Assembly: GCA_903925015.1 (NCBI GenBank)
Contig: CAIYDY010000039.1
Coordinates: 1-64,000 of the forward strand
Direction of reading: 5' to 3'
From: an uncultured Acidobacteriia bacterium
GTDB lineage: Bacteria; Acidobacteriota; Terriglobia; Bryobacterales; Bryobacteraceae
Length of the DNA: 64,000 nt
Below the pieces are notes generated by a model. That model was not told where the DNA came from, did no database searches, and was given only the letters and a program-made list of their open reading frames with translations. The first letter of the stretch is position 1. Each line of letters starts with the position of its first letter. Positions 1 to 64,000 of this stretch are shown here, in pieces. The position numbers were made by a program, and so were the translations under genes.

Positions 1-2765
1 TTCAGTAGACTTTCAGCCTGATCGAAGTGGCCGAGCGCGCCGTGCGCCTGACCTGCGTTGACCAGCGCCTGGGGTAGGTCCGGCTTCAGCAAAAGCGCCT
101 TTTCGAAACGTTCGAGTGCCCGGCGGATATCGCTTTCGCCCACATCCGCAGCTCCCAGCGCATTCCAGCCTTCAGCCGAATCCGGGGCCAGCTCGACGGA
201 ACGTTGCAGGACATTCCGGGCATTCCGCCATCTTCCAGCCCCGAGATGGATCTTCCCAATCGCCAGTAGGACGGCAGCGTTGTCCTGAGGGGCCAGTTCC
301 AAGTATCGGAGCGCGTGTTCGGGAAGCCCTGCGGCATGGAAGGCGGCCCCGAATGCAGCGAAGTTGCGCGAGGGTTTCGTGATGTATCTGCCGGGGAACG
401 GAAACGGGGCGGCGGCCTTGGCCACTTCCGCCGGGTCCGGTTCACGGAAGCAGATCTTGCGCGCGCGACCTTGACTATCGAGGATAAACCAAACGGGCAG
501 CGGGAGATCCGAGCGAAGATCGAATATGTACCGGAAGAAGACGCCGTAAAGCGCGGCGCGCTGGCCGGTCAGGGTGGCGGGCAGATGGAGCACGCCTGGG
601 CCTTTTTGGACTTCCGGCAGCAGCAGGGGTTCCATCAGCCAGGTATCGGTGAAGGTAGCGAAGTTGTTGCCCTGGACGGGGGGTGCGGGTACGTCCTGGC
701 GCGTTCGGAATGGGGTGGGACGCGGTTTTTCGTCGCCCTCGGTGATGTCGTAGCGGAATCCGGCTGGTAGGTGCCGGAATTCCTGCTCGAGGCCGGATGG
801 CCACTGGATGCGAATCATTTCCGCCGTGCCTTTGTCGCCGAGGCCGAAATTCAGTACCTTGGTGTGCTGCGAAATGTACCCCGAGCCAGCCTCGACCCAC
901 TGCGCCCGCCCGTCGACGGTTACTTTCGCGCCAATGGCATCGCGGTTTGATCTTACGCCGGTGAGACGGATTGCCAACGAAGTACGACTTTCGGCGCAGT
1001 TGTTGCGGAATACCCGTACTTGGGGCCCCAGACGGCTCTTCAGGACGAGATCAACCCGCCCGTCGCCATCGATATCGGTTGCGGCGAAGGCCCTGCTGTC
1101 CTCGGCCACATCCAAGCCGCTGACGCCGGAGTAGTCTTGGTATCGCCCGTCCTTGCGGACATGGAACACGTTGGGCTGCCGGCCAGCCTCGCTGTAGGCC
1201 CCGTGTGCCGCTTGACTGAGGGCGTTCCAGCCGTTTTCGTAGTCCGGGCCCGAGCGCTTGGCCGCAACCTTGCGCCAGAAGAAGCTCTCCAGGTCGGTGG
1301 TGGAATCATTTGTGAGCATCCCGCAGGTGACGAAGATTTCCGGTGTGCCGTCGTTGTCGAAATCAATACCGGCCGACGACCAAGCCCAGCGCCCCATCTC
1401 GACGCCTTCGCGTACGCCAGTTTCCTCAAATTTGCCGTTGCCGAGATTCCGGTAGAGCGAATTGCCCTTTGCGTGCCTCCGCCATAGGTCGCGCGGCTCC
1501 AGTTTGGCGGCTTCGATGACCCGTTGCCCGGCGTCGCTCCACATGTTGGAGACGTAGAGATCGGGCTGGCCGTCGCCATCGTAGTCGAACCAGGATGCAG
1601 CCATGCCTGCGCCGACATCCTCCACTCCGGCCTCCGCGGCAACGTCGCGGAATCGCCCGTTTTCGTAGAGGTAGAAATTGTTGCGGCCAAAGTCGTTGGC
1701 GACGTAGAGGTTGCCTTCGCACCATGCGCAGGCGAGGCTGAAACGGTCGTTGTTTTCGTTCAGTCCGGCGACCGCCGTCGCGTCAATGAACGAGCCGCTG
1801 CCGTCGGGTTGCATTTCATTGCGGAAGAGGAAATTCGGTGGACCGTTGCGGGCGTCCTCATAAGGCGACGGATAGCGGTACTGGCTGCCATCGCGGAAAA
1901 AGGTGTAGGAGCAGAGATAGAGGTCGAGTTTGCCGTCGCGGTCGTAATCGGCGGCGGCCATGCTGGTGAAACTGCCCTGTGGGACGGTGCGGAAGCGGAA
2001 GGCCCCGGGCTTGAGGGTGAATGTGAGTTCGCCGTTGTTTAGGAAGTAGAGCGGGCCGTCGGGGCGGAGGACAACGAGGTCCTGGCGACCGACGTTGCGG
2101 AAATCGGCGAAGAGCGCCGAGGACGTGTTGTCGAGGATGCCTGTGGAGGACTGTTCGGTGATGTCCTCGAACATGCCGTCGCCCCGGTTGCGGTAGAGGC
2201 GGTTGGGGAGTCCGCCGGGCTGGCAGATGTAGAGGGCGTCGAACCCGCTGCCGTCGATGTCGCCGACCGCGATGCCGTTGTGGCCGTGGACGTCGATGCC
2301 GGTGGCCGCGTCGAGGTGCGTGCGCCAGTGGGGGATGCCGGGGAGTAGTTGGCGTTGGAAGGAATCGAGATGACCGACGGCTGCCGAGGTGACGTCGAGG
2401 AAGAGCGGCGCTGCAGAGGTTGCGATGGATTCGCCGAGCTGTTCCAGACCGGAGAGCTCGGTGCCGGTCCACCGGTATCGCCAGTGGCCCACGCGGTAAG
2501 TGTTGGGCGAGGCGATTTCGTAGCGTATGCGGTTGTCGGGGAGGACGAAGAAACGCCCGGCAGGGTACTTCCGCTTCAAGTGCGCGACGATTTCGGCGAC
2601 GGTTTTTTCGAACGGGAATTCGTCGTGGCCGGGCTCGATATCGCGGAAGAGCCCTTCGTATGGGTTGCGGGGGCGCGCAAACTCGACGGCGATTTGGGCG
2701 TTCAGGCGCAGCGGCAGGGCGATGGCGAGGATGCCGAAGAAGTCGCGTCTGCGGAGGCGGGCCAT
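1..2765 (-). CDS. FG-GAP/ASPIC-UnbV (CRTAC1-like) protein with TPR tail, 3' end outside window
   Basis: The frame is open from the ATG at 2765 to the left edge (921 codons) with no stop. The N-terminus MARLRRRDFFGILAIALPL has a twin-arginine-like motif followed by a hydrophobic stretch, so Tat export is likely. Asp-rich FG-GAP/VCBS repeats follow, for example DIDGSGFDALYI, DYDRDGKLDLYL, DYDGDGQPDLYV and DIDGDGRVDLVL; these usually bind calcium and build a beta-propeller. Around residue 630 comes the ASPIC/UnbV-type segment IRIQWPSGLEQEF. From about residue 800 the protein turns into TPR helices (RWRNARNVLQRSVELAPDS, DIRRALERFEKALLLKPDL). The family is common in Acidobacteriota and Planctomycetes and its role is unknown; adhesion or surface assembly is a guess. 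It is divergent from the ATPase gene at 2827, with a 61-bp gap. Confidence 0.85.
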   Translation of the reverse strand, partial: MARLRRRDFFGILAIALPLRLNAQIAVEFARPRNPYEGLFRDIEPGHDEFPFEKTVAEIVAHLKRKYPAGRFFVLPDNRIRYEIASPNTYRVGHWRYRWTGTELSGLEQLGESIATSAAPLFLDVTSAAVGHLDSFQRQLLPGIPHWRTHLDAATGIDVHGHNGIAVGDIDGSGFDALYICQPGGLPNRLYRNRGDGMFEDITEQSSTGILDNTSSALFADFRNVGRQDLVVLRPDGPLYFLNNGELTFTLKPGAFRFRTVPQGSFTSMAAADYDRDGKLDLYLCSYTFFRDGSQYRYPSPYEDARNGPPNFLFRNEMQPDGSGSFIDATAVAGLNENNDRFSLACAWCEGNLYVANDFGRNNFYLYENGRFRDVAAEAGVEDVGAGMAASWFDYDGDGQPDLYVSNMWSDAGQRVIEAAKLEPRDLWRRHAKGNSLYRNLGNGKFEETGVREGVEMGRWAWSSAGIDFDNDGTPEIFVTCGMLTNDSTTDLESFFWRKVAAKRSGPDYENGWNALSQAAHGAYSEAGRQPNVFHVRKDGRYQDYSGVSGLDVAEDSRAFAATDIDGDGRVDLVLKSRLGPQVRVFRNNCAESRTSLAIRLTGVRSNRDAIGAKVTVDGRAQWVEAGSGYISQHTKVLNFGLGDKGTAEMIRIQWPSGLEQEFRHLPAGFRYDITEGDEKPRPTPFRTRQDVPAPPVQGNNFATFTDTWLMEPLLLPEVQKGPGVLHLPATLTGQRAALYGVFFRYIFDLRSDLPLPVWFILDSQGRARKICFREPDPAEVAKAAAPFPFPGRYITKPSRNFAAFGAAFHAAGLPEHALRYLELAPQDNAAVLLAIGKIHLGAGRWRNARNVLQRSVELAPDSAEGWNALGAADVGESDIRRALERFEKALLLKPDLPQALVNAGQAHGALGHFDQAESLL

Positions 2766-2826
2766 GGAGGGTCGTTCCCACTTTATTGCTTTCGCGGCTC
2801 GTGGGCAAGTGACAAAATAGGGGAGG

Positions 2827-4020
2827 ATGCACATTCGACGGATCATGATCGAGAACGTGCGGGCGATCAAGCACTTGCATTGGGAGATCCCGATGGATTC
2901 CGCAGCAGGTTGGCACGTGATCCTAGGGGACAACAGTTCGGGAAAGTCTTCGTTTCTTCGTGCCGTATCGCTTGGGTTGCTCGGTGTTGCCGATGCGGCT
3001 CCGCTCTGGGAAAGTTGGAGTGAGTGGGTGCGCGCCGGTGCCACCGAAGGACACGTCGTTATCTCGGGAGATCGCGTGGAACGTACTGTTTTCTTTCATG
3101 GCGAGACTACCCCGCATCTAAGTGAGACAGTTGCTCCGGGCTCGATCCATGATTTCTCAGCCGCCTATGGGCCTTTTCGCCGGTTTCGGGGCGGTGGCCA
3201 GGACGGTGAGCGCGCCTTTAAGGCCGGTGACCGTCTGAGTGCCCATATTTCCGTCTTCAGCGAGGGCGTGGCTCTGACTGAGGCCCTTCCTTGGCTCAGG
3301 GAGCTCGATTACGAGCGATTGAAGGCACGCGACCCAGAAGGAGGACTCCTCGCTCGGATCATCGAGTTCGTGAATCAGGACGGATTTTTGCCCCAAGGTG
3401 TTCGCTTGCGGGGCCTGTCCACCGATAGAATCAATTTCGTCGATGCAGACAATTCCGTCGTCGGTGTCGAGCAACTCGGGGATGGTTTTCGGTCTGTCCT
3501 AAGCATGATGTTTGAGTTGATGAGGCAACTGAGCCAGTTCTTCGCCCCGAGTCAAATTTTCAGCTCCAACAATCAACAGATCACCTCTGGCGGCGTGGTC
3601 CTCATCGACGAGGTCGATGCCCACCTCCACCCCACTTGGCAGAAGCAAATCGGGTTTTCGCTCACCAAGCATTTCCCCAACATTCAGTTCATAGTGACGA
3701 CCCACAGCCCCCTCGTCTGCCATGCCGCTGTCCGTGGATCGATCTTCCGTCTGCGCACCCCCGGCTCCGACGAGGAAAGTCGGATGCTGACCGGAGTCGA
3801 GCGCGACCGGTTGATTTATGGCGATATCCTCGACGCCTACAGCACCGAGGCTTTCGGTACCGGCGAGACCCGCTCGGACGAGGCCTACGTGAAGCTGGAC
3901 CGCCTTGGTGCTTTGAACGTGAAGGAAGTCACACGGGGTCTAACCGACGAAGAACGTCAGGAGCAGTCCGTTCTGCGGGCGGTCTTCCCCGGCCTGATGC
4001 CAGGAATGGGCGGAGCTTGA
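2827..4020 (+). CDS. AAA/ABC-type ATPase, PtuA-like (Septu-type defence)
   Basis: This 397-residue protein has an SMC/RecF/OLD-type ATPase layout. Walker A is GDNSSGKSS at about 34-42, a signature-like LGDGFRS lies near 218-224, Walker B is VVLIDEVDAHLHP near 257-269, and the H-loop is TTHSP near 290-294. The start MHIRRIMIENVRAIKHL matches the usual first strand of this superfamily; a stop at 2818 rules out anything longer, and GGGAGG abuts the ATG. The next gene, an HNH nuclease, begins 4 nt after the stop, so the two are almost certainly co-translated. ATPase plus HNH is the architecture of Septu (PtuA/PtuB), also found as the effector of retron Ec78. No reverse transcriptase is nearby. 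Function as anti-phage defence is inferred from this pairing; an OLD-like ATPase of other purpose is the alternative. Confidence 0.75.
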   Translation: MHIRRIMIENVRAIKHLHWEIPMDSAAGWHVILGDNSSGKSSFLRAVSLGLLGVADAAPLWESWSEWVRAGATEGHVVISGDRVERTVFFHGETTPHLSETVAPGSIHDFSAAYGPFRRFRGGGQDGERAFKAGDRLSAHISVFSEGVALTEALPWLRELDYERLKARDPEGGLLARIIEFVNQDGFLPQGVRLRGLSTDRINFVDADNSVVGVEQLGDGFRSVLSMMFELMRQLSQFFAPSQIFSSNNQQITSGGVVLIDEVDAHLHPTWQKQIGFSLTKHFPNIQFIVTTHSPLVCHAAVRGSIFRLRTPGSDEESRMLTGVERDRLIYGDILDAYSTEAFGTGETRSDEAYVKLDRLGALNVKEVTRGLTDEERQEQSVLRAVFPGLMPGMGGA

Positions 4021-4024
4021 GGCA

Positions 4025-4831
4025 ATGATCCGGGTGGAAGAGCGCCCGCTGCCCGCCGAGGCAGAGAGGGGCTTGCAGGCTTGGCAGGCCGAAATTGATG
4101 GCGTCGTCGATTTCGCGCGGCGGGTCGAGACAGGCAAACAGCGATTCAGCGGCAAGAACCGCCGCGACAACGCCGTTTTCGCAGTCGTGCGCCAAGTCTT
4201 GGCAGAGATGTGCCGCGGGGTTGTCCGCTGCATGTACTGCGAAGACTCCTTGGCCGACGAGATCGAGCACCACAAGCCGAAACACTTTTTCCCAAGTCAG
4301 GTCTTCCAATGGAAGAATTATCTCTTCTCCTGTGGTCCCTGCAATGGGACGAAAAGAAACCAGTTCTCAGTTTTCACGGATTCAGGCGAGATGATCGTCG
4401 ATGGTGAATTGGTCGGACGGTTGGCGGAACCCGTCGGAGATAGCGTCTTGTTGAACCCGCGAGTAGACGACCCGCTGGAGTTCATGAAACTCGATCTCGT
4501 CGGGCACACCTACAACTTCTTCCCCACGGCTGACGACGGGACGGTTTCGCGAAGGCGGGCCGAGTACACAATTGAAATTCTACGGTCGAAGCGCCGCGAC
4601 ATTGGCCCAGCAACTAGGCGCAAGGCGTATGAGGGTTATCGTGCCCGCCTGACCGAGTACATTTTCCACCGAGACCGGGGTGGCGATGCAGTCCATTTGG
4701 ATCAACTCAAAAAGGCATTGCTCGGTGAGAGCCATCCAACGGTTTGGCACGAAATGCTCCGTCAGCAGAAAGACATCCCTGAACTGAAAGCACTGTTCGA
4801 TCAAGCACGGGAAGCATTGGTTTGGAGATAG
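4025..4831 (+). CDS. HNH endonuclease, PtuB-like (Septu-type defence)
   Basis: This 268-residue protein contains a clear zinc-supported HNH motif: C69-x2-C72, E81-H82-H83-K-P-K86, N98, C103-x2-C106 and N107-x2-K110. That is the arrangement in PtuB and TIGR02646-type HNH proteins, where the His of the EHHKPK segment activates water and the two CxxC pairs hold a structural zinc. The regions outside residues 60-115 are helical and not recognised. The gene follows the ATPase with a 4-nt gap, so the likely unit is an ATP-gated nuclease that cuts DNA on phage attack. The gene ends at a strong inverted repeat shared with the convergent receptor gene. Assignment to Septu rests on architecture and motif, not on a database match. 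Confidence 0.75.
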   Translation: MIRVEERPLPAEAERGLQAWQAEIDGVVDFARRVETGKQRFSGKNRRDNAVFAVVRQVLAEMCRGVVRCMYCEDSLADEIEHHKPKHFFPSQVFQWKNYLFSCGPCNGTKRNQFSVFTDSGEMIVDGELVGRLAEPVGDSVLLNPRVDDPLEFMKLDLVGHTYNFFPTADDGTVSRRRAEYTIEILRSKRRDIGPATRRKAYEGYRARLTEYIFHRDRGGDAVHLDQLKKALLGESHPTVWHEMLRQQKDIPELKALFDQAREALVWR

Positions 4832-4862
4832 CGGATGGCTGTCCAACCGTACAGCCATCCGC
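4831..4862. terminator. Hairpin between convergent genes
   Basis: A perfect 12-bp stem (GCGGATGGCTGT at 4831-4842 and ACAGCCATCCGC at 4851-4862) with an 8-nt loop sits between the stop of the HNH gene and the end of the convergent receptor gene. Neither side has a U-tract, so it may stall RNA polymerase or protect 3' ends rather than act as a classic intrinsic terminator. Confidence 0.6.
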
Positions 4863-4873
4863 GAAGCTACACC

Positions 4874-7800
4874 TTAGAACGTAATCCGTGCCACCAACTG
4901 CCCGTTCCTCGGCGGCGTCTGCGGGGAATTCGGGTTCACGAAACCGAATCCGGAACTGGCCGTGCCAGCCGAGCAGCGCCCGTCCGACCCGACCGTGCCG
5001 CCCGCAGTGCACGAACGCGCGCCCTGCGGCCCGCCGGTGCTGGGATTGGCAAAGTAGAGATGGTTCATGAAGTTGAAGAACTCGGCGCGAATTTCAAACG
5101 CCCTCTTCTCCCCCAACGCGAACCTCCGCCCGAAACTAATCTGCTGGCCAGGCCGCCGTGCGAAACGGAAGTCGTTGTAATACGGTGCCGCCGTGCCCCA
5201 TTGGCCACTTGCCGGATTCGCCCAAGCGGCCGGATTCAGGATGAAATCCTTCGTCGGGTCGAAGCATTTGCAGTTGGGGTCCTTCAGGAACAGCGGGACA
5301 CCTGCGACACGGTTTTCCAGCGTGCCTTGGAAGTACCAGCTGTTTTGGTTGTTCGACGACGTCGGACTCGCGATCGGCAAGCCGCTCGAAAGCGCGAACA
5401 GGCTGGCAATCGTCCAGCCGGAGGTCAGGTGGTTCACCAGCTTGTTCTTCGAGTACTTCTGGGTCTCGTATTCGGCCGCGAAGTTCAGCACCAGCGGTTG
5501 GTCGAACGCGGCAATCGACTTGTTCACCTTGCGGTTGAACACATTGTTGATGGTGCCGCCGGGCGTGATCAGGGACTTGCTCCAAGTGAACGCACCCTGG
5601 CCGCTGAAGCCGTGTGAGGAGCGCTTGGTCACCTTGGCCTGCAGCGAGTTGTACCAGCTGTCGCCAATCGGTGCCCAAGTGGTGGTGACGTTGCCGTTCA
5701 CCTGCGGATACGGGCGGATGGCCTGCGCCACCGTCTGCGCCACGGGGAAGGTCGAGTACGGCATGGGGATTCCTGCCGTCTTGGCTGCCGCGCTGTCGAT
5801 TCGTGAGGTCAGCAAGCTCTGCCCGGCGCTTGTTGTCGGGTCAATCTTGTACTTGTCAAACGTCGATTGCGGGATCGCGTTGATGTTGTTCAAGCTGGCA
5901 GCGCTCTCGTAGGCACCGCGGTTGCCAACGTAGGAGGCTTCCACGACCAAGCCCCTCAGGACCTCCCGCTGTGCGCCGATGCTGTATTGCAGGATGCGGG
6001 CCGGGCGGGCGTTCTTGTCGAGAAGGTAGTTGAACGTGCCCAATTGGTTGTTCGTGGTTGGGACGAGGCCGGGATTCAGCGAGGCGTCGTACAGATCCGC
6101 TTGATTGTAGATCAGACCGTTCTTCATGGTGACCGCTGCCGTGCCGAAGCCGGTATTGGTGTTGGTGAAGTTCAGCTGGTTGAAGCCGACGCCCAGGAGC
6201 GCAGAATTGGTGATGTAGCTGAAAGTCGGCGGCGCGCCATAGTTCACGCCGAAGCCGCCACGGATCACAGTCTTGCTGTCCAACGAATACGCGACGCCCA
6301 GCCGTGGCCCTACATTGTAGGGGTAAGTGTTGACGAAGTTGCAGTTGCAGCGGCCTTTGCCGAAGCCCTCGTACACGAGTCCGCCGGGGATGTTGCCGAC
6401 GGTTGGATTCGGGATGGACGGTCCGAACATGCTGGTCCGGTAGTGGATTTCGTGCCCTTGGCCTTCCAAATCGTACCGGAGGCCGTAGTCAAGAGTCAGT
6501 TTGCGGGTGATCTTCCACGTGTCCTGCAGGTACATGCCCCAAGCCTGCTTCCGAAGTTGCGGATCCTGCACCGCGTTTACCGAGGCGCTGTCGACCGCGC
6601 CCAGCAGGAAGCTGGCATAGCCGAAGCCGATCACACCCGCCCCGAATGCCGAAGTTTGTGCGTAGGGCATGGCTGTCTGGTTGGTGCTGAAGTTGAGAAT
6701 GCCCTGGGAACCGCGCGTGTTGCGGTCGGTCCAGCTGTTGAGCCGCCATTCGCCGCCCAGTTTGTAGGTGTGGTTGCCGCGGATGTAGGTCGCGGTCGCG
6801 GTGGTGGTGAGGGCACCATCGTAGTACTTGTTGGCGTTGCTCGGTCCAGGTGCTTGGCTCATGCCCGCGCTCAGCGCACCGGAGAGGCCATTGATGCGCG
6901 GGAAGCCGCCGGGGTTGGTGGCGCTGCCCTTGAATCCGAGTTGGCCCACGGCGTCATAGTTCAACGACTCCGCCGGGGAACTGTCCGGGTTGTGGAAGCG
7001 CTGGTATCCGATGCCGGCATGCATCAATAGCGTTGGAGTGATGGACTTGTCGTAGTTCAGCCGGGCGGTATTGCCATAAATTTCCTGGACGCGAACGGCT
7101 GAGATCGGGAAGGGCAGGCCGTCGGCGTTGGTGAGCTGGCTGGTGTCCTGCTTGGAAAAGTAGAACGAGAGATGCGAGCTATCGGGCAGAACTTGGTCCA
7201 ACTTGCCGGCCGGGATCTTCTGGCGTCGGTAGTTGGGGTTGTTCTGGGCCCAGTTCTGGGTGATCAAGTTGTTGGTTGGGAGCGGAATCAGTGCCTGGAT
7301 CTTGAGCGAGACGGGATCCATCAGGCTCTGCGGGATGACGTTTCCGACGAACGGATCGGTGATGGTTTGTCCGTTGAACAGGCGTGCCGTGGTGGGGTTG
7401 TAGATTGTGTTTTCGAGAATGGCCCTGCCCGCGATGTCGGTGCCAAGGTTCTTGCCTGTCAGCAGCTGGCTGAAGTCGCCGGCGCGCATCTGAGTGGTGG
7501 GGACTGTGAGGAAGCTGCCAGCCGCGATCACGTTGTTCCGGTAGGTTTCCCAGTTGAAGAAGAAAAATGTCTTGTTGCGCCCGTTGTAGATTTTGGGAAT
7601 CCAGACGGGGCCGCCGACGGTACCGCCGAAATCGTTCTTCCGGCTGCGCGGACGGACGTAGGTGTAGGCGCGGCGGGCATCCAGCGCCTCGTTGGTGAAG
7701 TACTCGTAGACCGACCCGTGCACATTGTTCGTGCCGGACTTGGTTGTGAAGTTGTAGAACCCGCCACCGGCCTGGCCGAATTCGGCGGCGTAGTTGCTGG

Positions 7801-8476
7801 TCTGCAGGGAGAATTCCTGAACCATGTCGACCGACGGAGCGGCCACGGTGGAGGTCCACGCCGTATCGTTCTGGCTGGTGGCGTCCTGGCCGTCCACCTG
7901 CACCCGGAACGTGCTTGCGGGAAGGCCGTTCACATTCGCGGTGTCGCCTTGGCCAAGCGCGTTATCCGCGACACCCGGCGAAAGCACGTTGAACAGGTAC
8001 GGGCTGCGGATATTGCCGGTACCGCCGCCGCCGCCGCCGAAGTTCAGCGGAAGCTCGTTGATCTTCTGGCCGGTGATGATGGTGCTTTGCTCGGCCGTTT
8101 CGGTCTTCAGGACCGAGGCCTCGTCGGAAACTGTAACCGTGTCCGATGTCGCGCCGACCTGCATCTGAACGTCAACTCGGTTGGTGGTCGCCACCTGCAC
8201 TTCCACGTTCTTCTCGGTGAACTTCTTGAAGCCCGTGACTTCCACGGTCACGCTGTACTTGCCGACAACGAGCGACGGGATCGTGTAATTGCCCGTTCCA
8301 GTCGTGTTGGTTTTGAATTCGGCACCGGTTTCGGCGTTGAATACGGTGATGCTGGCGTTTGGAATTACGGCACCAGCTGGATCGGTAACCGACCCGGTGA
8401 TGGTGCCTCTATCGTTTTGCGCGAACAACGCGCCCGCAAACAGTGCGGACACAACTATGCCGGTGACTAGCCGCAT
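4874..8476 (-). CDS. TonB-dependent receptor, Oar-like, with carboxypeptidase-regulatory domain
   Basis: This is a 1200-residue outer-membrane receptor. The start at 8476 is chosen because GGGAGGG lies 7 nt upstream and the product then begins with a clean signal peptide (MRLVTGIVVSALFAGALFAQ). Residues about 23-105 form a carboxypeptidase-regulatory/CNA-B-like domain (RGTITGSVTDPAGAVIPNAS). A plug region with NELPLN follows, then a long beta-barrel ending in terminal Phe (VARITF), the usual signal for BAM insertion. Oar-type receptors import large substrates, often peptides or glycans, using TonB energy; the substrate here is unknown. The heptahaem cytochrome gene lies just upstream on the same strand, an arrangement echoed by the second receptor/cytochrome pair. 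An unusual Gly6 run follows the NELPLN motif. Confidence 0.9.
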   Translation of the reverse strand: MRLVTGIVVSALFAGALFAQNDRGTITGSVTDPAGAVIPNASITVFNAETGAEFKTNTTGTGNYTIPSLVVGKYSVTVEVTGFKKFTEKNVEVQVATTNRVDVQMQVGATSDTVTVSDEASVLKTETAEQSTIITGQKINELPLNFGGGGGGTGNIRSPYLFNVLSPGVADNALGQGDTANVNGLPASTFRVQVDGQDATSQNDTAWTSTVAAPSVDMVQEFSLQTSNYAAEFGQAGGGFYNFTTKSGTNNVHGSVYEYFTNEALDARRAYTYVRPRSRKNDFGGTVGGPVWIPKIYNGRNKTFFFFNWETYRNNVIAAGSFLTVPTTQMRAGDFSQLLTGKNLGTDIAGRAILENTIYNPTTARLFNGQTITDPFVGNVIPQSLMDPVSLKIQALIPLPTNNLITQNWAQNNPNYRRQKIPAGKLDQVLPDSSHLSFYFSKQDTSQLTNADGLPFPISAVRVQEIYGNTARLNYDKSITPTLLMHAGIGYQRFHNPDSSPAESLNYDAVGQLGFKGSATNPGGFPRINGLSGALSAGMSQAPGPSNANKYYDGALTTTATATYIRGNHTYKLGGEWRLNSWTDRNTRGSQGILNFSTNQTAMPYAQTSAFGAGVIGFGYASFLLGAVDSASVNAVQDPQLRKQAWGMYLQDTWKITRKLTLDYGLRYDLEGQGHEIHYRTSMFGPSIPNPTVGNIPGGLVYEGFGKGRCNCNFVNTYPYNVGPRLGVAYSLDSKTVIRGGFGVNYGAPPTFSYITNSALLGVGFNQLNFTNTNTGFGTAAVTMKNGLIYNQADLYDASLNPGLVPTTNNQLGTFNYLLDKNARPARILQYSIGAQREVLRGLVVEASYVGNRGAYESAASLNNINAIPQSTFDKYKIDPTTSAGQSLLTSRIDSAAAKTAGIPMPYSTFPVAQTVAQAIRPYPQVNGNVTTTWAPIGDSWYNSLQAKVTKRSSHGFSGQGAFTWSKSLITPGGTINNVFNRKVNKSIAAFDQPLVLNFAAEYETQKYSKNKLVNHLTSGWTIASLFALSSGLPIASPTSSNNQNSWYFQGTLENRVAGVPLFLKDPNCKCFDPTKDFILNPAAWANPASGQWGTAAPYYNDFRFARRPGQQISFGRRFALGEKRAFEIRAEFFNFMNHLYFANPSTGGPQGARSCTAGGTVGSDGRCSAGTASSGFGFVNPNSPQTPPRNGQLVARITF

Positions 8477-8509
8477 ATGAAAACCCTCCCAATGTTTTGG
8501 ACCAATTCG

Positions 8510-8530
8510 GGATACAGCTTTTGGATACAG
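8510..8530 (-). promoter_or_regulatory. Direct repeat upstream of the first receptor gene
   Basis: The octamer GGATACAG occurs at 8510-8517 and 8523-8530, 13 nt apart start to start, 35-55 nt upstream of the receptor ATG. It could be a regulator site or tandem -10-like boxes (TGTATCC on the minus strand). No matching site is assigned. Confidence 0.25.
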
Positions 8531-8577
8531 ACCCCTGGACCCTGCATGGAACACTATCACTTCCATGGATCAGGGGC
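8528..8577 (-). other. Imperfect hairpin in the cytochrome-receptor gap
   Basis: CATGGAA/TTCCATG and CCCCTG/CAGGGG can pair around a short loop, with an asymmetric internal bulge. On the minus strand this follows the cytochrome stop, so it could terminate or attenuate transcription before the receptor gene. There is no U-run. Confidence 0.35.
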
Positions 8578-8600
8578 AACTGGCCTAAGGTAGGGTTGGG

Positions 8601-10844
8601 CTATTTTATTGTTGCGAGCCTCCGATTCACAGCGTTGCCAAGCGCCGGGTCGGGAGTTTTTGAGGCTGCCTGCAGGTGCTGCTGTGCTTCGCCGGTTGCG
8701 CCTCGCGCCAAAAGAATATTGGCCAGCTCGAAATGTGCCGCGTAGTAGTTTGGTGCCCGGTGCAACGCCTCGCGGAGCTGGGATTCAGCGGCAACCGCGT
8801 CCATCGCCACGACCTCCAATGCGAAATTGTACCGGGCTACGGCGAATTCGGGCTGAAGTCGAATCGCTTCCTCGAACTCCGACCGGGCCCCCGCGCGGTC
8901 CCCAAGTTTCTTGAGTACCGTGCCCAGATTGTTGTGGGTGTTGGATAGTGTCGGGTCAATTCGTAGGGCGGCCTCGAAGCGGCTCTTGGCTGCCGGTAGT
9001 TCGCCGTGGGTGAACAACGCGGTTCCGTAGCTCGAAAGTACCGATGCCGAGGTCGGGTCCAGGCGCAGCGCCCATTCGAACTCGAATTTGGCTTCCGGCC
9101 ACTTTCCGTTTCGAGACAGCACTTCTGCCAGATTCACCCGGATGTTCGGCAATTCCGGACGCAATCGAACTGCCTCGCGAAGTTCGGCCTCCGCACTCGC
9201 CGAGTCTCCGAGGCGCACTAGAGACGTTCCCAAATTGTTATGCAGGTCGGGTGAATCCGGCATTTTTCGAATGCCTTCCCGCAAGACGCCGACTGCGTCC
9301 CGGATCCTTCCCTGTGCTGTCAAATTCCCAGCCAGGGATTCGTAAACAATCGGCTCGGACGAGGCCAGCTCCTTCGCAGTCCGGAGTGCGTCTTCGCCCG
9401 GCTTCAGCCTCCCTTGGGCCGACAGCGTTAGACCCAAGCCATGGACGGGACGCCAGTCCCCGCCAAGCTCGACCGCTCTCCTGTATGCCGCCTCGGCCTT
9501 CTGCAGGTTCCCGGCGTGCCGGTATGCGTCGGCCAAATCAATGAACAGGCCGGGTTCTATCGGCTGCAACCGCGTGATCGCGGCCTCAAGGTCCGGGATC
9601 CCCCCCACCAAGTTTGCTTGGTTGCGTACTTGGGCGACCGCCAGATAGAGTTCGTCGGCTTGGGGCGGGTAATACTGCACAACCTTTCCCCGATAAGGGG
9701 GCGTACTCGCCGAATTTTGTTCCACGGTCACACTCTGCCCCGCTTTGGACGGTGTCCGGCTGATCTTGTGGTCCGCGATAACAACCTCGACCGCGTCCGA
9801 AGGACGACGGCGTCCCATGTGGCACGCCACGCAATCCCCATCCCCCGGATGGCGTCGCGCAGCAACCATGCTGTCGATCGCCGACGCATGGCAGCTCCGG
9901 CACGCGTCGGCGTAAGAGTTCCTTCCCGGGGCCCCCCCGTGGGGCCGATGGCAGGTGGTGCAGGTCAGCTTTCCGGCACTCTTCAGGAAGCACTGCGATT
10001 GGAACAGGCGGTATGGCGCGCTGGCGAATTCAAGTTTGTCTTCATGCCCGGTTCCGGGGGCGTGGTCAAAGTATTGGGCGTAGTTGCCCAATGGCTCGCC
10101 GGGCACGTAGGAAAATACATCTCTTCCATATCGCAGAATGGATCCCGGCAGGCTCAGGTTGGTTGTCTCCAGGTGGCATTGGAGGCAGACTTCCATACTG
10201 CGGTCCGGTGCGAGGCGGGCGGGGTTGACGATTCCACCGGTTTTCCCTTGGCGTGACAGCTCCACGTGCTGTGAACCGGGTCCGTGGCACCGCTCGCAAT
10301 CCATTGGGTCAGGCAGGGCACCCGCCTGCGGATAGGCCGTGTGGCAAAACAGGCACTGGTCTGTGATGCGCCTGCTGAATCCGGAGTGCCGGGCGGAATT
10401 GTATCCCGGACTCATTGCCCAGTGGCCGCGGTCGGGGTCCCCGGTGCGGTCCGCGTACCAGCTGATGGGTAGCTCCACCATGTTGCCGGCCGAGTCCAAT
10501 CCGAAATAGCTGCGCGCATGGTTGCCGGAGCCAAACTGGTACTCCACTTTTTTCTCCAGGATATTTACGGAGCTTCCCCCGAACCCATCCTGTTCGCGCC
10601 TGAGCTGTGTCTTCCCGATCTGACTAATCCAGGTGAAACGCTCGCCGGATAAGTCGTGGCGGTAGGTCCCATTGATAGGACTTTTTGCCTTGGAGAATGA
10701 CCGGGCCATGGGCGTGGCACTCCACCCTGCGGCGATTTCGGCATGGCAGCCAGCGCACACGCGTCCCCCGGTGTAGCTGCCCGCTGCGAAAAGAATCCAC
10801 GGGAAAAGCAATCCGCTGGTGACGCGGCGAACCAATATTTTCAT
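8601..10844 (-). CDS. Heptahaem c-type cytochrome with C-terminal TPR domain
   Basis: This 747-residue exported protein starts MKILVRRVTSGLLFPWILFAAG, a Sec signal. Seven CxxCH haem motifs follow: VCAGCH, QCLFCH, DCERCH, VCLQCH, TCTTCH, ACRSCH and DCVACH. From about residue 420 to the end there are eight to ten TPR units (for example AEAAYRRAVELGGDWRPVHG and AKSRFEAALRIDPTLSNTH). The haem part resembles cytochrome c554/NapC-type multihaem proteins, so it should carry electrons in the periplasm or at the outer membrane; TPRs suggest docking to a partner. It lies 124 bp upstream of the receptor gene on the same strand. A paralogue with the same layout is at 43115-45337, also beside an Oar-like receptor. 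Redox partner and substrate cannot be read from the sequence. Confidence 0.9.
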   Translation of the reverse strand: MKILVRRVTSGLLFPWILFAAGSYTGGRVCAGCHAEIAAGWSATPMARSFSKAKSPINGTYRHDLSGERFTWISQIGKTQLRREQDGFGGSSVNILEKKVEYQFGSGNHARSYFGLDSAGNMVELPISWYADRTGDPDRGHWAMSPGYNSARHSGFSRRITDQCLFCHTAYPQAGALPDPMDCERCHGPGSQHVELSRQGKTGGIVNPARLAPDRSMEVCLQCHLETTNLSLPGSILRYGRDVFSYVPGEPLGNYAQYFDHAPGTGHEDKLEFASAPYRLFQSQCFLKSAGKLTCTTCHRPHGGAPGRNSYADACRSCHASAIDSMVAARRHPGDGDCVACHMGRRRPSDAVEVVIADHKISRTPSKAGQSVTVEQNSASTPPYRGKVVQYYPPQADELYLAVAQVRNQANLVGGIPDLEAAITRLQPIEPGLFIDLADAYRHAGNLQKAEAAYRRAVELGGDWRPVHGLGLTLSAQGRLKPGEDALRTAKELASSEPIVYESLAGNLTAQGRIRDAVGVLREGIRKMPDSPDLHNNLGTSLVRLGDSASAEAELREAVRLRPELPNIRVNLAEVLSRNGKWPEAKFEFEWALRLDPTSASVLSSYGTALFTHGELPAAKSRFEAALRIDPTLSNTHNNLGTVLKKLGDRAGARSEFEEAIRLQPEFAVARYNFALEVVAMDAVAAESQLREALHRAPNYYAAHFELANILLARGATGEAQQHLQAASKTPDPALGNAVNRRLATIK

Positions 10845-10888
10845 ATCTCCATACCCAATCTACAGCAGTCCACGGAGCTCAGTCAAAA

Positions 10889-10919
10889 CTATTTTTGCTC
10901 TATTTTTCTTTTATTTTCA
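10889..10919. promoter_or_regulatory. Phased T-tracts (curved DNA) in a divergent promoter region
   Basis: TATTTT occurs at 10890, 10901 and 10912, exactly 11 bp apart, in an AT-rich patch inside GC-rich DNA. Phased T/A tracts bend DNA. The patch lies between the cytochrome start (10844, minus) and the micropeptide start (11016, plus), so it probably serves one or both promoters. Confidence 0.45.
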
Positions 10920-11015
10920 ACGGCTTGCAAAAACGATGGTTCGGAATTGACCACCTCGTTCGCTAGTTTGGACTCACAATCCGGCAGAAACCGGAGGGAA
11001 GAAAGAGAGCATAAC

Positions 11016-11078
11016 ATGTCAAACGATCCGATCATCATCATTGGCCAGTTCTTCGATTTCATCTGCGACTGGTTCTAA
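11016..11078 (+). CDS. 20-residue hydrophobic micropeptide
   Basis: The ORF reads MSNDPIIIIGQFFDFICDWF then TAA. It is preceded by a purine-rich stretch (GGAGGGAAGAAAGAGAG, 10993-11009), one of the better ribosome-binding regions in the window, which is the main reason to believe it. After a polar start (SNDP) the peptide is strongly hydrophobic with two Asp and one Cys, so it may associate with membrane or bind a protein partner. It lies 174 bp upstream of the CHAT-protease gene on the same strand. I do not recognise a family. Possibilities are a regulatory leader peptide, a small membrane effector, a RiPP-like precursor or a CHAT substrate. Translation is not proven. Confidence 0.5.
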   Translation: MSNDPIIIIGQFFDFICDWF

Positions 11079-11252
11079 AACGGCCGCAACCGGCCACTCC
11101 GGGATCCAGCTCGGCATGACGGGTTCCTGGGTGGCTGGTTGTTGGTAATTTCACCAGTACCTCGATTGTCCTTTGTAGTCTCGAGAAATATCCGCTGGGG
11201 TTGTAGACTGTTTTGATAGTCAGTTCCGAAAAGGGATTCCGGCGGAGGATAC

Positions 11253-13694
11253 TTGAAGCCTGTCCGGTCAGGGAAAAACACTAAGACTATTGCGGTTCTT
11301 GTCGCGTTGTCGGCATTTGCATTGGTGCTGGCGGGCTCGCGGGAGGCGGCGGCGGGGCCGGGTCACGGGATTGTTTCCAAAGACTTGGCCGAAGTGCGCC
11401 ACTTGGGTGACGCTGCGGTCCAGCTTTACAAGTCTGGTCGCTACATTGAGGCTCGGGACGCCTTCCGTGCCGTGGCACAGCTTGCGGAGAAACGTCGCTT
11501 GAAACGCGAGGCAGCTTGGCATTGGAACAATGTCGCGGCCTGTTCCCTTGTGCTGCTCCAGTATCGTGCGGCTGTCGAGGACCTGCTGAAAGCCAAGTTC
11601 TTAGCCGAATCCGTTCGCCAGATGGAGCCCGCTCTGGCTGCTGCGAACAATTTGGCCAGCACTTACATCCACCTGAACCAGCCAGCCAATGCTGTACAGA
11701 TTTCCACCCAGGCCCTGGCAAATCCTGAAATCGACCGTTACCCTTCCACCAGGGCCATTCTCCGGTGCCAATTGGCCGGCGCGCTCGAGCAGCAGCGCCA
11801 ATTTGACGCCGCTGAGCTGGCATACAAGGTGGCGATCAATGACCTGATCGACCAATCCAATCTCCACCCCGCCATGCTGGCACTGGCGGCTCTCGGGTCC
11901 GACAGCATTGACGCCGGGCGGCTATCCACGGCCGAGTGGGCCCTGTGCGAGGCTCTGCGCCTGGCACGACAACATGGATTCCAAGACATTGCGAACGTGC
12001 TCGACAATCTGGGTCAGTTGAGGGGCCGGCAGGGGGATGTTCGCGCAGCCACCGACCTGTTTGATGCCGCCTTGTCCGCCCCACCCGGTGGCAAGCCCCG
12101 CTGGGGGCTCTACATGGATCGCGGTCGGTTTCGCTCCGTGAAGGGCGATGCGGTTGGTGCCCTCGCCGACTTCCGTGAGGCGCGACGCATTGCGGCCCAA
12201 ATGCGGGCCGATATGGTTCCGGCCGACCAGGATCGGATCGCCTTCGAATCCGGTCGCCTCAACTGGGTGTTCGAGGGTTTTGTGGATTCCGGGAACCGGG
12301 TTGCGCGACAAACTGGCAACGCCGCCCTGCTGCGCGAAACCTTCGACGTTGCCGAGCAAGACCGCCTGTGGAGCCTCCGAGCCCTCGTGCCGAGCCCAAA
12401 CGACTGGCGGACCCGCCTGCCGCCAAACTACTGGACCCTGCTCGCCAAATACCAGTCCGTTCAGCGAACGGCGGTAAGCCAGCCCACGGCGAAATCTTCA
12501 GCGCAGGCCGAACTGCTCCAAAACCAGCTCCAGCAGATCGAGGCACAGGCAGCAGGGCCGACCACTGCCCTGGAACCGTCGTCGGCGATTTCCGTCCTCG
12601 ACCACATCCAGCGCACCCTTTCCCCGGACTCCCTGCTCCTGAGCTTCCACGTGACTGGCACCAGCTCATGGGTTTGGGCGGTGGATCGTGGACATGTTGC
12701 CACTTGGCAGCTGCCGCCACTGTCCCAGCTCAGTTCCGAAATTGCCGAATTCCGGCGCCAACTAACTGCCAGTGTGCCGTCGGAAAAGCTGGGTGCGAAG
12801 CTCTACTCCGAGCTGTTTGGGCAAATTCCGTCCGCGCTTCTGGACAAGCCGCGCTGGCTTCTGGAGCTGGACGGACCCCTCCATGAACTGCCGTTTGCGG
12901 CCCTTGTGATTGGATCAACTGCCGGCCGAGGTCAGGACGCACCAACATACTTGGTGGACCGTGTCGCCCTTCAATCCATCCCGAGCGCGATGCTGCTGCA
13001 GCGCTCCGCCCTCCCCGGTGATGGTGCCCTCCTTGCCGTTGGCGATCCGGTCTACAACGTTGCAGATGTCCGTTACCATGGAAAAGCAGGTGTCGGTTAC
13101 GCCTTGCCGCGACTACCGAACACCGCTGCCGAGGCGGAAGCGTCTGCTGCAAGCTGGAATCCATCCAAGTCCGAGGTACTCATCGGCAATGCGGCGACGT
13201 TGGAGGGTGTTCGAGTCGGACTCCGTCGCAATCCCGCCATCATCCACTTTGCCACCCACGTCGTGAGCGCCCCTGGTGATTTCAACTCCGGCATGATCGC
13301 ATTGGGGCTCGACGCGTCTGGATCGATGGGCCTGCTGGGACCCAAGGAAATTGTCGCCAGACCTGTCACGGCCAGTCTTGTGGTGATGGATGGTTGCCAC
13401 TCGGCCCAAGGAGAGTCGTTGCCCAGTTCGGGCCTCATGGGTCTGACGCGTGCTTGGATCGGCGCTGGAGCCGGAGGTGTACTGGCCACTCAGTGGGATA
13501 TCCCCGACGAGGGGGCCCGCATCTTCATGGGGGATTTCTATGCTGCCCTGCGCCAGTCGCCCGAAAAAGGCCCCGCATTCGCCCTCCGGTACGCCCAGTT
13601 GAGCGCCAAAAGCAAGTCTGGCTCGTCCGTGGCCGGAAAATCCTCCGAGCCCTTGCAGTGGGCTGGGTACTTTCTTCTTAGCAGGCTCCAGTAA
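11253..13694 (+). CDS. TPR-CHAT domain protein (caspase-like protease), exported or anchored
   Basis: This 813-residue protein begins at a TTG with GGAGG 4 nt upstream; no ATG is available in frame at that end. The start reads (M)KPVRSGKNTKTIAVLVALSAFALVLAG, a signal peptide or anchor. Residues about 45-330 are TPR-like helices. The C-terminal ~290 residues are a CHAT domain with both catalytic residues: His669 in HFATH and Cys715 in VMDGCHS. CHAT proteases are caspase relatives, often used for regulated cleavage, as in Craspase. An ECF-type sigma factor and a zinc-finger anti-sigma gene follow directly on the same strand, which suggests the protease acts in, or is expressed through, that signalling unit. 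If the N-terminus is a signal peptide the protease works outside the cytoplasm. The cleavage target is unknown. Confidence 0.85.
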   Translation: MKPVRSGKNTKTIAVLVALSAFALVLAGSREAAAGPGHGIVSKDLAEVRHLGDAAVQLYKSGRYIEARDAFRAVAQLAEKRRLKREAAWHWNNVAACSLVLLQYRAAVEDLLKAKFLAESVRQMEPALAAANNLASTYIHLNQPANAVQISTQALANPEIDRYPSTRAILRCQLAGALEQQRQFDAAELAYKVAINDLIDQSNLHPAMLALAALGSDSIDAGRLSTAEWALCEALRLARQHGFQDIANVLDNLGQLRGRQGDVRAATDLFDAALSAPPGGKPRWGLYMDRGRFRSVKGDAVGALADFREARRIAAQMRADMVPADQDRIAFESGRLNWVFEGFVDSGNRVARQTGNAALLRETFDVAEQDRLWSLRALVPSPNDWRTRLPPNYWTLLAKYQSVQRTAVSQPTAKSSAQAELLQNQLQQIEAQAAGPTTALEPSSAISVLDHIQRTLSPDSLLLSFHVTGTSSWVWAVDRGHVATWQLPPLSQLSSEIAEFRRQLTASVPSEKLGAKLYSELFGQIPSALLDKPRWLLELDGPLHELPFAALVIGSTAGRGQDAPTYLVDRVALQSIPSAMLLQRSALPGDGALLAVGDPVYNVADVRYHGKAGVGYALPRLPNTAAEAEASAASWNPSKSEVLIGNAATLEGVRVGLRRNPAIIHFATHVVSAPGDFNSGMIALGLDASGSMGLLGPKEIVARPVTASLVVMDGCHSAQGESLPSSGLMGLTRAWIGAGAGGVLATQWDIPDEGARIFMGDFYAALRQSPEKGPAFALRYAQLSAKSKSGSSVAGKSSEPLQWAGYFLLSRLQ

Positions 13695-13722
13695 TCCCGA
13701 ACAGCGGACGTTGTGGGGTTGC

Positions 13723-13728
13723 TAGAAT
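13723..13728 (+). promoter_or_regulatory. -10 box for a probably leaderless sigma-factor mRNA
   Basis: TAGAAT ends 8 nt before the ATG at 13737, leaving no room for a Shine-Dalgarno. See the finding on leaderless starts. No convincing -35 is visible. Confidence 0.4.
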
Positions 13729-13736
13729 CGGTTGCA

Positions 13737-14381
13737 ATGGTAGGCATGATGCCAATTTCGGAAGATGATCGGCCAGACCCGCTCAGGATTCCGGACTGGT
13801 CCGAGTTGGTTCTGCGCATCCGGAACGGCGACTCCGAGGCGATGGGTGAGCTGTACCACGTCTTCGGCCGCGGCGTACGCTTCTTCCTTCTCCGCAAGCT
13901 CGGCTCGGCGGACGTTGATGACCGGGTTCACGATGTGTTCCTGATTGTGGTCGAGGCGATCCGGAACGGGGAGCTTCGCGATCCGGACCGATTGATGGGG
14001 TTTGTCAAGACTGTGGTCAAACGCCAGATTGCAGCCATCATCTCCGAAGCTGTCATCCGCCGGCACACGGAGGTCGATTACGAGGACAACGTTTTTTCCC
14101 TGTCCGATGGCCGGGAGGACCCCGAGCGCGGCGTGCTCGACCGCCAGCGGGAGGAGATCGCGAGGAAAGTGCTTCAAAGCATCTCGCCAAAGGATCGGGA
14201 GATCCTCTTCCGCTTCTATGTGGACGAGCAGTCCATGGAAACAATCATGGAACAGATGCACCTTTCCTACAACCAATTCCGTCTTCTGAAATCACGGGCA
14301 CTCACCCGGTTCGGGAAAATGGGACGGCGAATTGCCCAGGGTACAGTACTCGGTGTGAAAAAATATTTTGGCGATGAGTGA
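13737..14381 (+). CDS. ECF-type RNA polymerase sigma factor
   Basis: This is about 214 residues. Region 2 is visible as MGELYHVFGRGVRFFLLRKL...VHDVFLIVVEAI, and region 4 as SPKDREILFRFYVDEQSMETIMEQM followed by the recognition helix LSYNQFRLLKSRALTRFGK. A longer frame could begin at GTG 13713, but TAGAAT at 13723-13728 points to the ATG at 13737; ATGs at 13746 and 13749 are alternatives. The gene lies 42 bp after the CHAT gene and is followed by a zf-HC2 anti-sigma gene, so the three form a signalling unit. Its regulon is unknown; the upstream CHAT protease and micropeptide are natural candidates. Confidence 0.88.
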   Translation: MVGMMPISEDDRPDPLRIPDWSELVLRIRNGDSEAMGELYHVFGRGVRFFLLRKLGSADVDDRVHDVFLIVVEAIRNGELRDPDRLMGFVKTVVKRQIAAIISEAVIRRHTEVDYEDNVFSLSDGREDPERGVLDRQREEIARKVLQSISPKDREILFRFYVDEQSMETIMEQMHLSYNQFRLLKSRALTRFGKMGRRIAQGTVLGVKKYFGDE

Positions 14382-14425
14382 GAAAATTTTGCCGCCAACG
14401 CACTCCATATACAGGAGCAATTGAC

Positions 14426-15031
14426 GTGGACCTATCGCTTCACCTTTCCGACGACCAACTGGAACTCTACGCATTGGACCGGTTGGCCGAGCCGGAGGAA
14501 GACCGGATCGAGTCGCACCTTCTGTTATGTGACCCTTGCCGTCACCGTTTGGATGAAGTCGGGGCCTTTGCATTCGCCATGACAAGCGCGTTGCGAAAGA
14601 ATCCGCCCTATCTGGATGCGGTGGAACCCAAGTTTCCTTGGTCGCTGTTTGCTTGGCGCAGTTGGATGCTGCCCGGCATGGCGGTGGCTGGCGCGGCGGC
14701 GGTTCTGGTTGTCATGCTGTTTGTGCGCCAATCTGACAACCGTTCCTTGGTGCCCGTTGCGACCTTGGCTCTGGCAGCGACCCGGGGCGATGCCATCACC
14801 GCACCGCAGGCTCGTGAGTACGATTTGCTGCTGAGCGGATCGTTGCCCGCCAACGCCGTGGTGAAGGTGTATTCGGGCAGGGACGAAATGTGGAAAGGCC
14901 AGCCGGTTGAGTCGCCCGCCGGTGTCCAAGCCAAGGTGGATCGTGCCTTGACTCCCGGTGCCTACATTGTCCGTCTGGAGGACGCAGCTGGCAACACCAT
15001 CCGCGAGTACGGTTTCGAGGTTGGGAAGTAG
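14426..15031 (+). CDS. Membrane anti-sigma factor, zf-HC2 type
   Basis: This is about 201 residues from GTG 14426, chosen because AGGAG lies 8 nt upstream. A GTG at 14378 that overlaps the sigma stop by 4 nt would add 16 residues. The N-terminal cytoplasmic part has the zinc-finger signature HLLLCDPCRHRLDE (H-x3-C-x2-C). A single membrane helix follows (WMLPGMAVAGAAAVLVVMLFV, near residues 88-108), then a ~90-residue outer domain ending in a beta-rich segment (GAYIVRLEDAAGNTIREYGF). The design is that of ECF anti-sigma factors that hold the sigma until a periplasmic signal or proteolysis releases it. The position next to a CHAT protease makes cleavage-driven release an attractive but untested idea. 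Confidence 0.85.
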   Translation: MDLSLHLSDDQLELYALDRLAEPEEDRIESHLLLCDPCRHRLDEVGAFAFAMTSALRKNPPYLDAVEPKFPWSLFAWRSWMLPGMAVAGAAAVLVVMLFVRQSDNRSLVPVATLALAATRGDAITAPQAREYDLLLSGSLPANAVVKVYSGRDEMWKGQPVESPAGVQAKVDRALTPGAYIVRLEDAAGNTIREYGFEVGK

Positions 15032-15032
15032 G

Positions 15033-17300
15033 CTACTTTTCCGGCACTAGGACCAAGGTGTCCTTGCCATCCACCTTGGTGAACTGCATCGGGAAGCTCC
15101 GCCCGGCGTAGTAGATTTCCCACTGGTCCTTGTAATGGGACGACGCCACGCTTCCAGACTGGCCGATGGGAATATTCATCAACGATTCATCCCAGTTGCC
15201 CACCGCCGCATCCATCCGTTCCGAGGGGCCCAGCCGCCGCGTTGTCTGCTTCACGGTTGTGGATGCTCCACTCATCGGTACCGGTCCAATATTGAAATAT
15301 TTCCCCACATAAGGAACCTTGCCGCCTACCGGGTGTTGGATCTCCGCATACGTGTACTTGCCCCAGCGCCACCGGGACGGGGCCAGTCCCTGTAGTTTCT
15401 GGCCCTCCTCGATGCCCGCGGAGAGGCAGCGCAGCAGCAATTCGTTGTAGTCCGAGAACCAGCCCTCCGGTCGTTCCTTCAACAGCCGTTCCACCACAGC
15501 CGGACCCATCTGGTGTTCGTAGGAGGCTCCAGCGCCCGGTGCCACGCGGTCGGCCACAGCCTTCCTCAGATGCTGGAACGCCAAAGTAACGATCAGCGGC
15601 TGCGCCAAATCCTGGTCCATTTGGCCGTCCCACTTCCGCAGTGTTTCCACCGCCTCTGTCAACGGCTTATTGTTCGCGCCCCGTTTGTCGTAGACTTCCA
15701 CCAGTTGCCGCGCCAAAAATTTGGCGAATCCGCTGTAGACATCGGTCTGGATGCGAAGGTTGTCGCTGGGTTTCAGTTTGTTCCCGGCCGACGCCAGCAG
15801 GTTTTGGATCTGCGTTGCCCGGTATGGCGGCGCAAATCCACCGGCAATTTTGTAGGCGTAATCATCGGGAAACGGGTTTTGATTTGCGGTGACAATGTAG
15901 CCTGTTTTCGGGTTGAACGCGTGGGGCAATTCCGCGAAAGGAATGTATCCATCCCATTCGAAATTCCCTGATGAGCCATCCACAGGCAGGTCCCCGGTGT
16001 AATTCCGTCGGATCGGCAGTTTTCCGGCTGCGTGGTATCCAATATTGCCGTCCACATCGGCATAGACGAAGTTTTGCGGGGGGCCGCCAAAATCCATAAG
16101 CGCCGTTTGGAACTCATCCCAGTTTCGTGCCCGGTTGATGTCCAGGAACACGTTGTGGAAGATGGATCCGTCGTATCCGGTCCACTTCAGAGCCGCGATC
16201 TTTCCTTCGGCAACGCTGATGGTGGGTCCGTGGCGGGTCACCCAATTGAGGCTTTCCTCTGGCGTGCGTCCCTTCACGGGAATGGATTCGCGCTCCTGCC
16301 TCGCCTGTTCCAGATGCTGCTGGAAGACGTATTGGCCAGTGCGGACATCCATGCGCTCCTCATACAGGTCCTGGGTGTCGAAACCGAGATTGGTCATTCC
16401 CCAAGCGATCCGGTCGTTGTGGCCGCCCACCACGCCAGGCAATCCGGGAAGTGACACACCGGAAACATTCAATCCCGGCGCTTTCAGATGGACCATGTAC
16501 CAGACGCCGGGCAATCCGAATTCCAAGTGCATGTCATTGGAAAGCAACGGTTTGCCGCTTGCGGTATGGGCTCCGGAAACGGCCCACGCGTTGGATCCCG
16601 GATGGACCTCGGAGCCCATCCCCGGGGCAAATCCCCAAACAGTACGCGTCGGGAACAGAAACGCCACCTTCTCCGGTTCGCCGCCCCGCAGCATCTGCTG
16701 CTTCAGAACCTTGGTCTTCCAGTCGTTGGTCAAAGTGCGGAACATCTGCAGCGACGACAGGATTCCGTCAACGGCGCTCCATGGCCGCGGATCGTACCCC
16801 AGCACTGCAAATTCGAAACTGTACCGGCCCCGGTGCGATTCGATATACGAGTTGACGCCCCTCGCATAGGCCGCGAACGCCCGCCGGTCCTTTTCCGACA
16901 GCTTGGTGTAAATCTCCTCGGCCGTGCGGCGCAATCGCAAGCGCCTAGCCTCGCGATCAGCCTCCAAGCCCGCCAAGCCCACAATTTCCGCCAAGTCGCC
17001 GCCTGCAACCCGCCGCAATGTGTCCATTTGCCAGAGGCGGTCGGATGCAGTTACGTAGCCTTGGGCTGCCCAAGCATCCTCTTCCGATTGGGCGGTGATG
17101 TGCGGCACGCCAATGCTGTCGCGCACCACCTCCACGCGTTTTTGGACCGGTATGGCTGCTTCCCCGGAAGTTTCCGGCAGGGCACGAAGGAAGTACCAGT
17201 AGAAGACGCCCGCGGCGGCAACGGCGGCCGTCCCAAGCAAGACGTTCACCACAAAAAGGATACGGCGCACTAATGCGATTGTAGCGGACTGGAACCACAT
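15033..17300 (-). CDS. Penicillin acylase family (Ntn-hydrolase) protein
   Basis: This is 755 residues from ATG 17300; a longer frame would run into the divergent gene and has no better start. After a membrane anchor or signal (LVRRILFVVNVLLGTAAVAAAGVFYWY) comes the alpha-chain region, with the family hallmark GVPHITAQSEEDAWAAQGYV. The autocatalytic processing site is G235-S236-N-A-W; Ser236 becomes the N-terminal nucleophile of the beta chain. WGMTNLGFDTQDLY and the C-terminal QSGSVASSHYKDQWEIYYAG are also typical. Members hydrolyse amide bonds in penicillins, aculeacin or acyl-homoserine lactones; the substrate here is unknown. It is tail-to-tail with the anti-sigma gene with 1 bp between stops. 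Confidence 0.9.
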   Translation of the reverse strand: MWFQSATIALVRRILFVVNVLLGTAAVAAAGVFYWYFLRALPETSGEAAIPVQKRVEVVRDSIGVPHITAQSEEDAWAAQGYVTASDRLWQMDTLRRVAGGDLAEIVGLAGLEADREARRLRLRRTAEEIYTKLSEKDRRAFAAYARGVNSYIESHRGRYSFEFAVLGYDPRPWSAVDGILSSLQMFRTLTNDWKTKVLKQQMLRGGEPEKVAFLFPTRTVWGFAPGMGSEVHPGSNAWAVSGAHTASGKPLLSNDMHLEFGLPGVWYMVHLKAPGLNVSGVSLPGLPGVVGGHNDRIAWGMTNLGFDTQDLYEERMDVRTGQYVFQQHLEQARQERESIPVKGRTPEESLNWVTRHGPTISVAEGKIAALKWTGYDGSIFHNVFLDINRARNWDEFQTALMDFGGPPQNFVYADVDGNIGYHAAGKLPIRRNYTGDLPVDGSSGNFEWDGYIPFAELPHAFNPKTGYIVTANQNPFPDDYAYKIAGGFAPPYRATQIQNLLASAGNKLKPSDNLRIQTDVYSGFAKFLARQLVEVYDKRGANNKPLTEAVETLRKWDGQMDQDLAQPLIVTLAFQHLRKAVADRVAPGAGASYEHQMGPAVVERLLKERPEGWFSDYNELLLRCLSAGIEEGQKLQGLAPSRWRWGKYTYAEIQHPVGGKVPYVGKYFNIGPVPMSGASTTVKQTTRRLGPSERMDAAVGNWDESLMNIPIGQSGSVASSHYKDQWEIYYAGRSFPMQFTKVDGKDTLVLVPEK

Positions 17301-17315
17301 GCACTTCCAAGGCGG

Positions 17316-17321
17316 TATAAT
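17316..17321 (+). promoter_or_regulatory. -10 box for leaderless serine-hydrolase mRNA
   Basis: A perfect TATAAT lies 9 nt before the ATG at 17331. Transcription would begin at or next to the start codon. There is no Shine-Dalgarno. Confidence 0.55.
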
Positions 17322-17330
17322 TCTGGTCGC

Positions 17331-18536
17331 ATGACCCGCCGCCAATTTGCCACTGTGACCGGAACCGCCCTCGCCTCGCCATCTGTACTTTCCGGCGCGG
17401 ACACAGCCGCGCTCGACGCCACCTTGCGCGATGGCATCGCCAAGCGTGGGATACCTGCAGTCGTCGCGATGCTCTCTGGGCTCGACAAGCCCCTCTATTC
17501 CGGAGCGTTCGGTGTCCGCGATTCATCCGGCACCCACGTCACCGTTGATTCCATCTTCAGCATCGCCTCCATGACCAAGGCCATTACAACCGTGGCCGCC
17601 CTTCAATTGGTGGAGCGGGATGAAATCGGGCTGGACGACCCGGTCGGCAAGGTCCTTCGGGAGTTGGCTCGGATACCGGTCGTCACCGGTTTCGATTCCA
17701 TGGGAGAGCCAATTCTCCGCCCGTCCAAGACACCAATTACGCTCCGCCACCTGCTCATCCACACCTCGGGCCTTTGCTACTCCCGGTGGGACGCCAACGC
17801 GTTCCGGTATGCCGAGAAGGAAGGCCGCCCCGAAGCGCTCATGTTCGACCCCGGGACCCGGTGGCAATACGGCACCGGCATCGACTGGGCCGGACGCCTG
17901 GTGGAACGCCTTTCCGGTATGACGCTGGAGGAATACTTCCAAGTCAACATCCTGCGGCGGCTGGATATGGTCGATACCAGCTTCCTTGTTCCCGACTCGA
18001 AGTTTGACCGGCTGGTTACCGGTGCCACCCGCCAACCCGACGGCAGGCTCAAGGAACTGGAACGGAAGCCGCCGACTGTGCCAAAGTCCTTCAACGGAGG
18101 CGGGGGCCTGTACTCCACCGTGGCGGACTACACCAAGTTCATGCAAATGATCCTCGGCAACGGACGCGGAATCAACACCCAGCAGATCCTGCAGCCGAAG
18201 ACTGTGGAGCTGCTGAAAACCAACCAGATTGGCTCCTTGACAGCCGGCAAGATGAAGAGCTTCGCGCCGGAAACGTCCGCCGACGTGGACATCCAGCCCG
18301 GCCACACCGAAAAGTGGAGCCTCGGTTTCCTCTTGAATACAGATGCCTACGACCACGGTCGTTCCGCCGGGAGCATGGCTTGGGCTGGTTTATTCAATAC
18401 CTTCTATTGGATCGATCCGGTGAAGAACGTCTGCGGGGTGCTCATGATGCAGTTCCTGCCGTTTGTCGACAAGGAGGCGGTGGGGCTCCTCGGCGACTTC
18501 GAGCGCGCCGCATACGGTCTCATCCGACCCTTTTAG
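17331..18536 (+). CDS. Serine hydrolase, beta-lactamase/esterase (class C-like) family
   Basis: This 401-residue protein has a Tat signal: MTRRQFATVTGTALASPSVLSG. The catalytic SxxK is S80-M-T-K83. HTSGLCYSRWDANAF probably provides the Tyr of the YxN-like motif, and GSMAWAGLFNTFYWIDP matches the C-terminal HxG-equivalent region of this family. Members act as esterases, D-aminopeptidases or weak beta-lactamases; genomic position does not discriminate, though a penicillin-acylase-type amidase is divergent from it, so both could handle amide or lactam compounds. A small TonB-C-domain gene follows after 11 nt and is probably co-transcribed. Confidence 0.88.
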   Translation: MTRRQFATVTGTALASPSVLSGADTAALDATLRDGIAKRGIPAVVAMLSGLDKPLYSGAFGVRDSSGTHVTVDSIFSIASMTKAITTVAALQLVERDEIGLDDPVGKVLRELARIPVVTGFDSMGEPILRPSKTPITLRHLLIHTSGLCYSRWDANAFRYAEKEGRPEALMFDPGTRWQYGTGIDWAGRLVERLSGMTLEEYFQVNILRRLDMVDTSFLVPDSKFDRLVTGATRQPDGRLKELERKPPTVPKSFNGGGGLYSTVADYTKFMQMILGNGRGINTQQILQPKTVELLKTNQIGSLTAGKMKSFAPETSADVDIQPGHTEKWSLGFLLNTDAYDHGRSAGSMAWAGLFNTFYWIDPVKNVCGVLMMQFLPFVDKEAVGLLGDFERAAYGLIRPF

Positions 18537-18547
18537 TACCCTAAGTA

Positions 18548-18916
18548 GTGGACTCCCGTTTGCGTTTCATCATCCTTCTCATGAGCGCTCTTCTTTTTGC
18601 GTCGGCCCAGACTCCGCCGTCGCCGGAGGAAGCCGTCTATGAAGTCGGCAATGGCGTCTCCGCCCCGCGTCTCACAAAGCAGGTCCAACCCCAGCACCCG
18701 TCGAAGGGCTTCAAGGTTACCGGTACCGTTCTTATTGGGTTGGTTGTGTCCCCGTCAGGCGAGCCGACGAAGGTCCATGTGGTCCTGTCCTTGGAAAAGG
18801 ACATCGACCAAGCGGCCGTCGAAGCGGTCCAGAAATGGCAGTTCAACCCCGGCATGAAGGACGGCAAACCGGTTGCGGTTAAGGTTGCCGTGGAAATCCG
18901 CTTCCACGACATGTAA
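18548..18916 (+). CDS. Small secreted TonB C-terminal-domain protein
   Basis: This is 122 residues starting at GTG 18548. It has a signal peptide (LRFIILLMSALLFASAQ) and then one TonB C-terminal domain: GKVTGTVLIGLVVSPSGEP-like strands (here KVTGTVLIGLVVSPSGEPTK) and AAVEAVQKWQFNPG. True TonB proteins have an N-terminal membrane anchor and a Pro-rich linker; both are missing here, so it cannot span the periplasm. Such stand-alone modules are common in Acidobacteriota and their role is unknown. The gene follows the serine hydrolase by 11 nt. Confidence 0.8.
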   Translation: MDSRLRFIILLMSALLFASAQTPPSPEEAVYEVGNGVSAPRLTKQVQPQHPSKGFKVTGTVLIGLVVSPSGEPTKVHVVLSLEKDIDQAAVEAVQKWQFNPGMKDGKPVAVKVAVEIRFHDM

Positions 18917-18930
18917 CCGGTTACCGGTTA
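18913..18930. other. Palindromic repeat at convergent gene ends
   Basis: GTAACCGGTTAC (18913-18924) is a perfect palindrome and is nested in two copies of ACCGGTT. It lies across the stop of the TonB-C gene and the stop of the convergent Uma2 gene, so it may assist termination. Confidence 0.3.
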
Positions 18931-19464
18931 TTCGAACACCGATGAGACACCCAGAAGTCCGCAGCCGAACGGCAGTGGAAGTTGGTCTCCGGGGCCATAT
19001 TCGGCTTCTAGTCCGTCGCGGTCCCGCACTTGGATTGTGCCCCGTTTGGGATCAACGGTCCAGAACTGGATGCAGCCGTTCGCGAGACAAAGTTCCCCGG
19101 TCCGCCGAATTACCGCCAGTCTGTTCGAGGGCAAAATTGCTTCGATCACGATTTCCGGCGCACCCTCGATGTAGCCGTTCCTAGGGACCAGCCTCCAGCG
19201 GTCGGACGACATGACCGCAACGTCGGCTACCCTGTATTCGTGTTCACCCAGAGTGCGAAATCCAAGTTCGATCTCCACTTGAAACCGGCGTCCGAGTCCT
19301 CGCTCCAGAGTACGCTGGATAATCCGTTGTATCAGTCGATGTCCATGCAATGGCGGCGGCACCCGAACCAGTTCCCCCTCGTGGAGTTCCCAGCGGTCAC
19401 CGGGCAGTTCCGGCATCTGTTCCAATTCGGCGAAGGTTACAAGGGTCGTAGCGGCACTGGCCAT
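18928..19464 (-). CDS. Uma2 family (DUF820) putative restriction-like endonuclease
   Basis: This is 178 residues from ATG 19464, with AGGAG 5 nt upstream (the open frame continues further upstream without support). The pattern fits the Uma2/DUF820 family: TFAELEQMPELPGDRWELHEGELVRVPPP, then HRLIQRIIQRTLERGL, VADVAVMSSDRW, PEIVIEAILPSN and CIQFWTVDPKRGTIQV. The fold is PD-(D/E)xK, and the Asp in VADVAV and Glu in IVIEAIL are the likely metal ligands. The Lys usually found after the Glu is not evident (IRRTGELC instead), so activity is uncertain. Function in any host is unknown; these genes multiply in cyanobacteria and a few other phyla. It follows the ABC-F gene on the same strand. Confidence 0.82.
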   Translation of the reverse strand: MASAATTLVTFAELEQMPELPGDRWELHEGELVRVPPPLHGHRLIQRIIQRTLERGLGRRFQVEIELGFRTLGEHEYRVADVAVMSSDRWRLVPRNGYIEGAPEIVIEAILPSNRLAVIRRTGELCLANGCIQFWTVDPKRGTIQVRDRDGLEAEYGPGDQLPLPFGCGLLGVSSVFE

Positions 19465-19492
19465 ACAAACTCCTACCCGGAGTGTACCGCAA

Positions 19493-21280
19493 TTACGCCA
19501 GTTTGGCTTCCAACTCCGCCCACCGGGCATACAGCTGGTCGACAACGTCCTGAGCCGCATCCATGTCGGCCACGGCCTTGGTCAACTTCGCGGGGTCGCT
19601 CACCACCTCGGGCAATTCCAACTGGGTGCGGGTCTTGTCCAGAGCTTCTTCGGCCAGTGTGACCAACTGCTCCATCTGCTCGTACTCCCGCGCTTCCTTG
19701 TACGTATGTTTTTTCTTCGGAGCAGCCGGAGCAGCAGATTCCTGGGCGCGCTTGGACTCCTTCGGCGGCGATTTCTTGGCCGAAACAGCCTGCTCCCACT
19801 GGGCTAGCTCAGCGAAAAACTCCGTGTTGCCCTGGCCATCCATTGCGAGAAGCACCGTGGACAACCTGTCCAGCAGGAACCGGTCGTGGGTTACCAGCGC
19901 GATCGCGCCAGGGAAATCGCCCAGATTCTGCTCCAGGACTTCGAGCGTCGGGATGTCGAGGTCGTTCGTCGGCTCGTCCAGCAGTAGGACGTCCGCCGGG
20001 CGCAGCATCAGCCGCGCGATGTACACCCGGGCCCGCTCGCCGCCCGAAAGGCGTCCGATGGGCAAATCCAATTGCTCCTGCCGGAATAGGAACCGCGCCG
20101 CCCAACCCGCCACGTGCTGCGGACGGTCCCGGAACATGACAGTGTCGCCTTCCGGTGCCAACGCCCGTCGCAGTGAGGTTTCAGGGTCCACCGTGTCGCG
20201 GCTCTGTTCGAAATACGCGATCTTCAGGCCTTCCGCACGCCGGGCCTCGCCCGAATCCGGTTCCAATTCCCCTGCCAGGATCTTCAGCAGGGTTGTCTTT
20301 CCACAACCGTTCGACCCCAGGATTCCCAGCCGCACGCCCGGCCCAAGCGTCAGGGTCAAGTTGGAGAACAGCTCGCCCTTGCCGCCCATGCCTTTCGAGA
20401 TCCCCTCGACATGGATGAGCCGTTTTGTCATGCGCCCGGTCGCGCTGAAGTCCACCAGCGACGTGCCCTTTTGGTTGCGCTCCGTGACATCGGCCAGCTT
20501 TACCTGCAAGTCCATCGCGTCGTCGATGCGGGCCTTGGATTTCGACGTCCGGGCTTTCGCGCCCCGGCGCAGCCACTCGATCTCCCGCGTGACCAGATTT
20601 GCCAGCGCGTCCTGTTCCCGGCGCTGGGCTTTCAGGAACTCCGCCCGCTTTTCCAGGAACCGGCTATAGTTGCCCGTCGCCGTAAAAAGACCCAAGGGGT
20701 ATGACCGGTTGATCTCCGCAACGCGCGTCGCCACGTTTTCGAGGAAGTACCGGTCGTGGGTGACGAAAACCGATGCTATCCCGGAATTGGTCAGCAGCTT
20801 TTCCAGCCAGAGGATGCCCTCCACGTCCAAGTGGTTCGTGGGCTCGTCGAGCAGCAGGATGTCGGGCTTCTTCGCCAACGCCTCCGCGATCGCCAAACGC
20901 TTCTTCCACCCACCCGAAAGTGTTGGGGCGGTGGCCGTCGAATCCGGGAATCCGACCCGGCTCAGGATGATGGAAACCTCCACCTCCGTCTGGTCGGAGA
21001 CCGGCGCTGCGGCGGTTACGATCTCGCGGATGGTCGACGTGGAGTCGAACTCCGGATCCTGCTGCACCATCGCAAGGCGCACGCCCTTCCGGATCGAAAC
21101 CGTGCCCGCATCGGAATCGAGCGTGCCCCCCAGGATCTGGAGGAAGGTGGATTTTCCGGCTCCATTCGGGCCGATGATGCCGAGGCGGTCGTCCGCATGG
21201 ATGCTCAGGGCGATGCCGCTGAAGACGGTCCGGGACCCGAAGGACTTTTCAAGGGAATCGCAGGTTAGGAGTACGGACAT
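19493..21280 (-). CDS. uup: ABC-F ATPase, Uup-like
   Basis: This is 595 residues with two ABC ATPase cassettes and no membrane segments. Walker A motifs are GPNGAGKST (37-45) and GSNGCGKTT. The signature and Walker B are LSGGWKKRLAIAEAL...LLLDEPTNHLD and LSGGERARVYIARL...LLLDEPTNDLD. A linker lies between cassettes, and the last ~80 residues form a charged coiled coil (TYKEAREYEQMEQLVTLAEEALDKT), as in Uup. ABC-F proteins act on the ribosome; Uup also affects transposon excision precision. The gene starts 9 nt after the methyltransferase stop, so it is in the ttcA operon. EttA or an antibiotic-resistance ABC-F are less likely given the C-terminal coiled coil. Confidence 0.88.
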   Translation of the reverse strand: MSVLLTCDSLEKSFGSRTVFSGIALSIHADDRLGIIGPNGAGKSTFLQILGGTLDSDAGTVSIRKGVRLAMVQQDPEFDSTSTIREIVTAAAPVSDQTEVEVSIILSRVGFPDSTATAPTLSGGWKKRLAIAEALAKKPDILLLDEPTNHLDVEGILWLEKLLTNSGIASVFVTHDRYFLENVATRVAEINRSYPLGLFTATGNYSRFLEKRAEFLKAQRREQDALANLVTREIEWLRRGAKARTSKSKARIDDAMDLQVKLADVTERNQKGTSLVDFSATGRMTKRLIHVEGISKGMGGKGELFSNLTLTLGPGVRLGILGSNGCGKTTLLKILAGELEPDSGEARRAEGLKIAYFEQSRDTVDPETSLRRALAPEGDTVMFRDRPQHVAGWAARFLFRQEQLDLPIGRLSGGERARVYIARLMLRPADVLLLDEPTNDLDIPTLEVLEQNLGDFPGAIALVTHDRFLLDRLSTVLLAMDGQGNTEFFAELAQWEQAVSAKKSPPKESKRAQESAAPAAPKKKHTYKEAREYEQMEQLVTLAEEALDKTRTQLELPEVVSDPAKLTKAVADMDAAQDVVDQLYARWAELEAKLA

Positions 21281-21289
21281 TCTGTATGT

Positions 21290-22615
21290 TTAGGAAACGA
21301 GGTTTGCGGCTGCCGAGGAGCCTTCTAGGCCCCCGGCTACGATGCTGATTTGGGCCGGGCCCGGTTCGACGCCCGTCGGAAGCAGTGCATTCACTTGCCG
21401 CGGATTTTCCCCGACTACGGGTGCCAGCCAGATTGCCGGCAAGTCCGTGCCGTTCAGTCGGACCCGGACGTCAGTTGCCGCAGCGTCCGCCGGTAAGCCG
21501 ACGACCCAGACCGACAAGCATGCGTCGGGTCCACAATGGATCCGGTCATCCTCGAAGGTGCGTCCATCGGTGACGCGCGTGATCCGCAGGTCTCCGGAAT
21601 CGTCCGAAACCCAAGGCTGCGGCGTTTCCACGGCAATCTGGATGGGTGCGCAGTAGTCGCTGCCCGCGATCGCCAATCGGGCCGGGTACCATCCGGGGGC
21701 CAGCCCAGGGGGAATCTTGCAGGTGGCCTGCCAGCCGCCGCCGGTATCGGCCACGTGGATCGGCCGCGAGCCAAACGGACCCACCACCGGGCGGACATTC
21801 TCGCAATTGAGGTCGGTCCGCGGGTGTTTGAAATAGAACGTGATGTAGTCGTCGGCGTCCGCCGAGAACTGGTGGTCGTGCGTTGCCGCGTTGTCCACGC
21901 ACAGGACTTCCGGTGCGGGCTCGGAAACTTCTTCAAGCGGCCATTGCCGCCACGCAGTCACATGCGCACGTTCCGCCAGCGCGCTTTCGAATTTCACCCG
22001 GGCAAAACCAGCGGTACGCGTGAACGCCAGTAGGCAGGCCGCATTCGGACCCACCCAGTTGTCCAACTGTCCTCGCAGTTCGCCCGTCTCGTAATACTCC
22101 ATCACGGGAATCGCATCCGGGTCGGGATCGCTCACGAACGATTCGATGCACGCCATTTCCCGGGTCATGCCGCAGACGTTTTCGAGCGCCAACAGCGGAT
22201 GCTTCACGTGGTACAGCACGCCGAAGAACAAGACGATGTCGAAAGTGCCCAAATCCCGCCACGTCAACCGGCAGATGTCGCCGATCCGGTACTCGATTTT
22301 CGAGCCCAGCAGCCGCCGTGCCTCCAACAGCCGCGTGTTCCGGGCCATGTCGAGCGCAACCACCTGCGCCCCTCGCCGCTCCATTTCGAAGCTGAACCAG
22401 CCGTCCCACGCGCCGACGTCCAGCACGCGCTTGCCGGTCAAATCGTCGGGAATCGGGAATTGGAGGATGCGGCGTCGTTGCTGCTCCAGCGATTGGTGGC
22501 CTTCGATCACCTGCCCGTCCGGCAATTCGATGGAGTGGTACCAGCCCAGTTTTTCGAGGCGTTCCACCTGGCGGCGGTTGTCCTCGATCACGAACGCGTC
22601 ACGTGCCTCGCTCAT
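21290..22615 (-). CDS. SAM-dependent methyltransferase (DUF1698/CmoB-like) fused to a C-terminal beta domain
   Basis: This is 441 residues. Residues about 1-235 are a class I methyltransferase: RVLDVGAWDGWFSFEMERRG is motif I, VVALDM motif II, and FDIVLFFGVLYHVKHPLLAL a motif IV region like that of CmoB. After residue ~240 comes an unrelated beta-rich part that ends ENPRQVNALLPTGVEPGPAQ, close in style to the Solibacter C-terminal domain (TIGR03437) normally found on exported proteins. No signal peptide is present. The ATG overlaps the ttcA stop (ATGA), so the two are translationally coupled and a tRNA or small-molecule substrate is plausible. Substrate is not known; the N-terminal half resembles tRNA wobble-uridine enzymes but lacks enough detail to call. 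Confidence 0.75.
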   Translation of the reverse strand: MSEARDAFVIEDNRRQVERLEKLGWYHSIELPDGQVIEGHQSLEQQRRRILQFPIPDDLTGKRVLDVGAWDGWFSFEMERRGAQVVALDMARNTRLLEARRLLGSKIEYRIGDICRLTWRDLGTFDIVLFFGVLYHVKHPLLALENVCGMTREMACIESFVSDPDPDAIPVMEYYETGELRGQLDNWVGPNAACLLAFTRTAGFARVKFESALAERAHVTAWRQWPLEEVSEPAPEVLCVDNAATHDHQFSADADDYITFYFKHPRTDLNCENVRPVVGPFGSRPIHVADTGGGWQATCKIPPGLAPGWYPARLAIAGSDYCAPIQIAVETPQPWVSDDSGDLRITRVTDGRTFEDDRIHCGPDACLSVWVVGLPADAAATDVRVRLNGTDLPAIWLAPVVGENPRQVNALLPTGVEPGPAQISIVAGGLEGSSAAANLVS

Positions 22616-23415
22616 GCGTTCACTAGGATGGGCAGCAGGGGGGAGCCCGTCACGATTGTTTCCGGTTCCTCAGGCTCGCCGTCCAGATCCAGATACCGCG
22701 TGTCCAACAACCGGCCGTGGTTGATGTTGCCCATCGCGGTCATGATGTTTTCGCGTAAATAGGGCGTTTCGCGCTCCCACTCGGCGATGGTTTCGCGAAT
22801 GCCGCGCCGCACGGTTCCGGTCCGCAGCGAGCAGCCGCAGGGGACGATCGGCATGCCTTTGGCCGCCACCCAGGCTTTGGTTGTTTCCTCGTTCACGTAC
22901 ACCAGCGGGCGGATCAGCCGGAAGTCCTTCGCCTTCGACCAAGTGATGGCGGGGAGGGCGCTCATCCGTCCCGTATACATAATGTTGCGGAGGAGCGATT
23001 CGCAGAAGTCATCCGCCGTGTGGCCGAACGCGATCACGTTCGCCCCCAAGCCGCTGGCGATTTGGTAGACGGCGCGGCGGCGGAACCTGCTGCACATATC
23101 GCAGCCATGGTCGGGCTGTTCCTCGAGCAACCGCAACGATGGGTTGTCGGTAAAGTACGTCCACTCGACCCCGATGGAGCGGATGTATTCGCCCACGGCT
23201 TCCACCGGTGCTAGGAATTTCCCCTGCTCCACAGTGAAGGCGCAGATACTGAACTTTATGGGCGCGCGTTTCTGCAACAGCAGGAGTGCGTCCAGCATCG
23301 TGACCGAATCCTTGCCGCCTGAAACGGCCACGGCAATCCGGTCGCCATCGCGGATCATCTTGAAGCGCGCAATGCCTTCCCCGACCTTCCGCAGCAGTGT
23401 TTTTTCGAGATCCAC
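22612..23415 (-). CDS. ttcA: tRNA 2-thiocytidine biosynthesis protein TtcA
   Basis: This is 267 residues from GTG 23415; no Shine-Dalgarno is seen. The PP-loop AVSGGKDS (30-37) adenylates C32 of tRNA. The CDMC pair (C105, C108) and the later PCGCSLR (C193/C195) supply the cysteines that bind the 4Fe-4S cluster in TtcA/TtuA-type enzymes. FGHTADDFCESLLRNIMYTGR is the conserved family core. The product thiolates tRNA cytidine 32. It is the first gene of a minus-strand operon with the methyltransferase (4-nt overlap) and ABC-F ATPase, all plausibly linked to translation. TtuA (tRNA thiouridine) is a closely related alternative. Confidence 0.88.
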   Translation of the reverse strand: MDLEKTLLRKVGEGIARFKMIRDGDRIAVAVSGGKDSVTMLDALLLLQKRAPIKFSICAFTVEQGKFLAPVEAVGEYIRSIGVEWTYFTDNPSLRLLEEQPDHGCDMCSRFRRRAVYQIASGLGANVIAFGHTADDFCESLLRNIMYTGRMSALPAITWSKAKDFRLIRPLVYVNEETTKAWVAAKGMPIVPCGCSLRTGTVRRGIRETIAEWERETPYLRENIMTAMGNINHGRLLDTRYLDLDGEPEEPETIVTGSPLLPILVNA

Positions 23416-23455
23416 TACTACCAGACTAGCAGTCGCTGGGCAAATGCCAGGGCGC

Positions 23456-23461
23456 TACAAT
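23456..23461 (+). promoter_or_regulatory. -10 box for leaderless mRNA
   Basis: TACAAT lies 6 nt before ATG 23468, leaving no space for a ribosome-binding site. Confidence 0.5.
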
Positions 23462-23467
23462 CATCCC

Positions 23468-24013
23468 ATGAAGCCAGCCATCCGCATTTGCATGCTGGCA
23501 AGTCTCCCCGTCGCAGCGCTTGCCCAGCTTGTTCCACCCTCGTTTTCGGTCCCGACCACCTATAGTGCCGCTACCTATAAGTTGGTGCCTCTTGGCCCGG
23601 AAGTCGCAGCCCTCGATTACCAAGCCTATATGGGTTCCATCGACCACATCCGCAAGACCCAAGGCGGAAACTGGCCGCGTCCCGGCCTCACCATGGATGA
23701 CCAGGCCAAGGACATGGCCGGTGAAAAGGCCCAGTGGGATGGCCGCAAGTCCTTCCCGTTCGCCGTGCTCACCGCCGACGGCACCAAGGAGCTTGGCTGC
23801 TTCTACCTGCGTCCGAGCGGGAAAGCCGGTTACGACGTGGTCGCCACCATGTGGACTATACAGGACGCTTTCGACAAGGGGTTTGAGGACCAACTGTACA
23901 AAGACATGAAGGTTTGGCTGGAGAAGGCTTGGCCATTCCAAAAGGTTGCCTGGCGGGGCAGGGAAATCACTCCCGAAGCTTGGCGCGCACTTCCTGACAA
24001 GCCCAAGCAATAA
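23468..24013 (+). CDS. Exported GNAT-fold-like protein
   Basis: This is 181 residues from ATG 23468, with signal peptide MKPAIRICMLASLPVAALAQ. The mature part reads ALDYQAYMGSIDHIRKTQG, then WPRPGLTMDDQAKDMAGEK, then FPFAVLTADGTKELGCFYLRPSG and a terminal helix pair. This order matches a group of GNAT-like proteins whose core is LDY..VM.S...L and LGC.Y..P. Acetyl-CoA is not normally available outside the cytoplasm, so an exported member probably does something else or the fold is only borrowed. The gene lies directly before the cytochrome/ankyrin chimera (42-bp gap). The family call comes from memory of patterns and needs a profile search. Confidence 0.55.
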   Translation: MKPAIRICMLASLPVAALAQLVPPSFSVPTTYSAATYKLVPLGPEVAALDYQAYMGSIDHIRKTQGGNWPRPGLTMDDQAKDMAGEKAQWDGRKSFPFAVLTADGTKELGCFYLRPSGKAGYDVVATMWTIQDAFDKGFEDQLYKDMKVWLEKAWPFQKVAWRGREITPEAWRALPDKPKQ

Positions 24014-24040
24014 TGTGGTTCCGACTACTCCGAATTGGTG

Positions 24041-24046
24041 TAGAAT
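24041..24046 (+). promoter_or_regulatory. -10 box for leaderless chimera mRNA
   Basis: TAGAAT lies 9 nt before GTG 24056. No Shine-Dalgarno is present. Confidence 0.5.
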
Positions 24047-24055
24047 CAACCCATT

Positions 24056-26305
24056 GTGAGAACCCTCCTCCTCTCCCTCTCCGCATCGGCCATCGTCTTG
24101 GTTGCCGCGCCGCCCTCCAAGATCGATTTCGAAAAGCACGTCCAGCCATTGCTCGCCCAGAAGTGCTTTGCGTGCCACGGTGAGGAGGTCCAGCAATCGG
24201 GTCTCCGTCTCGACAAGCGTCAGAACGCCATGCGCGGGGGCGATTACGGCCCCGTCATCCTCCCCGGCAAATCCGCGGACAGCAAGCTCATCAAGCGCGT
24301 CGTCAACGGGGATGGCGGCATGAAAATGCCCCCCAGCGGCCCGCTTTCGGCCGACGAAATCGATCTGCTAAAAGCGTGGATTGACCAAGGTGCCGACTAC
24401 CGTATGGAGCTCAAGCCCGAGCCCCCCGCCAAACCCGTCGACCCTCGGCTGGCGACCCTCATCTCCACCCTCCGCTCCGGCGCGCTCGCCGATGCGGAGA
24501 AGATGCTTGCGGCTGACAAGACCCTCGTCAACGCCCGCGACGCCAACGGTTCCTCCGCGCTGCACCATGCCGCAGCCTTCGCTGGGCTCGATGCCGTGAA
24601 GCTCCTCGTCGCCAAGGGGGCCGACATCCGAGCCACCAACCGCCGCAAATCCACCCCCTTGCACTGGGCCGTCCGCGACGAGGCCAAAGTGCGGTTCCTT
24701 CTCGACCAAGGTGCCGCCGTCGATGCCCGCCAGTCCGACGGGCGTACTCCCCTGTACCTAGCCGCTTCCGCCGGGAACTCCAACGGCGTCCTCCGCCTCC
24801 TTTTGGATAAGGGTGCCGACCCCAACCAACCCACGTCCAATGGCAATACATCCCTCATCAATGCTTCGGGACGCGGCGACATTGAAGCCATGCGCTTGAT
24901 GATCGCGAAAAAGGCCGACGTGAACGCAGCCAGCGGCACTGGCAACACCGCGCTGATGGCCGCTGCCGGGAGCCGCAACCCCCGTGCCGTCGCGTTGTTG
25001 ATCGATGCCGGCTCCAAGGTGAACGCCCGTACTAAAAAGGATGAAACCGCGCTCGCCAACGCAGCCACTGCTGGCGATGGACAATCGGTCCAGCTGTTGA
25101 TCGATCACGGTGCCGACGTCAACATCCGTGATGACCGTGGCTACTCCCCACTCATGTACGCCGCCGCCTCGGAGGTGGAATCCTCCGGAATTGTGAAAAT
25201 GTTGCTGGCCAAGGGTGCGGACCCCAATGTGACCGGCGAGTACGAGACCCCGCGCACGCTGGCCGCCAAGCATGGCGACACCGAAATCGCCAGCCTCTTG
25301 GGAGTCTCCGAGTCCGACCGCAAGCAACGCGGCATCGCCCCGGCGCCCGCTCCCAGGGCCACCCAGCCCGCAATTCCCGACGCTGTTTCCAAGGGCTTGG
25401 CGCTCCTCGAAACCCAGAGCCACAACTTCATCCGGATCGCAGGCTGCAACTCCTGCCACTCGCAGGATCTGCCGTCCGCAGCCTCCGCTATCGCCCGCGA
25501 CCACGGCATCCCGGCCCCCAGGTCCGTCGCCCAGCTCTCCGAATCGATGAACGGCGAGACCCCGGAACGCATCATGGACTACGTGGCCGCCGGTGTCTCC
25601 AGTCTCGGTTGGGAGATCTTCGACCGCGAGATGAACCACGTTCCGCACGATTTCTACACCGACGCGGCCGTCAATTTTGTGAAGGCCATGCAGACGCCGG
25701 AAGGGAACTGGCGTACAGCTTTCGGCCGCCGCCCGCCGATGAACTGGGGCGATTACCAGACCACGGCCATGGCCATCTTCACCTTGCAGACCTCGACCGC
25801 GCCCGAGGGCAGGGCTGAAACCGCGCAAGCGCTCGCCCGCGCCGCGAATTGGCTGAACAGTGCAAAGCCAACCACTTCCCAGGACCGGGCCTTCCAGCTG
25901 CTGGGACTCGCCTGGTCGAAGGCTGCCAGTCCCGCAGCCATCGAACAATCCGCCAAGGCGCTCGCCGCCATTCAGCAGCCAGATGGGGGTTGGAAACAAC
26001 TCGACGGCATGGGGTCCGACGCGTACGCGACGGGCCAGGCCCTCTTTGCCTTGGCCGGAGCCGCGAAGATGCCAGTCTCCGATGCGGTTTACCGGAAAGG
26101 CGTGGAGTATCTCCGAACCACCCAGCAGCCCGACGGCTCCTGGCACGTCAAGACGCGTGCGATTTGGGTCCAGCCCTATTTCGAGAGCGGCTTCCCGCAT
26201 GGGCAGGACCAGTTCATTTCTTCGGCCGGGACCGCTTGGGCGACGATGGCGCTGTCGATGACCGTGCCGGGGAGCGGGGAGGCACCCAAGATGAGCCGGA
26301 AGTAG
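24056..26305 (+). CDS. Cytochrome c / ankyrin-repeat / cyclase-like chimera
   Basis: This is 749 residues from GTG 24056. After a short signal (LLLSLSASAIVLVAAP), residues ~23-115 are a planctomycete-type cytochrome (PSCyt1) with C37-F-A-C40-H41 and the typical GGMKMPPSGPLSADEIDLLKAWIDQGADY. Residues ~125-425 hold about nine ankyrin repeats (SALHHAAAFAGLDAVKLLV and so on). From ~440 comes a second haem motif, C464-N-S-C467-H468, then an alpha/alpha barrel-like region with QW-type repeats: MQTPEGNW, AIQQPDGGW and TTQQPDGSW, as in squalene-hopene cyclases and prenyltransferases. The whole is exported, so ankyrins would act outside the cytoplasm, which is unusual. Enzymatic activity is not evident: the cyclase DxDD motif is not seen. 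Role unknown. Confidence 0.82.
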   Translation: MRTLLLSLSASAIVLVAAPPSKIDFEKHVQPLLAQKCFACHGEEVQQSGLRLDKRQNAMRGGDYGPVILPGKSADSKLIKRVVNGDGGMKMPPSGPLSADEIDLLKAWIDQGADYRMELKPEPPAKPVDPRLATLISTLRSGALADAEKMLAADKTLVNARDANGSSALHHAAAFAGLDAVKLLVAKGADIRATNRRKSTPLHWAVRDEAKVRFLLDQGAAVDARQSDGRTPLYLAASAGNSNGVLRLLLDKGADPNQPTSNGNTSLINASGRGDIEAMRLMIAKKADVNAASGTGNTALMAAAGSRNPRAVALLIDAGSKVNARTKKDETALANAATAGDGQSVQLLIDHGADVNIRDDRGYSPLMYAAASEVESSGIVKMLLAKGADPNVTGEYETPRTLAAKHGDTEIASLLGVSESDRKQRGIAPAPAPRATQPAIPDAVSKGLALLETQSHNFIRIAGCNSCHSQDLPSAASAIARDHGIPAPRSVAQLSESMNGETPERIMDYVAAGVSSLGWEIFDREMNHVPHDFYTDAAVNFVKAMQTPEGNWRTAFGRRPPMNWGDYQTTAMAIFTLQTSTAPEGRAETAQALARAANWLNSAKPTTSQDRAFQLLGLAWSKAASPAAIEQSAKALAAIQQPDGGWKQLDGMGSDAYATGQALFALAGAAKMPVSDAVYRKGVEYLRTTQQPDGSWHVKTRAIWVQPYFESGFPHGQDQFISSAGTAWATMALSMTVPGSGEAPKMSRK

Positions 26306-26339
26306 CTGCTCCGGTTCGGAAAGCCCGTGTCCAAACCGC

Positions 26340-26357
26340 CGGTAACCCTTGTTACCG
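26340..26357. other. Short perfect hairpin in 232-bp gap before the giant gene
   Basis: CGGTAAC and GTTACCG pair around a CCTT loop. It follows the chimera gene by 35 bp and could be a weak terminator. The rest of the gap (26306-26537) holds no convincing gene; the open frame through it lacks a start with a ribosome-binding site. Confidence 0.35.
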
Positions 26358-26537
26358 CCAACGCATCCTTTATATGTTGGTGATGACCGTCAAATCACTT
26401 GGTCCGCCTGTGCTATGTTGGCATCGGGCGGAGCCTTGGATCTTTCACGCCTCCATCTGATTGCGGCAAAATTTGCGTTGCACCGTGTGCAATCCGCCAT
26501 TCCACTCCAGAATGCTGGATTTTGTGAGGACAATAAC

Positions 26538-29500
26538 TTGATCGAGATCCGCCAGAAACTGTCAGCAGGGCCGCGTCGGACCCAACAACGTCGGGGCTGG
26601 GTAGCACCAATTATGCTTTTTGCTGCGCTAGGGGCGTTCGCCCCTGCAGCTTTTGGGACATTTTCGGTTAGCTGCACGGTTCCTGGGACAGCAGAGGTCG
26701 GTGTGAACTACACGGGCGCAAGCTGCACCGCAAGCGGCGGTACCGGCCCCTACACCTACGCGCTCGGCAGCGCAGCGGCAACTCTTCCGACGGGCTTGTC
26801 TGTGGGTACCAATACTGGAAGTATCACCGGGATACCAGCAGCCGGAACCGCGAACAACTACAGCTTCACCGTCACCGCGACCGACACCAGCAACGGAAAT
26901 GCCACGGTCACTTCGACCGCGAACCCCCTGACTGTGATCGCCGCACCGACCTTCTCGTGCACAGTAACGACAGCCCCGGTGGAACAAAACGCCACCTACT
27001 CCACAAAGTGCACGGCGACTGGCGGCACCGGTACGGGCTACACGTGGTCGCTCAGCGCGGGGGCCTTCCCCGCTGGTATTACCGCCGCAGTATCGGGCGC
27101 AAACAATTCGATTTACACCATCTCCGGCGCTCTTACCGGCACCACGAGCTTCAGCTACACGGTGCAGCTCGCGGACTCGAACAGCGCCGCTTCCACTACA
27201 CCGACGGTGTTCGCCAACAATTCAGTGCTGGCCGCTCCCTCATTCACCTGCACTGTAAATGCACTCACCGGCAATTCTCTGCCGGAAGAGGTGGGGATTT
27301 CCTACGGGACGTTGTGCACCGCCGTTGGCGGGAGTGGCGGATACACGTGGTCGATCTCTTTGGGTACTCTTCCCGCCAGCATTGCACTTGTTGCAGGCAC
27401 CACCAATGCTACCGAGAAGCTGATCGGTACGCCCTCCGCCGCCGCGGGTTTCGATTACACGCTTCAGGTCCAGGATTCCAATGGCGTCAAGGCGACCCAG
27501 CGCTTCCAGGGCAACATCATCGCCGCGCCCTCTGTTTCCTGTTCCCCCGCCACAATCACCACCCCGGTCATCACCAACACGGTATTCCCCACCCTCACGT
27601 GCACCGTCTCGGGCGGCACCGCCCCATACACCCTAAGCTCCATCAAAGGGACGAACACTGGCACCAAGATCCTGCCCGCTTCTGTAACGCTTTCCCCCAC
27701 CGCCATCCCGACCACCGCTACCACCGGCAGCGTTTCCGGCAACGTCACTGATCCAGCCTCGACCACCTACGGCTTCGCGATTCAAGTCACCGACTCGGCC
27801 TCGGTCCCCCAGACCGCCCAATCCGCCAACTACGCGGGAACGGTGGCCTCGGCCATGACAGCGACTTGTACCCCAACTGGTTTCCTTGAAGTGGGTGCGA
27901 CGTACTCGGTCGCCTGTTCCGTTACCGGAGGCACTGGCACATTCACTTGGTCGACGACCGGAACGATACCAACGGGCCTCAGCCCCATCAACTCCTCCTT
28001 GACGGGCGCGATCAGTAGTGGCACCTTGGCAATAGCCCAATCCGCCACTTTCCAGATCAAGGTGACTGACGGTTCCACGCCAGCCCAATCGGTCCTCGCG
28101 ACTAATACCGTGCTGACCGGCACCAACTTCGGCGGAAACATTGTCGCCGGTCCGAGCTTTACTTGCACGCCGGAGACGGCACCGCAGGAGGCCACGCTTG
28201 CATACACCACAACCTGCACCGCAACCGGTGGCAGCGGCACCTACTCCACTTGGGCCGTGACTTCTGGCACGAAGCCTGCCTACCTCACGCAATCCGCCAC
28301 AAGCGGCGCTAGCATCACTTTTTCCGGCACGCCGCCCGCATCCGGGACCGTCGACTTCACCATCGGCCTGACGGACTCCGCCGGTGTAGCCGCTACCCCC
28401 CGTCAAATCAACGGCACTGTCAGCGCCAAGGTCGCTTTCACCTGCGATAACAACAGCGGCCCGGTTTCGACGAGTGCAGCCTACACAACAACCTGTACCG
28501 TAACCGCCGGATCCGGCGTCGGGTCCTTCAATTGGTCGATCAGCGCCGGAGCACTGCCTACGAACGTGACGCAGTCCGTAACCACCGGCAATTCCGTAAC
28601 CTTCTCCCATGCGGCGGGCGGATCCGCCATTCCAGCCGGAGCCGCGAATTTCACGGTTCAAGTGGCGGACTCCCTCAACGTGAAGGCGACACAGGCATTT
28701 GCCAGCACGGTTACCGCCGGGCCGGTGCTGACCTGCACCAACAACTCGGGCCCGGGTGAAGTCGGCATTGCCTACACCACCACCTGTTCGGTCACCACCG
28801 GGACCGGCGTTTCCCCGTACAACTTCACAGTCACAGGTACACCTCCCAGCTTCCTTACCTCCAGCACCACCGCCACCAGCATCACCTTGTCCGGTACTCC
28901 GTCCGCCGTGTCAGCAGCGGCAAACTATGCGGTCGTTGTGACTGACACAACCACGCCCACTGCCGCCACCGCCAGCAAGTCGTTCACCTCCACCGTGGTG
29001 GCCACCTCGGCCTTCACCTGCACCAAATCCTCAAGCTTCCTTGCGGATTTGGGCGCCACCTACTCCAACACCTGCACCGTTACCGCCAATACCGGCGTGG
29101 GCCCCTACAATTGGTCCATCAGTGCCGGTGCGCTTCCGGGTGGCCTGACGCTGTCGGCAACAACCGGCACCAGTGTGACGATCTCAGGCACCCCCCTCGC
29201 TGCGGGCGCCGCATCCTTCACCCTGCAAATGGCGGATTCGCTGAGCTCCACGTCGACCTCGGCTTTTTCCGGCACCATCCAACGCGCGCCGCTTTTCACC
29301 TGCACGAACAATAATGTGCCGGCGGAAATCGGGGTTGCCTATACCTCCACTTGCACGTTGACCAGTGGCACGGGCACGTCCCCGTATGCCTGGTCCATCA
29401 CCGGGATCGGCCTGCCCGCCGGTGTCACTTCCACCACGACGGCGAATTCCATCACCATCGCCGGTACTCCGGTCGGGACCGGCGGCAGCGCCAGCTACAC

Positions 29501-32500
29501 TGTTCAACTGATCGACGGCTCGGGCGGTCTGGCGAGCCAGCCGTTCTCAGGCACTGTTGCGTCGGCACCGGCCTTCACCTGCACCAACAGCAACACCCCG
29601 ACCAAGGCCGGACTCAACTACACAACGACCTGCACCGTCACCAGCAATACCGGTTTCGGGCCCTTCGGGTGGTCCATCAGCGCGGGAGCCCTCCCCGCCG
29701 GTGTCACCCTTACAACGACAGCGACCTCGGCCACCTTGAGCGGGACGCCGACGTCCACCGGCGCAACCTCCTATACCCTGCTCTTGACAGACTCCGCCGC
29801 GATGACAGCCAACAAGGTCTTCATCGGAACCATTGCGGCCGCAGCATTTACTTGCAACAACTACAACACGCCGCTCGAAGTCGGACTCGCCTATAGCGTT
29901 ACATGTACCGCGAATTCCATCGGAGCCTCGGCACCCTACGCTTGGGTTGTCAACGGCGGGTCCCTTCCAGCCGGCATCACTTCCTCCACCAACTCCAACT
30001 CGATTACACTGACCGGTCCCGCCACCACCGCCGGTGCGGCAGCCTTTACCATTCAAATGACCGACGGCGGCTCCGTGGTTACCCAGCGCCCGTTTGCCGG
30101 TACCGTCGCTCCCGCACTGGCGTTTACCTGCACCAACAACAACGGACCTACCGCAGTTGGGGCCGCCTATACGACCACTTGTACTGTTACAGGTGGCACC
30201 GGCGTCGGCCCGTACGGTTGGTCGACGATCGGTGGTGGCACGTCCATGCCCGCCGGGATGACGTTCACCACCAACGGCACCAGCAGCACCCCTGTCACGG
30301 CTGTCACCCTGGCGGGACCGGTCACCGCGTCCGGCACCGCGAATTTCAATCTCCTGCTGGTTGACACCGCAGGTGCCTCGGTCTCGAAAAACTTCAACAG
30401 CACCGTGGTTCCCGCCCCCGCATTCACTTGCGGCAATAGTGGCGGGCCTGTTGAGGTCGGTGTCGCATACTCGAACACCTGCACTTTGACCAGCGGCACC
30501 GGAACCAGTCCATACACGTTCTCGATCACAGGCACGGTGCCGACCGGGGTTACCAGCGTGGTTGGTGCCACAACCGTCACATTCTCCAACTCGCCAACGC
30601 TTGCCGGTCCGTACAGCTATTCGGTGAAGCTGGTGGATTCACTCGGCGGAACTGCCGCCCAGGCCTTTGTTGGCAATGTGGCCGCGCTCCCGGTGATTAC
30701 TTCCGTATCTCCGCTTCCCGCAGCCACCGGTGGAAGCCCGTACGTCCTCCAGTTGACCGCTACAGGCGGTGTTCCAGCGGGCTACGTTTGGTCGGTGACC
30801 GGTCTTCCCGCTTGGGCGTCTTTCAACCCGAGTACGGGTGTGATCAGCGGAACCCCGCTTTCGGCCATTCCAAGCAATCTGACCATCTTGCTGAACGATG
30901 GACTCAAAACCGCCACGCAGGTGAACGCAATCCTGCCGGTCAACGGCCCCACTGGCCAGACCTGGACCCAACTCACCCCAGCCGGTGGTGCGCCCCAACC
31001 GCGCGGCGGCCAGGTGTCCGCCTTTGACCCCGCCACACGCCAGATGCTGATCTTTGGCGGTACCGGTGTGGGCGGCTTCCTGAACGACCTCTGGTCCTAC
31101 AACGCTGCGGGAAACACGTGGATTTCCCTGGTCCCCAGCGGAACTGCCCCCGCAGCCAGGAGCCAAGCCTCCGCCGTTTACGACTCGGTTACGGCGAATA
31201 TGACCCTGTTCGGTGGCCAAACCGGACCGACCACTTGCGGCAACGATACTTGGCGGCTGGCCAATGCCAACGCTGCCGCCGGAACGCCGGTATGGCTCCA
31301 AATGTCCCCGACCGGAACGGCACCCGCCGCCCGCCAAGGCCATGGTGCGGCTTACGATCCCAACACCAACCGCATGTTGGTCTTCGGCGGAGACAGCTGC
31401 ACAGGCACCCAGTTCAACGACGTCTGGGTCTTGTCGAACGCCAACGGAACAGGCGGCACCCCCGCATGGACCCAGCTTTCCCCCACCGGAACCGCACCCA
31501 CCACCCGTACATTTTCCAGTGCCGTCTATGATCCTGCGGCCAACAAGCTCGTCCTGTTCTCAGGCTTCGGCTCATCCGTGGCCGATACCGACGTGTGGAC
31601 CCTTTCCAATGCCAATGGCGTAACAGGGACTCCGGCATGGACCAAGACCACTCCAACTGGCGGTCCGCTCTACGCCCGTGACGCCCACACCGCCATACTG
31701 GACACCACGAACAGCCGGATGACCATCTTCGGCGGGTCTGCCAATACGACGGGTGGACCAACCTCCGATACCTGGGTGCTCGCCAATGCCAACGGCGCTG
31801 CGGCCCAGACTTGGACCCAACTCGCTCCACAGGGCACAATTCCCGCCCCCCGGTACCTGCATTCCGCCGCGTTCGACGGCAACCAGATGATCGTTTTCGG
31901 CGGTACATCCGGCTCCACCCTCTTCAACGACCTGTGGACTCTGAGCGACTCCAACGGTCTGGTGACCGTCACCGGCCTAAATCCCGGATTTTTCACGAGC
32001 GGAGGTACGGCATTCACCCTGACTATCTCTGGCCAAGGGTTCGTGCCTTCCTCATTGGTCTTCTGGAACGGCGTTGCGGTGCCGACCACCTACGTGAGCG
32101 AGAACCAACTGACTGCTGCCGTACCCGCAACCAATCTTGTCGCTGCGGGGAATGTTGCCATTTTGGTTGCCAATCCCGGCAACAATATTTCCACTGTCTA
32201 CAACACGATCATTCTGCCTGGCTCCAGCGGTGGTGGCACCGGTGGCGGCGGAGGTGGTGGTGGCGGCAGCCCGCAGGGGGACGGGACATCCTCTTCCGTT
32301 TCGCCCACTACTTTGTCCTACACGCTTCCCTCGGGCCCGGTCACCGGCAGCCAAACGGTGACATTGACGTATAGCTCGCCCAAGCCGGATATCCCGACTT
32401 ACTCGGCTGGAGCGGTTCTTTCCGCCGGTTCGGGATGGCTGCGCATCTCGCCCGCCACGGGCACCATGACCCAGACATCCACCAGTGCGCCCTATACGTT

Positions 32501-35500
32501 CCAAGCCACGATGCAGGTTCTCGTGGATCCGACAGGTATTTCATCCGGTTCCAGCTATTCCGGAACCGTGAATTTCCTGGTTGTCAACTCCATCTCCTCC
32601 GTCGCGGTGACGATGAACGTTACCGACCCGCAGGTTTCGGTGCCATCCGTGACCATCTCGGGAACCTTGGGCCAAGCTCTTTCGGGAGCGGTTGCACCGG
32701 TGGGAGGCACGGGTCCCTACACTTGCGCGCTGGTCAGCGGCAACCTCCCGACTGGGGTTTCCGTGCGCCAGGATTGCACGGTCGGCGGCACGCCATCCGC
32801 AGCCGGGAATTTCGCCGTCACGGTCCGCGCTACTGACGCCACCCAGACCAAGGGCACCGGTGTGGTGAACATCTCGATTCTCGGGATCACAACCACATCG
32901 CTGCCGCCCGTTTCGACCAACGTTGCCTACACGGCATCCGTCGCGGCGGCAGGCGGCCAGCCCCCCTATTCGTTCACAGCCTCCGGTCTGCCCCAGGGAC
33001 TTTCCATGAACGGTTCGGGCACCATCACCGGTACCGTCACCACGGCTCCCGCCAGCACGCCGCTTGCCTCGGTAACGGTTACGGATGCCGTCGGTCTCAG
33101 CACTTCGGCCAGCTTTAAGCTCACCGTTACGGCTCCCGGTCCGCTCGCCCTGCCGACTCCGACGCTCTCAGACGCAGGCATCGGGGTTCTCTACACCCAA
33201 AGCTTGACTGCGACCGGGGGTACCCCGCCGTACCAATGGCAACTCACAGGTGGCGCTTTGCCCAACGGCATGTCGCTCACCGCCACGGGTATCATCAATG
33301 GAATCCCGACCGCCGTCGGCTCATCCACTTTCACGGTCCAGGTCAAGGACAGCGTCGGGGCCACGGTTTCGGCCCCGGCAACCTTGAACGTGCGGCCCGC
33401 AGCTCTTCAGTTGACCACCAAGTCTCCGCTGCCTTCAGGCGTGGTCGGCAACGAGTACCCCTCACAGGCCCTTTCCGCCAGCGGCGGCACGCCGCCGTAC
33501 ACATTCGCCATCAGCCAGGGGAATCTCCCGGTCGGTCTTACGCTTGCGGGCGGTATCATTTCCGGGACGCCCACCGTGGCGGGGGATTTCGCCATTCTTA
33601 TCGGCATAAGCGACGCCGCAACGCCCGCGACCACCGGGACCGGCGGATTGGCTTTGAATATTCGCGCCAACACCACCGACTTGCTGCTCAGTACCGGCAG
33701 CATGTCGTTCACGGTCGCCACCGGAGCCACCACGCTCCCGGCTCCCCAAACGCTGGCGGTAAAGTCGACCACTGTATCCCAGCAGATTCCGTACACCGTG
33801 ACTGTGACCTCGGCATCCCCGTGGCTCAGCGTCTCCGGCGGCGGTACCACCCCCGGACTCCTCACGGTTGCCCTCAACAGCCAAGCTGCCCAACTTCCCG
33901 CCGGTCCTTATACGGCATCCGTCACACTGTCCTGCACCTCACAGTCAGTCTGTGCCGGCAAATCCCAGAGCATGCAGGTGAGCTTGTCGGTGACCGCTCC
34001 ACCGCCGGCCCTCAGTGTTGCAACCGCCATTCTGTCGATGTCCACGACTCCCCCCGCCCAGACCCAGTCTGCGGATTTGATCCTGCGAAACTCCGGCGGC
34101 GGCCTGCTCAACGTTACCGGCGCTACCTGCAACGCCACTTGGTGCAAGGCAGGCACGTTGCCCGCCCCCATTCAGGGCGGCTCCAGCTCGGCAATTGCCG
34201 TCTCAGCCGACCCGACGCAACTGGCCTCCGGCTACTACCGCACTACGGTCGACGTCACCACATCGGCCGGTACTGCCTCCGTCCCGGTGACCTTCCTTGT
34301 GGCCAAGAGCGCCACCATTTCCCTGGCCCCCGGTGCCACCCAACTCAGTTTGCCGCAAGGACAGCTTTCGAACAATCCGGGCGGCTCCTTCCAGATCGCG
34401 GCGGCGGGCGATGTGATCAGCTGGAACGCGGCGGTGACCGCTGGAGCCACTTGGCTCTCGGTAACCACTCCAGCCGGTGTTTCCACGCCGCAAGGCGCTG
34501 GTACCGTGCGGTACGCTGTCAACTCAGGCAGCCTTGCCGTCGGCACCTATTACGGCACCATTCGGGTTGACGCCGCCGGTGCCACCAATGCCCCCCAGGA
34601 CTTCCAAGTGGTCTTGACGGTCAATGCCCCCAGTGACCCGGTTCGTCCCGATCCGCAACCAGCCGGACTGCTGTTCCTGACCTCTGTGGGTGCGTCCGCC
34701 CCGGCCGCCCAGGCTGTCAACGTTTTTGCCAACTCGGCAACCCCGGTGCCATATTCCACCGCGACCGATGGGCAGGCTTGGCTTACCGTTGTAGCATCCA
34801 CCAACACGGCGTCGGCCACAACACCGGGTCAATCCACTGTTTCGGTGAATACCCAGGGTTTGACCGCCGGAGTCTACCGGGGAACGGTCAGCTACTCGAT
34901 GTCGGCTGCCGCAGTCCGGGCCGTCAATGTGACGCTGGTCGTCGCACCCGCCGGTGCCACGGTTAGCGGCTCCGGAACCAGCGCCACTGGACAAGGTTTG
35001 GGTTCCAGGGCCACAGGCACTTGCGCCCCGACCCAACTGATCCAAGCCCAGACCGGCCTTGTGAACAACTTCGCAGCCACTGTCGCCCGAGCCAGTCAGA
35101 TCCAAGTCCGGTTGGTCAACGATTGCGGCGTATTCGTCAACAATGCACGGGTCACGGTTTCGTTCTCCAGCGGCGATCCGCAGCTCAACCTTGTGCCTCT
35201 AGATTCAACTTCCGGGACCTACTCCGGAACTTGGATTCCCCGCACTCCCGGTGCACCGGTCACCATCGATACACGGGCAGCCGCTTCCGATCTGCCAGCC
35301 TCCGACGCACTCCTCAGCGGTTCCGTTGGAGCAAACAACGGTCCACTGGTCTCGTCGGGCGGGCTTGTCAACGCGTTCGGGTCGCAATTCGGCGCAGCCC
35401 AGGCACCTGGCTCCATCATCGCGGTTTACGGGGCCAACCTCGCCTCCCAAGCCGTGGTCAATACGAATTTGCCGCTTCCCACCACCTTGGGCGGTACGTC

Positions 35501-36038
35501 GGTTTTGGTGGGCGGAATCCCCGCTCCCCTCTACTACGTCAGCCCCGGTCAGATCAACCTGCAGATTCCATTCGAACTCGATCCCAGCAAACGCTACCAG
35601 GTGGTGGTGAATTCGAATGCCGCGCTGGCTTTCCCCGAGCCGATCCAGCTCTCGCCCGTCGCCCCCGGCATCGCCGTTCTGGGTGATGGAACGGTGTTGG
35701 CACAGCACAGCAGCGGGCTCTTGGTGTCGCAGTCCGCTCCCGGCCAATCCGGCGAATTTCTGGTGGCCTACCTCTTGGGCCTCGGGGCCACGGATGTTCC
35801 GGTTGCTTCCGGCACGCCATCCCCCACCAGTCCACTGGCACGGCCCTCTGTCCAGCCCACGTTGACAATTGGTGGAACACAAACGCCAATCGCATTCATC
35901 GGTTTGACGCCAGGCTTGGTCGGACTCTACCAGATGAACTTCCAAGTTCCTCTAGGTCTGCCCAACGGCAATTTGCCCTTGGTTGTGACACAGGGAGGCG
36001 TTGCAACGCAGTCCGCTATATTGCCGGTTAAGAACTAA
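26538..36038 (+). CDS. Giant Ig-repeat/Kelch surface protein with Solibacter C-terminal domain
   Basis: This is 3166 residues from TTG 26538 (GAGGA 7 nt upstream); a TTG at 26349 would add 63 residues without support. A signal (WVAPIMLFAALGAFAPAAFG) comes first. Fourteen Ig-like He_PIG-type repeats of ~90-100 residues run from about 26650 to 30690, each with a Cys pair (FTCTNN...YTTTCTV) and a PYxWS..GxLPxG..SGTP core. One Cys-free repeat follows, then six Kelch blades (30957-31960), an IPT/TIG segment, a Gly-rich linker (32230-32275), BACON-like and more Ig-like domains. From ~35340 to the end lies the TIGR03437-like domain (NAFGSQFGAAQAPGSIIAVYGANLA in two parts). It is probably an adhesin or glycan binder on the cell surface. 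A strong terminator follows. Confidence 0.88.
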   Translation: MIEIRQKLSAGPRRTQQRRGWVAPIMLFAALGAFAPAAFGTFSVSCTVPGTAEVGVNYTGASCTASGGTGPYTYALGSAAATLPTGLSVGTNTGSITGIPAAGTANNYSFTVTATDTSNGNATVTSTANPLTVIAAPTFSCTVTTAPVEQNATYSTKCTATGGTGTGYTWSLSAGAFPAGITAAVSGANNSIYTISGALTGTTSFSYTVQLADSNSAASTTPTVFANNSVLAAPSFTCTVNALTGNSLPEEVGISYGTLCTAVGGSGGYTWSISLGTLPASIALVAGTTNATEKLIGTPSAAAGFDYTLQVQDSNGVKATQRFQGNIIAAPSVSCSPATITTPVITNTVFPTLTCTVSGGTAPYTLSSIKGTNTGTKILPASVTLSPTAIPTTATTGSVSGNVTDPASTTYGFAIQVTDSASVPQTAQSANYAGTVASAMTATCTPTGFLEVGATYSVACSVTGGTGTFTWSTTGTIPTGLSPINSSLTGAISSGTLAIAQSATFQIKVTDGSTPAQSVLATNTVLTGTNFGGNIVAGPSFTCTPETAPQEATLAYTTTCTATGGSGTYSTWAVTSGTKPAYLTQSATSGASITFSGTPPASGTVDFTIGLTDSAGVAATPRQINGTVSAKVAFTCDNNSGPVSTSAAYTTTCTVTAGSGVGSFNWSISAGALPTNVTQSVTTGNSVTFSHAAGGSAIPAGAANFTVQVADSLNVKATQAFASTVTAGPVLTCTNNSGPGEVGIAYTTTCSVTTGTGVSPYNFTVTGTPPSFLTSSTTATSITLSGTPSAVSAAANYAVVVTDTTTPTAATASKSFTSTVVATSAFTCTKSSSFLADLGATYSNTCTVTANTGVGPYNWSISAGALPGGLTLSATTGTSVTISGTPLAAGAASFTLQMADSLSSTSTSAFSGTIQRAPLFTCTNNNVPAEIGVAYTSTCTLTSGTGTSPYAWSITGIGLPAGVTSTTTANSITIAGTPVGTGGSASYTVQLIDGSGGLASQPFSGTVASAPAFTCTNSNTPTKAGLNYTTTCTVTSNTGFGPFGWSISAGALPAGVTLTTTATSATLSGTPTSTGATSYTLLLTDSAAMTANKVFIGTIAAAAFTCNNYNTPLEVGLAYSVTCTANSIGASAPYAWVVNGGSLPAGITSSTNSNSITLTGPATTAGAAAFTIQMTDGGSVVTQRPFAGTVAPALAFTCTNNNGPTAVGAAYTTTCTVTGGTGVGPYGWSTIGGGTSMPAGMTFTTNGTSSTPVTAVTLAGPVTASGTANFNLLLVDTAGASVSKNFNSTVVPAPAFTCGNSGGPVEVGVAYSNTCTLTSGTGTSPYTFSITGTVPTGVTSVVGATTVTFSNSPTLAGPYSYSVKLVDSLGGTAAQAFVGNVAALPVITSVSPLPAATGGSPYVLQLTATGGVPAGYVWSVTGLPAWASFNPSTGVISGTPLSAIPSNLTILLNDGLKTATQVNAILPVNGPTGQTWTQLTPAGGAPQPRGGQVSAFDPATRQMLIFGGTGVGGFLNDLWSYNAAGNTWISLVPSGTAPAARSQASAVYDSVTANMTLFGGQTGPTTCGNDTWRLANANAAAGTPVWLQMSPTGTAPAARQGHGAAYDPNTNRMLVFGGDSCTGTQFNDVWVLSNANGTGGTPAWTQLSPTGTAPTTRTFSSAVYDPAANKLVLFSGFGSSVADTDVWTLSNANGVTGTPAWTKTTPTGGPLYARDAHTAILDTTNSRMTIFGGSANTTGGPTSDTWVLANANGAAAQTWTQLAPQGTIPAPRYLHSAAFDGNQMIVFGGTSGSTLFNDLWTLSDSNGLVTVTGLNPGFFTSGGTAFTLTISGQGFVPSSLVFWNGVAVPTTYVSENQLTAAVPATNLVAAGNVAILVANPGNNISTVYNTIILPGSSGGGTGGGGGGGGGSPQGDGTSSSVSPTTLSYTLPSGPVTGSQTVTLTYSSPKPDIPTYSAGAVLSAGSGWLRISPATGTMTQTSTSAPYTFQATMQVLVDPTGISSGSSYSGTVNFLVVNSISSVAVTMNVTDPQVSVPSVTISGTLGQALSGAVAPVGGTGPYTCALVSGNLPTGVSVRQDCTVGGTPSAAGNFAVTVRATDATQTKGTGVVNISILGITTTSLPPVSTNVAYTASVAAAGGQPPYSFTASGLPQGLSMNGSGTITGTVTTAPASTPLASVTVTDAVGLSTSASFKLTVTAPGPLALPTPTLSDAGIGVLYTQSLTATGGTPPYQWQLTGGALPNGMSLTATGIINGIPTAVGSSTFTVQVKDSVGATVSAPATLNVRPAALQLTTKSPLPSGVVGNEYPSQALSASGGTPPYTFAISQGNLPVGLTLAGGIISGTPTVAGDFAILIGISDAATPATTGTGGLALNIRANTTDLLLSTGSMSFTVATGATTLPAPQTLAVKSTTVSQQIPYTVTVTSASPWLSVSGGGTTPGLLTVALNSQAAQLPAGPYTASVTLSCTSQSVCAGKSQSMQVSLSVTAPPPALSVATAILSMSTTPPAQTQSADLILRNSGGGLLNVTGATCNATWCKAGTLPAPIQGGSSSAIAVSADPTQLASGYYRTTVDVTTSAGTASVPVTFLVAKSATISLAPGATQLSLPQGQLSNNPGGSFQIAAAGDVISWNAAVTAGATWLSVTTPAGVSTPQGAGTVRYAVNSGSLAVGTYYGTIRVDAAGATNAPQDFQVVLTVNAPSDPVRPDPQPAGLLFLTSVGASAPAAQAVNVFANSATPVPYSTATDGQAWLTVVASTNTASATTPGQSTVSVNTQGLTAGVYRGTVSYSMSAAAVRAVNVTLVVAPAGATVSGSGTSATGQGLGSRATGTCAPTQLIQAQTGLVNNFAATVARASQIQVRLVNDCGVFVNNARVTVSFSSGDPQLNLVPLDSTSGTYSGTWIPRTPGAPVTIDTRAAASDLPASDALLSGSVGANNGPLVSSGGLVNAFGSQFGAAQAPGSIIAVYGANLASQAVVNTNLPLPTTLGGTSVLVGGIPAPLYYVSPGQINLQIPFELDPSKRYQVVVNSNAALAFPEPIQLSPVAPGIAVLGDGTVLAQHSSGLLVSQSAPGQSGEFLVAYLLGLGATDVPVASGTPSPTSPLARPSVQPTLTIGGTQTPIAFIGLTPGLVGLYQMNFQVPLGLPNGNLPLVVTQGGVATQSAILPVKN

Positions 36039-36056
36039 CGTTCCGTCGTGTCTTCG

Positions 36057-36105
36057 ACCAGCCTCCAACTCCCAGTTCAGGGGACGTTGGAGGCTGGTTT
36101 GTTTT
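36057..36105 (+). terminator. Rho-independent terminator of the giant gene
   Basis: A 13-bp stem (ACCAGCCTCCAAC at 36057-36069 and GTTGGAGGCTGGT at 36086-36098) with a 16-nt loop is followed by a T-rich run to 36105. It lies 18 bp after the stop codon. Confidence 0.9.
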
Positions 36106-36189
36106 GTCCCGTCTGCATTGCCTCGGGGAAACAGTCAATTGCAATCACCCTGTAATGTGACTGGCGTACACTAAGCGCGAGTCCTCCCC

Positions 36190-38670
36190 ATGAATAGAAA
36201 CACACTCGCGGCTACACTCGCTGCTGTCTGCGTCCTTGGAATCGGTTTTGCAGCCAAGACCGCCTTGGACCGGAAACATCTCCCCAACAAGCCCGATTCG
36301 ACCGGCGCTGTCACCCTCCCGAACGGCTGGCGCATCACCCCTGCCGGGCGTCACATCGCCTTGCCAGGTGACCTTCCGATGAAGATGTACCCGACTGCCG
36401 ACGGTAATTCCGTCATCGTCAGCACCGGCGGATACCACGATCACAGCGTCAACATCATCGATGTGAAGTCGGCTAAGATCACCTCGACACTTGACGTTGT
36501 CAAGACTTGGGACGGTATGGCCGTCGACCCGACCTCGGGGACGATTTACCTGTCCGGCGGCGGTCACGCGATGAACGGATTTGCGGCGACACTGGCGCGG
36601 CTTGGCAACCAGTCCCCCATGAAGGAATCCATGGACAAGCCTGTCCTGCGCGTCAGCCTGAAGGACGGCAAATTGGCCGCTGCTCCGGGCTTGGGTATCG
36701 CAGGCTTGGACGAGACGAAACGCTACGTATCGGGCATTACGCTGGGGCCTGATGGTGCACTGTATGTCCTGAACATCCAGACCGACACGATCTATCGGCT
36801 TTCGGGCAAGGATTTCTCGGAACAGGCTTCGGCCAAAACCGGCTACCGCCCGCACAGCGCGGTATTTTCGCCGGACAAGAAATCTTTGGCGGTCACGTAC
36901 TGGGGGGATGCCGCGGTGGGGATTCTGGACCCGGCAACCCTCAAGGAAACGGCCCGCATCCAAGTCGGCAGCCATCCCAGCGAAATGGTCTGGGCCAAGG
37001 ATGGGCGTCTGTTTGTGACCAATTCCGGGTCGAACACCGTCAGCGTGATCTCCGGCGGCAAGGTCACGGAGAGCGTTAGAACCTCCATGGACCCGAAGGC
37101 TCCGGTTGGTTCCACGCCGAACGCCCTCGCGTTGTCGCCGGATGCCAAGACCTTGTATGTTGCTAACTCGGACAACAACAATGTCGCGATCATCGATGTC
37201 GGCGACACCAAGGAGTCGAAGGTGGCCGGGTTTATTCCGACCGGCTGGTACCCAACCGCGATCGCGGTCTCTCCAGACGGACGCCGCCTGTTTGTCGGCA
37301 CCGGCAAGGGAATGGGGTTCCGCAACAACTTCCCCGGACAGGTCGCCGAGCAGCGCAAGGTTCCGAATCCCCAGACCCCGTACGATTACATCGGCGACGT
37401 GCTCTCCGGTGCCGTCTCGATCATTGATGTGCCGAACGCTACGCAACTTGCGGCCTACACCAAGCAGGCCATTGCGAACGTCCCGGTCCCGGCCGACGAA
37501 GTGGATTCGGCCCTCGCCGCGCGCGTTCAGCGCGACGTGTTCCCCAAGATCAAGCACGTCCTATACATCATCCGCGAAAACAGGACCTACGATCAGGTTT
37601 TCGGAGACCTCGGGGTGGGTAACGGCGAGCCCAAGCTCACGCTCTTCGGGGAAAAGGTGACACCGAACGCACATGCCCTGACCCGGAAGTTCGTAACCTT
37701 CGACAACCTCTACTGCGACGGCGAGGTTTCCGAAGACGGCCACCAGTGGACCAATGCCGCCTACGCCACGGACTTCAACCAAAAGGCTTGGACCAATAGC
37801 TACAGCAAGCGCGGCGAGCCTGAGGCCGACGAACGCCTGATGGACTCGCCGGCCGGCTACCTCTGGGACAACTGTGCACGGCACAATAAGACGTTCCGCA
37901 GCTATGGTGAAATGGCGAGCTTTGTGTCGACTCCCGAATCGGAGCCGAAGGTCAAAGCCACCGGATCGCTCACTGGCCATGCCTCCACGGAATGGCTTGC
38001 GGCGAAGGACAAAGGTGCCCGCGACCCTGAAAAGGCCGGGATTTTTATCAAGGAATTGAACGAGGCCGAGAAGACGGGCCAATGGCCGAACTTCATGGTG
38101 ATGGCGCTTGGTGAGGACCACACCCAGGGCCTGACGCCGGGTGCGTTCACGCCGTTCGCCCGTGTCGGCAGCAACGACCAGGCTCTGGGTATGATCGTCG
38201 ATGCCGTCAGTCGCTCAAAGTTCTGGAACGAAACCGCCATCTTCGTCATTGAAGATGATGCCCAAAACGGTCCCGACCACGTGGATGCGCATCGGACGGT
38301 TGGCTTGGTTCTTTCGCCCTGGGTGAAGCGTGGCGTGGTGGACAGCACGATGTACACCACTTCGTCGATGGTCCGCACGATGGAACTGATCCTCGGTTTG
38401 CCGCCGATGACCCAGTTCGATGCCGCAGCCACCCCCATGTACTTCTCCTTCACGACGGATGCCAAGTCCGAGCCGATTCCCAATGTGGCCCCGAAGGTCG
38501 ATTTGCTGTCCCACAACCCGGCGGCGGGTCCCGGCGCGAGGGCGTCATTGAAGCTCGACTTCTCTGACATTGACCGTGCCGACCCTGACGAGTTGAACCG
38601 GATTCTGTGGGCTGCGATTCGTCCCGGAGAGCCGATGCCCGCTCCCGTCCGCAGTGCACGGTTGCGGTAG
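36190..38670 (+). CDS. Beta-propeller phosphoesterase (PF04185-type, phospholipase C/acid phosphatase)
   Basis: This is 826 residues with signal peptide MNRNTLAATLAAVCVLGIGFA. Residues ~50-420 are YVTN-type propeller repeats (TPNALALSPDAKTLYVANSD, YPTAIAVSPDGRRLFVGTG). From ~455 the phosphoesterase domain appears: IKHVLYIIRENRTYDQVFGDLG, then FDNLYCDGEVSEDGHQW, and the metal-site region IFVIEDDAQNGPDHVDAHRTVG. Members are metal-dependent phosphatases or phospholipases; propeller fusions are common in Acidobacteriota. Substrate unknown. It has its own terminators on both sides. TACACT (36167-36172) could be its -10, 17 nt before the ATG. Confidence 0.88.
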   Translation: MNRNTLAATLAAVCVLGIGFAAKTALDRKHLPNKPDSTGAVTLPNGWRITPAGRHIALPGDLPMKMYPTADGNSVIVSTGGYHDHSVNIIDVKSAKITSTLDVVKTWDGMAVDPTSGTIYLSGGGHAMNGFAATLARLGNQSPMKESMDKPVLRVSLKDGKLAAAPGLGIAGLDETKRYVSGITLGPDGALYVLNIQTDTIYRLSGKDFSEQASAKTGYRPHSAVFSPDKKSLAVTYWGDAAVGILDPATLKETARIQVGSHPSEMVWAKDGRLFVTNSGSNTVSVISGGKVTESVRTSMDPKAPVGSTPNALALSPDAKTLYVANSDNNNVAIIDVGDTKESKVAGFIPTGWYPTAIAVSPDGRRLFVGTGKGMGFRNNFPGQVAEQRKVPNPQTPYDYIGDVLSGAVSIIDVPNATQLAAYTKQAIANVPVPADEVDSALAARVQRDVFPKIKHVLYIIRENRTYDQVFGDLGVGNGEPKLTLFGEKVTPNAHALTRKFVTFDNLYCDGEVSEDGHQWTNAAYATDFNQKAWTNSYSKRGEPEADERLMDSPAGYLWDNCARHNKTFRSYGEMASFVSTPESEPKVKATGSLTGHASTEWLAAKDKGARDPEKAGIFIKELNEAEKTGQWPNFMVMALGEDHTQGLTPGAFTPFARVGSNDQALGMIVDAVSRSKFWNETAIFVIEDDAQNGPDHVDAHRTVGLVLSPWVKRGVVDSTMYTTSSMVRTMELILGLPPMTQFDAAATPMYFSFTTDAKSEPIPNVAPKVDLLSHNPAAGPGARASLKLDFSDIDRADPDELNRILWAAIRPGEPMPAPVRSARLR

Positions 38671-38686
38671 TTGTAGTCCCAACCCG

Positions 38687-38720
38687 AAAAGCCGCAGCCG
38701 AAATACTGGCTGCGGCTTTT
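38687..38720. terminator. Bidirectional intrinsic terminator
   Basis: A 13-bp perfect stem, AAAAGCCGCAGCC (38687-38699) and GGCTGCGGCTTTT (38708-38720), with an 8-nt loop gives a T-run on both strands. It sits between the convergent phosphoesterase and small membrane-protein genes. Confidence 0.9.
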
Positions 38721-38723
38721 CCG

Positions 38724-39155
38724 TCATTTATCGGCACTGTAAAAGGACGGTCGCCCGCGTAGCTGGAGCGCTAGGTGTACCACCAGTTCGATAGCGACAA
38801 ACACCAGTCCGCCGGTCCACCATGCGGGGGAGCGCCTTAATTGGACCCCCAGCACGGCGGCGGTTTGTGCCATCCCGGCTGCCAGCACCACTCCACCCAA
38901 GAACCATACCCCGAGCCGGGCGATTGACTGCACGCCGCGTTCGGCGGGCAATCGGAGCCGGATCCAGTTCAGATAGAAAATCTCAACATAGTGACCACCC
39001 AACGATGGCCAGAGTGCCAGGACCATCGCAATTGGCCAGTGCGTCAAGCCTCCCAGGCGCTGGGCCATGACGGCACCTGCAACGGAAGCGATGATTCCAT
39101 TGCGCAGCAGTGTGATTTGGACTGGTTCGTGATGGGCTTGGACTTGAGGAGGCAT
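38724..39155 (-). CDS. Small integral membrane protein, unknown
   Basis: This is 143 residues from ATG 39155 (MPPQVQAHHEPVQITLLRNG). The open frame extends much further upstream into the receptor gene, but that part is antisense noise and there is a terminator between. Four hydrophobic segments are visible: ITLLRNGIIASVAGAVMA, WPIAMVLALWPSLGG, IARLGVWFLGGVVLAAGMAQ and WTGGLVFVAIELVVHLALQ. No motif or family is recognised. A weak GGGA 8 nt upstream is the only ribosome-binding candidate. Confidence 0.6.
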   Translation of the reverse strand: MPPQVQAHHEPVQITLLRNGIIASVAGAVMAQRLGGLTHWPIAMVLALWPSLGGHYVEIFYLNWIRLRLPAERGVQSIARLGVWFLGGVVLAAGMAQTAAVLGVQLRRSPAWWTGGLVFVAIELVVHLALQLRGRPSFYSADK

Positions 39156-39185
39156 CGGTTGTCCCGATAGCTTATCAGGAAACGC

Positions 39186-39220
39186 AAAAAAGCCGCTACC
39201 CTTGGGAGGATAGCGGCTTT
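39186..39220 (-). terminator. Intrinsic terminator of the second receptor gene
   Basis: AAAGCCGCTA (39189-39198) pairs perfectly with TAGCGGCTTT (39211-39220). On the minus strand it is followed by a run of Ts, 25 bp after the receptor stop. Confidence 0.88.
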
Positions 39221-39244
39221 CTTGTTGTGTTTGTAGGTCTTTCC

Positions 39245-42200
39245 CTAGAACGTGAAGCGGGCGGTCAACTGAACCTGCCGAGGCGTCCAGTAGGACGTCT
39301 GGAGGGATTCGATGCCGTCCGAGGTGTTCGGATTGACCCGTCCCTGGATGTTCAGCGCGTTGAACGCGTCCATGTTGACGCGAAGCCTGGCCTTGTCCGT
39401 GATCTGGAACTCCTTGTAAATGGAGATGTCCGTGATGTAGTTGAAAGGTCCAAGCAGGACGGTCTGCGAGAACGGATTGGCGCCCGAGGGTCCCGGGGAA
39501 TAGCCCGTTACGACTTGGGAACCGTTCTTCAGTGTGACTGTGACGTTGTTGTTGCCGAAGTTGGCCGTGCCGGGGATGTTGTTCAGCGGTGCCAGGTACG
39601 GCACGTAGCTGGACGGAACCCCGGAAACGCCATTCTTGGCGGCATTGATCACGGAGGGCGACAGGTAGCCATTGAACCACATATAGGCGGGGTGGCAAAC
39701 ACCGCTGCGGCAGTCGTTGATCGGAACCGAGCTCTTGTAGACTTCAACTTGGCTGGTGGCACCCCAGTTGCCAGCGGCAACTTGGAACGCTTGGGAAACC
39801 ACTTGGCCGACAAACGCCACTTGGAAGCCGCCGACGACCGCGTTCACGAACTTATTCGAGCTCGCGAGGAAGCGCCGCCCCTTGCCGAACGGAACTTCGT
39901 AAGTTCCGTTGAACGTGATGTGGTGTTCCGGGATCGCCGTGTCGATGTGGTAGTTCTCGTAACGGTTGAGGGCCTTGCTGGGGTTGAGCAGCGTGCCAAC
40001 GTCCATGCCGGCCGGCAACACACCCGGAGCGAAGTTCGCCGCCGGATACAGCACGTTGTCCCGGAAGGTATTGCCTCCAACGCGGAACGCGCGCGAGTAG
40101 ACGTAGAAAATCTGGTAACCGAAGCCCTTCTTGAACGGGCGCTGGTAGTTCAACTGCAGCGCGCTGTCGTTGGACCATCCGGTCTTCTGCGAGATCACGT
40201 TGCCGCCCCAAGTGGTGTTGTCGTAGGGGCGTGTCGCGACGCCTGCGAAAGTTCCGGTGGGCGGCGTGGTGCCGGTCGCCGTCTCCCAAACGTAGGTCGA
40301 CGGTGCGTTGTTGTATTGGTAGTTCTGGTCCAGGTTCGAGCCGTGCGTGTACACGTAGCTGACGCGGAACACTGAGCCATCCTTGAAGGGTTGCTCAATC
40401 GTCATGTTCGCTTCGCGCACGTGGGCCGGCGGGTAGTGCGACGCCAGCGATTCGCCAATGCCGATGCCCGGCAGCAGCGCGTTGGTGGAATTGCTGTTCA
40501 CCACGTTGGCGCTGTTCTGTCCGGCGATCACCGAGAGCGGCGAGCGCAGCAGGTAGTTCGGCAGCCCGTCGGGTGCCTGCGCGGCGCTGGTGTAGCTTTG
40601 CGAGTAGCTGGCCGTGAACGGGTAGTTCGACGTCAGGTAGCGGACCGAGTTGCGGACCGGCACCGGATAGATGTACTCGCCGTAGCCGCCGCGGACGACC
40701 ATACCTCGGGGAGCGAAGGTTGGAGTCCATGCAAATCCGGCGCGCGGCAGGACGTTTGCCATACTGTTTTCGAAACCATTCGACGAGATTCCGGCCTGTT
40801 GCGGAGTTTCAAATTTGACTCCGAGGTTTTGCAGGTTGGTCACCAGAGCCTGGGTCGTGTAGCCGTTGGCTATGAAATCCGAAATCGGCTTGCCAAGGAC
40901 AATGGCATCGTTCTTGAAGTCGAACGTCATGAAGTTGTGGTCGTTCGCGACCGGGGCAGGGTGCATTTCCCAACGCAGGCCAAGGTTGACAGTCAGATGG
41001 TTGCCGATGCGGTAGTTGTCCTGGATATAGAGGTCGTACTCATTCAGCGAGGCCTTGTTGAAGGGCGCGTTCTTGTTCTGGCTGTAGCTGCTGGCCGCGC
41101 CGAGGAAGAAGTCGGCGTCCTGGTAGCCGGTGTTCGGCTTGGCACCGTAGTTGGCACCGGTAGTCGGGTCGTAGATCGCGGTTGCTTGGTTTGAGAACGA
41201 GATCGAGTCCGGCGAGCGGTCCGAAAGGTACGAGAACCGTTCGTGCCGCACGCGTCCGCCGAAAGCCAACTGGTGCTTGCCCGCGACCTTGTTGAAATTC
41301 TGATCCAGGGTGGCAATCATCTGGCTCATGCCGTAATACCACTGCGAGCCGCCATAAGGCATGGTCAGGTTGGAACCGATGGCGGGGAAGCCGATCTGAC
41401 CGAAGTTGTTCGGCAGGCCCAGTTGCTGCTCGTAGTTGGCGAGCGAGGCTTGGTTGCCCTGCACATACATGCGCTGCCACTGCTGGCTGATCACGGTTTC
41501 GCCGAACAGGGTCGGGGAGAAGATGTGCGAATAGCCGAGTGCATAGCTAACCGTCTGCACGGGAATTGCCTGGTAGCCGGTGGCACCGGCGGGGAGGCCG
41601 CCACCCGCAATGTTGGCCGGGGAATTGGCCGGGTAGTTGCGGAGCGCCTGCTGCTGCTGGTCGATATCGGTGAAGCGCACGTAGACGCGGTTGCTCTGGT
41701 CGAACACGTGGTCCAGCCGGAACGTGATGTTCGGCACGGTCTGCGTGGTGGGGTTGATCGCGTTGAAGTTGGAATTCACCAGCGGGTTGTCGCTGGTCTG
41801 GGGCAACGGCGTCGCGGCGTACAGAGTCTTTGCCAGAGGGCTAATGCGGCTGATCGGAATCTGATTGTTGGGGAACGGGGCGCGGGCGTAGTTGTTGGCC
41901 GCGCTCTGGGTGGTGTTTGGATCGTAAAGCACCTGCAGAAGGCCGCCACCATTGACCAGACCGCTGAAATCGCCGGTGCGCATCGCGGCGGTTGGAACTG
42001 TCACTAGCTCGTTCGCGGCTTGGCGCAACGAGAATCGTTCGTATGCGAAAAAGAAGAACGACTTGTTCTGGCCGTTGTACAGCTTCGGGATGCGGATGGG
42101 ACCGCCGACGGTGCCGCCGAACTCGTTACGGACCAAGTGGGGTGCGGCGAAGTTCGCCGGATTCTGGCGGGCCTTGGCGATACCGAAGTAGTTGTTGCGG

Positions 42201-42961
42201 GCCGTTTCGAACATCGAGCTATGGATCTGGTTGGAACCCGACTTGGTTGTCAGGATGACCGTGGCCGGGGTGGCGAACTGGGCGCTGGAATTCAGCGTTT
42301 CAAAACGCGCTTCCTGAACCGAATCGGGATCCGGCAAAGTTGCCTGGGCCGTGTTGGACTCGCCGCCGAAATTGCGGTTGGTCATCGGCGCGCCATCCTG
42401 CGAGTACTCCATGCCTTCGCCCATCAGTCCGTTGGCGCGGGTACCGCCGCCTTCCAGTCCGGGCACCGTATTCTGTGCCAGACCAAGGACGTTGCGGCCG
42501 TTTTGGGGCAACTGGTCGATGCGGTTCGCATCCAACTGCGTGCTGACGACTCCGCTGTCGTATGTGGCGAGCTGAACTGTTTCTGAACTCACGGTCACGG
42601 TCTCGGCGACGTCGCCGACCGCCAGCTTGGCGTCGAGGACGACCACCTTGCCGTCCTGGAGTTCGATTTTCACAACGTACTTTTTCATGCCCGCGGCGCT
42701 GAAAGTTACAGTGTAGTTGCCTGCGAACAATCCAGGGACGGCGTAGAAGCCGGTGCCGTTGGCGGTCGTATTGTTTGTGACCGAGGTTGCTTGGTTGACA
42801 ACATGGACGGCGGTGTTGGGAACAGCCGCGCCCGTGGAATCCTGGACAGTGCCTTGGATCGAGGCCGCGCCGCTTTGTGCCGACAACGTGGCGGGGAGCA
42901 CGAGCGCCGCCGCGAGCAATGCGAAACTTGCGCACCACTTCTGACTGGAAAACTGGTTCAT
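39245..42961 (-). CDS. TonB-dependent receptor, Oar-like (second)
   Basis: This is 1238 residues. ATG 42961 is chosen because GAGGAG lies 5 nt upstream and the signal peptide (SSQKWCASFALLAAALVLPATLSAQ) starts there; the open frame continues 42 codons upstream without support. Residues ~30-115 are a carboxypeptidase-regulatory-like domain (ASIQGTVQDSTGAAVPNTA), followed by a plug (IDQLPQNGRNVLGLAQ) and a long barrel ending in Phe (QLTARFTF). It should import a large substrate with TonB energy; the ligand is unknown. It is divergent from the second heptahaem cytochrome gene, with a shared 153-bp intergenic region, mirroring the first receptor/cytochrome pair. Confidence 0.9.
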   Translation of the reverse strand: MNQFSSQKWCASFALLAAALVLPATLSAQSGAASIQGTVQDSTGAAVPNTAVHVVNQATSVTNNTTANGTGFYAVPGLFAGNYTVTFSAAGMKKYVVKIELQDGKVVVLDAKLAVGDVAETVTVSSETVQLATYDSGVVSTQLDANRIDQLPQNGRNVLGLAQNTVPGLEGGGTRANGLMGEGMEYSQDGAPMTNRNFGGESNTAQATLPDPDSVQEARFETLNSSAQFATPATVILTTKSGSNQIHSSMFETARNNYFGIAKARQNPANFAAPHLVRNEFGGTVGGPIRIPKLYNGQNKSFFFFAYERFSLRQAANELVTVPTAAMRTGDFSGLVNGGGLLQVLYDPNTTQSAANNYARAPFPNNQIPISRISPLAKTLYAATPLPQTSDNPLVNSNFNAINPTTQTVPNITFRLDHVFDQSNRVYVRFTDIDQQQQALRNYPANSPANIAGGGLPAGATGYQAIPVQTVSYALGYSHIFSPTLFGETVISQQWQRMYVQGNQASLANYEQQLGLPNNFGQIGFPAIGSNLTMPYGGSQWYYGMSQMIATLDQNFNKVAGKHQLAFGGRVRHERFSYLSDRSPDSISFSNQATAIYDPTTGANYGAKPNTGYQDADFFLGAASSYSQNKNAPFNKASLNEYDLYIQDNYRIGNHLTVNLGLRWEMHPAPVANDHNFMTFDFKNDAIVLGKPISDFIANGYTTQALVTNLQNLGVKFETPQQAGISSNGFENSMANVLPRAGFAWTPTFAPRGMVVRGGYGEYIYPVPVRNSVRYLTSNYPFTASYSQSYTSAAQAPDGLPNYLLRSPLSVIAGQNSANVVNSNSTNALLPGIGIGESLASHYPPAHVREANMTIEQPFKDGSVFRVSYVYTHGSNLDQNYQYNNAPSTYVWETATGTTPPTGTFAGVATRPYDNTTWGGNVISQKTGWSNDSALQLNYQRPFKKGFGYQIFYVYSRAFRVGGNTFRDNVLYPAANFAPGVLPAGMDVGTLLNPSKALNRYENYHIDTAIPEHHITFNGTYEVPFGKGRRFLASSNKFVNAVVGGFQVAFVGQVVSQAFQVAAGNWGATSQVEVYKSSVPINDCRSGVCHPAYMWFNGYLSPSVINAAKNGVSGVPSSYVPYLAPLNNIPGTANFGNNNVTVTLKNGSQVVTGYSPGPSGANPFSQTVLLGPFNYITDISIYKEFQITDKARLRVNMDAFNALNIQGRVNPNTSDGIESLQTSYWTPRQVQLTARFTF

Positions 42962-43114
42962 CAAAACTCCTCTATTTCTCTTGCTGGCTGATACCCCAGA
43001 GACTGGCCTTGATTTTATCAAACGTGTGAACGCGGGGCAAGCCGTAAGCGGTAAAGTAAGCCTCCGAAGTGCTGCGGAAACAGTCATTTGACGGATCTTG
43101 ATACCATTTGGGCT

Positions 43115-45337
43115 GTGGCTATCGGCGTGCTTCGCCTGGCGGTGGCGGTTTTGGCTGCGACGGCGGCAGCGGGCTCGCTACGCGCACAGGGCTCCAGTGT
43201 CTGCACTGCCTGCCATCCAAAGATTGCAGCCAGCTATGCCAAGACCGGCATGGCCAGGTCCTTGGCTCCACCGTCCGCGGAAATTCTAGTGGGCGACTTC
43301 TTCCACAAGGCATCCAACACCTATTTTTCGATGGTCCGGCGCGACGGCGTCGCCTACCAAATCGGTTACCAGCTAGATTCGGCAGGCAAGCGCATCAACG
43401 TGACCGAGAAGCGTATCGACTACGTGATGGGCTCGGGAAACCACGCCAAGACCTTTCTGAGCCGGACCATCGCGAACACGCTGATCGAATTGCCGCTGGG
43501 TTGGTATGCCGAAAAAGGCGGCTACTTGGCGATGAATCCGGGCTACGACCGAGTCGCCCACGACGGCTTCCGGCGCCCAATCACGTACGACTGCATGTTC
43601 TGCCACAACGCCTATCCGAAGATCCCGGCTGGCAACGAGCGTCCGTTTGCCGACGCGGTCTACTCCGGGGCGTTGCCCGAAGGCATCGACTGCCAGCGTT
43701 GCCACGGTTCCGGCGAAGCGCATGTCCGGTTGGCTGGGACGAAGGGCGCAAAACGGGAGGATATCCGGGGGGCGATTGTGAATCCTGCCCGGCTCAGTCC
43801 CGAGCGGCAGCTGGAAGGCTGTATGGTCTGCCACTTGGAAAGCACCAGTTTTCCTCTCCCGAACGCGCTGCAGCGGTTTGAGCGTCCTGCATTTTCATAC
43901 AAGCCGGGCGAGCCCCTGGGCGACTTCCTGATCAATTTCGACCATGCTCCCGAGGCGGGGCGAACAGACAAGTTTGAGATCGTCAGTTCTGTATATCGGC
44001 TGCGGCAGTCGGCTTGCTTTCTGAAGAGCGCGGGCAAAATGACCTGCACCACTTGCCACGATCCGCACGATGTTCCGCGCGGCGAGGATGCCGACAGGCA
44101 CTATACCGCTGTTTGCCGCCAATGCCATGCAGGGGATTTCCAACGTCTGGTGGCGGGGGGGAAGCACGTCGCTTCCGGCTCATGCGTGGAATGCCACATG
44201 CCCAAACGCCGGACCGAGGACGTAATCCACGCGGCAGCCACGGACCATTTCATCCAGAGGCGAAAACCGGTTGGCGACCTTCTCGCCGAGCGTTCCGAGC
44301 ACGAGGACCACTACCGGGGCCGAGTTGTTCCCTATTACCCGGAAGTGCTCCCAAAGACGCCGGAGAATGAGCTGACCCTTGCCGCGGCGCAGGTGATCCA
44401 GCAGAGCAACTTGGCAGCTGGTATCGGACAGCTTGCGGAGGCGATCGAAAAGTTCAAGCCGCAGCGGGCGGAGTATTACCTGCAGTTGGCCGAGGCGCTC
44501 CAAAACAACGGAGAACTGGAGAAGGCCGTGCCTGTTTTCCGGGACGCCGTCCGGCGTGACCCCCGCTCGGCCTATGCTTTGCAGAAGCTCGGGACGGCAC
44601 TGCGGAAGTCCGGCCTGAATACCGAGGCCGTGGAGGTATTGAACCGTGCGGTGGCACTGAATCCGGCGCGCGCTGTGACTTGGCACGAACTGGGGCTTGC
44701 GTACCAGTCCTCGGGCCGATCCACCGAGGCAGCCACAGCGATTCGCAAGGCACTTGCGGTCGACCCGGAGTTGCCGGAGGCCCACAACAATTTGGGGATC
44801 ATCCGGCAAGGGATCGGCGATCTGCCCGGAGCGGAGGCTTCATTCCGTGAGGCAATCCGGATTCGTCCGGCCTATGCCGACGCCCACGCGAACTTGGCCG
44901 GACTGCTGTCGGGATTCAATAAGGTTGAACAGGCTCGGGAGGAATTTGAATCCGCGCTGCGCTTGCGGCCGGCCGACGCGCCGACCCGCTACAACTACGC
45001 GATGCTGCTGGGTCAGGCTGGACAGATCGACGGGGCCCAGCGCCAGTTGGAGGCGGCATTGCAGGCTGATTCCAGCTTTGCCGATGCTCACATCCTCCTT
45101 GGAGACCTGCTGATGGCGAGGCAGCAGGTCCGGGAAGCCGGGCCGCACTATCGCGAGGCTTTGCGCCTTGTACCCGAATCCCCCCGCGCTCACTTTGGAC
45201 TTGCAGCCGTGTTGCTGGGCTCGGGTGACGTGCAGGGAGCGCTTCTGCACCTCCGAAGTGCGGCGGCGGGCTCGGACCCCGGCATCCGCGACCAAGCGGC
45301 GGGCCTGCTTCGGCAAATCCAGGCACCGCAAAAATAG
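43115..45337 (+). CDS. Heptahaem c-type cytochrome with TPR domain (second copy)
   Basis: This is 740 residues from GTG 43115. TACCAT lies 7 nt upstream, and the product then starts with a good signal peptide (AIGVLRLAVAVLAATAAAGSLRAQG); an in-frame TTG at 43088 lacks support. Seven haem motifs are present: VCTACH, DCMFCH, DCQRCH, GCMVCH, TCTTCH, VCRQCH and SCVECH. About eight TPR units fill the C-terminal half (ASFREAIRIRPAYADAHAN). Layout, spacing and many residues match the protein at 8601-10844, so they are paralogues. A periplasmic or outer-membrane electron-transfer role coupled to the neighbouring receptor is inferred. Confidence 0.9.
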   Translation: MAIGVLRLAVAVLAATAAAGSLRAQGSSVCTACHPKIAASYAKTGMARSLAPPSAEILVGDFFHKASNTYFSMVRRDGVAYQIGYQLDSAGKRINVTEKRIDYVMGSGNHAKTFLSRTIANTLIELPLGWYAEKGGYLAMNPGYDRVAHDGFRRPITYDCMFCHNAYPKIPAGNERPFADAVYSGALPEGIDCQRCHGSGEAHVRLAGTKGAKREDIRGAIVNPARLSPERQLEGCMVCHLESTSFPLPNALQRFERPAFSYKPGEPLGDFLINFDHAPEAGRTDKFEIVSSVYRLRQSACFLKSAGKMTCTTCHDPHDVPRGEDADRHYTAVCRQCHAGDFQRLVAGGKHVASGSCVECHMPKRRTEDVIHAAATDHFIQRRKPVGDLLAERSEHEDHYRGRVVPYYPEVLPKTPENELTLAAAQVIQQSNLAAGIGQLAEAIEKFKPQRAEYYLQLAEALQNNGELEKAVPVFRDAVRRDPRSAYALQKLGTALRKSGLNTEAVEVLNRAVALNPARAVTWHELGLAYQSSGRSTEAATAIRKALAVDPELPEAHNNLGIIRQGIGDLPGAEASFREAIRIRPAYADAHANLAGLLSGFNKVEQAREEFESALRLRPADAPTRYNYAMLLGQAGQIDGAQRQLEAALQADSSFADAHILLGDLLMARQQVREAGPHYREALRLVPESPRAHFGLAAVLLGSGDVQGALLHLRSAAAGSDPGIRDQAAGLLRQIQAPQK

Positions 45338-45383
45338 GCCGGCTTTCCGGGTTGCGCTTCGTCACACGCACAAAAAGCCGCCA

Positions 45384-45412
45384 CCCGGTGGACTTTGTTA
45401 TCGTCCACCGGG
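45384..45412 (-). terminator. Hairpin between convergent cytochrome and PEP-CTERM genes
   Basis: CCCGGTGGAC (45384-45393) and GTCCACCGGG (45403-45412) form a perfect 10-bp stem with a 9-nt loop. On the minus strand GGCGGCTTTTTG follows, so it most likely ends the PEP-CTERM transcript. Confidence 0.65.
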
Positions 45413-45450
45413 CCCGGCCCTCCGTTGTCTTGCAGCTCTCGTTTGTCCGA

Positions 45451-46503
45451 TCAGAGGCCGCTCTTGTTCAACCGCTGCGCCAGCTTGCGGCTCCGACCGG
45501 CGAGGAGGAGTCCGGTACCCGCAATCAGCAGCCCGGTCGAGGGCTCCGGGGCGGCGTTCCCGGTGTCCAGAATTGCCACCGAGCGTGCCTGGATTCCGCT
45601 GCTGGAGAAGTCGAAGGTGCTCACAGTGCCGCCGGGGGTGATTTTGTAGAGGGAGCCGGCACCTTGGGACCACCAGAAGTTGTCGTTACTGTCGATCGCG
45701 AACGTGTTCGGAGCGTTCGAACAGCAGACGAGCGTGGCGGGGAGGCCGCTCTTGAAGGTGCCCATGTAGGTGCCGGTGGAACTCCATTCGTCAAGCCTCG
45801 TACCGTTGACGAGGCCGAACAGGTTGCCGTTGCTATCGAACGCGAGTTCAGTGGGAGTGCTGCCCGAGTAGGCGGCAAACTGTCCGAGGTCCGTACCGCT
45901 CGTGGAGAACTTTTCAATGCTGCCTGTCGACCCTTGCGTCCAATTTGCCTGGTAGAGGTAGCCGTCCGGACCGATGGCAAGGCCATTGCCTTGTGTAGTG
46001 GTGACGACGCTGAATGCTCCGGACGGAGTGACCGCCGCAATGCCGAATTGCCCGTAGTAATTGTTGCTTCTGTTGTCATTCCGCAAGTAGACGGTTCCTG
46101 AAGAACTCTCGACGGCCTGCATTTGGGGGTTGATGACGACGTTGTTCCCGCTGGTATACTGCACGGGCTGCGCGCCGGTCGAAGTGTACTTGGTCAGGCC
46201 TGTTCCCTGGAATCCGAATTTGTATGGGACAGTTCCGGTGCTCGGACCGTCCACCACCCAACCGTTATAGTCGTTGACGGCAAGAGTCGTCCGGGAACTG
46301 GCGGAGAAGTTCCCCGATCCGTCTGCTGTGTACTGGTAGGTGACGAGTCTGGAAATCGACTGGTCAAAGGCGTTGACCAGCATGATTTCACCGGCGTGGG
46401 CGGCGGTTGCGCTGGCCAGCAGCGCAAGGGTGGCCGCGACCGTGGCGGCGTGGCGGAAGGTGGACTTGGGTAGACGTGTCGTTGTTTGGTCTTTGGTCGT
46501 CAT
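45451..46503 (-). CDS. PEP-CTERM sorting-domain protein
   Basis: This is 350 residues from ATG 46503 (AAGGAAA about 7 nt upstream). The signal peptide includes ATVAATLALLASATAAHAGE. The body has propeller-like repeats (NNVVINPQMQAVESSSGTVYLRND, LAIGPDGYLYQANW, FAIDSNDNFWWSQGAG; first quoted across a repeat boundary in two strands). The C-terminus is a complete sorting signal: the tripeptide in APEPSTG, a membrane helix (LLIAGTGLLLAG) and a basic tail (RSRKLAQRLNK). An exosortase should recognise PEP and anchor or release the protein during extracellular export, usually with exopolysaccharide. No exosortase gene is in the window. Confidence 0.88.
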   Translation of the reverse strand: MTTKDQTTTRLPKSTFRHAATVAATLALLASATAAHAGEIMLVNAFDQSISRLVTYQYTADGSGNFSASSRTTLAVNDYNGWVVDGPSTGTVPYKFGFQGTGLTKYTSTGAQPVQYTSGNNVVINPQMQAVESSSGTVYLRNDNRSNNYYGQFGIAAVTPSGAFSVVTTTQGNGLAIGPDGYLYQANWTQGSTGSIEKFSTSGTDLGQFAAYSGSTPTELAFDSNGNLFGLVNGTRLDEWSSTGTYMGTFKSGLPATLVCCSNAPNTFAIDSNDNFWWSQGAGSLYKITPGGTVSTFDFSSSGIQARSVAILDTGNAAPEPSTGLLIAGTGLLLAGRSRKLAQRLNKSGL

Positions 46504-46663
46504 GGCATTTTCCTTTTCTTCTGACTTTTGGGGCCGGTTGCCATTGGCTGGCTCACCGGCCTCTGAAAAGGATACAAGAAGACTGCGGGAAATCGGACAC
46601 GGCCAACGAAAGTTTTTCAGTCGTGATGAAATTGGGCAGGGGTGACGTGCAGGCAAGAATAGG

Positions 46664-47908
46664 TCAGGGTTGGACGTTCAGTGCAGCTTCGAGAAACCGA
46701 TCCCGCTCGGTCGCGTAGTCGCTCCATTTGACAGCAACCGGGACATCCGGCTCCAGCTGGGACCCCACGCCCGGCAAATTGAACTTTCGCTTCGAGTAGC
46801 TCACGGTCAAGGAAGAGTTGGGCAGCACGAACGAGCCGACCTCGCCGTATCCATTCGGGTTCCAACCCGCCACCTCCCCCACCAAGGTTGTTCCGTTATT
46901 TTTCAAGTCCTAGGCGTTCAGCACCCCGGACGAAAACGTCTCCCTGCCGATGATGGCAACCGCCGCCACACCGGGTGCAAAGATTCCCCGTTGCCTCCGT
47001 ACTTGCAGCCCGTTGAGCAGCGGGGTAATAACAGCCGTGTTTCCGCCCTCGTTGTTGCGCAGGTCGAAAATGATCCGCAGGACAGGCTTGGTGTCGATCA
47101 AGTCGAGGACACCGGCGACAAACGTGTCGAACGGCAGGGTGGGATCCACCGCGCACTTGTTGTAATTGATGTACAGGGCCGAGGATTCCGGGAGATACTG
47201 TGCCCAGTAGTAGAAGTTCGAATTCCTCTGGTAGAGGGGCTGATTTGGGAAGGCTGGATGGGGAGCCTTGAAAGCCGTGGTACTCCCAAGGGTAATGGGG
47301 GTCAATTCCAAGGTCAGCTCAGTTCCATCCCCGTTGTCGAAGGTAAAGTGGGCCAAATTGGCGTCCGAGATCACACCGACCGAGGCCAGCACCTCTGGAA
47401 GCACCAAGTATGTTGGAGCCGTGAACCGCACCCACTGGTCCGTGTCATGCGAAATCGCGGATGACACCAGTGCCGCAGCTTCAGCTACGGGAGTGTTCTC
47501 GATTCGCACAAGCCGTTTCCCGAGCGCTGGAAGCGCGGCCGAGGTTGCCACGCCGGTTGTGTAGATACCCTCCTGAAACCAGAACAGCGTCAGTGGGAAA
47601 GCATGGAACTTTGCGGCTGGTTGGGTCAGTTTCAGGCTGGTGTGTCCATCGGCGCCGAGTGCGACGATTTGGGCCATGCGCGTTGTAATCTGGCTATCGT
47701 TCAGGTCTGCAATCTCTGCGTCAAGGCGGTCAACGGATGCGTTGAATTCGCTGCGGGAGACGTGGACGAAAAAGTTTGGATTTGACTCCGGCAACCGGGT
47801 GGCCAGTGTCTGCAGGTCTTGCCGCCACTGTTCGGGCGTGAGGCCTTGGCAAAGGGTTGAAAGACCAACAAAGGCCAGTAGGAATCTTCCGGGACGGCGC
47901 GCGATCAT
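46664..47908 (-). pseudogene. S41-type peptidase with in-frame amber stop
   Basis: From ATG 47908 (MIARRPGRFLLAFVGLSTLCQG, a signal peptide) the frame reads as an S41/C-terminal-processing-like peptidase: FVHVSRSEFNASVDRLDAEI, DGHTSLKLTQ, ALYINYNKCAVDP, IIFDLRNNEGGNTAV and IIGRETFSSGVLNA. Immediately after, at 46912-46910, comes TAG, and the same frame continues with DLKNNGTTLVGEVAG up to a proper C-terminus (LEAALNVQP) at 46664. No base is missing; only one codon is wrong, and the family usually has a hydrophobic or Gln residue there. CAG to TAG is the simplest cause. The 332-residue truncated product keeps the Ser region but loses the last ~80 residues. Confidence 0.85.
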
Positions 47909-47925
47909 TTTGCAGATTCTTCCGA

Positions 47926-47971
47926 GCAAGAAATAAGGCGGCGGGGTCGCTCAGGGAGCTATCCCGCCGCC
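47926..47971 (-). terminator. Intrinsic terminator of the third receptor gene
   Basis: GGCGGCGGG (47937-47945) pairs perfectly with CCCGCCGCC (47963-47971). On the minus strand the stem is followed by TTATTTCTT. It lies 33 bp after the receptor stop and before the S41 gene. Confidence 0.8.
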
Positions 47972-48004
47972 ATTAGTGCTTCAGACGATCTTTGCCGTCT
48001 TCGG

Positions 48005-51000
48005 TTAGTAGTAAATCTTCACACCGAACTGCAACTGGCGCGCCGGGCCCGCCAGATTCGTGATGGTCCCGAAGCTGCCGTTGCTGCGATTGCCGTCCGG
48101 GGTGCCCAAGTTTGTCCGGTTGAGGAAGTTGAACGCCTCGGCCCGGAATTCGAGCTTCGAGGATTCGCTCCACAACCGAATTTGCTTGTGCATCGCAAGG
48201 TCTGACTGCAGCAGTCCGGGTCCGTGGACCACGTTCCGGCCAGCCGTCCCGAAGGGATGCGTATAGTCGGTCGGCAGTGCCACGTTGGCCGGGTTGAGGT
48301 AGTTGGTTGGTCCGCCGCCCGCCGTGTAGGGATCTCCGAGGAGATTCGGGCGGTATGTGGGCAGGCCGCTGACTTGGAACTGCGAACTCGGGCTGTAGTT
48401 CAGGTTGACCGGCAGACCGGCTGTTGCCGTCGTGATGGTGCTGAACTGCCAGCCGCCCAGCAGTGTTTCGACCACCATGTTCGCCGAGCCCATGAACTTG
48501 CGGCCCTTGCCGAACGGGAGGTCGTACACAATGGCCAGCGTGTTGTTGACGGGCTGGTTGTAGCTGGAAAGACCCTTTTCGTTCTTCAAGTCGGCCAGGT
48601 TGACGCGCGAGTTGTCGCCGCCGGTGGCTTCCAAGTGGCCCGACGCGTTGTCCATAGCCTTCGAGAAGGTGAACGAATTCAGGATGTAAAGGCCGTTCGA
48701 GTAGCGCTTCTCGATCTTCATTTGGAGTGCGTGGTAGTTGGAGAAGCCGAGACCGGTGGCAACTTCAATCGCGTTGAAGTTGGAGATCGGACGGCGCGCC
48801 TGCAGGGACAGGTTCTGGCCCAGCTGGTTCGGCACCGCCTGGTTCTGGTCGCCCAGCACCATCAGGTGGACGCCGTGGCTGCCCACATAGGCAAGGTCGA
48901 GCACCAGCGACGGGGTGATCTCGCGCTGCACGTTCACATGCCAGCTTTGCACATAGCCGTCCGGATTGTCCTTCGGGATGTAGCGTGCCTGCGCATTGAG
49001 CGGGTTGAAGGCCGCCGGGACGGCGAAATTGTCCGGGTAGCCGAGCTGTGTCGGACGGAAGCAGGTGCCGTTGACGGATGCGGCCGACGCGCAAACCGCA
49101 AGGTTCGCCGGGCTCTGGCTGAAGGTGGCGCCAACAATGTTCGGACCGTTGTAGGCGAGCAGGTTTTCACCGCCCTCGCGGTTGAAGTGGACCCAGGAGA
49201 TGCCGTAGCCGCCGCGGAACACGGTCTTCGCCATCGCGCGGTAGGCGAATCCGAATCTCGGGGCCCAGTCGTTGAGGCGCGGGTTGACCAAGGCCCGGTC
49301 ATACAGGCTGCCGCTCTTGGCTTGGATCAGGGTCTTGGTCGCCGGATCAAAGTTGGCAAGCCGGTTGTCGGCCACCCACTGGGGAGTTGCGAACTCGTAG
49401 CGCATGCCGAGGTTCAGGGTCAGCTTGGGGCTCACCTTGAAGTCGTCCTGCACGTAGGCGAAGTGCATCTTCTGCTTCAGGTCGATGATGACGAAGTTGT
49501 TCAGACTGTAGCTGTCGCGCGCGCCGACGAGGAAGTCGGCCAGCGAGTAGGCCAAGCGCTGGGCGGTCGTTGGGGCGGCAACGCCGGGGTTCGAGAACAG
49601 GCCGTTGTAGGTGTCCTGGCCATAGACGGGGTTGAAGTCGTCGATGGTGGTGGTGATGTCCTGGTATTCGTAGCCCATCTTCAGGGTATGGCGACCCATG
49701 TAGCGGGAGTAGTTGATTTTGGGATTCACCACGAACGGGTTCTGGAACTGCGGATTGGAGCCCTGACGGCCGAACTGCGAGTAGCCGCTGACGCTCTGGC
49801 TGTTCAGTGCGCTTACCACGATCGGATCGGTGGGCAGGCCGCCGATGCCGTACTGTGTCAAAAGGCTGGGGACGTCCTGGCCGATCGGGGTTTTGCCGCC
49901 GTCGAACCACGAAATTCCTAGTCGGCCTTCCAGCAGGGAGGTCGGGCTGATGCTGTAGGTTGCGCCGGCGGCGATCTGCTGGTTGAACTGGTGCACGTTG
50001 CCGTTGTTGTTGCCGCCAGCCACGCCCGGAATATTGCCGGGAACATAAAGGTTGGATTCGCGGTGGCTGTAACGGGCGAAGGTGGTCAGCTTCTGGTTGG
50101 GGATGTAGTCGATTTTCCAGTCACCCTTGTTGTCGTTGATGGAAGCGCGGGGCAGCGACTGGAAGTTGTTGCTGATTCCCGCCACGTTCGGATCCGGCAA
50201 TGCTGCCAGGACCGCACGGGCGAACGGCGTGCCGACCGATTGCGGGATCACGCCGTCGGAATAGATCGCGCCGGTGTACGGATTCTTGACCGCAGTGCCG
50301 AGATTCGACGCCTTCACCGGGATGGTGGCGAACGTGAGCGAGCGCTGCACGCGGCGCAGGCCTTCGTAATCCACGAAGAAGAAAAGCTTGTCACGGATGA
50401 TGCGGCCGCCGCCGGTGGCACCGAACTGGTTTTGTTGGAACACGGGCTTGACGCCGCCCAGCGGCTTGAAGAAGCCGACCGCGTTCAGTTCCGTGTTGCG
50501 CACGAATTCCCAAATGCTGCCGTGGTAGCTGTTGGTGCCGCTGCGGATGGTGGCGTTGACGACGGCACCCGACGCGCGGCCGTATTCGGCGCTGTAGTTG
50601 TCGGTCGCGACCCGGTACTCGGAAACCGCGTCCGGGCTCACCTGGACAATCTGGTTGGAGAATCCCTGGTTGCTGGTGCCGTAGGCGTTGTTGTCCACGC
50701 CGTCGAGCACGAAGTTGTTGAAGGCGCTGCGCTGGCCGTTGACGTTGTACGAAGCGTCGCGGCTGGTGATCGACCCGTCTTCGAGAACCGACTTGCGGAC
50801 GCCCGGCGCAAGCAGGGTTAGGTCGGCGTAGGAGCGACCGTTGAGGGGCAGGTCGAGAATCTGGCGGGTCGCGATGACCTGGCCACGGTCGGAGGAGTCG
50901 GTTTCGAGGACGGCGGCAGCACCGGAGACGGTGACGCTCTCGGTGACGGCGCCAACTTCGAGCGTCAAATCGACGCGCTGGCGGGCGTTCACGCGGACTT

Positions 51001-51271
51001 CAAACTTCGCGGCCTGCGCGGCCTTGAATCCGTTGGCTTCGGCCTTCAATGAATAGGTCCCGATGCGGACCTTGAGGAATTGATAATTGCCTTCCGAATC
51101 GGTGGACGCGTTTTGCTGCGTGCCGTCGGCGGTGTTCGAAAGCACCACTTTTGCGGTTGTGACGACGTTGCCGGAGGGGTCGTGGATGGTTCCGAGGACC
51201 GTGGCGGTGTCAAACTGGGCGAAAAGCGGTGCGCTGAGTGCTAAAAATGCAGAGAGAACTCTAAGACGCAT
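48005..51271 (-). CDS. TonB-dependent receptor, Oar-like (third)
   Basis: This is 1088 residues from ATG 51271, with signal peptide MRLRVLSAFLALSAPLFAQ. Residues ~23-105 form the carboxypeptidase-regulatory-like domain (ATVLGTIHDPSGNVVTTAK), followed by a plug containing LDLPLNGRSYADLTLLAPGV and a barrel ending in aromatic residues (FGVKIYY). It is the shortest of the three receptors and has no heptahaem cytochrome beside it; instead it is followed by the broken S41 peptidase and preceded by the broken PEP-CTERM gene. No Shine-Dalgarno is seen before the ATG. Ligand unknown. Confidence 0.9.
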   Translation of the reverse strand: MRLRVLSAFLALSAPLFAQFDTATVLGTIHDPSGNVVTTAKVVLSNTADGTQQNASTDSEGNYQFLKVRIGTYSLKAEANGFKAAQAAKFEVRVNARQRVDLTLEVGAVTESVTVSGAAAVLETDSSDRGQVIATRQILDLPLNGRSYADLTLLAPGVRKSVLEDGSITSRDASYNVNGQRSAFNNFVLDGVDNNAYGTSNQGFSNQIVQVSPDAVSEYRVATDNYSAEYGRASGAVVNATIRSGTNSYHGSIWEFVRNTELNAVGFFKPLGGVKPVFQQNQFGATGGGRIIRDKLFFFVDYEGLRRVQRSLTFATIPVKASNLGTAVKNPYTGAIYSDGVIPQSVGTPFARAVLAALPDPNVAGISNNFQSLPRASINDNKGDWKIDYIPNQKLTTFARYSHRESNLYVPGNIPGVAGGNNNGNVHQFNQQIAAGATYSISPTSLLEGRLGISWFDGGKTPIGQDVPSLLTQYGIGGLPTDPIVVSALNSQSVSGYSQFGRQGSNPQFQNPFVVNPKINYSRYMGRHTLKMGYEYQDITTTIDDFNPVYGQDTYNGLFSNPGVAAPTTAQRLAYSLADFLVGARDSYSLNNFVIIDLKQKMHFAYVQDDFKVSPKLTLNLGMRYEFATPQWVADNRLANFDPATKTLIQAKSGSLYDRALVNPRLNDWAPRFGFAYRAMAKTVFRGGYGISWVHFNREGGENLLAYNGPNIVGATFSQSPANLAVCASAASVNGTCFRPTQLGYPDNFAVPAAFNPLNAQARYIPKDNPDGYVQSWHVNVQREITPSLVLDLAYVGSHGVHLMVLGDQNQAVPNQLGQNLSLQARRPISNFNAIEVATGLGFSNYHALQMKIEKRYSNGLYILNSFTFSKAMDNASGHLEATGGDNSRVNLADLKNEKGLSSYNQPVNNTLAIVYDLPFGKGRKFMGSANMVVETLLGGWQFSTITTATAGLPVNLNYSPSSQFQVSGLPTYRPNLLGDPYTAGGGPTNYLNPANVALPTDYTHPFGTAGRNVVHGPGLLQSDLAMHKQIRLWSESSKLEFRAEAFNFLNRTNLGTPDGNRSNGSFGTITNLAGPARQLQFGVKIYY

Positions 51272-51361
51272 AATCCAGCGTATCGGCTGGAAGCTAACTG
51301 GGGATTACAGGAGTGTTTCAAATCAATGACTTGCGGCTTGGTGCCTCCGGCGCAAACAAAT

Positions 51362-51373
51362 TTGGATATCCAA
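51362..51373. promoter_or_regulatory. Perfect 12-bp palindrome upstream of the third receptor
   Basis: TTGGATATCCAA lies 91 bp upstream of the receptor ATG, in the 147-bp gap after the PEP-CTERM pseudogene. It may be an operator. Next to it, at about 51374-51402, GGGT-GCCGC and GCGGC-ACCC can form an imperfect hairpin. Confidence 0.3.
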
Positions 51374-51418
51374 GGGGTCGCCGCCGGGACGCGGCCACCC
51401 TCGTCGACATTCGTCGAT

Positions 51419-52167
51419 CTAATTCAATTTCGGATTGCTATCGGCCTTTGATAGCGACCACCTGAAGCGACCTGTCCTTGACAGCAAGCCGAATACCGCA
51501 CTCCCAATAACCAGCAACCCGGCGCTACCCGGCTCGGGTGCTACCCCCGTCTGGCCCTCCGTGCGGACAAGAAAGCTCCCCATCTGTCCGTCACTGAAAC
51601 TGTCCGGCCAGGCGTTGTGCCCAAACAGACCCCCGAGGTTGCTCTGTTCAATTATGGCGATCGCGTAGTGGCTCGAGTAGATTGGATCGTCGTTACTGTC
51701 GTAGCCGCACTGTCGTAGCCGCTGATTGCGGCTCCGTCCGCCGTAAGACCCTGGGTTCTCGGACATGGCCCGGGCGGTATGGTCCCTTCACAATATCCGT
51801 TCTCGTTGATGCCGAAGATGTTGAAGAAGGATTGCGCGTCGGAATACCCCGCCGCAGTCAGACCGACAGCCTGGCCGTTTACATATGAGATCTCCGGCGG
51901 GTTGTTGAAGTTGTTGTCGATCATGGATTTGGCTTCCGCATACGACGCATACCGGAAGCCGTAGCCGGTCTCCAAGTTCTGGATGGCGGCGTCGTTCCAG
52001 GTTTCGCCTGCCGTGTACTTCGGTGCCAGCCATTGAAGATGGGTGGACGTGTCGGTGACCAATTGGCCGTCGCCAGCTGTCAGGAAGTCCCCCTTGATTA
52101 AACCAGCCTGGCACGTCAGGCTGAGAGCGGCGGTGCCAAAAACGATCTTTGCTATCTGCAGGTTCAT
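51419..52167 (-). pseudogene. PEP-CTERM protein gene split by a 14-bp tandem duplication
   Basis: From ATG 52167 (GAGGA 5 nt upstream) the frame encodes a signal peptide (AKIVFGTAALSLTCQAG) and a typical PEP-CTERM body (DTSTHLQWLAPKYTAGETWND, YGFRYASYAEAKSMID, AQSFFNIFG). At 51722-51695 the 14-mer GCGGCTACGACAGT occurs twice in tandem, which shifts the frame; translation then ends at 51652 after 171 residues. Removing one copy restores a 244-residue frame that continues DDPIYSSHYAIAIIEQSNLGG and ends with the sorting signal APEPGSAGLLVIGSAVFGLL plus basic tail, at 51419. As sequenced the product would lack the membrane anchor. Slippage on the direct repeat could restore it. Confidence 0.88.
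51695..51722. repeat. 14-bp perfect tandem duplication
   Basis: ACTGTCGTAGCCGC is repeated exactly at 51695-51708 and 51709-51722. It lies in the coding part of the PEP-CTERM gene and causes its frameshift. Confidence 0.95.
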
Positions 52168-52376
52168 AACGGTCCTCACTTTGGTTAGCGGGATCCGTTC
52201 GGAAAACCGGACAAAGATTCTGGCGGAAAATTCCGGGCTCACGAATTCGGGGCGTGCTGCTTTGGACCTGCGATCGGGACTACGGGCGGTTCCCCCGCAT
52301 CCGGGCCCGCAATCCGCTGCCGACGCCAACCGGAATGGCACGCACCTGAAACATCCGGCCTCCAACAGCCCCGCGC

Positions 52377-52382
52377 TATAAT
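52377..52382 (+). promoter_or_regulatory. -10 box of the ppiD-dedA unit
   Basis: TATAAT lies 36 nt before ATG 52419, followed by GAGGAG at 52401-52406. Unlike the leaderless genes this one has a leader and a Shine-Dalgarno, though with a long 12-nt spacing. The remaining part of the 251-bp divergent gap (52168-52418) shows no gene. Confidence 0.5.
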
Positions 52383-52418
52383 TAAGGATTCGCTTTCGTC
52401 GAGGAGACTTCCCTAACA

Positions 52419-54356
52419 ATGTTTGACCTGTTCCGCAGCCGAGACAAGGCTGTACGCGCACTTCTGACCGTCATGCTCGGCTTGGTCGCCGTGTCGATGG
52501 TGACCTATCTGATCCCCGGTTCCGGTACCGGTTCCTCCGGTGCCGGTGCCGACGATAAAACCATCGTCGCGCAAGTGGGCAAGGAGGAAATCACCGCCCA
52601 GGAGGTCAACAAGGCCATCCAGAACATGACCCGCAGCCGCCAGCTTCCGCCAGAGCTGCTCTCGATTTACGTTCCGCAGATCGTCAACCAGATGGTCAAC
52701 GAGCGGGTCATGGCCTACGAGGCCGGTCGTCTCGGCATCCGCGCCGGCAGCGAGGAGACGGATACCGCCATCATCGACTCCCTTCCCGCGCAGCTTGTGA
52801 AGGACGGCAAGGTCGATTCGGCCACGCTGAACGCGATGCTGCAGGCCGAGGGAATGACTTTCGCCTCCCTGCGCGAGAGTACCGCCCGGCAAGTGATCGT
52901 GAACAAATTGGAGCAGGTGATTTCCCAAGGCGTGATCGTCACCCCCAAGGAAATCGAGGACGAGTTCAAGAAGCGCAACGAAAAGGTGAAGATCCAGTAC
53001 GCCTTTCTCACCACCACGCGCTTCCAGGCCGAGGGCGAGCCCACCGAGGCCGAGGTGAAGGCCTACTACGAAAAGCACCAAGCCGAGTTCCGCACCGCTG
53101 AAAAGAAGAGTTTCGGCGTCATCGTGCTCGATCCCGCCCGGATCGGCGCAGCCAATATGCCCTCCGAGGGGCAGATCCAGTCCGAATACAACAACCGCCG
53201 AAACGATTTCCAGGTCGCCGAACGCGTCAAGGCCCGCCATATCCTCTTGAAGGCCGACGCCTCCAACGATGCGACCGTGAAGCCCAAGGCCGAGGCGCTC
53301 CTCAAGCAAATCCAAGGCGGTGCCGATTTTGCCAAGCTTGCCAAGGAAAACTCCGAAGATCCCGGTTCCAAGGATCAGGGCGGCGAGGTTGGCTGGATGG
53401 TTCGCGGGCAGATGGTTCCCGAATTCGAGAAGGCCGGCTTCGCGTTGAAGGTTGGCGAGACCAGCGGCTTGGTGAAGACCACGTACGGCTACCACATTCT
53501 GCAGGTCGAGGCGCACGAACAGGCCCACCTCCAGCCGCTGGACGAAGTCAAGGGCCAGATCATTGTGGATTACCAGAAGCGCATGGCCAGCCAGCAGCTG
53601 CAGTCGCTCGCCGACAAGGCCACGGGCGAACTCCGCAAGGATCCGCTCCATCCCGAAAAGGCGGCCGAGGCCGTTGGAACCGCGGTGGTCAAGGCGGAAA
53701 ACATTCAGACCGGCGATCCCATTCCCGGCGTCGGTGTCAACAAGGAATTCAACGACTTGGTCGCCGCCTTGCGCAAGGGTGAGGCGATGGCCGGCCCCGT
53801 CGTTCTGCAGGACGGTCGCGCTGTGATTGCGTCGGTCACCGATGTCCAGGCCGCCCATCCTGCTTCCTACGACGAAGCCCGCGGCGAGGCCAAAACCCGC
53901 GCTGGGCAGGAAAAGCTGAACAACCTGCTTCAGGACAAGTCCACGCTGCTGATGGGCAAGGCACAGCAATACGGCGGCGATCTGGAAAAGGCCGGCAAGG
54001 AACTCAAGATCGAGATCAAAACTTCCACCGATGTGGACCGCCAAGGTGCGATCGAGACCGTCGGTACCGCTTCCACCATTCCGGATGTTTTCACCAAACC
54101 GGTCGGTGCGCTGCTCGGCCCCTCCGCGGTGAATGGCGGCCGTCTGATCGCCAAGATCCTGACGAAGACCCCGGCCGACGTTGCGACACTTGCTTCCCAG
54201 ACCGATTCGATTCGGGGCGAAATCCGCCAGAAGAAGTCCCGTGACCGTGCTCAGTTGTTTCAGGACGGTTTGAAGGAACGCCTGAAGGCCGACAAGACTC
54301 TGAAGATCCATGAAGATGTGATCCAGCGCCTGGTTGCCAACTACAAGCGTAGCTAG
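52419..54356 (+). CDS. PpiD/SurA-like periplasmic peptidyl-prolyl isomerase
   Basis: This is 645 residues. It starts MFDLFRSRDKAVRALLTVMLGLVAVSMVTYLI, split here as a cytoplasmic basic start and one membrane anchor (ALLTVMLGLVAVSMVTYLI), as in PpiD. A SurA-N-like helical domain follows (ITAQEVNKAIQNMTRSRQLP, LVKDGKVDSATLNAML). The parvulin domain is near residues 265-370: VKARHILLKADAS, ADFAKLAKENSEDPGSKDQG, GEVGWMVRGQMVPEFEKAGF and TTYGYHILQVE. A second degenerate parvulin-like part and a helical tail complete it. It should help fold outer-membrane proteins such as the three receptors. DedA follows after 5 nt in the same unit. Confidence 0.88.
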   Translation: MFDLFRSRDKAVRALLTVMLGLVAVSMVTYLIPGSGTGSSGAGADDKTIVAQVGKEEITAQEVNKAIQNMTRSRQLPPELLSIYVPQIVNQMVNERVMAYEAGRLGIRAGSEETDTAIIDSLPAQLVKDGKVDSATLNAMLQAEGMTFASLRESTARQVIVNKLEQVISQGVIVTPKEIEDEFKKRNEKVKIQYAFLTTTRFQAEGEPTEAEVKAYYEKHQAEFRTAEKKSFGVIVLDPARIGAANMPSEGQIQSEYNNRRNDFQVAERVKARHILLKADASNDATVKPKAEALLKQIQGGADFAKLAKENSEDPGSKDQGGEVGWMVRGQMVPEFEKAGFALKVGETSGLVKTTYGYHILQVEAHEQAHLQPLDEVKGQIIVDYQKRMASQQLQSLADKATGELRKDPLHPEKAAEAVGTAVVKAENIQTGDPIPGVGVNKEFNDLVAALRKGEAMAGPVVLQDGRAVIASVTDVQAAHPASYDEARGEAKTRAGQEKLNNLLQDKSTLLMGKAQQYGGDLEKAGKELKIEIKTSTDVDRQGAIETVGTASTIPDVFTKPVGALLGPSAVNGGRLIAKILTKTPADVATLASQTDSIRGEIRQKKSRDRAQLFQDGLKERLKADKTLKIHEDVIQRLVANYKRS

Positions 54357-54361
54357 CCCGA

Positions 54362-54994
54362 ATGGAGCCCATTCTCAACTTCCTCAAGTCGCTCTATAAT
54401 GCCGAGCGGCTACTGGCGATGGTCCGCTCGCTTCTAGCCAGCCCTTTGGGGCTGGCTGGGCTATGCGGGATCGTATTTGCAGAGACTGGGCTTCTAGTTG
54501 GTTTCTTCCTGCCGGGAGATTCCCTATTGTTCAGTGTTGGGATGGCGGGAGGCGCGGCCAGCATCGACTTGTACCTACTGGCCGCGATGTTGATGGTGGC
54601 GGCAATCGTGGGGGACAACGTCGGCTATTTCCTTGGACGCCACGCGGGGCCGAGGATTTTCAACAAGCCGAAATCCCGCTTCTTCCACCCCGACCACCTG
54701 CGGCAGACCCAGGATTTCTATCACAAGTACGGAGCGCGCGCACTGGTGTACGCGCGCTTCGTGCCTATTGTTAGAACCTGCACGCCGTTCATCGCGGGCG
54801 TGGCCCGGATGGACTATGGCCGATTCCTGTTTTTCAGCCTCTTCGGTGGCATCTTCTGGATCGCCTTCATGACGACGTTGGGTTATAAACTGGGCCAGAT
54901 CCCGTTTGTTCAACACAACTTCGAAAAGGTTGTCCTTGTCGTTGTGTTGATTTCCTTCGCCCCGATTCTGATCGAAGCCCGCAAGAAGCGCTAG
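54362..54994 (+). CDS. DedA/SNARE-associated family membrane protein
   Basis: This is 210 residues with five or so membrane segments: LGLAGLCGIVFAETGLLVGF, LYLLAAMLMVAAIVGDNVGYF, FFSLFGGIFWIAFMTTLGY and VVLVVVLISFAPILIE. The family motifs are the re-entrant FLPGDSLLF, then G-R-H-x-G, then FYHKYGARALVYARFVPIVRTCTPFIAG (quoted in parts: FYHKYG, ARFVPIVR, CTPFIAG), with the conserved Arg and Pro. DedA proteins are thought to be lipid scramblases or transporters for undecaprenyl phosphate or phosphatidylethanolamine and support envelope integrity. It is co-transcribed with the PpiD-like gene. Confidence 0.9.
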   Translation: MEPILNFLKSLYNAERLLAMVRSLLASPLGLAGLCGIVFAETGLLVGFFLPGDSLLFSVGMAGGAASIDLYLLAAMLMVAAIVGDNVGYFLGRHAGPRIFNKPKSRFFHPDHLRQTQDFYHKYGARALVYARFVPIVRTCTPFIAGVARMDYGRFLFFSLFGGIFWIAFMTTLGYKLGQIPFVQHNFEKVVLVVVLISFAPILIEARKKR

Positions 54995-54996
54995 CC

Positions 54997-55431
54997 CTAT
55001 TTCGAGTTCTGGAACACGTAGCTGACGGCGCCGCCCTTGATCAGAAGCTTGTCGAAATGCCACTGGGCACCGTCCTTGTCGAAGACGATCTCGGTCTTGT
55101 CAGCCGTCTCCGCGTCCCGCTTGAACGCCTGCAATGTCGCCATGGCCCCGTGCTCGCCGCGAACCACGAAGTACTCCAAGCCGCTTCCAATATCGATGCT
55201 GTCGATCACGTAGCTGCCTTCCGGGAGGGTAATGGAACCGACCACTACCGGGTGGGGCAGGTTAATCGTGACCGGATTCACGGATCCCGCATAGGCTGCT
55301 GTCGGCATCATCGATTGCACCATCAGAGCTGCCGGGAGGAGGGCCGTCGCAATGCCCGGTCCCGAGGAAAGCCCCGCAGCAACAACTGTAGAGACACACG
55401 TCCGCCCGAAGCGCAAGATTGCGTTTTTCAT
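54997..55431 (-). CDS. Small secreted beta-rich protein, unknown
   Basis: This is 144 residues from ATG 55431. The long signal region includes TVVAAGLSSGPGIATALLPAALM. The mature part is beta-rich: VTINLPHPVVVGSITLPEGSY, then YVIDSIDIGSGLEYFVVRG, KTEIVFDKDGAQWHFDKLLI. Proteins with this pattern (LPHPVxVGSxTLPxGxY) recur in Acidobacteriota and have no known function to me. It ends 3 bp from the convergent DedA stop. The 200-bp region upstream (55432-55631) holds its promoter and the leader of the next gene. Confidence 0.7.
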   Translation of the reverse strand: MKNAILRFGRTCVSTVVAAGLSSGPGIATALLPAALMVQSMMPTAAYAGSVNPVTINLPHPVVVGSITLPEGSYVIDSIDIGSGLEYFVVRGEHGAMATLQAFKRDAETADKTEIVFDKDGAQWHFDKLLIKGGAVSYVFQNSK

Positions 55432-55631
55432 TTGAGTCGACCTTCTTTCTGTTCTGGTAAGGGCTGCTTGTCGGCCTTGCCGTGCTGCCCTCTGCATGTA
55501 AGTACGTTCGGGACCCACTGGTTGTTACGGCCTTACTCCAACGTTCACAACGGTTTACAGAGTAAAGGTCGGTAACGGAAAAAACATGAGAAAAAAATTC
55601 GCGCGCAGCACTATATCCCTAGGAACAGGCC

Positions 55632-57650
55632 ATCCGACTCGCGTCGCTCTTCCTGTGCGCTGCCGCAGTGCTCGCGCAGGTGCCGGATCCCGCATGGGAG
55701 CCGCTCGACAAAGCGTTCTCCGCCCTGCGCGCCAGGGACTATGACACGGCGATTCGATCCTTCGAACAGGCTGCCGCTGTCTCGCCCAAGCGGGCCGACA
55801 TCCGCAAGAACCTCGCCTATACGCTTCTGAAGACCGGGGAAACTGACGCTGCCCGCGACCAGTTCGGAGAAGCGACCCGCATCGATCCCGCTGATTTCCA
55901 CGTATCCTTGGAATATGCGTTTCTTTGTTACGAGGCGCGCGACGACGCTCCTGCCCGCAAAGCCGAGGCGCGCCGCATCTTCCAACGTGTCCGCGATACC
56001 GCTCCCGACCCCGAAGCCCAAGCCACTGCAGCCAAGGCCTTCCGCACTGTCGATGACCCGCTACGGGACGGCATCACGCGCTGGAAGCAGGCTCTGGCTT
56101 CGTCCAAGCCCACTTTTAGCGCCCACTATGAGCTCGCCCAATTGGCCGAACAGCGGGATGAGCTGGATCTAGCGGTGGCCAACTACCGAGCCGCGTTCCG
56201 CTTGCTGCCGGAGCGCAAGTCGGTCCTGCTGGAACTTGCGCGGGTCGAAAAGGCGCGTGGCAACGCCGAAGGTGCGATGTCGGCCTTGTTGGCCGCGTCC
56301 CGTGGCGGGGAGCCACGAGCGGCGGAACTGGCGCGGGAGCAGCTACCGGTCCGCTATCCGTATGTCTACGAGTTCCGAAATGCGCTCGAGCTGGATCCGG
56401 AAAACACTACCCTGCGCAAGGAGCTTGGATACCTGCTGCTGAGCATGTCGGAAAAGGATGCAGCGAACAAGGTCGAAGCCGTCAAAGAGTTTCAGTCCGT
56501 GGTCGAGGCGCATCCAGACGACTACCTCGCCTCGGCGCAACTGGGGATGCTCTACCTAGCGGACAAACGCGACTCGGCGGCGATGCCACTGCTCAGGCAG
56601 GTTTTGGCCCGCGGCGATCCGGCGGCTGCCAACCGCGTCCGCATGGCTCTGCATATGCCCTTGGTCTTGGAGGATCGTGCCGCTCCGGAGTCTGCGTTAG
56701 ACCCGCGCATCCTTGCCGAGCGCAGTTACAAAGCCGGGTTTCTCAAGGACGCCCTCCGCTACTACAGCCAAGCCCACGAAGCAAATCCCGTTGATTCGGC
56801 AGTCGTGCTCAAGCTCGCTTGGACCAACAACATGCTGCACAATGACGTCGAGGCGCTTCGTTGGTTCAAGGTGGCGGGGCGAAGTTCCGATGCGGCCTTA
56901 GCGGCCGAAGCAAACAAGGCATTCAAGAGTCTGAAACCCAGCGTACAGCGGATTCGGACTACCGTCTGGCTCTACCCCCTCTATTCCTCGCGGTGGAGCG
57001 ACATTTTCGGTTACGGCCAGGCCAAGGCGGAGGTGCGGGTCGGATCGCTGCCTTTCCGCCCTTACCTTTCCATCCGTATGGTTGGCGATGTTCGCCGCAC
57101 CACCATATCGGGTCCAAACTCGCAGAGCCTCTCGGAATCCGCCTTCATTGTCGCCGCCGGAGTTGCAACCAAACAGTGGCACGGTGCAATGGGTTGGTTC
57201 GAGGCTGGCCGAGCGGTCGTATATCTGAATGGCAACCAATGGACCGATATCCGTGGCGGCATCACCTTTTCCAAGACAAGGGGGGCTTCCCTTGCTGCCG
57301 AGCGCGGTGGCATGTTTGTAGAGACCACCGCCGACAGCGCCTTCATCTCCCATTTCGGCCGCGACTGGATCAATTACACCCAGAACAAGGTGGGCTATAC
57401 CTCTGTTCTCGGAGGCTGGAAGACACAGCTCTTCTGGGGCGGCAATCTGACCTTCGACGCACAAGGCCAGTACTGGGCAAACTTTACGGAGACAGGCCCG
57501 GGGTTCCGCTTCCATCCTCCCGGACTGCCACCGTCCGTCGCCGTTACTGTCAATGTCAACCACGGAGTCTACCTCCGCAACGACGGTAACCCAAGGCGTC
57601 CCAACTTCAACGATTTCCGAGCAGGTGTATGGTATGCGTTTACGAAATAG
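55632..57650 (+). CDS. TPR/outer-membrane-barrel protein, PgaA/NfrA-like, with non-standard start
   Basis: The frame contains a complete signal peptide (RLASLFLCAAAVLAQ) but no ATG, GTG or TTG before it; a TAG stands at 55620. The codon at the right place is ATC (55632), with AGGA 7 nt upstream. GTG 55668 would drop the signal. Residues 1-430 are TPR helices (YDTAIRSFEQAAAVSPKRAD, ALRYYSQAHEANPVDSAVV). After ~435 the protein becomes beta-rich (GYGQAKAEVRVGSLPFRPYLS, AAGVATKQWHGAMGWFEAG) and ends FRAGVWYAFTK, like a small outer-membrane barrel. TPR plus barrel is the plan of PgaA, BcsC and NfrA, which export polysaccharide. The next gene, glycosyl-hydrolase-like, overlaps it by 17 nt, in line with that role. 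Confidence 0.75.
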   Translation: MRLASLFLCAAAVLAQVPDPAWEPLDKAFSALRARDYDTAIRSFEQAAAVSPKRADIRKNLAYTLLKTGETDAARDQFGEATRIDPADFHVSLEYAFLCYEARDDAPARKAEARRIFQRVRDTAPDPEAQATAAKAFRTVDDPLRDGITRWKQALASSKPTFSAHYELAQLAEQRDELDLAVANYRAAFRLLPERKSVLLELARVEKARGNAEGAMSALLAASRGGEPRAAELAREQLPVRYPYVYEFRNALELDPENTTLRKELGYLLLSMSEKDAANKVEAVKEFQSVVEAHPDDYLASAQLGMLYLADKRDSAAMPLLRQVLARGDPAAANRVRMALHMPLVLEDRAAPESALDPRILAERSYKAGFLKDALRYYSQAHEANPVDSAVVLKLAWTNNMLHNDVEALRWFKVAGRSSDAALAAEANKAFKSLKPSVQRIRTTVWLYPLYSSRWSDIFGYGQAKAEVRVGSLPFRPYLSIRMVGDVRRTTISGPNSQSLSESAFIVAAGVATKQWHGAMGWFEAGRAVVYLNGNQWTDIRGGITFSKTRGASLAAERGGMFVETTADSAFISHFGRDWINYTQNKVGYTSVLGGWKTQLFWGGNLTFDAQGQYWANFTETGPGFRFHPPGLPPSVAVTVNVNHGVYLRNDGNPRRPNFNDFRAGVWYAFTK

Positions 57651-59667
57651 TCTAATCTTCCGTGGGCGGGCCACGAAGGTTTCCGCGCCGCTGAAGGCAA
57701 CAATTGCCCTTTTGTTGCCGCTCCTCAGAATGGCCTGTTTCGGCGGAACATTCGCCGTGCTCGGCCCCCAGACCGGCTCTTGGCCCGCAGTTCTCTCCTC
57801 GGTCGGACACCTTGCCGGTCCCGCAACCGCGGCGGATATTTTCGTCGCCCCGCCCAACACGCCCGCCGCCGCCGACTGGATGGCCAAAGTCCGCGGCGGC
57901 GCGGCCCTCATTCTCGAAGGCTCGTCGCCCTTGGCCGCTAGCTTCGGCTTCAGACCCGGAACCAGCACGGTGCCGACACTCCACTTGGTGGACGTCCACA
58001 ACCCAGCTCTCCCGGTGATCTGGGAGAAGAGCATCGAGATACCCCACATGGATGTTCCGGCGGGTGCCACCATTTTTGCCAAGGAGCGCTGGTCGGGTGC
58101 ACCCGTGGTCGCTGGCCAGAAGCTGGGGGCGGGTGCAGTCCTTTGGGTCGCCACGGGACCCGGGAATACGGGCTACGAGCACTTTCCCTACTTGATGCAG
58201 TCTCTGGCGGGCCTGGGCTTTGAGCCCGCGTTTCGGTCTTCCCAGCTTTGGGCATTTTTCGACTACTCCTACCGGACGCGGGCGGACCTCGATTACCTTG
58301 CCATCCGATGGCGGCAGGCGGGAATTTCCGCGCTTCACGTGGCGTCGTGGCACTTCTACGATCCAGCTCCCGACCGTGATGAATACCTGAAGCGCCTGAT
58401 CGAGGCCTGTCACCGTCATGGCGTCTTGGTCTACGCATGGGTGGAGCTTCCCCACGTCAGCGAGGGGTTTTGGGGTGCCCATCCTGAATGGAGGGAGAAA
58501 ACTGCCGTACAACAGGATGCCCAACTCGACTGGCGCAAGCTCATGAATCTCCAAAACCGCGATTGTGTCGCAGCGATCCGGACGGGCTTGCAGCAGATGA
58601 TCGGGCGATTTGACTGGGATGGAGTCAACCTCGCGGAACTCTATTTTGAATCCTTGGAGGGGGCTGGGAATCCGGCCCGTTTTACTCCCATGAATGACGA
58701 TGCCCGGGCCGCCTTCCGGGCCGAAGCCGGTTGGGACCCACTTGAGATTTGGGGTGCCCGCAACGACGGAAAATCGCTCCGGCAGTTTCTGGATTTCCGC
58801 GCCGGGCTTGCCCGCAAAATGCAGGAGGAATGGCTGAACACTGTCGAGGGTTTCAAATCCGGCTTGGATGTTGTGCTCACCCATGTCGACGATCGTTTCG
58901 ACACCGGCATGAAGGATTCCATCGGTGCCGACGCCAGCCGGGTTCTTCCACTTCTCAATACCCATTCATTCTCGTTCCTGATCGAGGATCCTGCGACTGT
59001 CTGGAACCTGGGTCCCCAGCGCTATCCCGAAATCGCCAAGCGGTACCAGCCGCTGACCAGCCATCCTGACAAGCTCGCCATCGACATCAACATTGTCGAC
59101 CGCTACCAGGACGTGTATCCCACCAAACAGCAGACGGGTGCGGAGCTATTCCAATTGGTTCATCTGGCTTCGACGGCCTTTCCCCGTGTTGCGTTGTACT
59201 TTGAAAACAGCATCCTCAAGCCGGATCTGGCACTGCTCGCGGCATCGTCTGCGGTTGTGACAAAGTACGGTGCGGCCAAGATCAAGGACCACCGCCGCAT
59301 CACGATGGAATCGCCCGCCGACATCGAGCTCGTTTGGGGCGGCGATGGTTCCATAGTGGACGGAAAGCCATGGCCCATCCACGGCAGGGGGCTGGTTCGT
59401 CTTCCCGCCGGTGCCCATGTTGTGGAAACAGGACCCAAGCGGGACGGCATTTCGATAACCGATCTGAACGCCAAGTTGAAATCCGCGTCGGTGGAGGGAA
59501 AGCGCGTGTCGTTTGAATATTTTAGTGACAGCCGGGGCGTGGTCCAGTTCGACCGCCGTCCCCAGGCGATGGAGATTGACGGTGCTGGCTTTCCCGTAAC
59601 ATGCGTTGACGGCAGCCAGTGCGCCGTGATGCTGCCCAAGGGCGGACACCGGGTACTCGTGAATTAG
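57634..59667 (+). CDS. Putative extracytoplasmic glycoside-hydrolase-like protein (GHL10/PgaB-C-like)
   Basis: This is 677 residues from ATG 57634, which overlaps the previous gene by 17 nt; a start at 57553 is less likely. A hydrophobic N-terminal segment (ATIALLLPLLRMACFGG) suggests export. Residues ~60-200 look like a class I glutamine-amidotransferase-type fold (GGAALILEGSSPLAASFG, GAVLWVATGPGNTG). From ~205 a TIM-barrel-like region carries WRQAGISALHVASWHFYD, RHGVLVYAWVELPHVSEGFW and IGRFDWDGVNLAELYFES, with acidic residues at strand ends as in GHL10 and PgaB C-terminal hydrolases. Coupling to a TPR/barrel exporter suggests processing of an exported polysaccharide. Substrate unknown. Confidence 0.7.
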   Translation: MRLRNSLIFRGRATKVSAPLKATIALLLPLLRMACFGGTFAVLGPQTGSWPAVLSSVGHLAGPATAADIFVAPPNTPAAADWMAKVRGGAALILEGSSPLAASFGFRPGTSTVPTLHLVDVHNPALPVIWEKSIEIPHMDVPAGATIFAKERWSGAPVVAGQKLGAGAVLWVATGPGNTGYEHFPYLMQSLAGLGFEPAFRSSQLWAFFDYSYRTRADLDYLAIRWRQAGISALHVASWHFYDPAPDRDEYLKRLIEACHRHGVLVYAWVELPHVSEGFWGAHPEWREKTAVQQDAQLDWRKLMNLQNRDCVAAIRTGLQQMIGRFDWDGVNLAELYFESLEGAGNPARFTPMNDDARAAFRAEAGWDPLEIWGARNDGKSLRQFLDFRAGLARKMQEEWLNTVEGFKSGLDVVLTHVDDRFDTGMKDSIGADASRVLPLLNTHSFSFLIEDPATVWNLGPQRYPEIAKRYQPLTSHPDKLAIDINIVDRYQDVYPTKQQTGAELFQLVHLASTAFPRVALYFENSILKPDLALLAASSAVVTKYGAAKIKDHRRITMESPADIELVWGGDGSIVDGKPWPIHGRGLVRLPAGAHVVETGPKRDGISITDLNAKLKSASVEGKRVSFEYFSDSRGVVQFDRRPQAMEIDGAGFPVTCVDGSQCAVMLPKGGHRVLVN

Positions 59668-59670
59668 AAT
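59665..59670 (+). promoter_or_regulatory. -10 box for a leaderless VOC-protein mRNA
   Basis: TAGAAT overlaps the stop codon of the hydrolase gene (TAG at 59665-59667) and lies 6 nt before GTG 59677. Confidence 0.45.
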
Positions 59671-59676
59671 CGGACT

Positions 59677-60033
59677 GTGATTCTTCGCCTCGACCACGTC
59701 CAAGTTGCCGGTCCTCCCGGCTGCGAGTCCCAAGCTCGCGATTTTTACGGGAATCTGCTCGGTCTCCGGGAATTGACCCGCCCTGTGGAACTCGACGGAA
59801 TCGGCGGCTGCTGGTTTGAGTGCGGGTCACTCCAGCTCCACATCGGCACCCAGCAGGATTTCCTTCCAGCCCGCAAAGCCCATCCCGCCTTCCGGGTTGA
59901 TTCCATGGATCAACTCCGTGCCGCGCTCCAGAGTGCCGGCCATCCCGTCATTGAGGACCGCATGATCCCCGGTGTCGACCGCTTTTTTTCGTCAGACCCT
60001 TGGGGCAACCGCCTCGAATTTATCGCCGCGTAG
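59677..60033 (+). CDS. VOC superfamily (glyoxalase/dioxygenase-like) protein
   Basis: This is 118 residues from GTG 59677. It opens ILRLDHVQVAGPPGCESQAR, then FYGNLLGLRELTRP and ends FFSSDPWGNRLEFIA, the classic two-module betaalphabetabetabeta pattern of glyoxalase, bleomycin-resistance and dioxygenase proteins. His in LDHVQV, His in LQLHIG and Glu in RLEFIA are the likely metal ligands. Activity cannot be predicted within this broad family. The enolase-superfamily gene follows after 12 nt with its own ribosome-binding site, so the two may act on the same small molecule. Confidence 0.82.
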   Translation: MILRLDHVQVAGPPGCESQARDFYGNLLGLRELTRPVELDGIGGCWFECGSLQLHIGTQQDFLPARKAHPAFRVDSMDQLRAALQSAGHPVIEDRMIPGVDRFFSSDPWGNRLEFIAA

Positions 60034-60045
60034 GAGCTGAAGTCC

Positions 60046-61251
60046 ATGAACCGCCGAACTTGGATCACCCAACTACCCGCGCTGGTTGCAGCTTCCGCCG
60101 CGACAGCCTCCGCCCAACGTGACGCGTCCAAGATTACCGTCCAGTCCGTGGAAACGTTTATTGTTCATGTCAACGCCCGGGGGAACTGGCTGTTTGTCCG
60201 GCTGGCAACAAACGAGGGGCTGACCGGAATCGGGGAAGCCTCCCACGGCACCGCTTTCGGAAATGAGACAGGCAACGACGCCACAACCCTCAAGTACATC
60301 GCCGAATTCTTTCCACTTCTGAAGGGCCGCAGTATTTTCGATGTTGAATGGCTGCTCGCCGCCGTTGCCCGCCAAACTGCCATTGGCGGACTCAGCGCGG
60401 CCTGTGCCCTGTCCGCTTTGGAGCAATGCCTCTGGGATTTGATCGGCCAGGCCCTTGGCGTACCGGTATACGACCTATTCGGCGGCGCAGTCCAGACTTC
60501 CATCCGCAACTACGCCAACATCAACCGCTCCACAGACCCGCGTACCCCTGCCGGATTCGCGGCCATGGCGAAACGGGCTGTGGACGCCGGGTTCGATGCC
60601 GTCAAGCTGGCACCGTGGGACGACATGCCGAAGGATCTTTCCGACGCAGCCAAGGTGGAGGCCGTCACCCAACTCGGCATCGAGCGGGCCAATGCGGTCC
60701 GCGAAGTCCTCGGGCCGAATCGAGATCTGCTCCTCGACGCACACAGCAAATTCGACCTTGAGCGCGGCCTGAAACTCATCGGTCGCGTCCAACACCTGAA
60801 TCTATTTTGGTTGGAGGAAGTGACGCCGGTACCCGGCCTGCCAGCCATCCACAAGGCGCGGAAGATGCCCACCGCTGGCGGCGAGTTGATCTACGGCGCA
60901 CGGGGTTTCTACCCCTATATCCAAGCCGAATCCGTGGATATCACCATGCCCGACGTGAAATATTGCGGGGGCATGCTGGAGTTGAAGAAGGTGGGCAGCC
61001 TGTCCGACGCTGCGGGGCTGAAAGTTTCCCCCCATGGCCCCGCCGGCCCGGTCGGAAATGCGGCGGCTGCCCATGTCTGCGCCACGATGCCGAATTTTCT
61101 GATTCTGGAATTTTCCTATGGTGAGGTTCCATGGCGGGCCGAAGTGATCGACCCGCCCGAGAACCCTGTGAAGGGACGCTTGGAGCTGACGCCGAAGCCC
61201 GGCTTGGGGATCCGTCTGAACGACAAGACCTTGGCGCGTTACAAGGCCTAG
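60046..61251 (+). CDS. Mandelate racemase/muconate lactonizing (enolase superfamily) protein
   Basis: This is 401 residues from ATG 60046 (TAGGAG about 9 nt upstream). The N-terminus MNRRTWITQLPALVAASAAT has a Tat-like RR and a hydrophobic segment, so it may be exported. The metal ligands are D231 (LLLDAHSKF), E257 (FWLEEVTP) and E280 (TAGGELIYG); H330 in SPHGPAGPVG is the likely general base. The catalytic Lys region reads DAVKLAPWD: K187 is present, but the second Lys of the KxK motif is replaced by Ala. This resembles dehydratase-type members more than racemases. Substrate probably a sugar acid. It ends tail-to-tail with pspA, sharing a TAG in an overlapping GGCCTAGGCC palindrome. Confidence 0.85.
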   Translation: MNRRTWITQLPALVAASAATASAQRDASKITVQSVETFIVHVNARGNWLFVRLATNEGLTGIGEASHGTAFGNETGNDATTLKYIAEFFPLLKGRSIFDVEWLLAAVARQTAIGGLSAACALSALEQCLWDLIGQALGVPVYDLFGGAVQTSIRNYANINRSTDPRTPAGFAAMAKRAVDAGFDAVKLAPWDDMPKDLSDAAKVEAVTQLGIERANAVREVLGPNRDLLLDAHSKFDLERGLKLIGRVQHLNLFWLEEVTPVPGLPAIHKARKMPTAGGELIYGARGFYPYIQAESVDITMPDVKYCGGMLELKKVGSLSDAAGLKVSPHGPAGPVGNAAAAHVCATMPNFLILEFSYGEVPWRAEVIDPPENPVKGRLELTPKPGLGIRLNDKTLARYKA

Positions 61252-61910
61252 GCCGCCGACCTTCCTTTCAACGCCGCCAGCAGCCGGTCAATCTCATCCG
61301 CCTTCTCGAGCGCCGCGAACCGCTCCTCGATTCCATCGCCGGCGGCCATCTCGCTTTTCGCTTGGCCGACCGCCTCTGCCCGGTCCACCTTCCGGTTCAT
61401 CCGGTCCCAGACCGATGACGAGGCATTTCCGTTCAGCCCGCTCCGGGCCTCGGCGGCATCCCCTAGCGTCTTGGCGCGCCGGTGCTTTGCCATCAGCACC
61501 TCGCTTGTCGCCCGTGCCTCCGTCAGCTTTGCATCCAGACCCCGCAGCGCCGACTTCAAATTCTCCACCTGCGTCCGCTGGTCGCCCACCTGCTGGTCGA
61601 AGCTTTCCGCCAACTTCCTGGCCTCTATGGACCGCTCGATCGCGATCCTTGCCAAATCATCCTGCTGCTTGGCCACAGCCAGTTCCGCCTTGCGAATCCA
61701 CTCTGCTTCCTTGCCCCGGTTCTCCGCCGACCGGCGCTCCAGCAGGTGTTGATCGGCCAAGCCGATCGCCACCTGCGTCTTCACCTGCATCAACTGGTTC
61801 TCCATGTCGAGGATCACCTGCTTCAGCATCTTCTCCGGGTCTTCGGCCCGGTCCACCAAGTCGTTCAAATTGGCGCGCAGCAGCGTGCCGACCCGTTCCA
61901 GTAGTGCCAT
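61248..61910 (-). CDS. pspA: PspA/IM30 family membrane-stress protein
   Basis: This is 220 residues, almost wholly coiled coil: MALLERVGTLLRANLNDLVD, then AEDPEKMLKQVILDMENQLM and KTQVAIGLADQHLLERR. The N-terminal helix is amphipathic, and the DPEKML motif is typical of PspA/IM30, the bacterial ESCRT-III relatives that bind stressed membrane. It starts 9 nt after the flotillin stop and is the last gene of a flotillin-NfeD-type unit. YdjF-type PspA in Bacillus is likewise linked to flotillin and NfeD. Confidence 0.9.
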   Translation of the reverse strand: MALLERVGTLLRANLNDLVDRAEDPEKMLKQVILDMENQLMQVKTQVAIGLADQHLLERRSAENRGKEAEWIRKAELAVAKQQDDLARIAIERSIEARKLAESFDQQVGDQRTQVENLKSALRGLDAKLTEARATSEVLMAKHRRAKTLGDAAEARSGLNGNASSSVWDRMNRKVDRAEAVGQAKSEMAAGDGIEERFAALEKADEIDRLLAALKGRSAA

Positions 61911-61919
61911 GTCCTAGCC

Positions 61920-63326
61920 TTATCCCTTCCCGCCGCCGTCGCCGATCCCTTGGATCTTGCCCAGCAGCTCCGTCATCTTCATCCCCGAAAGCGATTCCAC
62001 CAGCGCCGGAACCTGCGCCGCAATGGCCGCCAGATCGCCCGTGACCTTGTTCATGCCAGTCGTGTCGCCACCGGTGGAGACCACTGTGATCTTGTCCACG
62101 TGCTCCAAGGGCGCGGCCAGTGCCCGGACAATTTCCGGCAAGCTCGAAATCAGCTTGTCGATGACGGCTGCTTGGTTGTATTCCTGGTATGCCACGGCTT
62201 TCACGTTCATCGCCTTGGCCTCGGCTTCGCCCTTCAGGAAGATGACGTCCGCCTCCGCCTCGCCCTGCGCACGAATTGCCGACGCGCGGCCCTCCGCCTC
62301 GGTGGTCAACTTCGATTTCTCCGCCGACGCCAACGTCTCGATCCGCCGACGGTCGATTTCCGCGCCCTTGAGAACCGTCGCGATGAGTTCGCGTTCCCTG
62401 CGCTGGATTTCCGCGTCCTGCACCAGGATTTCACGCTCCTTGGAGACCTGTTGGATCTTGATCTGCTCCACCATCACCTGTTGCTGCATGATGTTGCTCT
62501 GGATCTCGTAGGCCTTGTCGGCCTGCGCCTGCTGGCGTTTCACCACTTCCAGGTAATCGGCCTTCTTCACGTCGAGGTCGCGTTGCGCCTCGGCCTGCTT
62601 GGCCAGCGAAAGCGTTTCCGCCAGCACCCGCTCCTGGTCGGCGTTGGTTTTCGCGATGGCAGCTTCCCGCATGGCTTGCGCGCGGCGGATTGCGGTGTCC
62701 CGTTCAGCTTCGGCGGTGGCTATTTCGGCATCGCGCTTGATCCGCGAAATATCGGGACGGCCCATGTTCGCGATGTATTCGTTCTTGTCGCGAACCTCCT
62801 TGATGGTGAAGGAGATCACCTCCAGCCCCATTTTGTTCATGTCGCCGGCGCAGGTGGACCGCATCCGGTCGCCCACCATTTCCGGTTCCTTCACGATCTG
62901 CTCCACCGTCAGTTGGCCGATGATGCCGCGCAAGTGGCCCTCCATGACCAGCCGAATCAACGCCTCGCGATCCTGTTCGGACTTGGTGAGGAACTGCTCG
63001 GCGGCGGTCTCGATCGACTCGGGATCGGACTTTACCTTGATCTGCGCCACGGCTTCCACCGTGACCGCAACGCCTTGGTTGGTATACAGGTCTTGGGTTG
63101 GAGCCACGTCGAACGACATTAGCTCCAACGACAATTCCCGGCAGCTTTCGATCATGGGCATGATCAGCGTACCCCGACCCTTGACGATCCGCGGCCCCCG
63201 GAAGCCGTACACGATCAGGGCTTGATGCGGGCCCGCCTTGCGGTATAGCCGCGCGAACACCCCCATCAACAACAGAAGCGCCAAGGCCATCAGCCCCGCG
63301 ACGATAACAATCTGAATTGGATTCAT
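61920..63326 (-). CDS. floT: Flotillin-like membrane microdomain scaffold
   Basis: This is 468 residues from ATG 63326 (GAAGGA just upstream). A single N-terminal membrane helix (IQIVIVAGLMALALLLLMGVF) is followed by the SPFH/PHB domain (GPHQALIVYGFRGPRIVKGR, TNQGVAVTVEAVAQIKV), then ~200 residues of Ala/Glu/Lys-rich coiled coil typical of flotillins (AEAERDTAIRRAQAM, EREILVQDAEIQRRERE) and a Gly-rich tail (GIGDGGGKG). It oligomerises in the inner membrane and organises fluid microdomains. The NfeD-like gene lies 32 bp upstream and pspA 9 nt downstream. Confidence 0.92.
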   Translation of the reverse strand: MNPIQIVIVAGLMALALLLLMGVFARLYRKAGPHQALIVYGFRGPRIVKGRGTLIMPMIESCRELSLELMSFDVAPTQDLYTNQGVAVTVEAVAQIKVKSDPESIETAAEQFLTKSEQDREALIRLVMEGHLRGIIGQLTVEQIVKEPEMVGDRMRSTCAGDMNKMGLEVISFTIKEVRDKNEYIANMGRPDISRIKRDAEIATAEAERDTAIRRAQAMREAAIAKTNADQERVLAETLSLAKQAEAQRDLDVKKADYLEVVKRQQAQADKAYEIQSNIMQQQVMVEQIKIQQVSKEREILVQDAEIQRRERELIATVLKGAEIDRRRIETLASAEKSKLTTEAEGRASAIRAQGEAEADVIFLKGEAEAKAMNVKAVAYQEYNQAAVIDKLISSLPEIVRALAAPLEHVDKITVVSTGGDTTGMNKVTGDLAAIAAQVPALVESLSGMKMTELLGKIQGIGDGGGKG

Positions 63327-63358
63327 GTCCTTCGCTTTCTTGACTTGTACTTGACGGA

Positions 63359-63916
63359 CTAGGCCGTCAGGTCATCCCACTCCCGTACGTAGGCGATTCC
63401 GTCCTCGTAGCGCGTTACAACCACTTCCTTGCCCAATGGAATCGGGTATCCGGCGTCGCTGCGGATGGGAATTCCGCGTCGCCGCCCTTGTTGCCGAAAA
63501 ATCATTTCGCCTGTGCCTCCGGTCAGGATGGGGCTCGAAACGGTGCCCAAGGCACCCGGGATCCGATAGTCTGAGGGATCGAGCGGCCGCTCGCTGCCGG
63601 ACAGCACCTTTGCCACAAAAAGAAAAATCAAGGCCGCCCCTGCCAATCCGACCACGACTGCAACCACCACAACGACGGCGAGACCCAAGCCACCCCAGCC
63701 GTTCAGGATGTATCCTGCTCCGCCGAACCACGTCAGGAATGCGGCCACCGTCCCGAAGTTGAACGCCTGTCCTCCTTTTCCCGCCCCGCCGTGTCCATGA
63801 CCATGCACATGGATGTGGGGATGGAAGTGCAAGTGGCTGCTACCGCTGAGGAATGCCACCAGGCATAGGACAAAACCGAATGCGAAACACGCTAGAAAAA
63901 AGACTTCCGGGGTCAC
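63359..63916 (-). CDS. NfeD-like membrane protein with His-rich loop
   Basis: This is 185 residues from GTG 63916 (AGGAG 7 nt upstream), overlapping the preceding stop (ATGTGA). Membrane segments are VFFLACFAFGFVLCLVAFL, TVAAFLTWFGGAGYILNGWG and LGLAVVVVVAVVVGLAGAAL. Between the first two lies a His-rich loop, HLHFHPHIHVHGHGHGG, that could bind metal. The C-terminal soluble part (IPIRSDAGYPIPLGKEVVVT) matches the OB-fold NfeD-C domain. NfeD proteins pair with flotillins, as here. The His loop is not usual for the family. Confidence 0.8.
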   Translation of the reverse strand: MTPEVFFLACFAFGFVLCLVAFLSGSSHLHFHPHIHVHGHGHGGAGKGGQAFNFGTVAAFLTWFGGAGYILNGWGGLGLAVVVVVAVVVGLAGAALIFLFVAKVLSGSERPLDPSDYRIPGALGTVSSPILTGGTGEMIFRQQGRRRGIPIRSDAGYPIPLGKEVVVTRYEDGIAYVREWDDLTA

Positions 63917-64000
63917 ATGAGCTCCTGTAACTTGTTCGAAGGCTGCAGGACTTCGAAGAGACGTCCTGCCAAGCCGGGGTTTTCCAATATCCGCTGCAAG
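63913..64000 (-). CDS. C-terminal end of a gene upstream of the NfeD-like gene
   Basis: The minus-strand frame at the right edge reads LQRILENPGLAGRLFEVLQP and ends SNKLQELM with TGA at 63915-63913, overlapping the NfeD-like GTG start. The overlap suggests translational coupling and a fourth member of the flotillin operon. Too little is visible to name it. Confidence 0.6.
   Translation of the reverse strand, partial: LQRILENPGLAGRLFEVLQPSNKLQELM

Follow-up and report, generated by a model that had tools for sequence, protein, structure and literature searches.

The gene and its 14-bp tandem duplication

The window analyzed here, a stretch of 64,000 nucleotides from an uncultured Acidobacteriia bacterium, lies on contig C39 (92,349 bases) of a draft genome of 6.33 Mb in 459 contigs (G000), which is most likely a metagenome-assembled genome. 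On its minus strand, positions 51419 to 52167 hold what synteny and 92% protein identity to an intact 244-aa orthologue identify as an ancestral 244-codon gene for a PEP-CTERM-type surface protein, enlarged by 14 bases. The frame that is actually read from this strand (51652-52167, taken from the ORF list) opens with the ATG at 52167, upstream of which a possible ribosome-binding site, GAGG, was read from the sequence (52174-52177, minus strand). It starts with MNLQIAKIVFGTAALSLTCQAGLIKGD, runs for 171 aa to the stop codon at 51652-51654, and closes with the out-of-frame end SAATTVTTIQSTRATTRSP. An N-terminal signal-peptide-like segment, MNLQIAKIVFGTAALSLTCQA, occupies 52105-52167 (minus strand), as recognized by eye and from its aligned position in the family. 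According to the ORF list and the family comparison, the 3' part of the gene (51419-51709, minus strand), with the tail and the final third of the domain, is left in another frame. The open frame encoding the tail, 51419-51766 on the same strand, differs from that of the ATG at 52167.

The 14 extra bases belong to a perfect tandem duplication. At 51695-51722, two adjacent and 100% identical copies of ACTGTCGTAGCCGC add up to exactly 28 bp, as an earlier note on this DNA had described and as TRF and an exact scan confirmed, neither of which found a third partial copy there. The repeat scan assigns the first copy, GCGGCTACGACAGT, to 51709-51722 and the second, which the alignment marks as extra relative to the orthologue, to 51695-51708, both on the minus strand. 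No other perfect two-copy tandem with a period of at least 10 occurs in the window, where 100 dinucleotide shuffles yielded 0.12 perfect tandems per window at this period and none at a period of at least 14; the repeat is not expected by chance. In 344 kb of sampled sequence, made up of the window, further contigs of its genome, and a single 22-kb contig from a same-genus relative (G017), just two perfect tandems with a unit of at least 14 were detected, one of them the 14-mer of the window. The other, a perfect 16-bp tandem with ATATGTAAGGCTAGCC in two copies, extends over the stop codon of a CpaF-like ATPase gene, itself intact, in the source genome (G000, C377:16705-16738). An insertion of 14 bases cannot preserve the reading frame, and both the sorting tail and the final third of the domain drop out of the protein. 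Removal of one copy leaves 735 nt, encoding 244 aa plus the stop, equal in length to the G017 gene.

A perfect 6-bp hairpin, AGCCGC-TGATT-GCGGCT (51717-51733), identified by folding and by a stem scan, abuts the unit, with one arm inside the duplicated 14-mer. Folding of the single-copy form as DNA gave -10.3 kcal/mol (z = -3.5). Comparable stems account for 3% of the window, and 6% of its positions are no more than 8 bp away from one; hairpin-associated slippage as the origin of the duplication is therefore suggestive, not strong. Simple microhomology-mediated duplication was rejected, since the repeat is exactly 28 bp long and shares no flanking base. In the loop that contains the duplication, the window and G017 both exceed every other family member by about 10 residues, which implies that the site was already prone to length change.

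The predicted exported protein and its PEP-CTERM-like tail

In the reading preferred here, the gene encodes a small exported protein. Its family is uncharacterized and patchily distributed in this Acidobacteriia lineage; as a rule its members have a terminal PEP-CTERM signal, which serves exosortase-dependent sorting. The seven intact members align across the whole domain, and 13 of its invariant positions (residues 166 to 197) lie past the lesion and ahead of the PEP motif. Because these residues would be missing, the frameshifted gene probably yields a null product, and a stable protein that merely lacks its anchor is unlikely. The earlier note had regarded the sorting signal as the element that was switched off. 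This description proved too narrow, since the frameshift removes not only the tail but also a third of the conserved domain. A profile search against PDB returned no credible match (best E value, 0.95), AlphaFold modeling of the intact orthologue was unusable (pLDDT, 32), and Pfam matches to P2X_receptor and PDZ were rejected as far under the cut-off.

The tail carries a PEP-CTERM-like motif, PEPGSAGLLVIGSAVFGLLSRT (51476-51541, minus strand), placed by the Pfam and NCBIfam profiles. In this genome it is out of frame with the mature protein, as the earlier note had held for the C-terminal anchor: the frame stops at 51652, ahead of the tail. The window tail, beginning PEPGSAGLLVIGSAVFGLLSRTGRFRW, scores 18.3 bits against a Pfam cut-off of 20.7 and 14.9 bits against an NCBIfam cut-off of 16; the tail of the intact G017 orthologue, at 16.9 and 13.5 bits, is likewise below both. 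Thus, the claim that a single copy restores a clean protein of 244 aa with a full PEP-CTERM stands as to the 244 aa, but the tail does not reach the curated cut-offs. About 15 residues follow its basic cluster. PF07589 is matched by six of the seven family members, with a best E value of 1.3e-8. One exosortase, an EpsH homologue, is encoded in the genome (G000:C426:8618-9373; PF09721, E = 2.9e-73; TIGR02602, E = 1.6e-57, over cut-off), together with 58 PEP-CTERM loci above the Pfam cut-off, which indicates that the sorting system is present. Elsewhere in the window, a second PEP-CTERM motif (45484-45555, minus strand; 22.5 bits) ends a 408-codon frame, the protein of which has strongly diverged from its G017 counterpart (61% identity).

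Ancestral state, age, and lesions in the family

The G017 orthologue lies on contig CAITMP010000057.1 of the metagenome-assembled genome of uncultured Acidobacteriia bacterium Umea1_bin-2613. It is 92% identical and syntenic, with a gene for a SurA/PpiD-like peptidyl-prolyl isomerase and one for a TonB-dependent outer-membrane protein as neighbors in both genomes. Here the 14-mer occurs once, and the 244-aa frame is uninterrupted, with a signal-peptide-like start and a PEP-CTERM-like tail; alignment with the window leaves a gap of exactly one 14-mer. Given the single copy and intact frame in this syntenic gene, the two-copy state is derived. Both copies in the window read GACAGT, versus GATAGC in G017, which fits a duplication that would have occurred within the window lineage, after its split from G017. 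An intact orthologue in a relative and a frame-destroying change here are the pattern by which a pseudogene formed by recent frameshift is recognized. The orthologue comparison proposed in the earlier note thus found the nearest relative to be single-copy and intact, and the two-copy state is not common to all relatives.

Two further observations came from the comparison with G017. Between its ppiD-like and PEP-CTERM-type genes (G017:C57, L010:590-1400), G017 has about 650 bp of additional sequence that encodes a PIN-domain toxin (PF01850, 25.2 bits) together with a likely antitoxin partner; the window lacks this sequence at the equivalent place (about 52244-52260). At 43454-43992 of the window, 539 bases are identical to G017 amid far more different surroundings, and recent recombination between the two lineages is possible.

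Relative to G017, dN/dS was 0.17 over the whole gene; the part preceding the lesion gave 0.15 and the stretch between lesion and tail 0.165. Values of about 0.03 to 0.09 were obtained for the immediate neighbors (ppiD-like, TonB-dependent receptor, and others). This shows that the gene was formerly under moderate purifying selection. The 3' part beyond the lesion is still nearly intact at the protein level. No extra decay after the lesion is seen in dN/dS, which argues that the lesion is recent, in a low-power test based on 12 substitutions after it. Divergence from G017 is mosaic over 22 kb and hence provides no precise date for the lesion; a recombination tract behind the low divergence near the gene was discarded as an explanation on the same ground, as it dates nothing precisely.

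Matches to the family were found in 11 of the 257 genomes of the order, comprising seven intact members, one weak partial match (G219), and three broken members with three different lesions: the 14-bp duplication of the window, one missing base in G120, and an extra base plus an out-of-frame internal deletion in G008. The broken copies of G008 and G120 come from draft genomes, and the G008 copy has a contig end less than 600 bases away. A further 30 PEP-CTERM loci of the source genome were inspected; one has a nonsense codon and one is apparently frameshifted. The former (G000:C76:18316-18954) stops directly after the signal peptide (AATV*GQDSN), where two intact G017 homologues read AATVYSQDSN; the latter (G000:C325:5200-5854), which has no close orthologue, has its signal peptide and tail in different frames. 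No tandem repeat is involved in these lesions. Such unrelated lesions across members are a pattern of gene decay or of draft-genome error, unlike a repeat-based switch, and they favor recent loss of function, or an assembly or strain variant, over phase variation.

Readings of the duplication and known systems

The reading we prefer, at a probability of roughly 0.72, is that a tandem duplication recently inactivated an accessory PEP-CTERM-type gene, an ordinary loss of function. Of the origins offered by the earlier note, recent mutation gives the best fit, dN/dS showing no accumulated decay. We infer an origin by slippage, a null product, and an absence of selection for switching; nothing indicates an evolved on/off switch. 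Replication slippage beside the small hairpin would have duplicated 14 bp in tandem within a variable loop, and the change of frame would cut off the sorting tail together with the closing third of the domain, leaving a probably nonfunctional product. The resulting allele would be a recent and ordinary loss of function, perhaps polymorphic in the population; deletion of one copy could in principle reverse it. Several points count against this reading: in a draft of 459 contigs the duplication could be an assembly error, the broken copies in G008 and G120 likewise come from drafts, and an exact two-copy tandem reverts more easily than other lesions do, phase-variable alleles of this type being known from other systems. 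The first of these would mean an assembly or consensus artefact, in which the population has one copy and the second stems from the assembly of metagenome reads. The hairpin beside the unit would be a place of polymerase slippage in library preparation too, as well as in the cell, and the fragmentation of the genome also favors an artefact. The duplication is located in the middle of a 92-kb contig, however, and perfect two-copy tandems of at least 14 bp are rare in the sampled sequence; furthermore, 14 bp is, to our knowledge, no usual assembler word size. We consider an artefact unlikely, if still worth reckoning with.

The reversible alternation suggested by the earlier note, in which slippage between one and two copies turns a surface protein on and off, appears distinctly improbable. 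It would be in keeping with an exact tandem in a surface-protein gene whose single copy gives the full frame, with purifying selection on the gene until recently, and with spontaneous reversible duplications in capsule genes that reportedly act in this way in Streptococcus pneumoniae (Waite 2001, 2003, as cited in PMC4022640 and PMC4243769). The repeat has merely two copies, however, versus the mostly long tracts of reviewed contingency loci (PMC4235727, PMC11868660), and sister genes are broken by other lesions. The two-copy form was absent elsewhere among the 257 genomes of the order and in a 14-mer scan of the genus, one versus two copies being seen between two species only, with no second genome varying at the site. 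Moreover, both domain and tail would be missing in the off state, and nothing points to a useful short form. The more specific proposal of a hairpin-assisted 14-bp duplication/collapse switch for an exosortase-sorted surface protein in an environmental Acidobacteriia population is given even slimmer odds; we know of no described phase variation of PEP-CTERM cargo. Programmed ribosomal frameshifting or transcriptional slippage across the duplication, by which the full protein would still be made, has next to no likelihood. The nearly intact 3' part would agree with recoding, but its conservation is attributable to the recency of the lesion; orthologues need no frameshift, and recoding was rejected as the site has neither a slippery heptamer nor a homopolymer.

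Read as a loss of function, the locus clearly illustrates the breakage of accessory genes for surface proteins in environmental bacteria, and it is a caution that not every tandem repeat is to be read as a switch. If both lengths coexisted in reads, the gene would become a candidate for phase-variable cargo of the exosortase system, most of whose cargo has no known function. A literature search found no papers on exosortase/PEP-CTERM in Acidobacteria.

Among known systems, the pneumococcal capsule genes cap3A, cap8E, and tts acquire spontaneous tandem duplications, for which reversion and population switching were reported (Waite et al. 2001, 2003, as cited in PMC4022640 and PMC4243769). As in those genes, a short in-gene tandem inactivates a surface-related gene here, and loss of one copy would restore the frame, so that reversion by the same route may be possible in principle; the present case differs in being known from one draft genome and in concerning another organism and type of gene. 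Contingency loci, by comparison, mostly consist of long repeat tracts according to the reviews (PMC4235727, PMC11868660). With PEP-CTERM/exosortase (EpsH) proteins (Haft et al. 2006, PMC1569441), the gene shares a signal-peptide-like N terminus and, at the C terminus, a PEP motif together with a hydrophobic segment and basic residues; unlike them, it has its tail out of frame, below the cut-offs even in the intact orthologue, and prolonged by a 15-residue extension. Like ordinary bacterial pseudogenes formed by small indels, it has suffered a single frame-destroying indel in an accessory, patchy gene whose relatives carry independent lesions, but its own lesion is an exact duplication that could, in principle, be cleanly removed.
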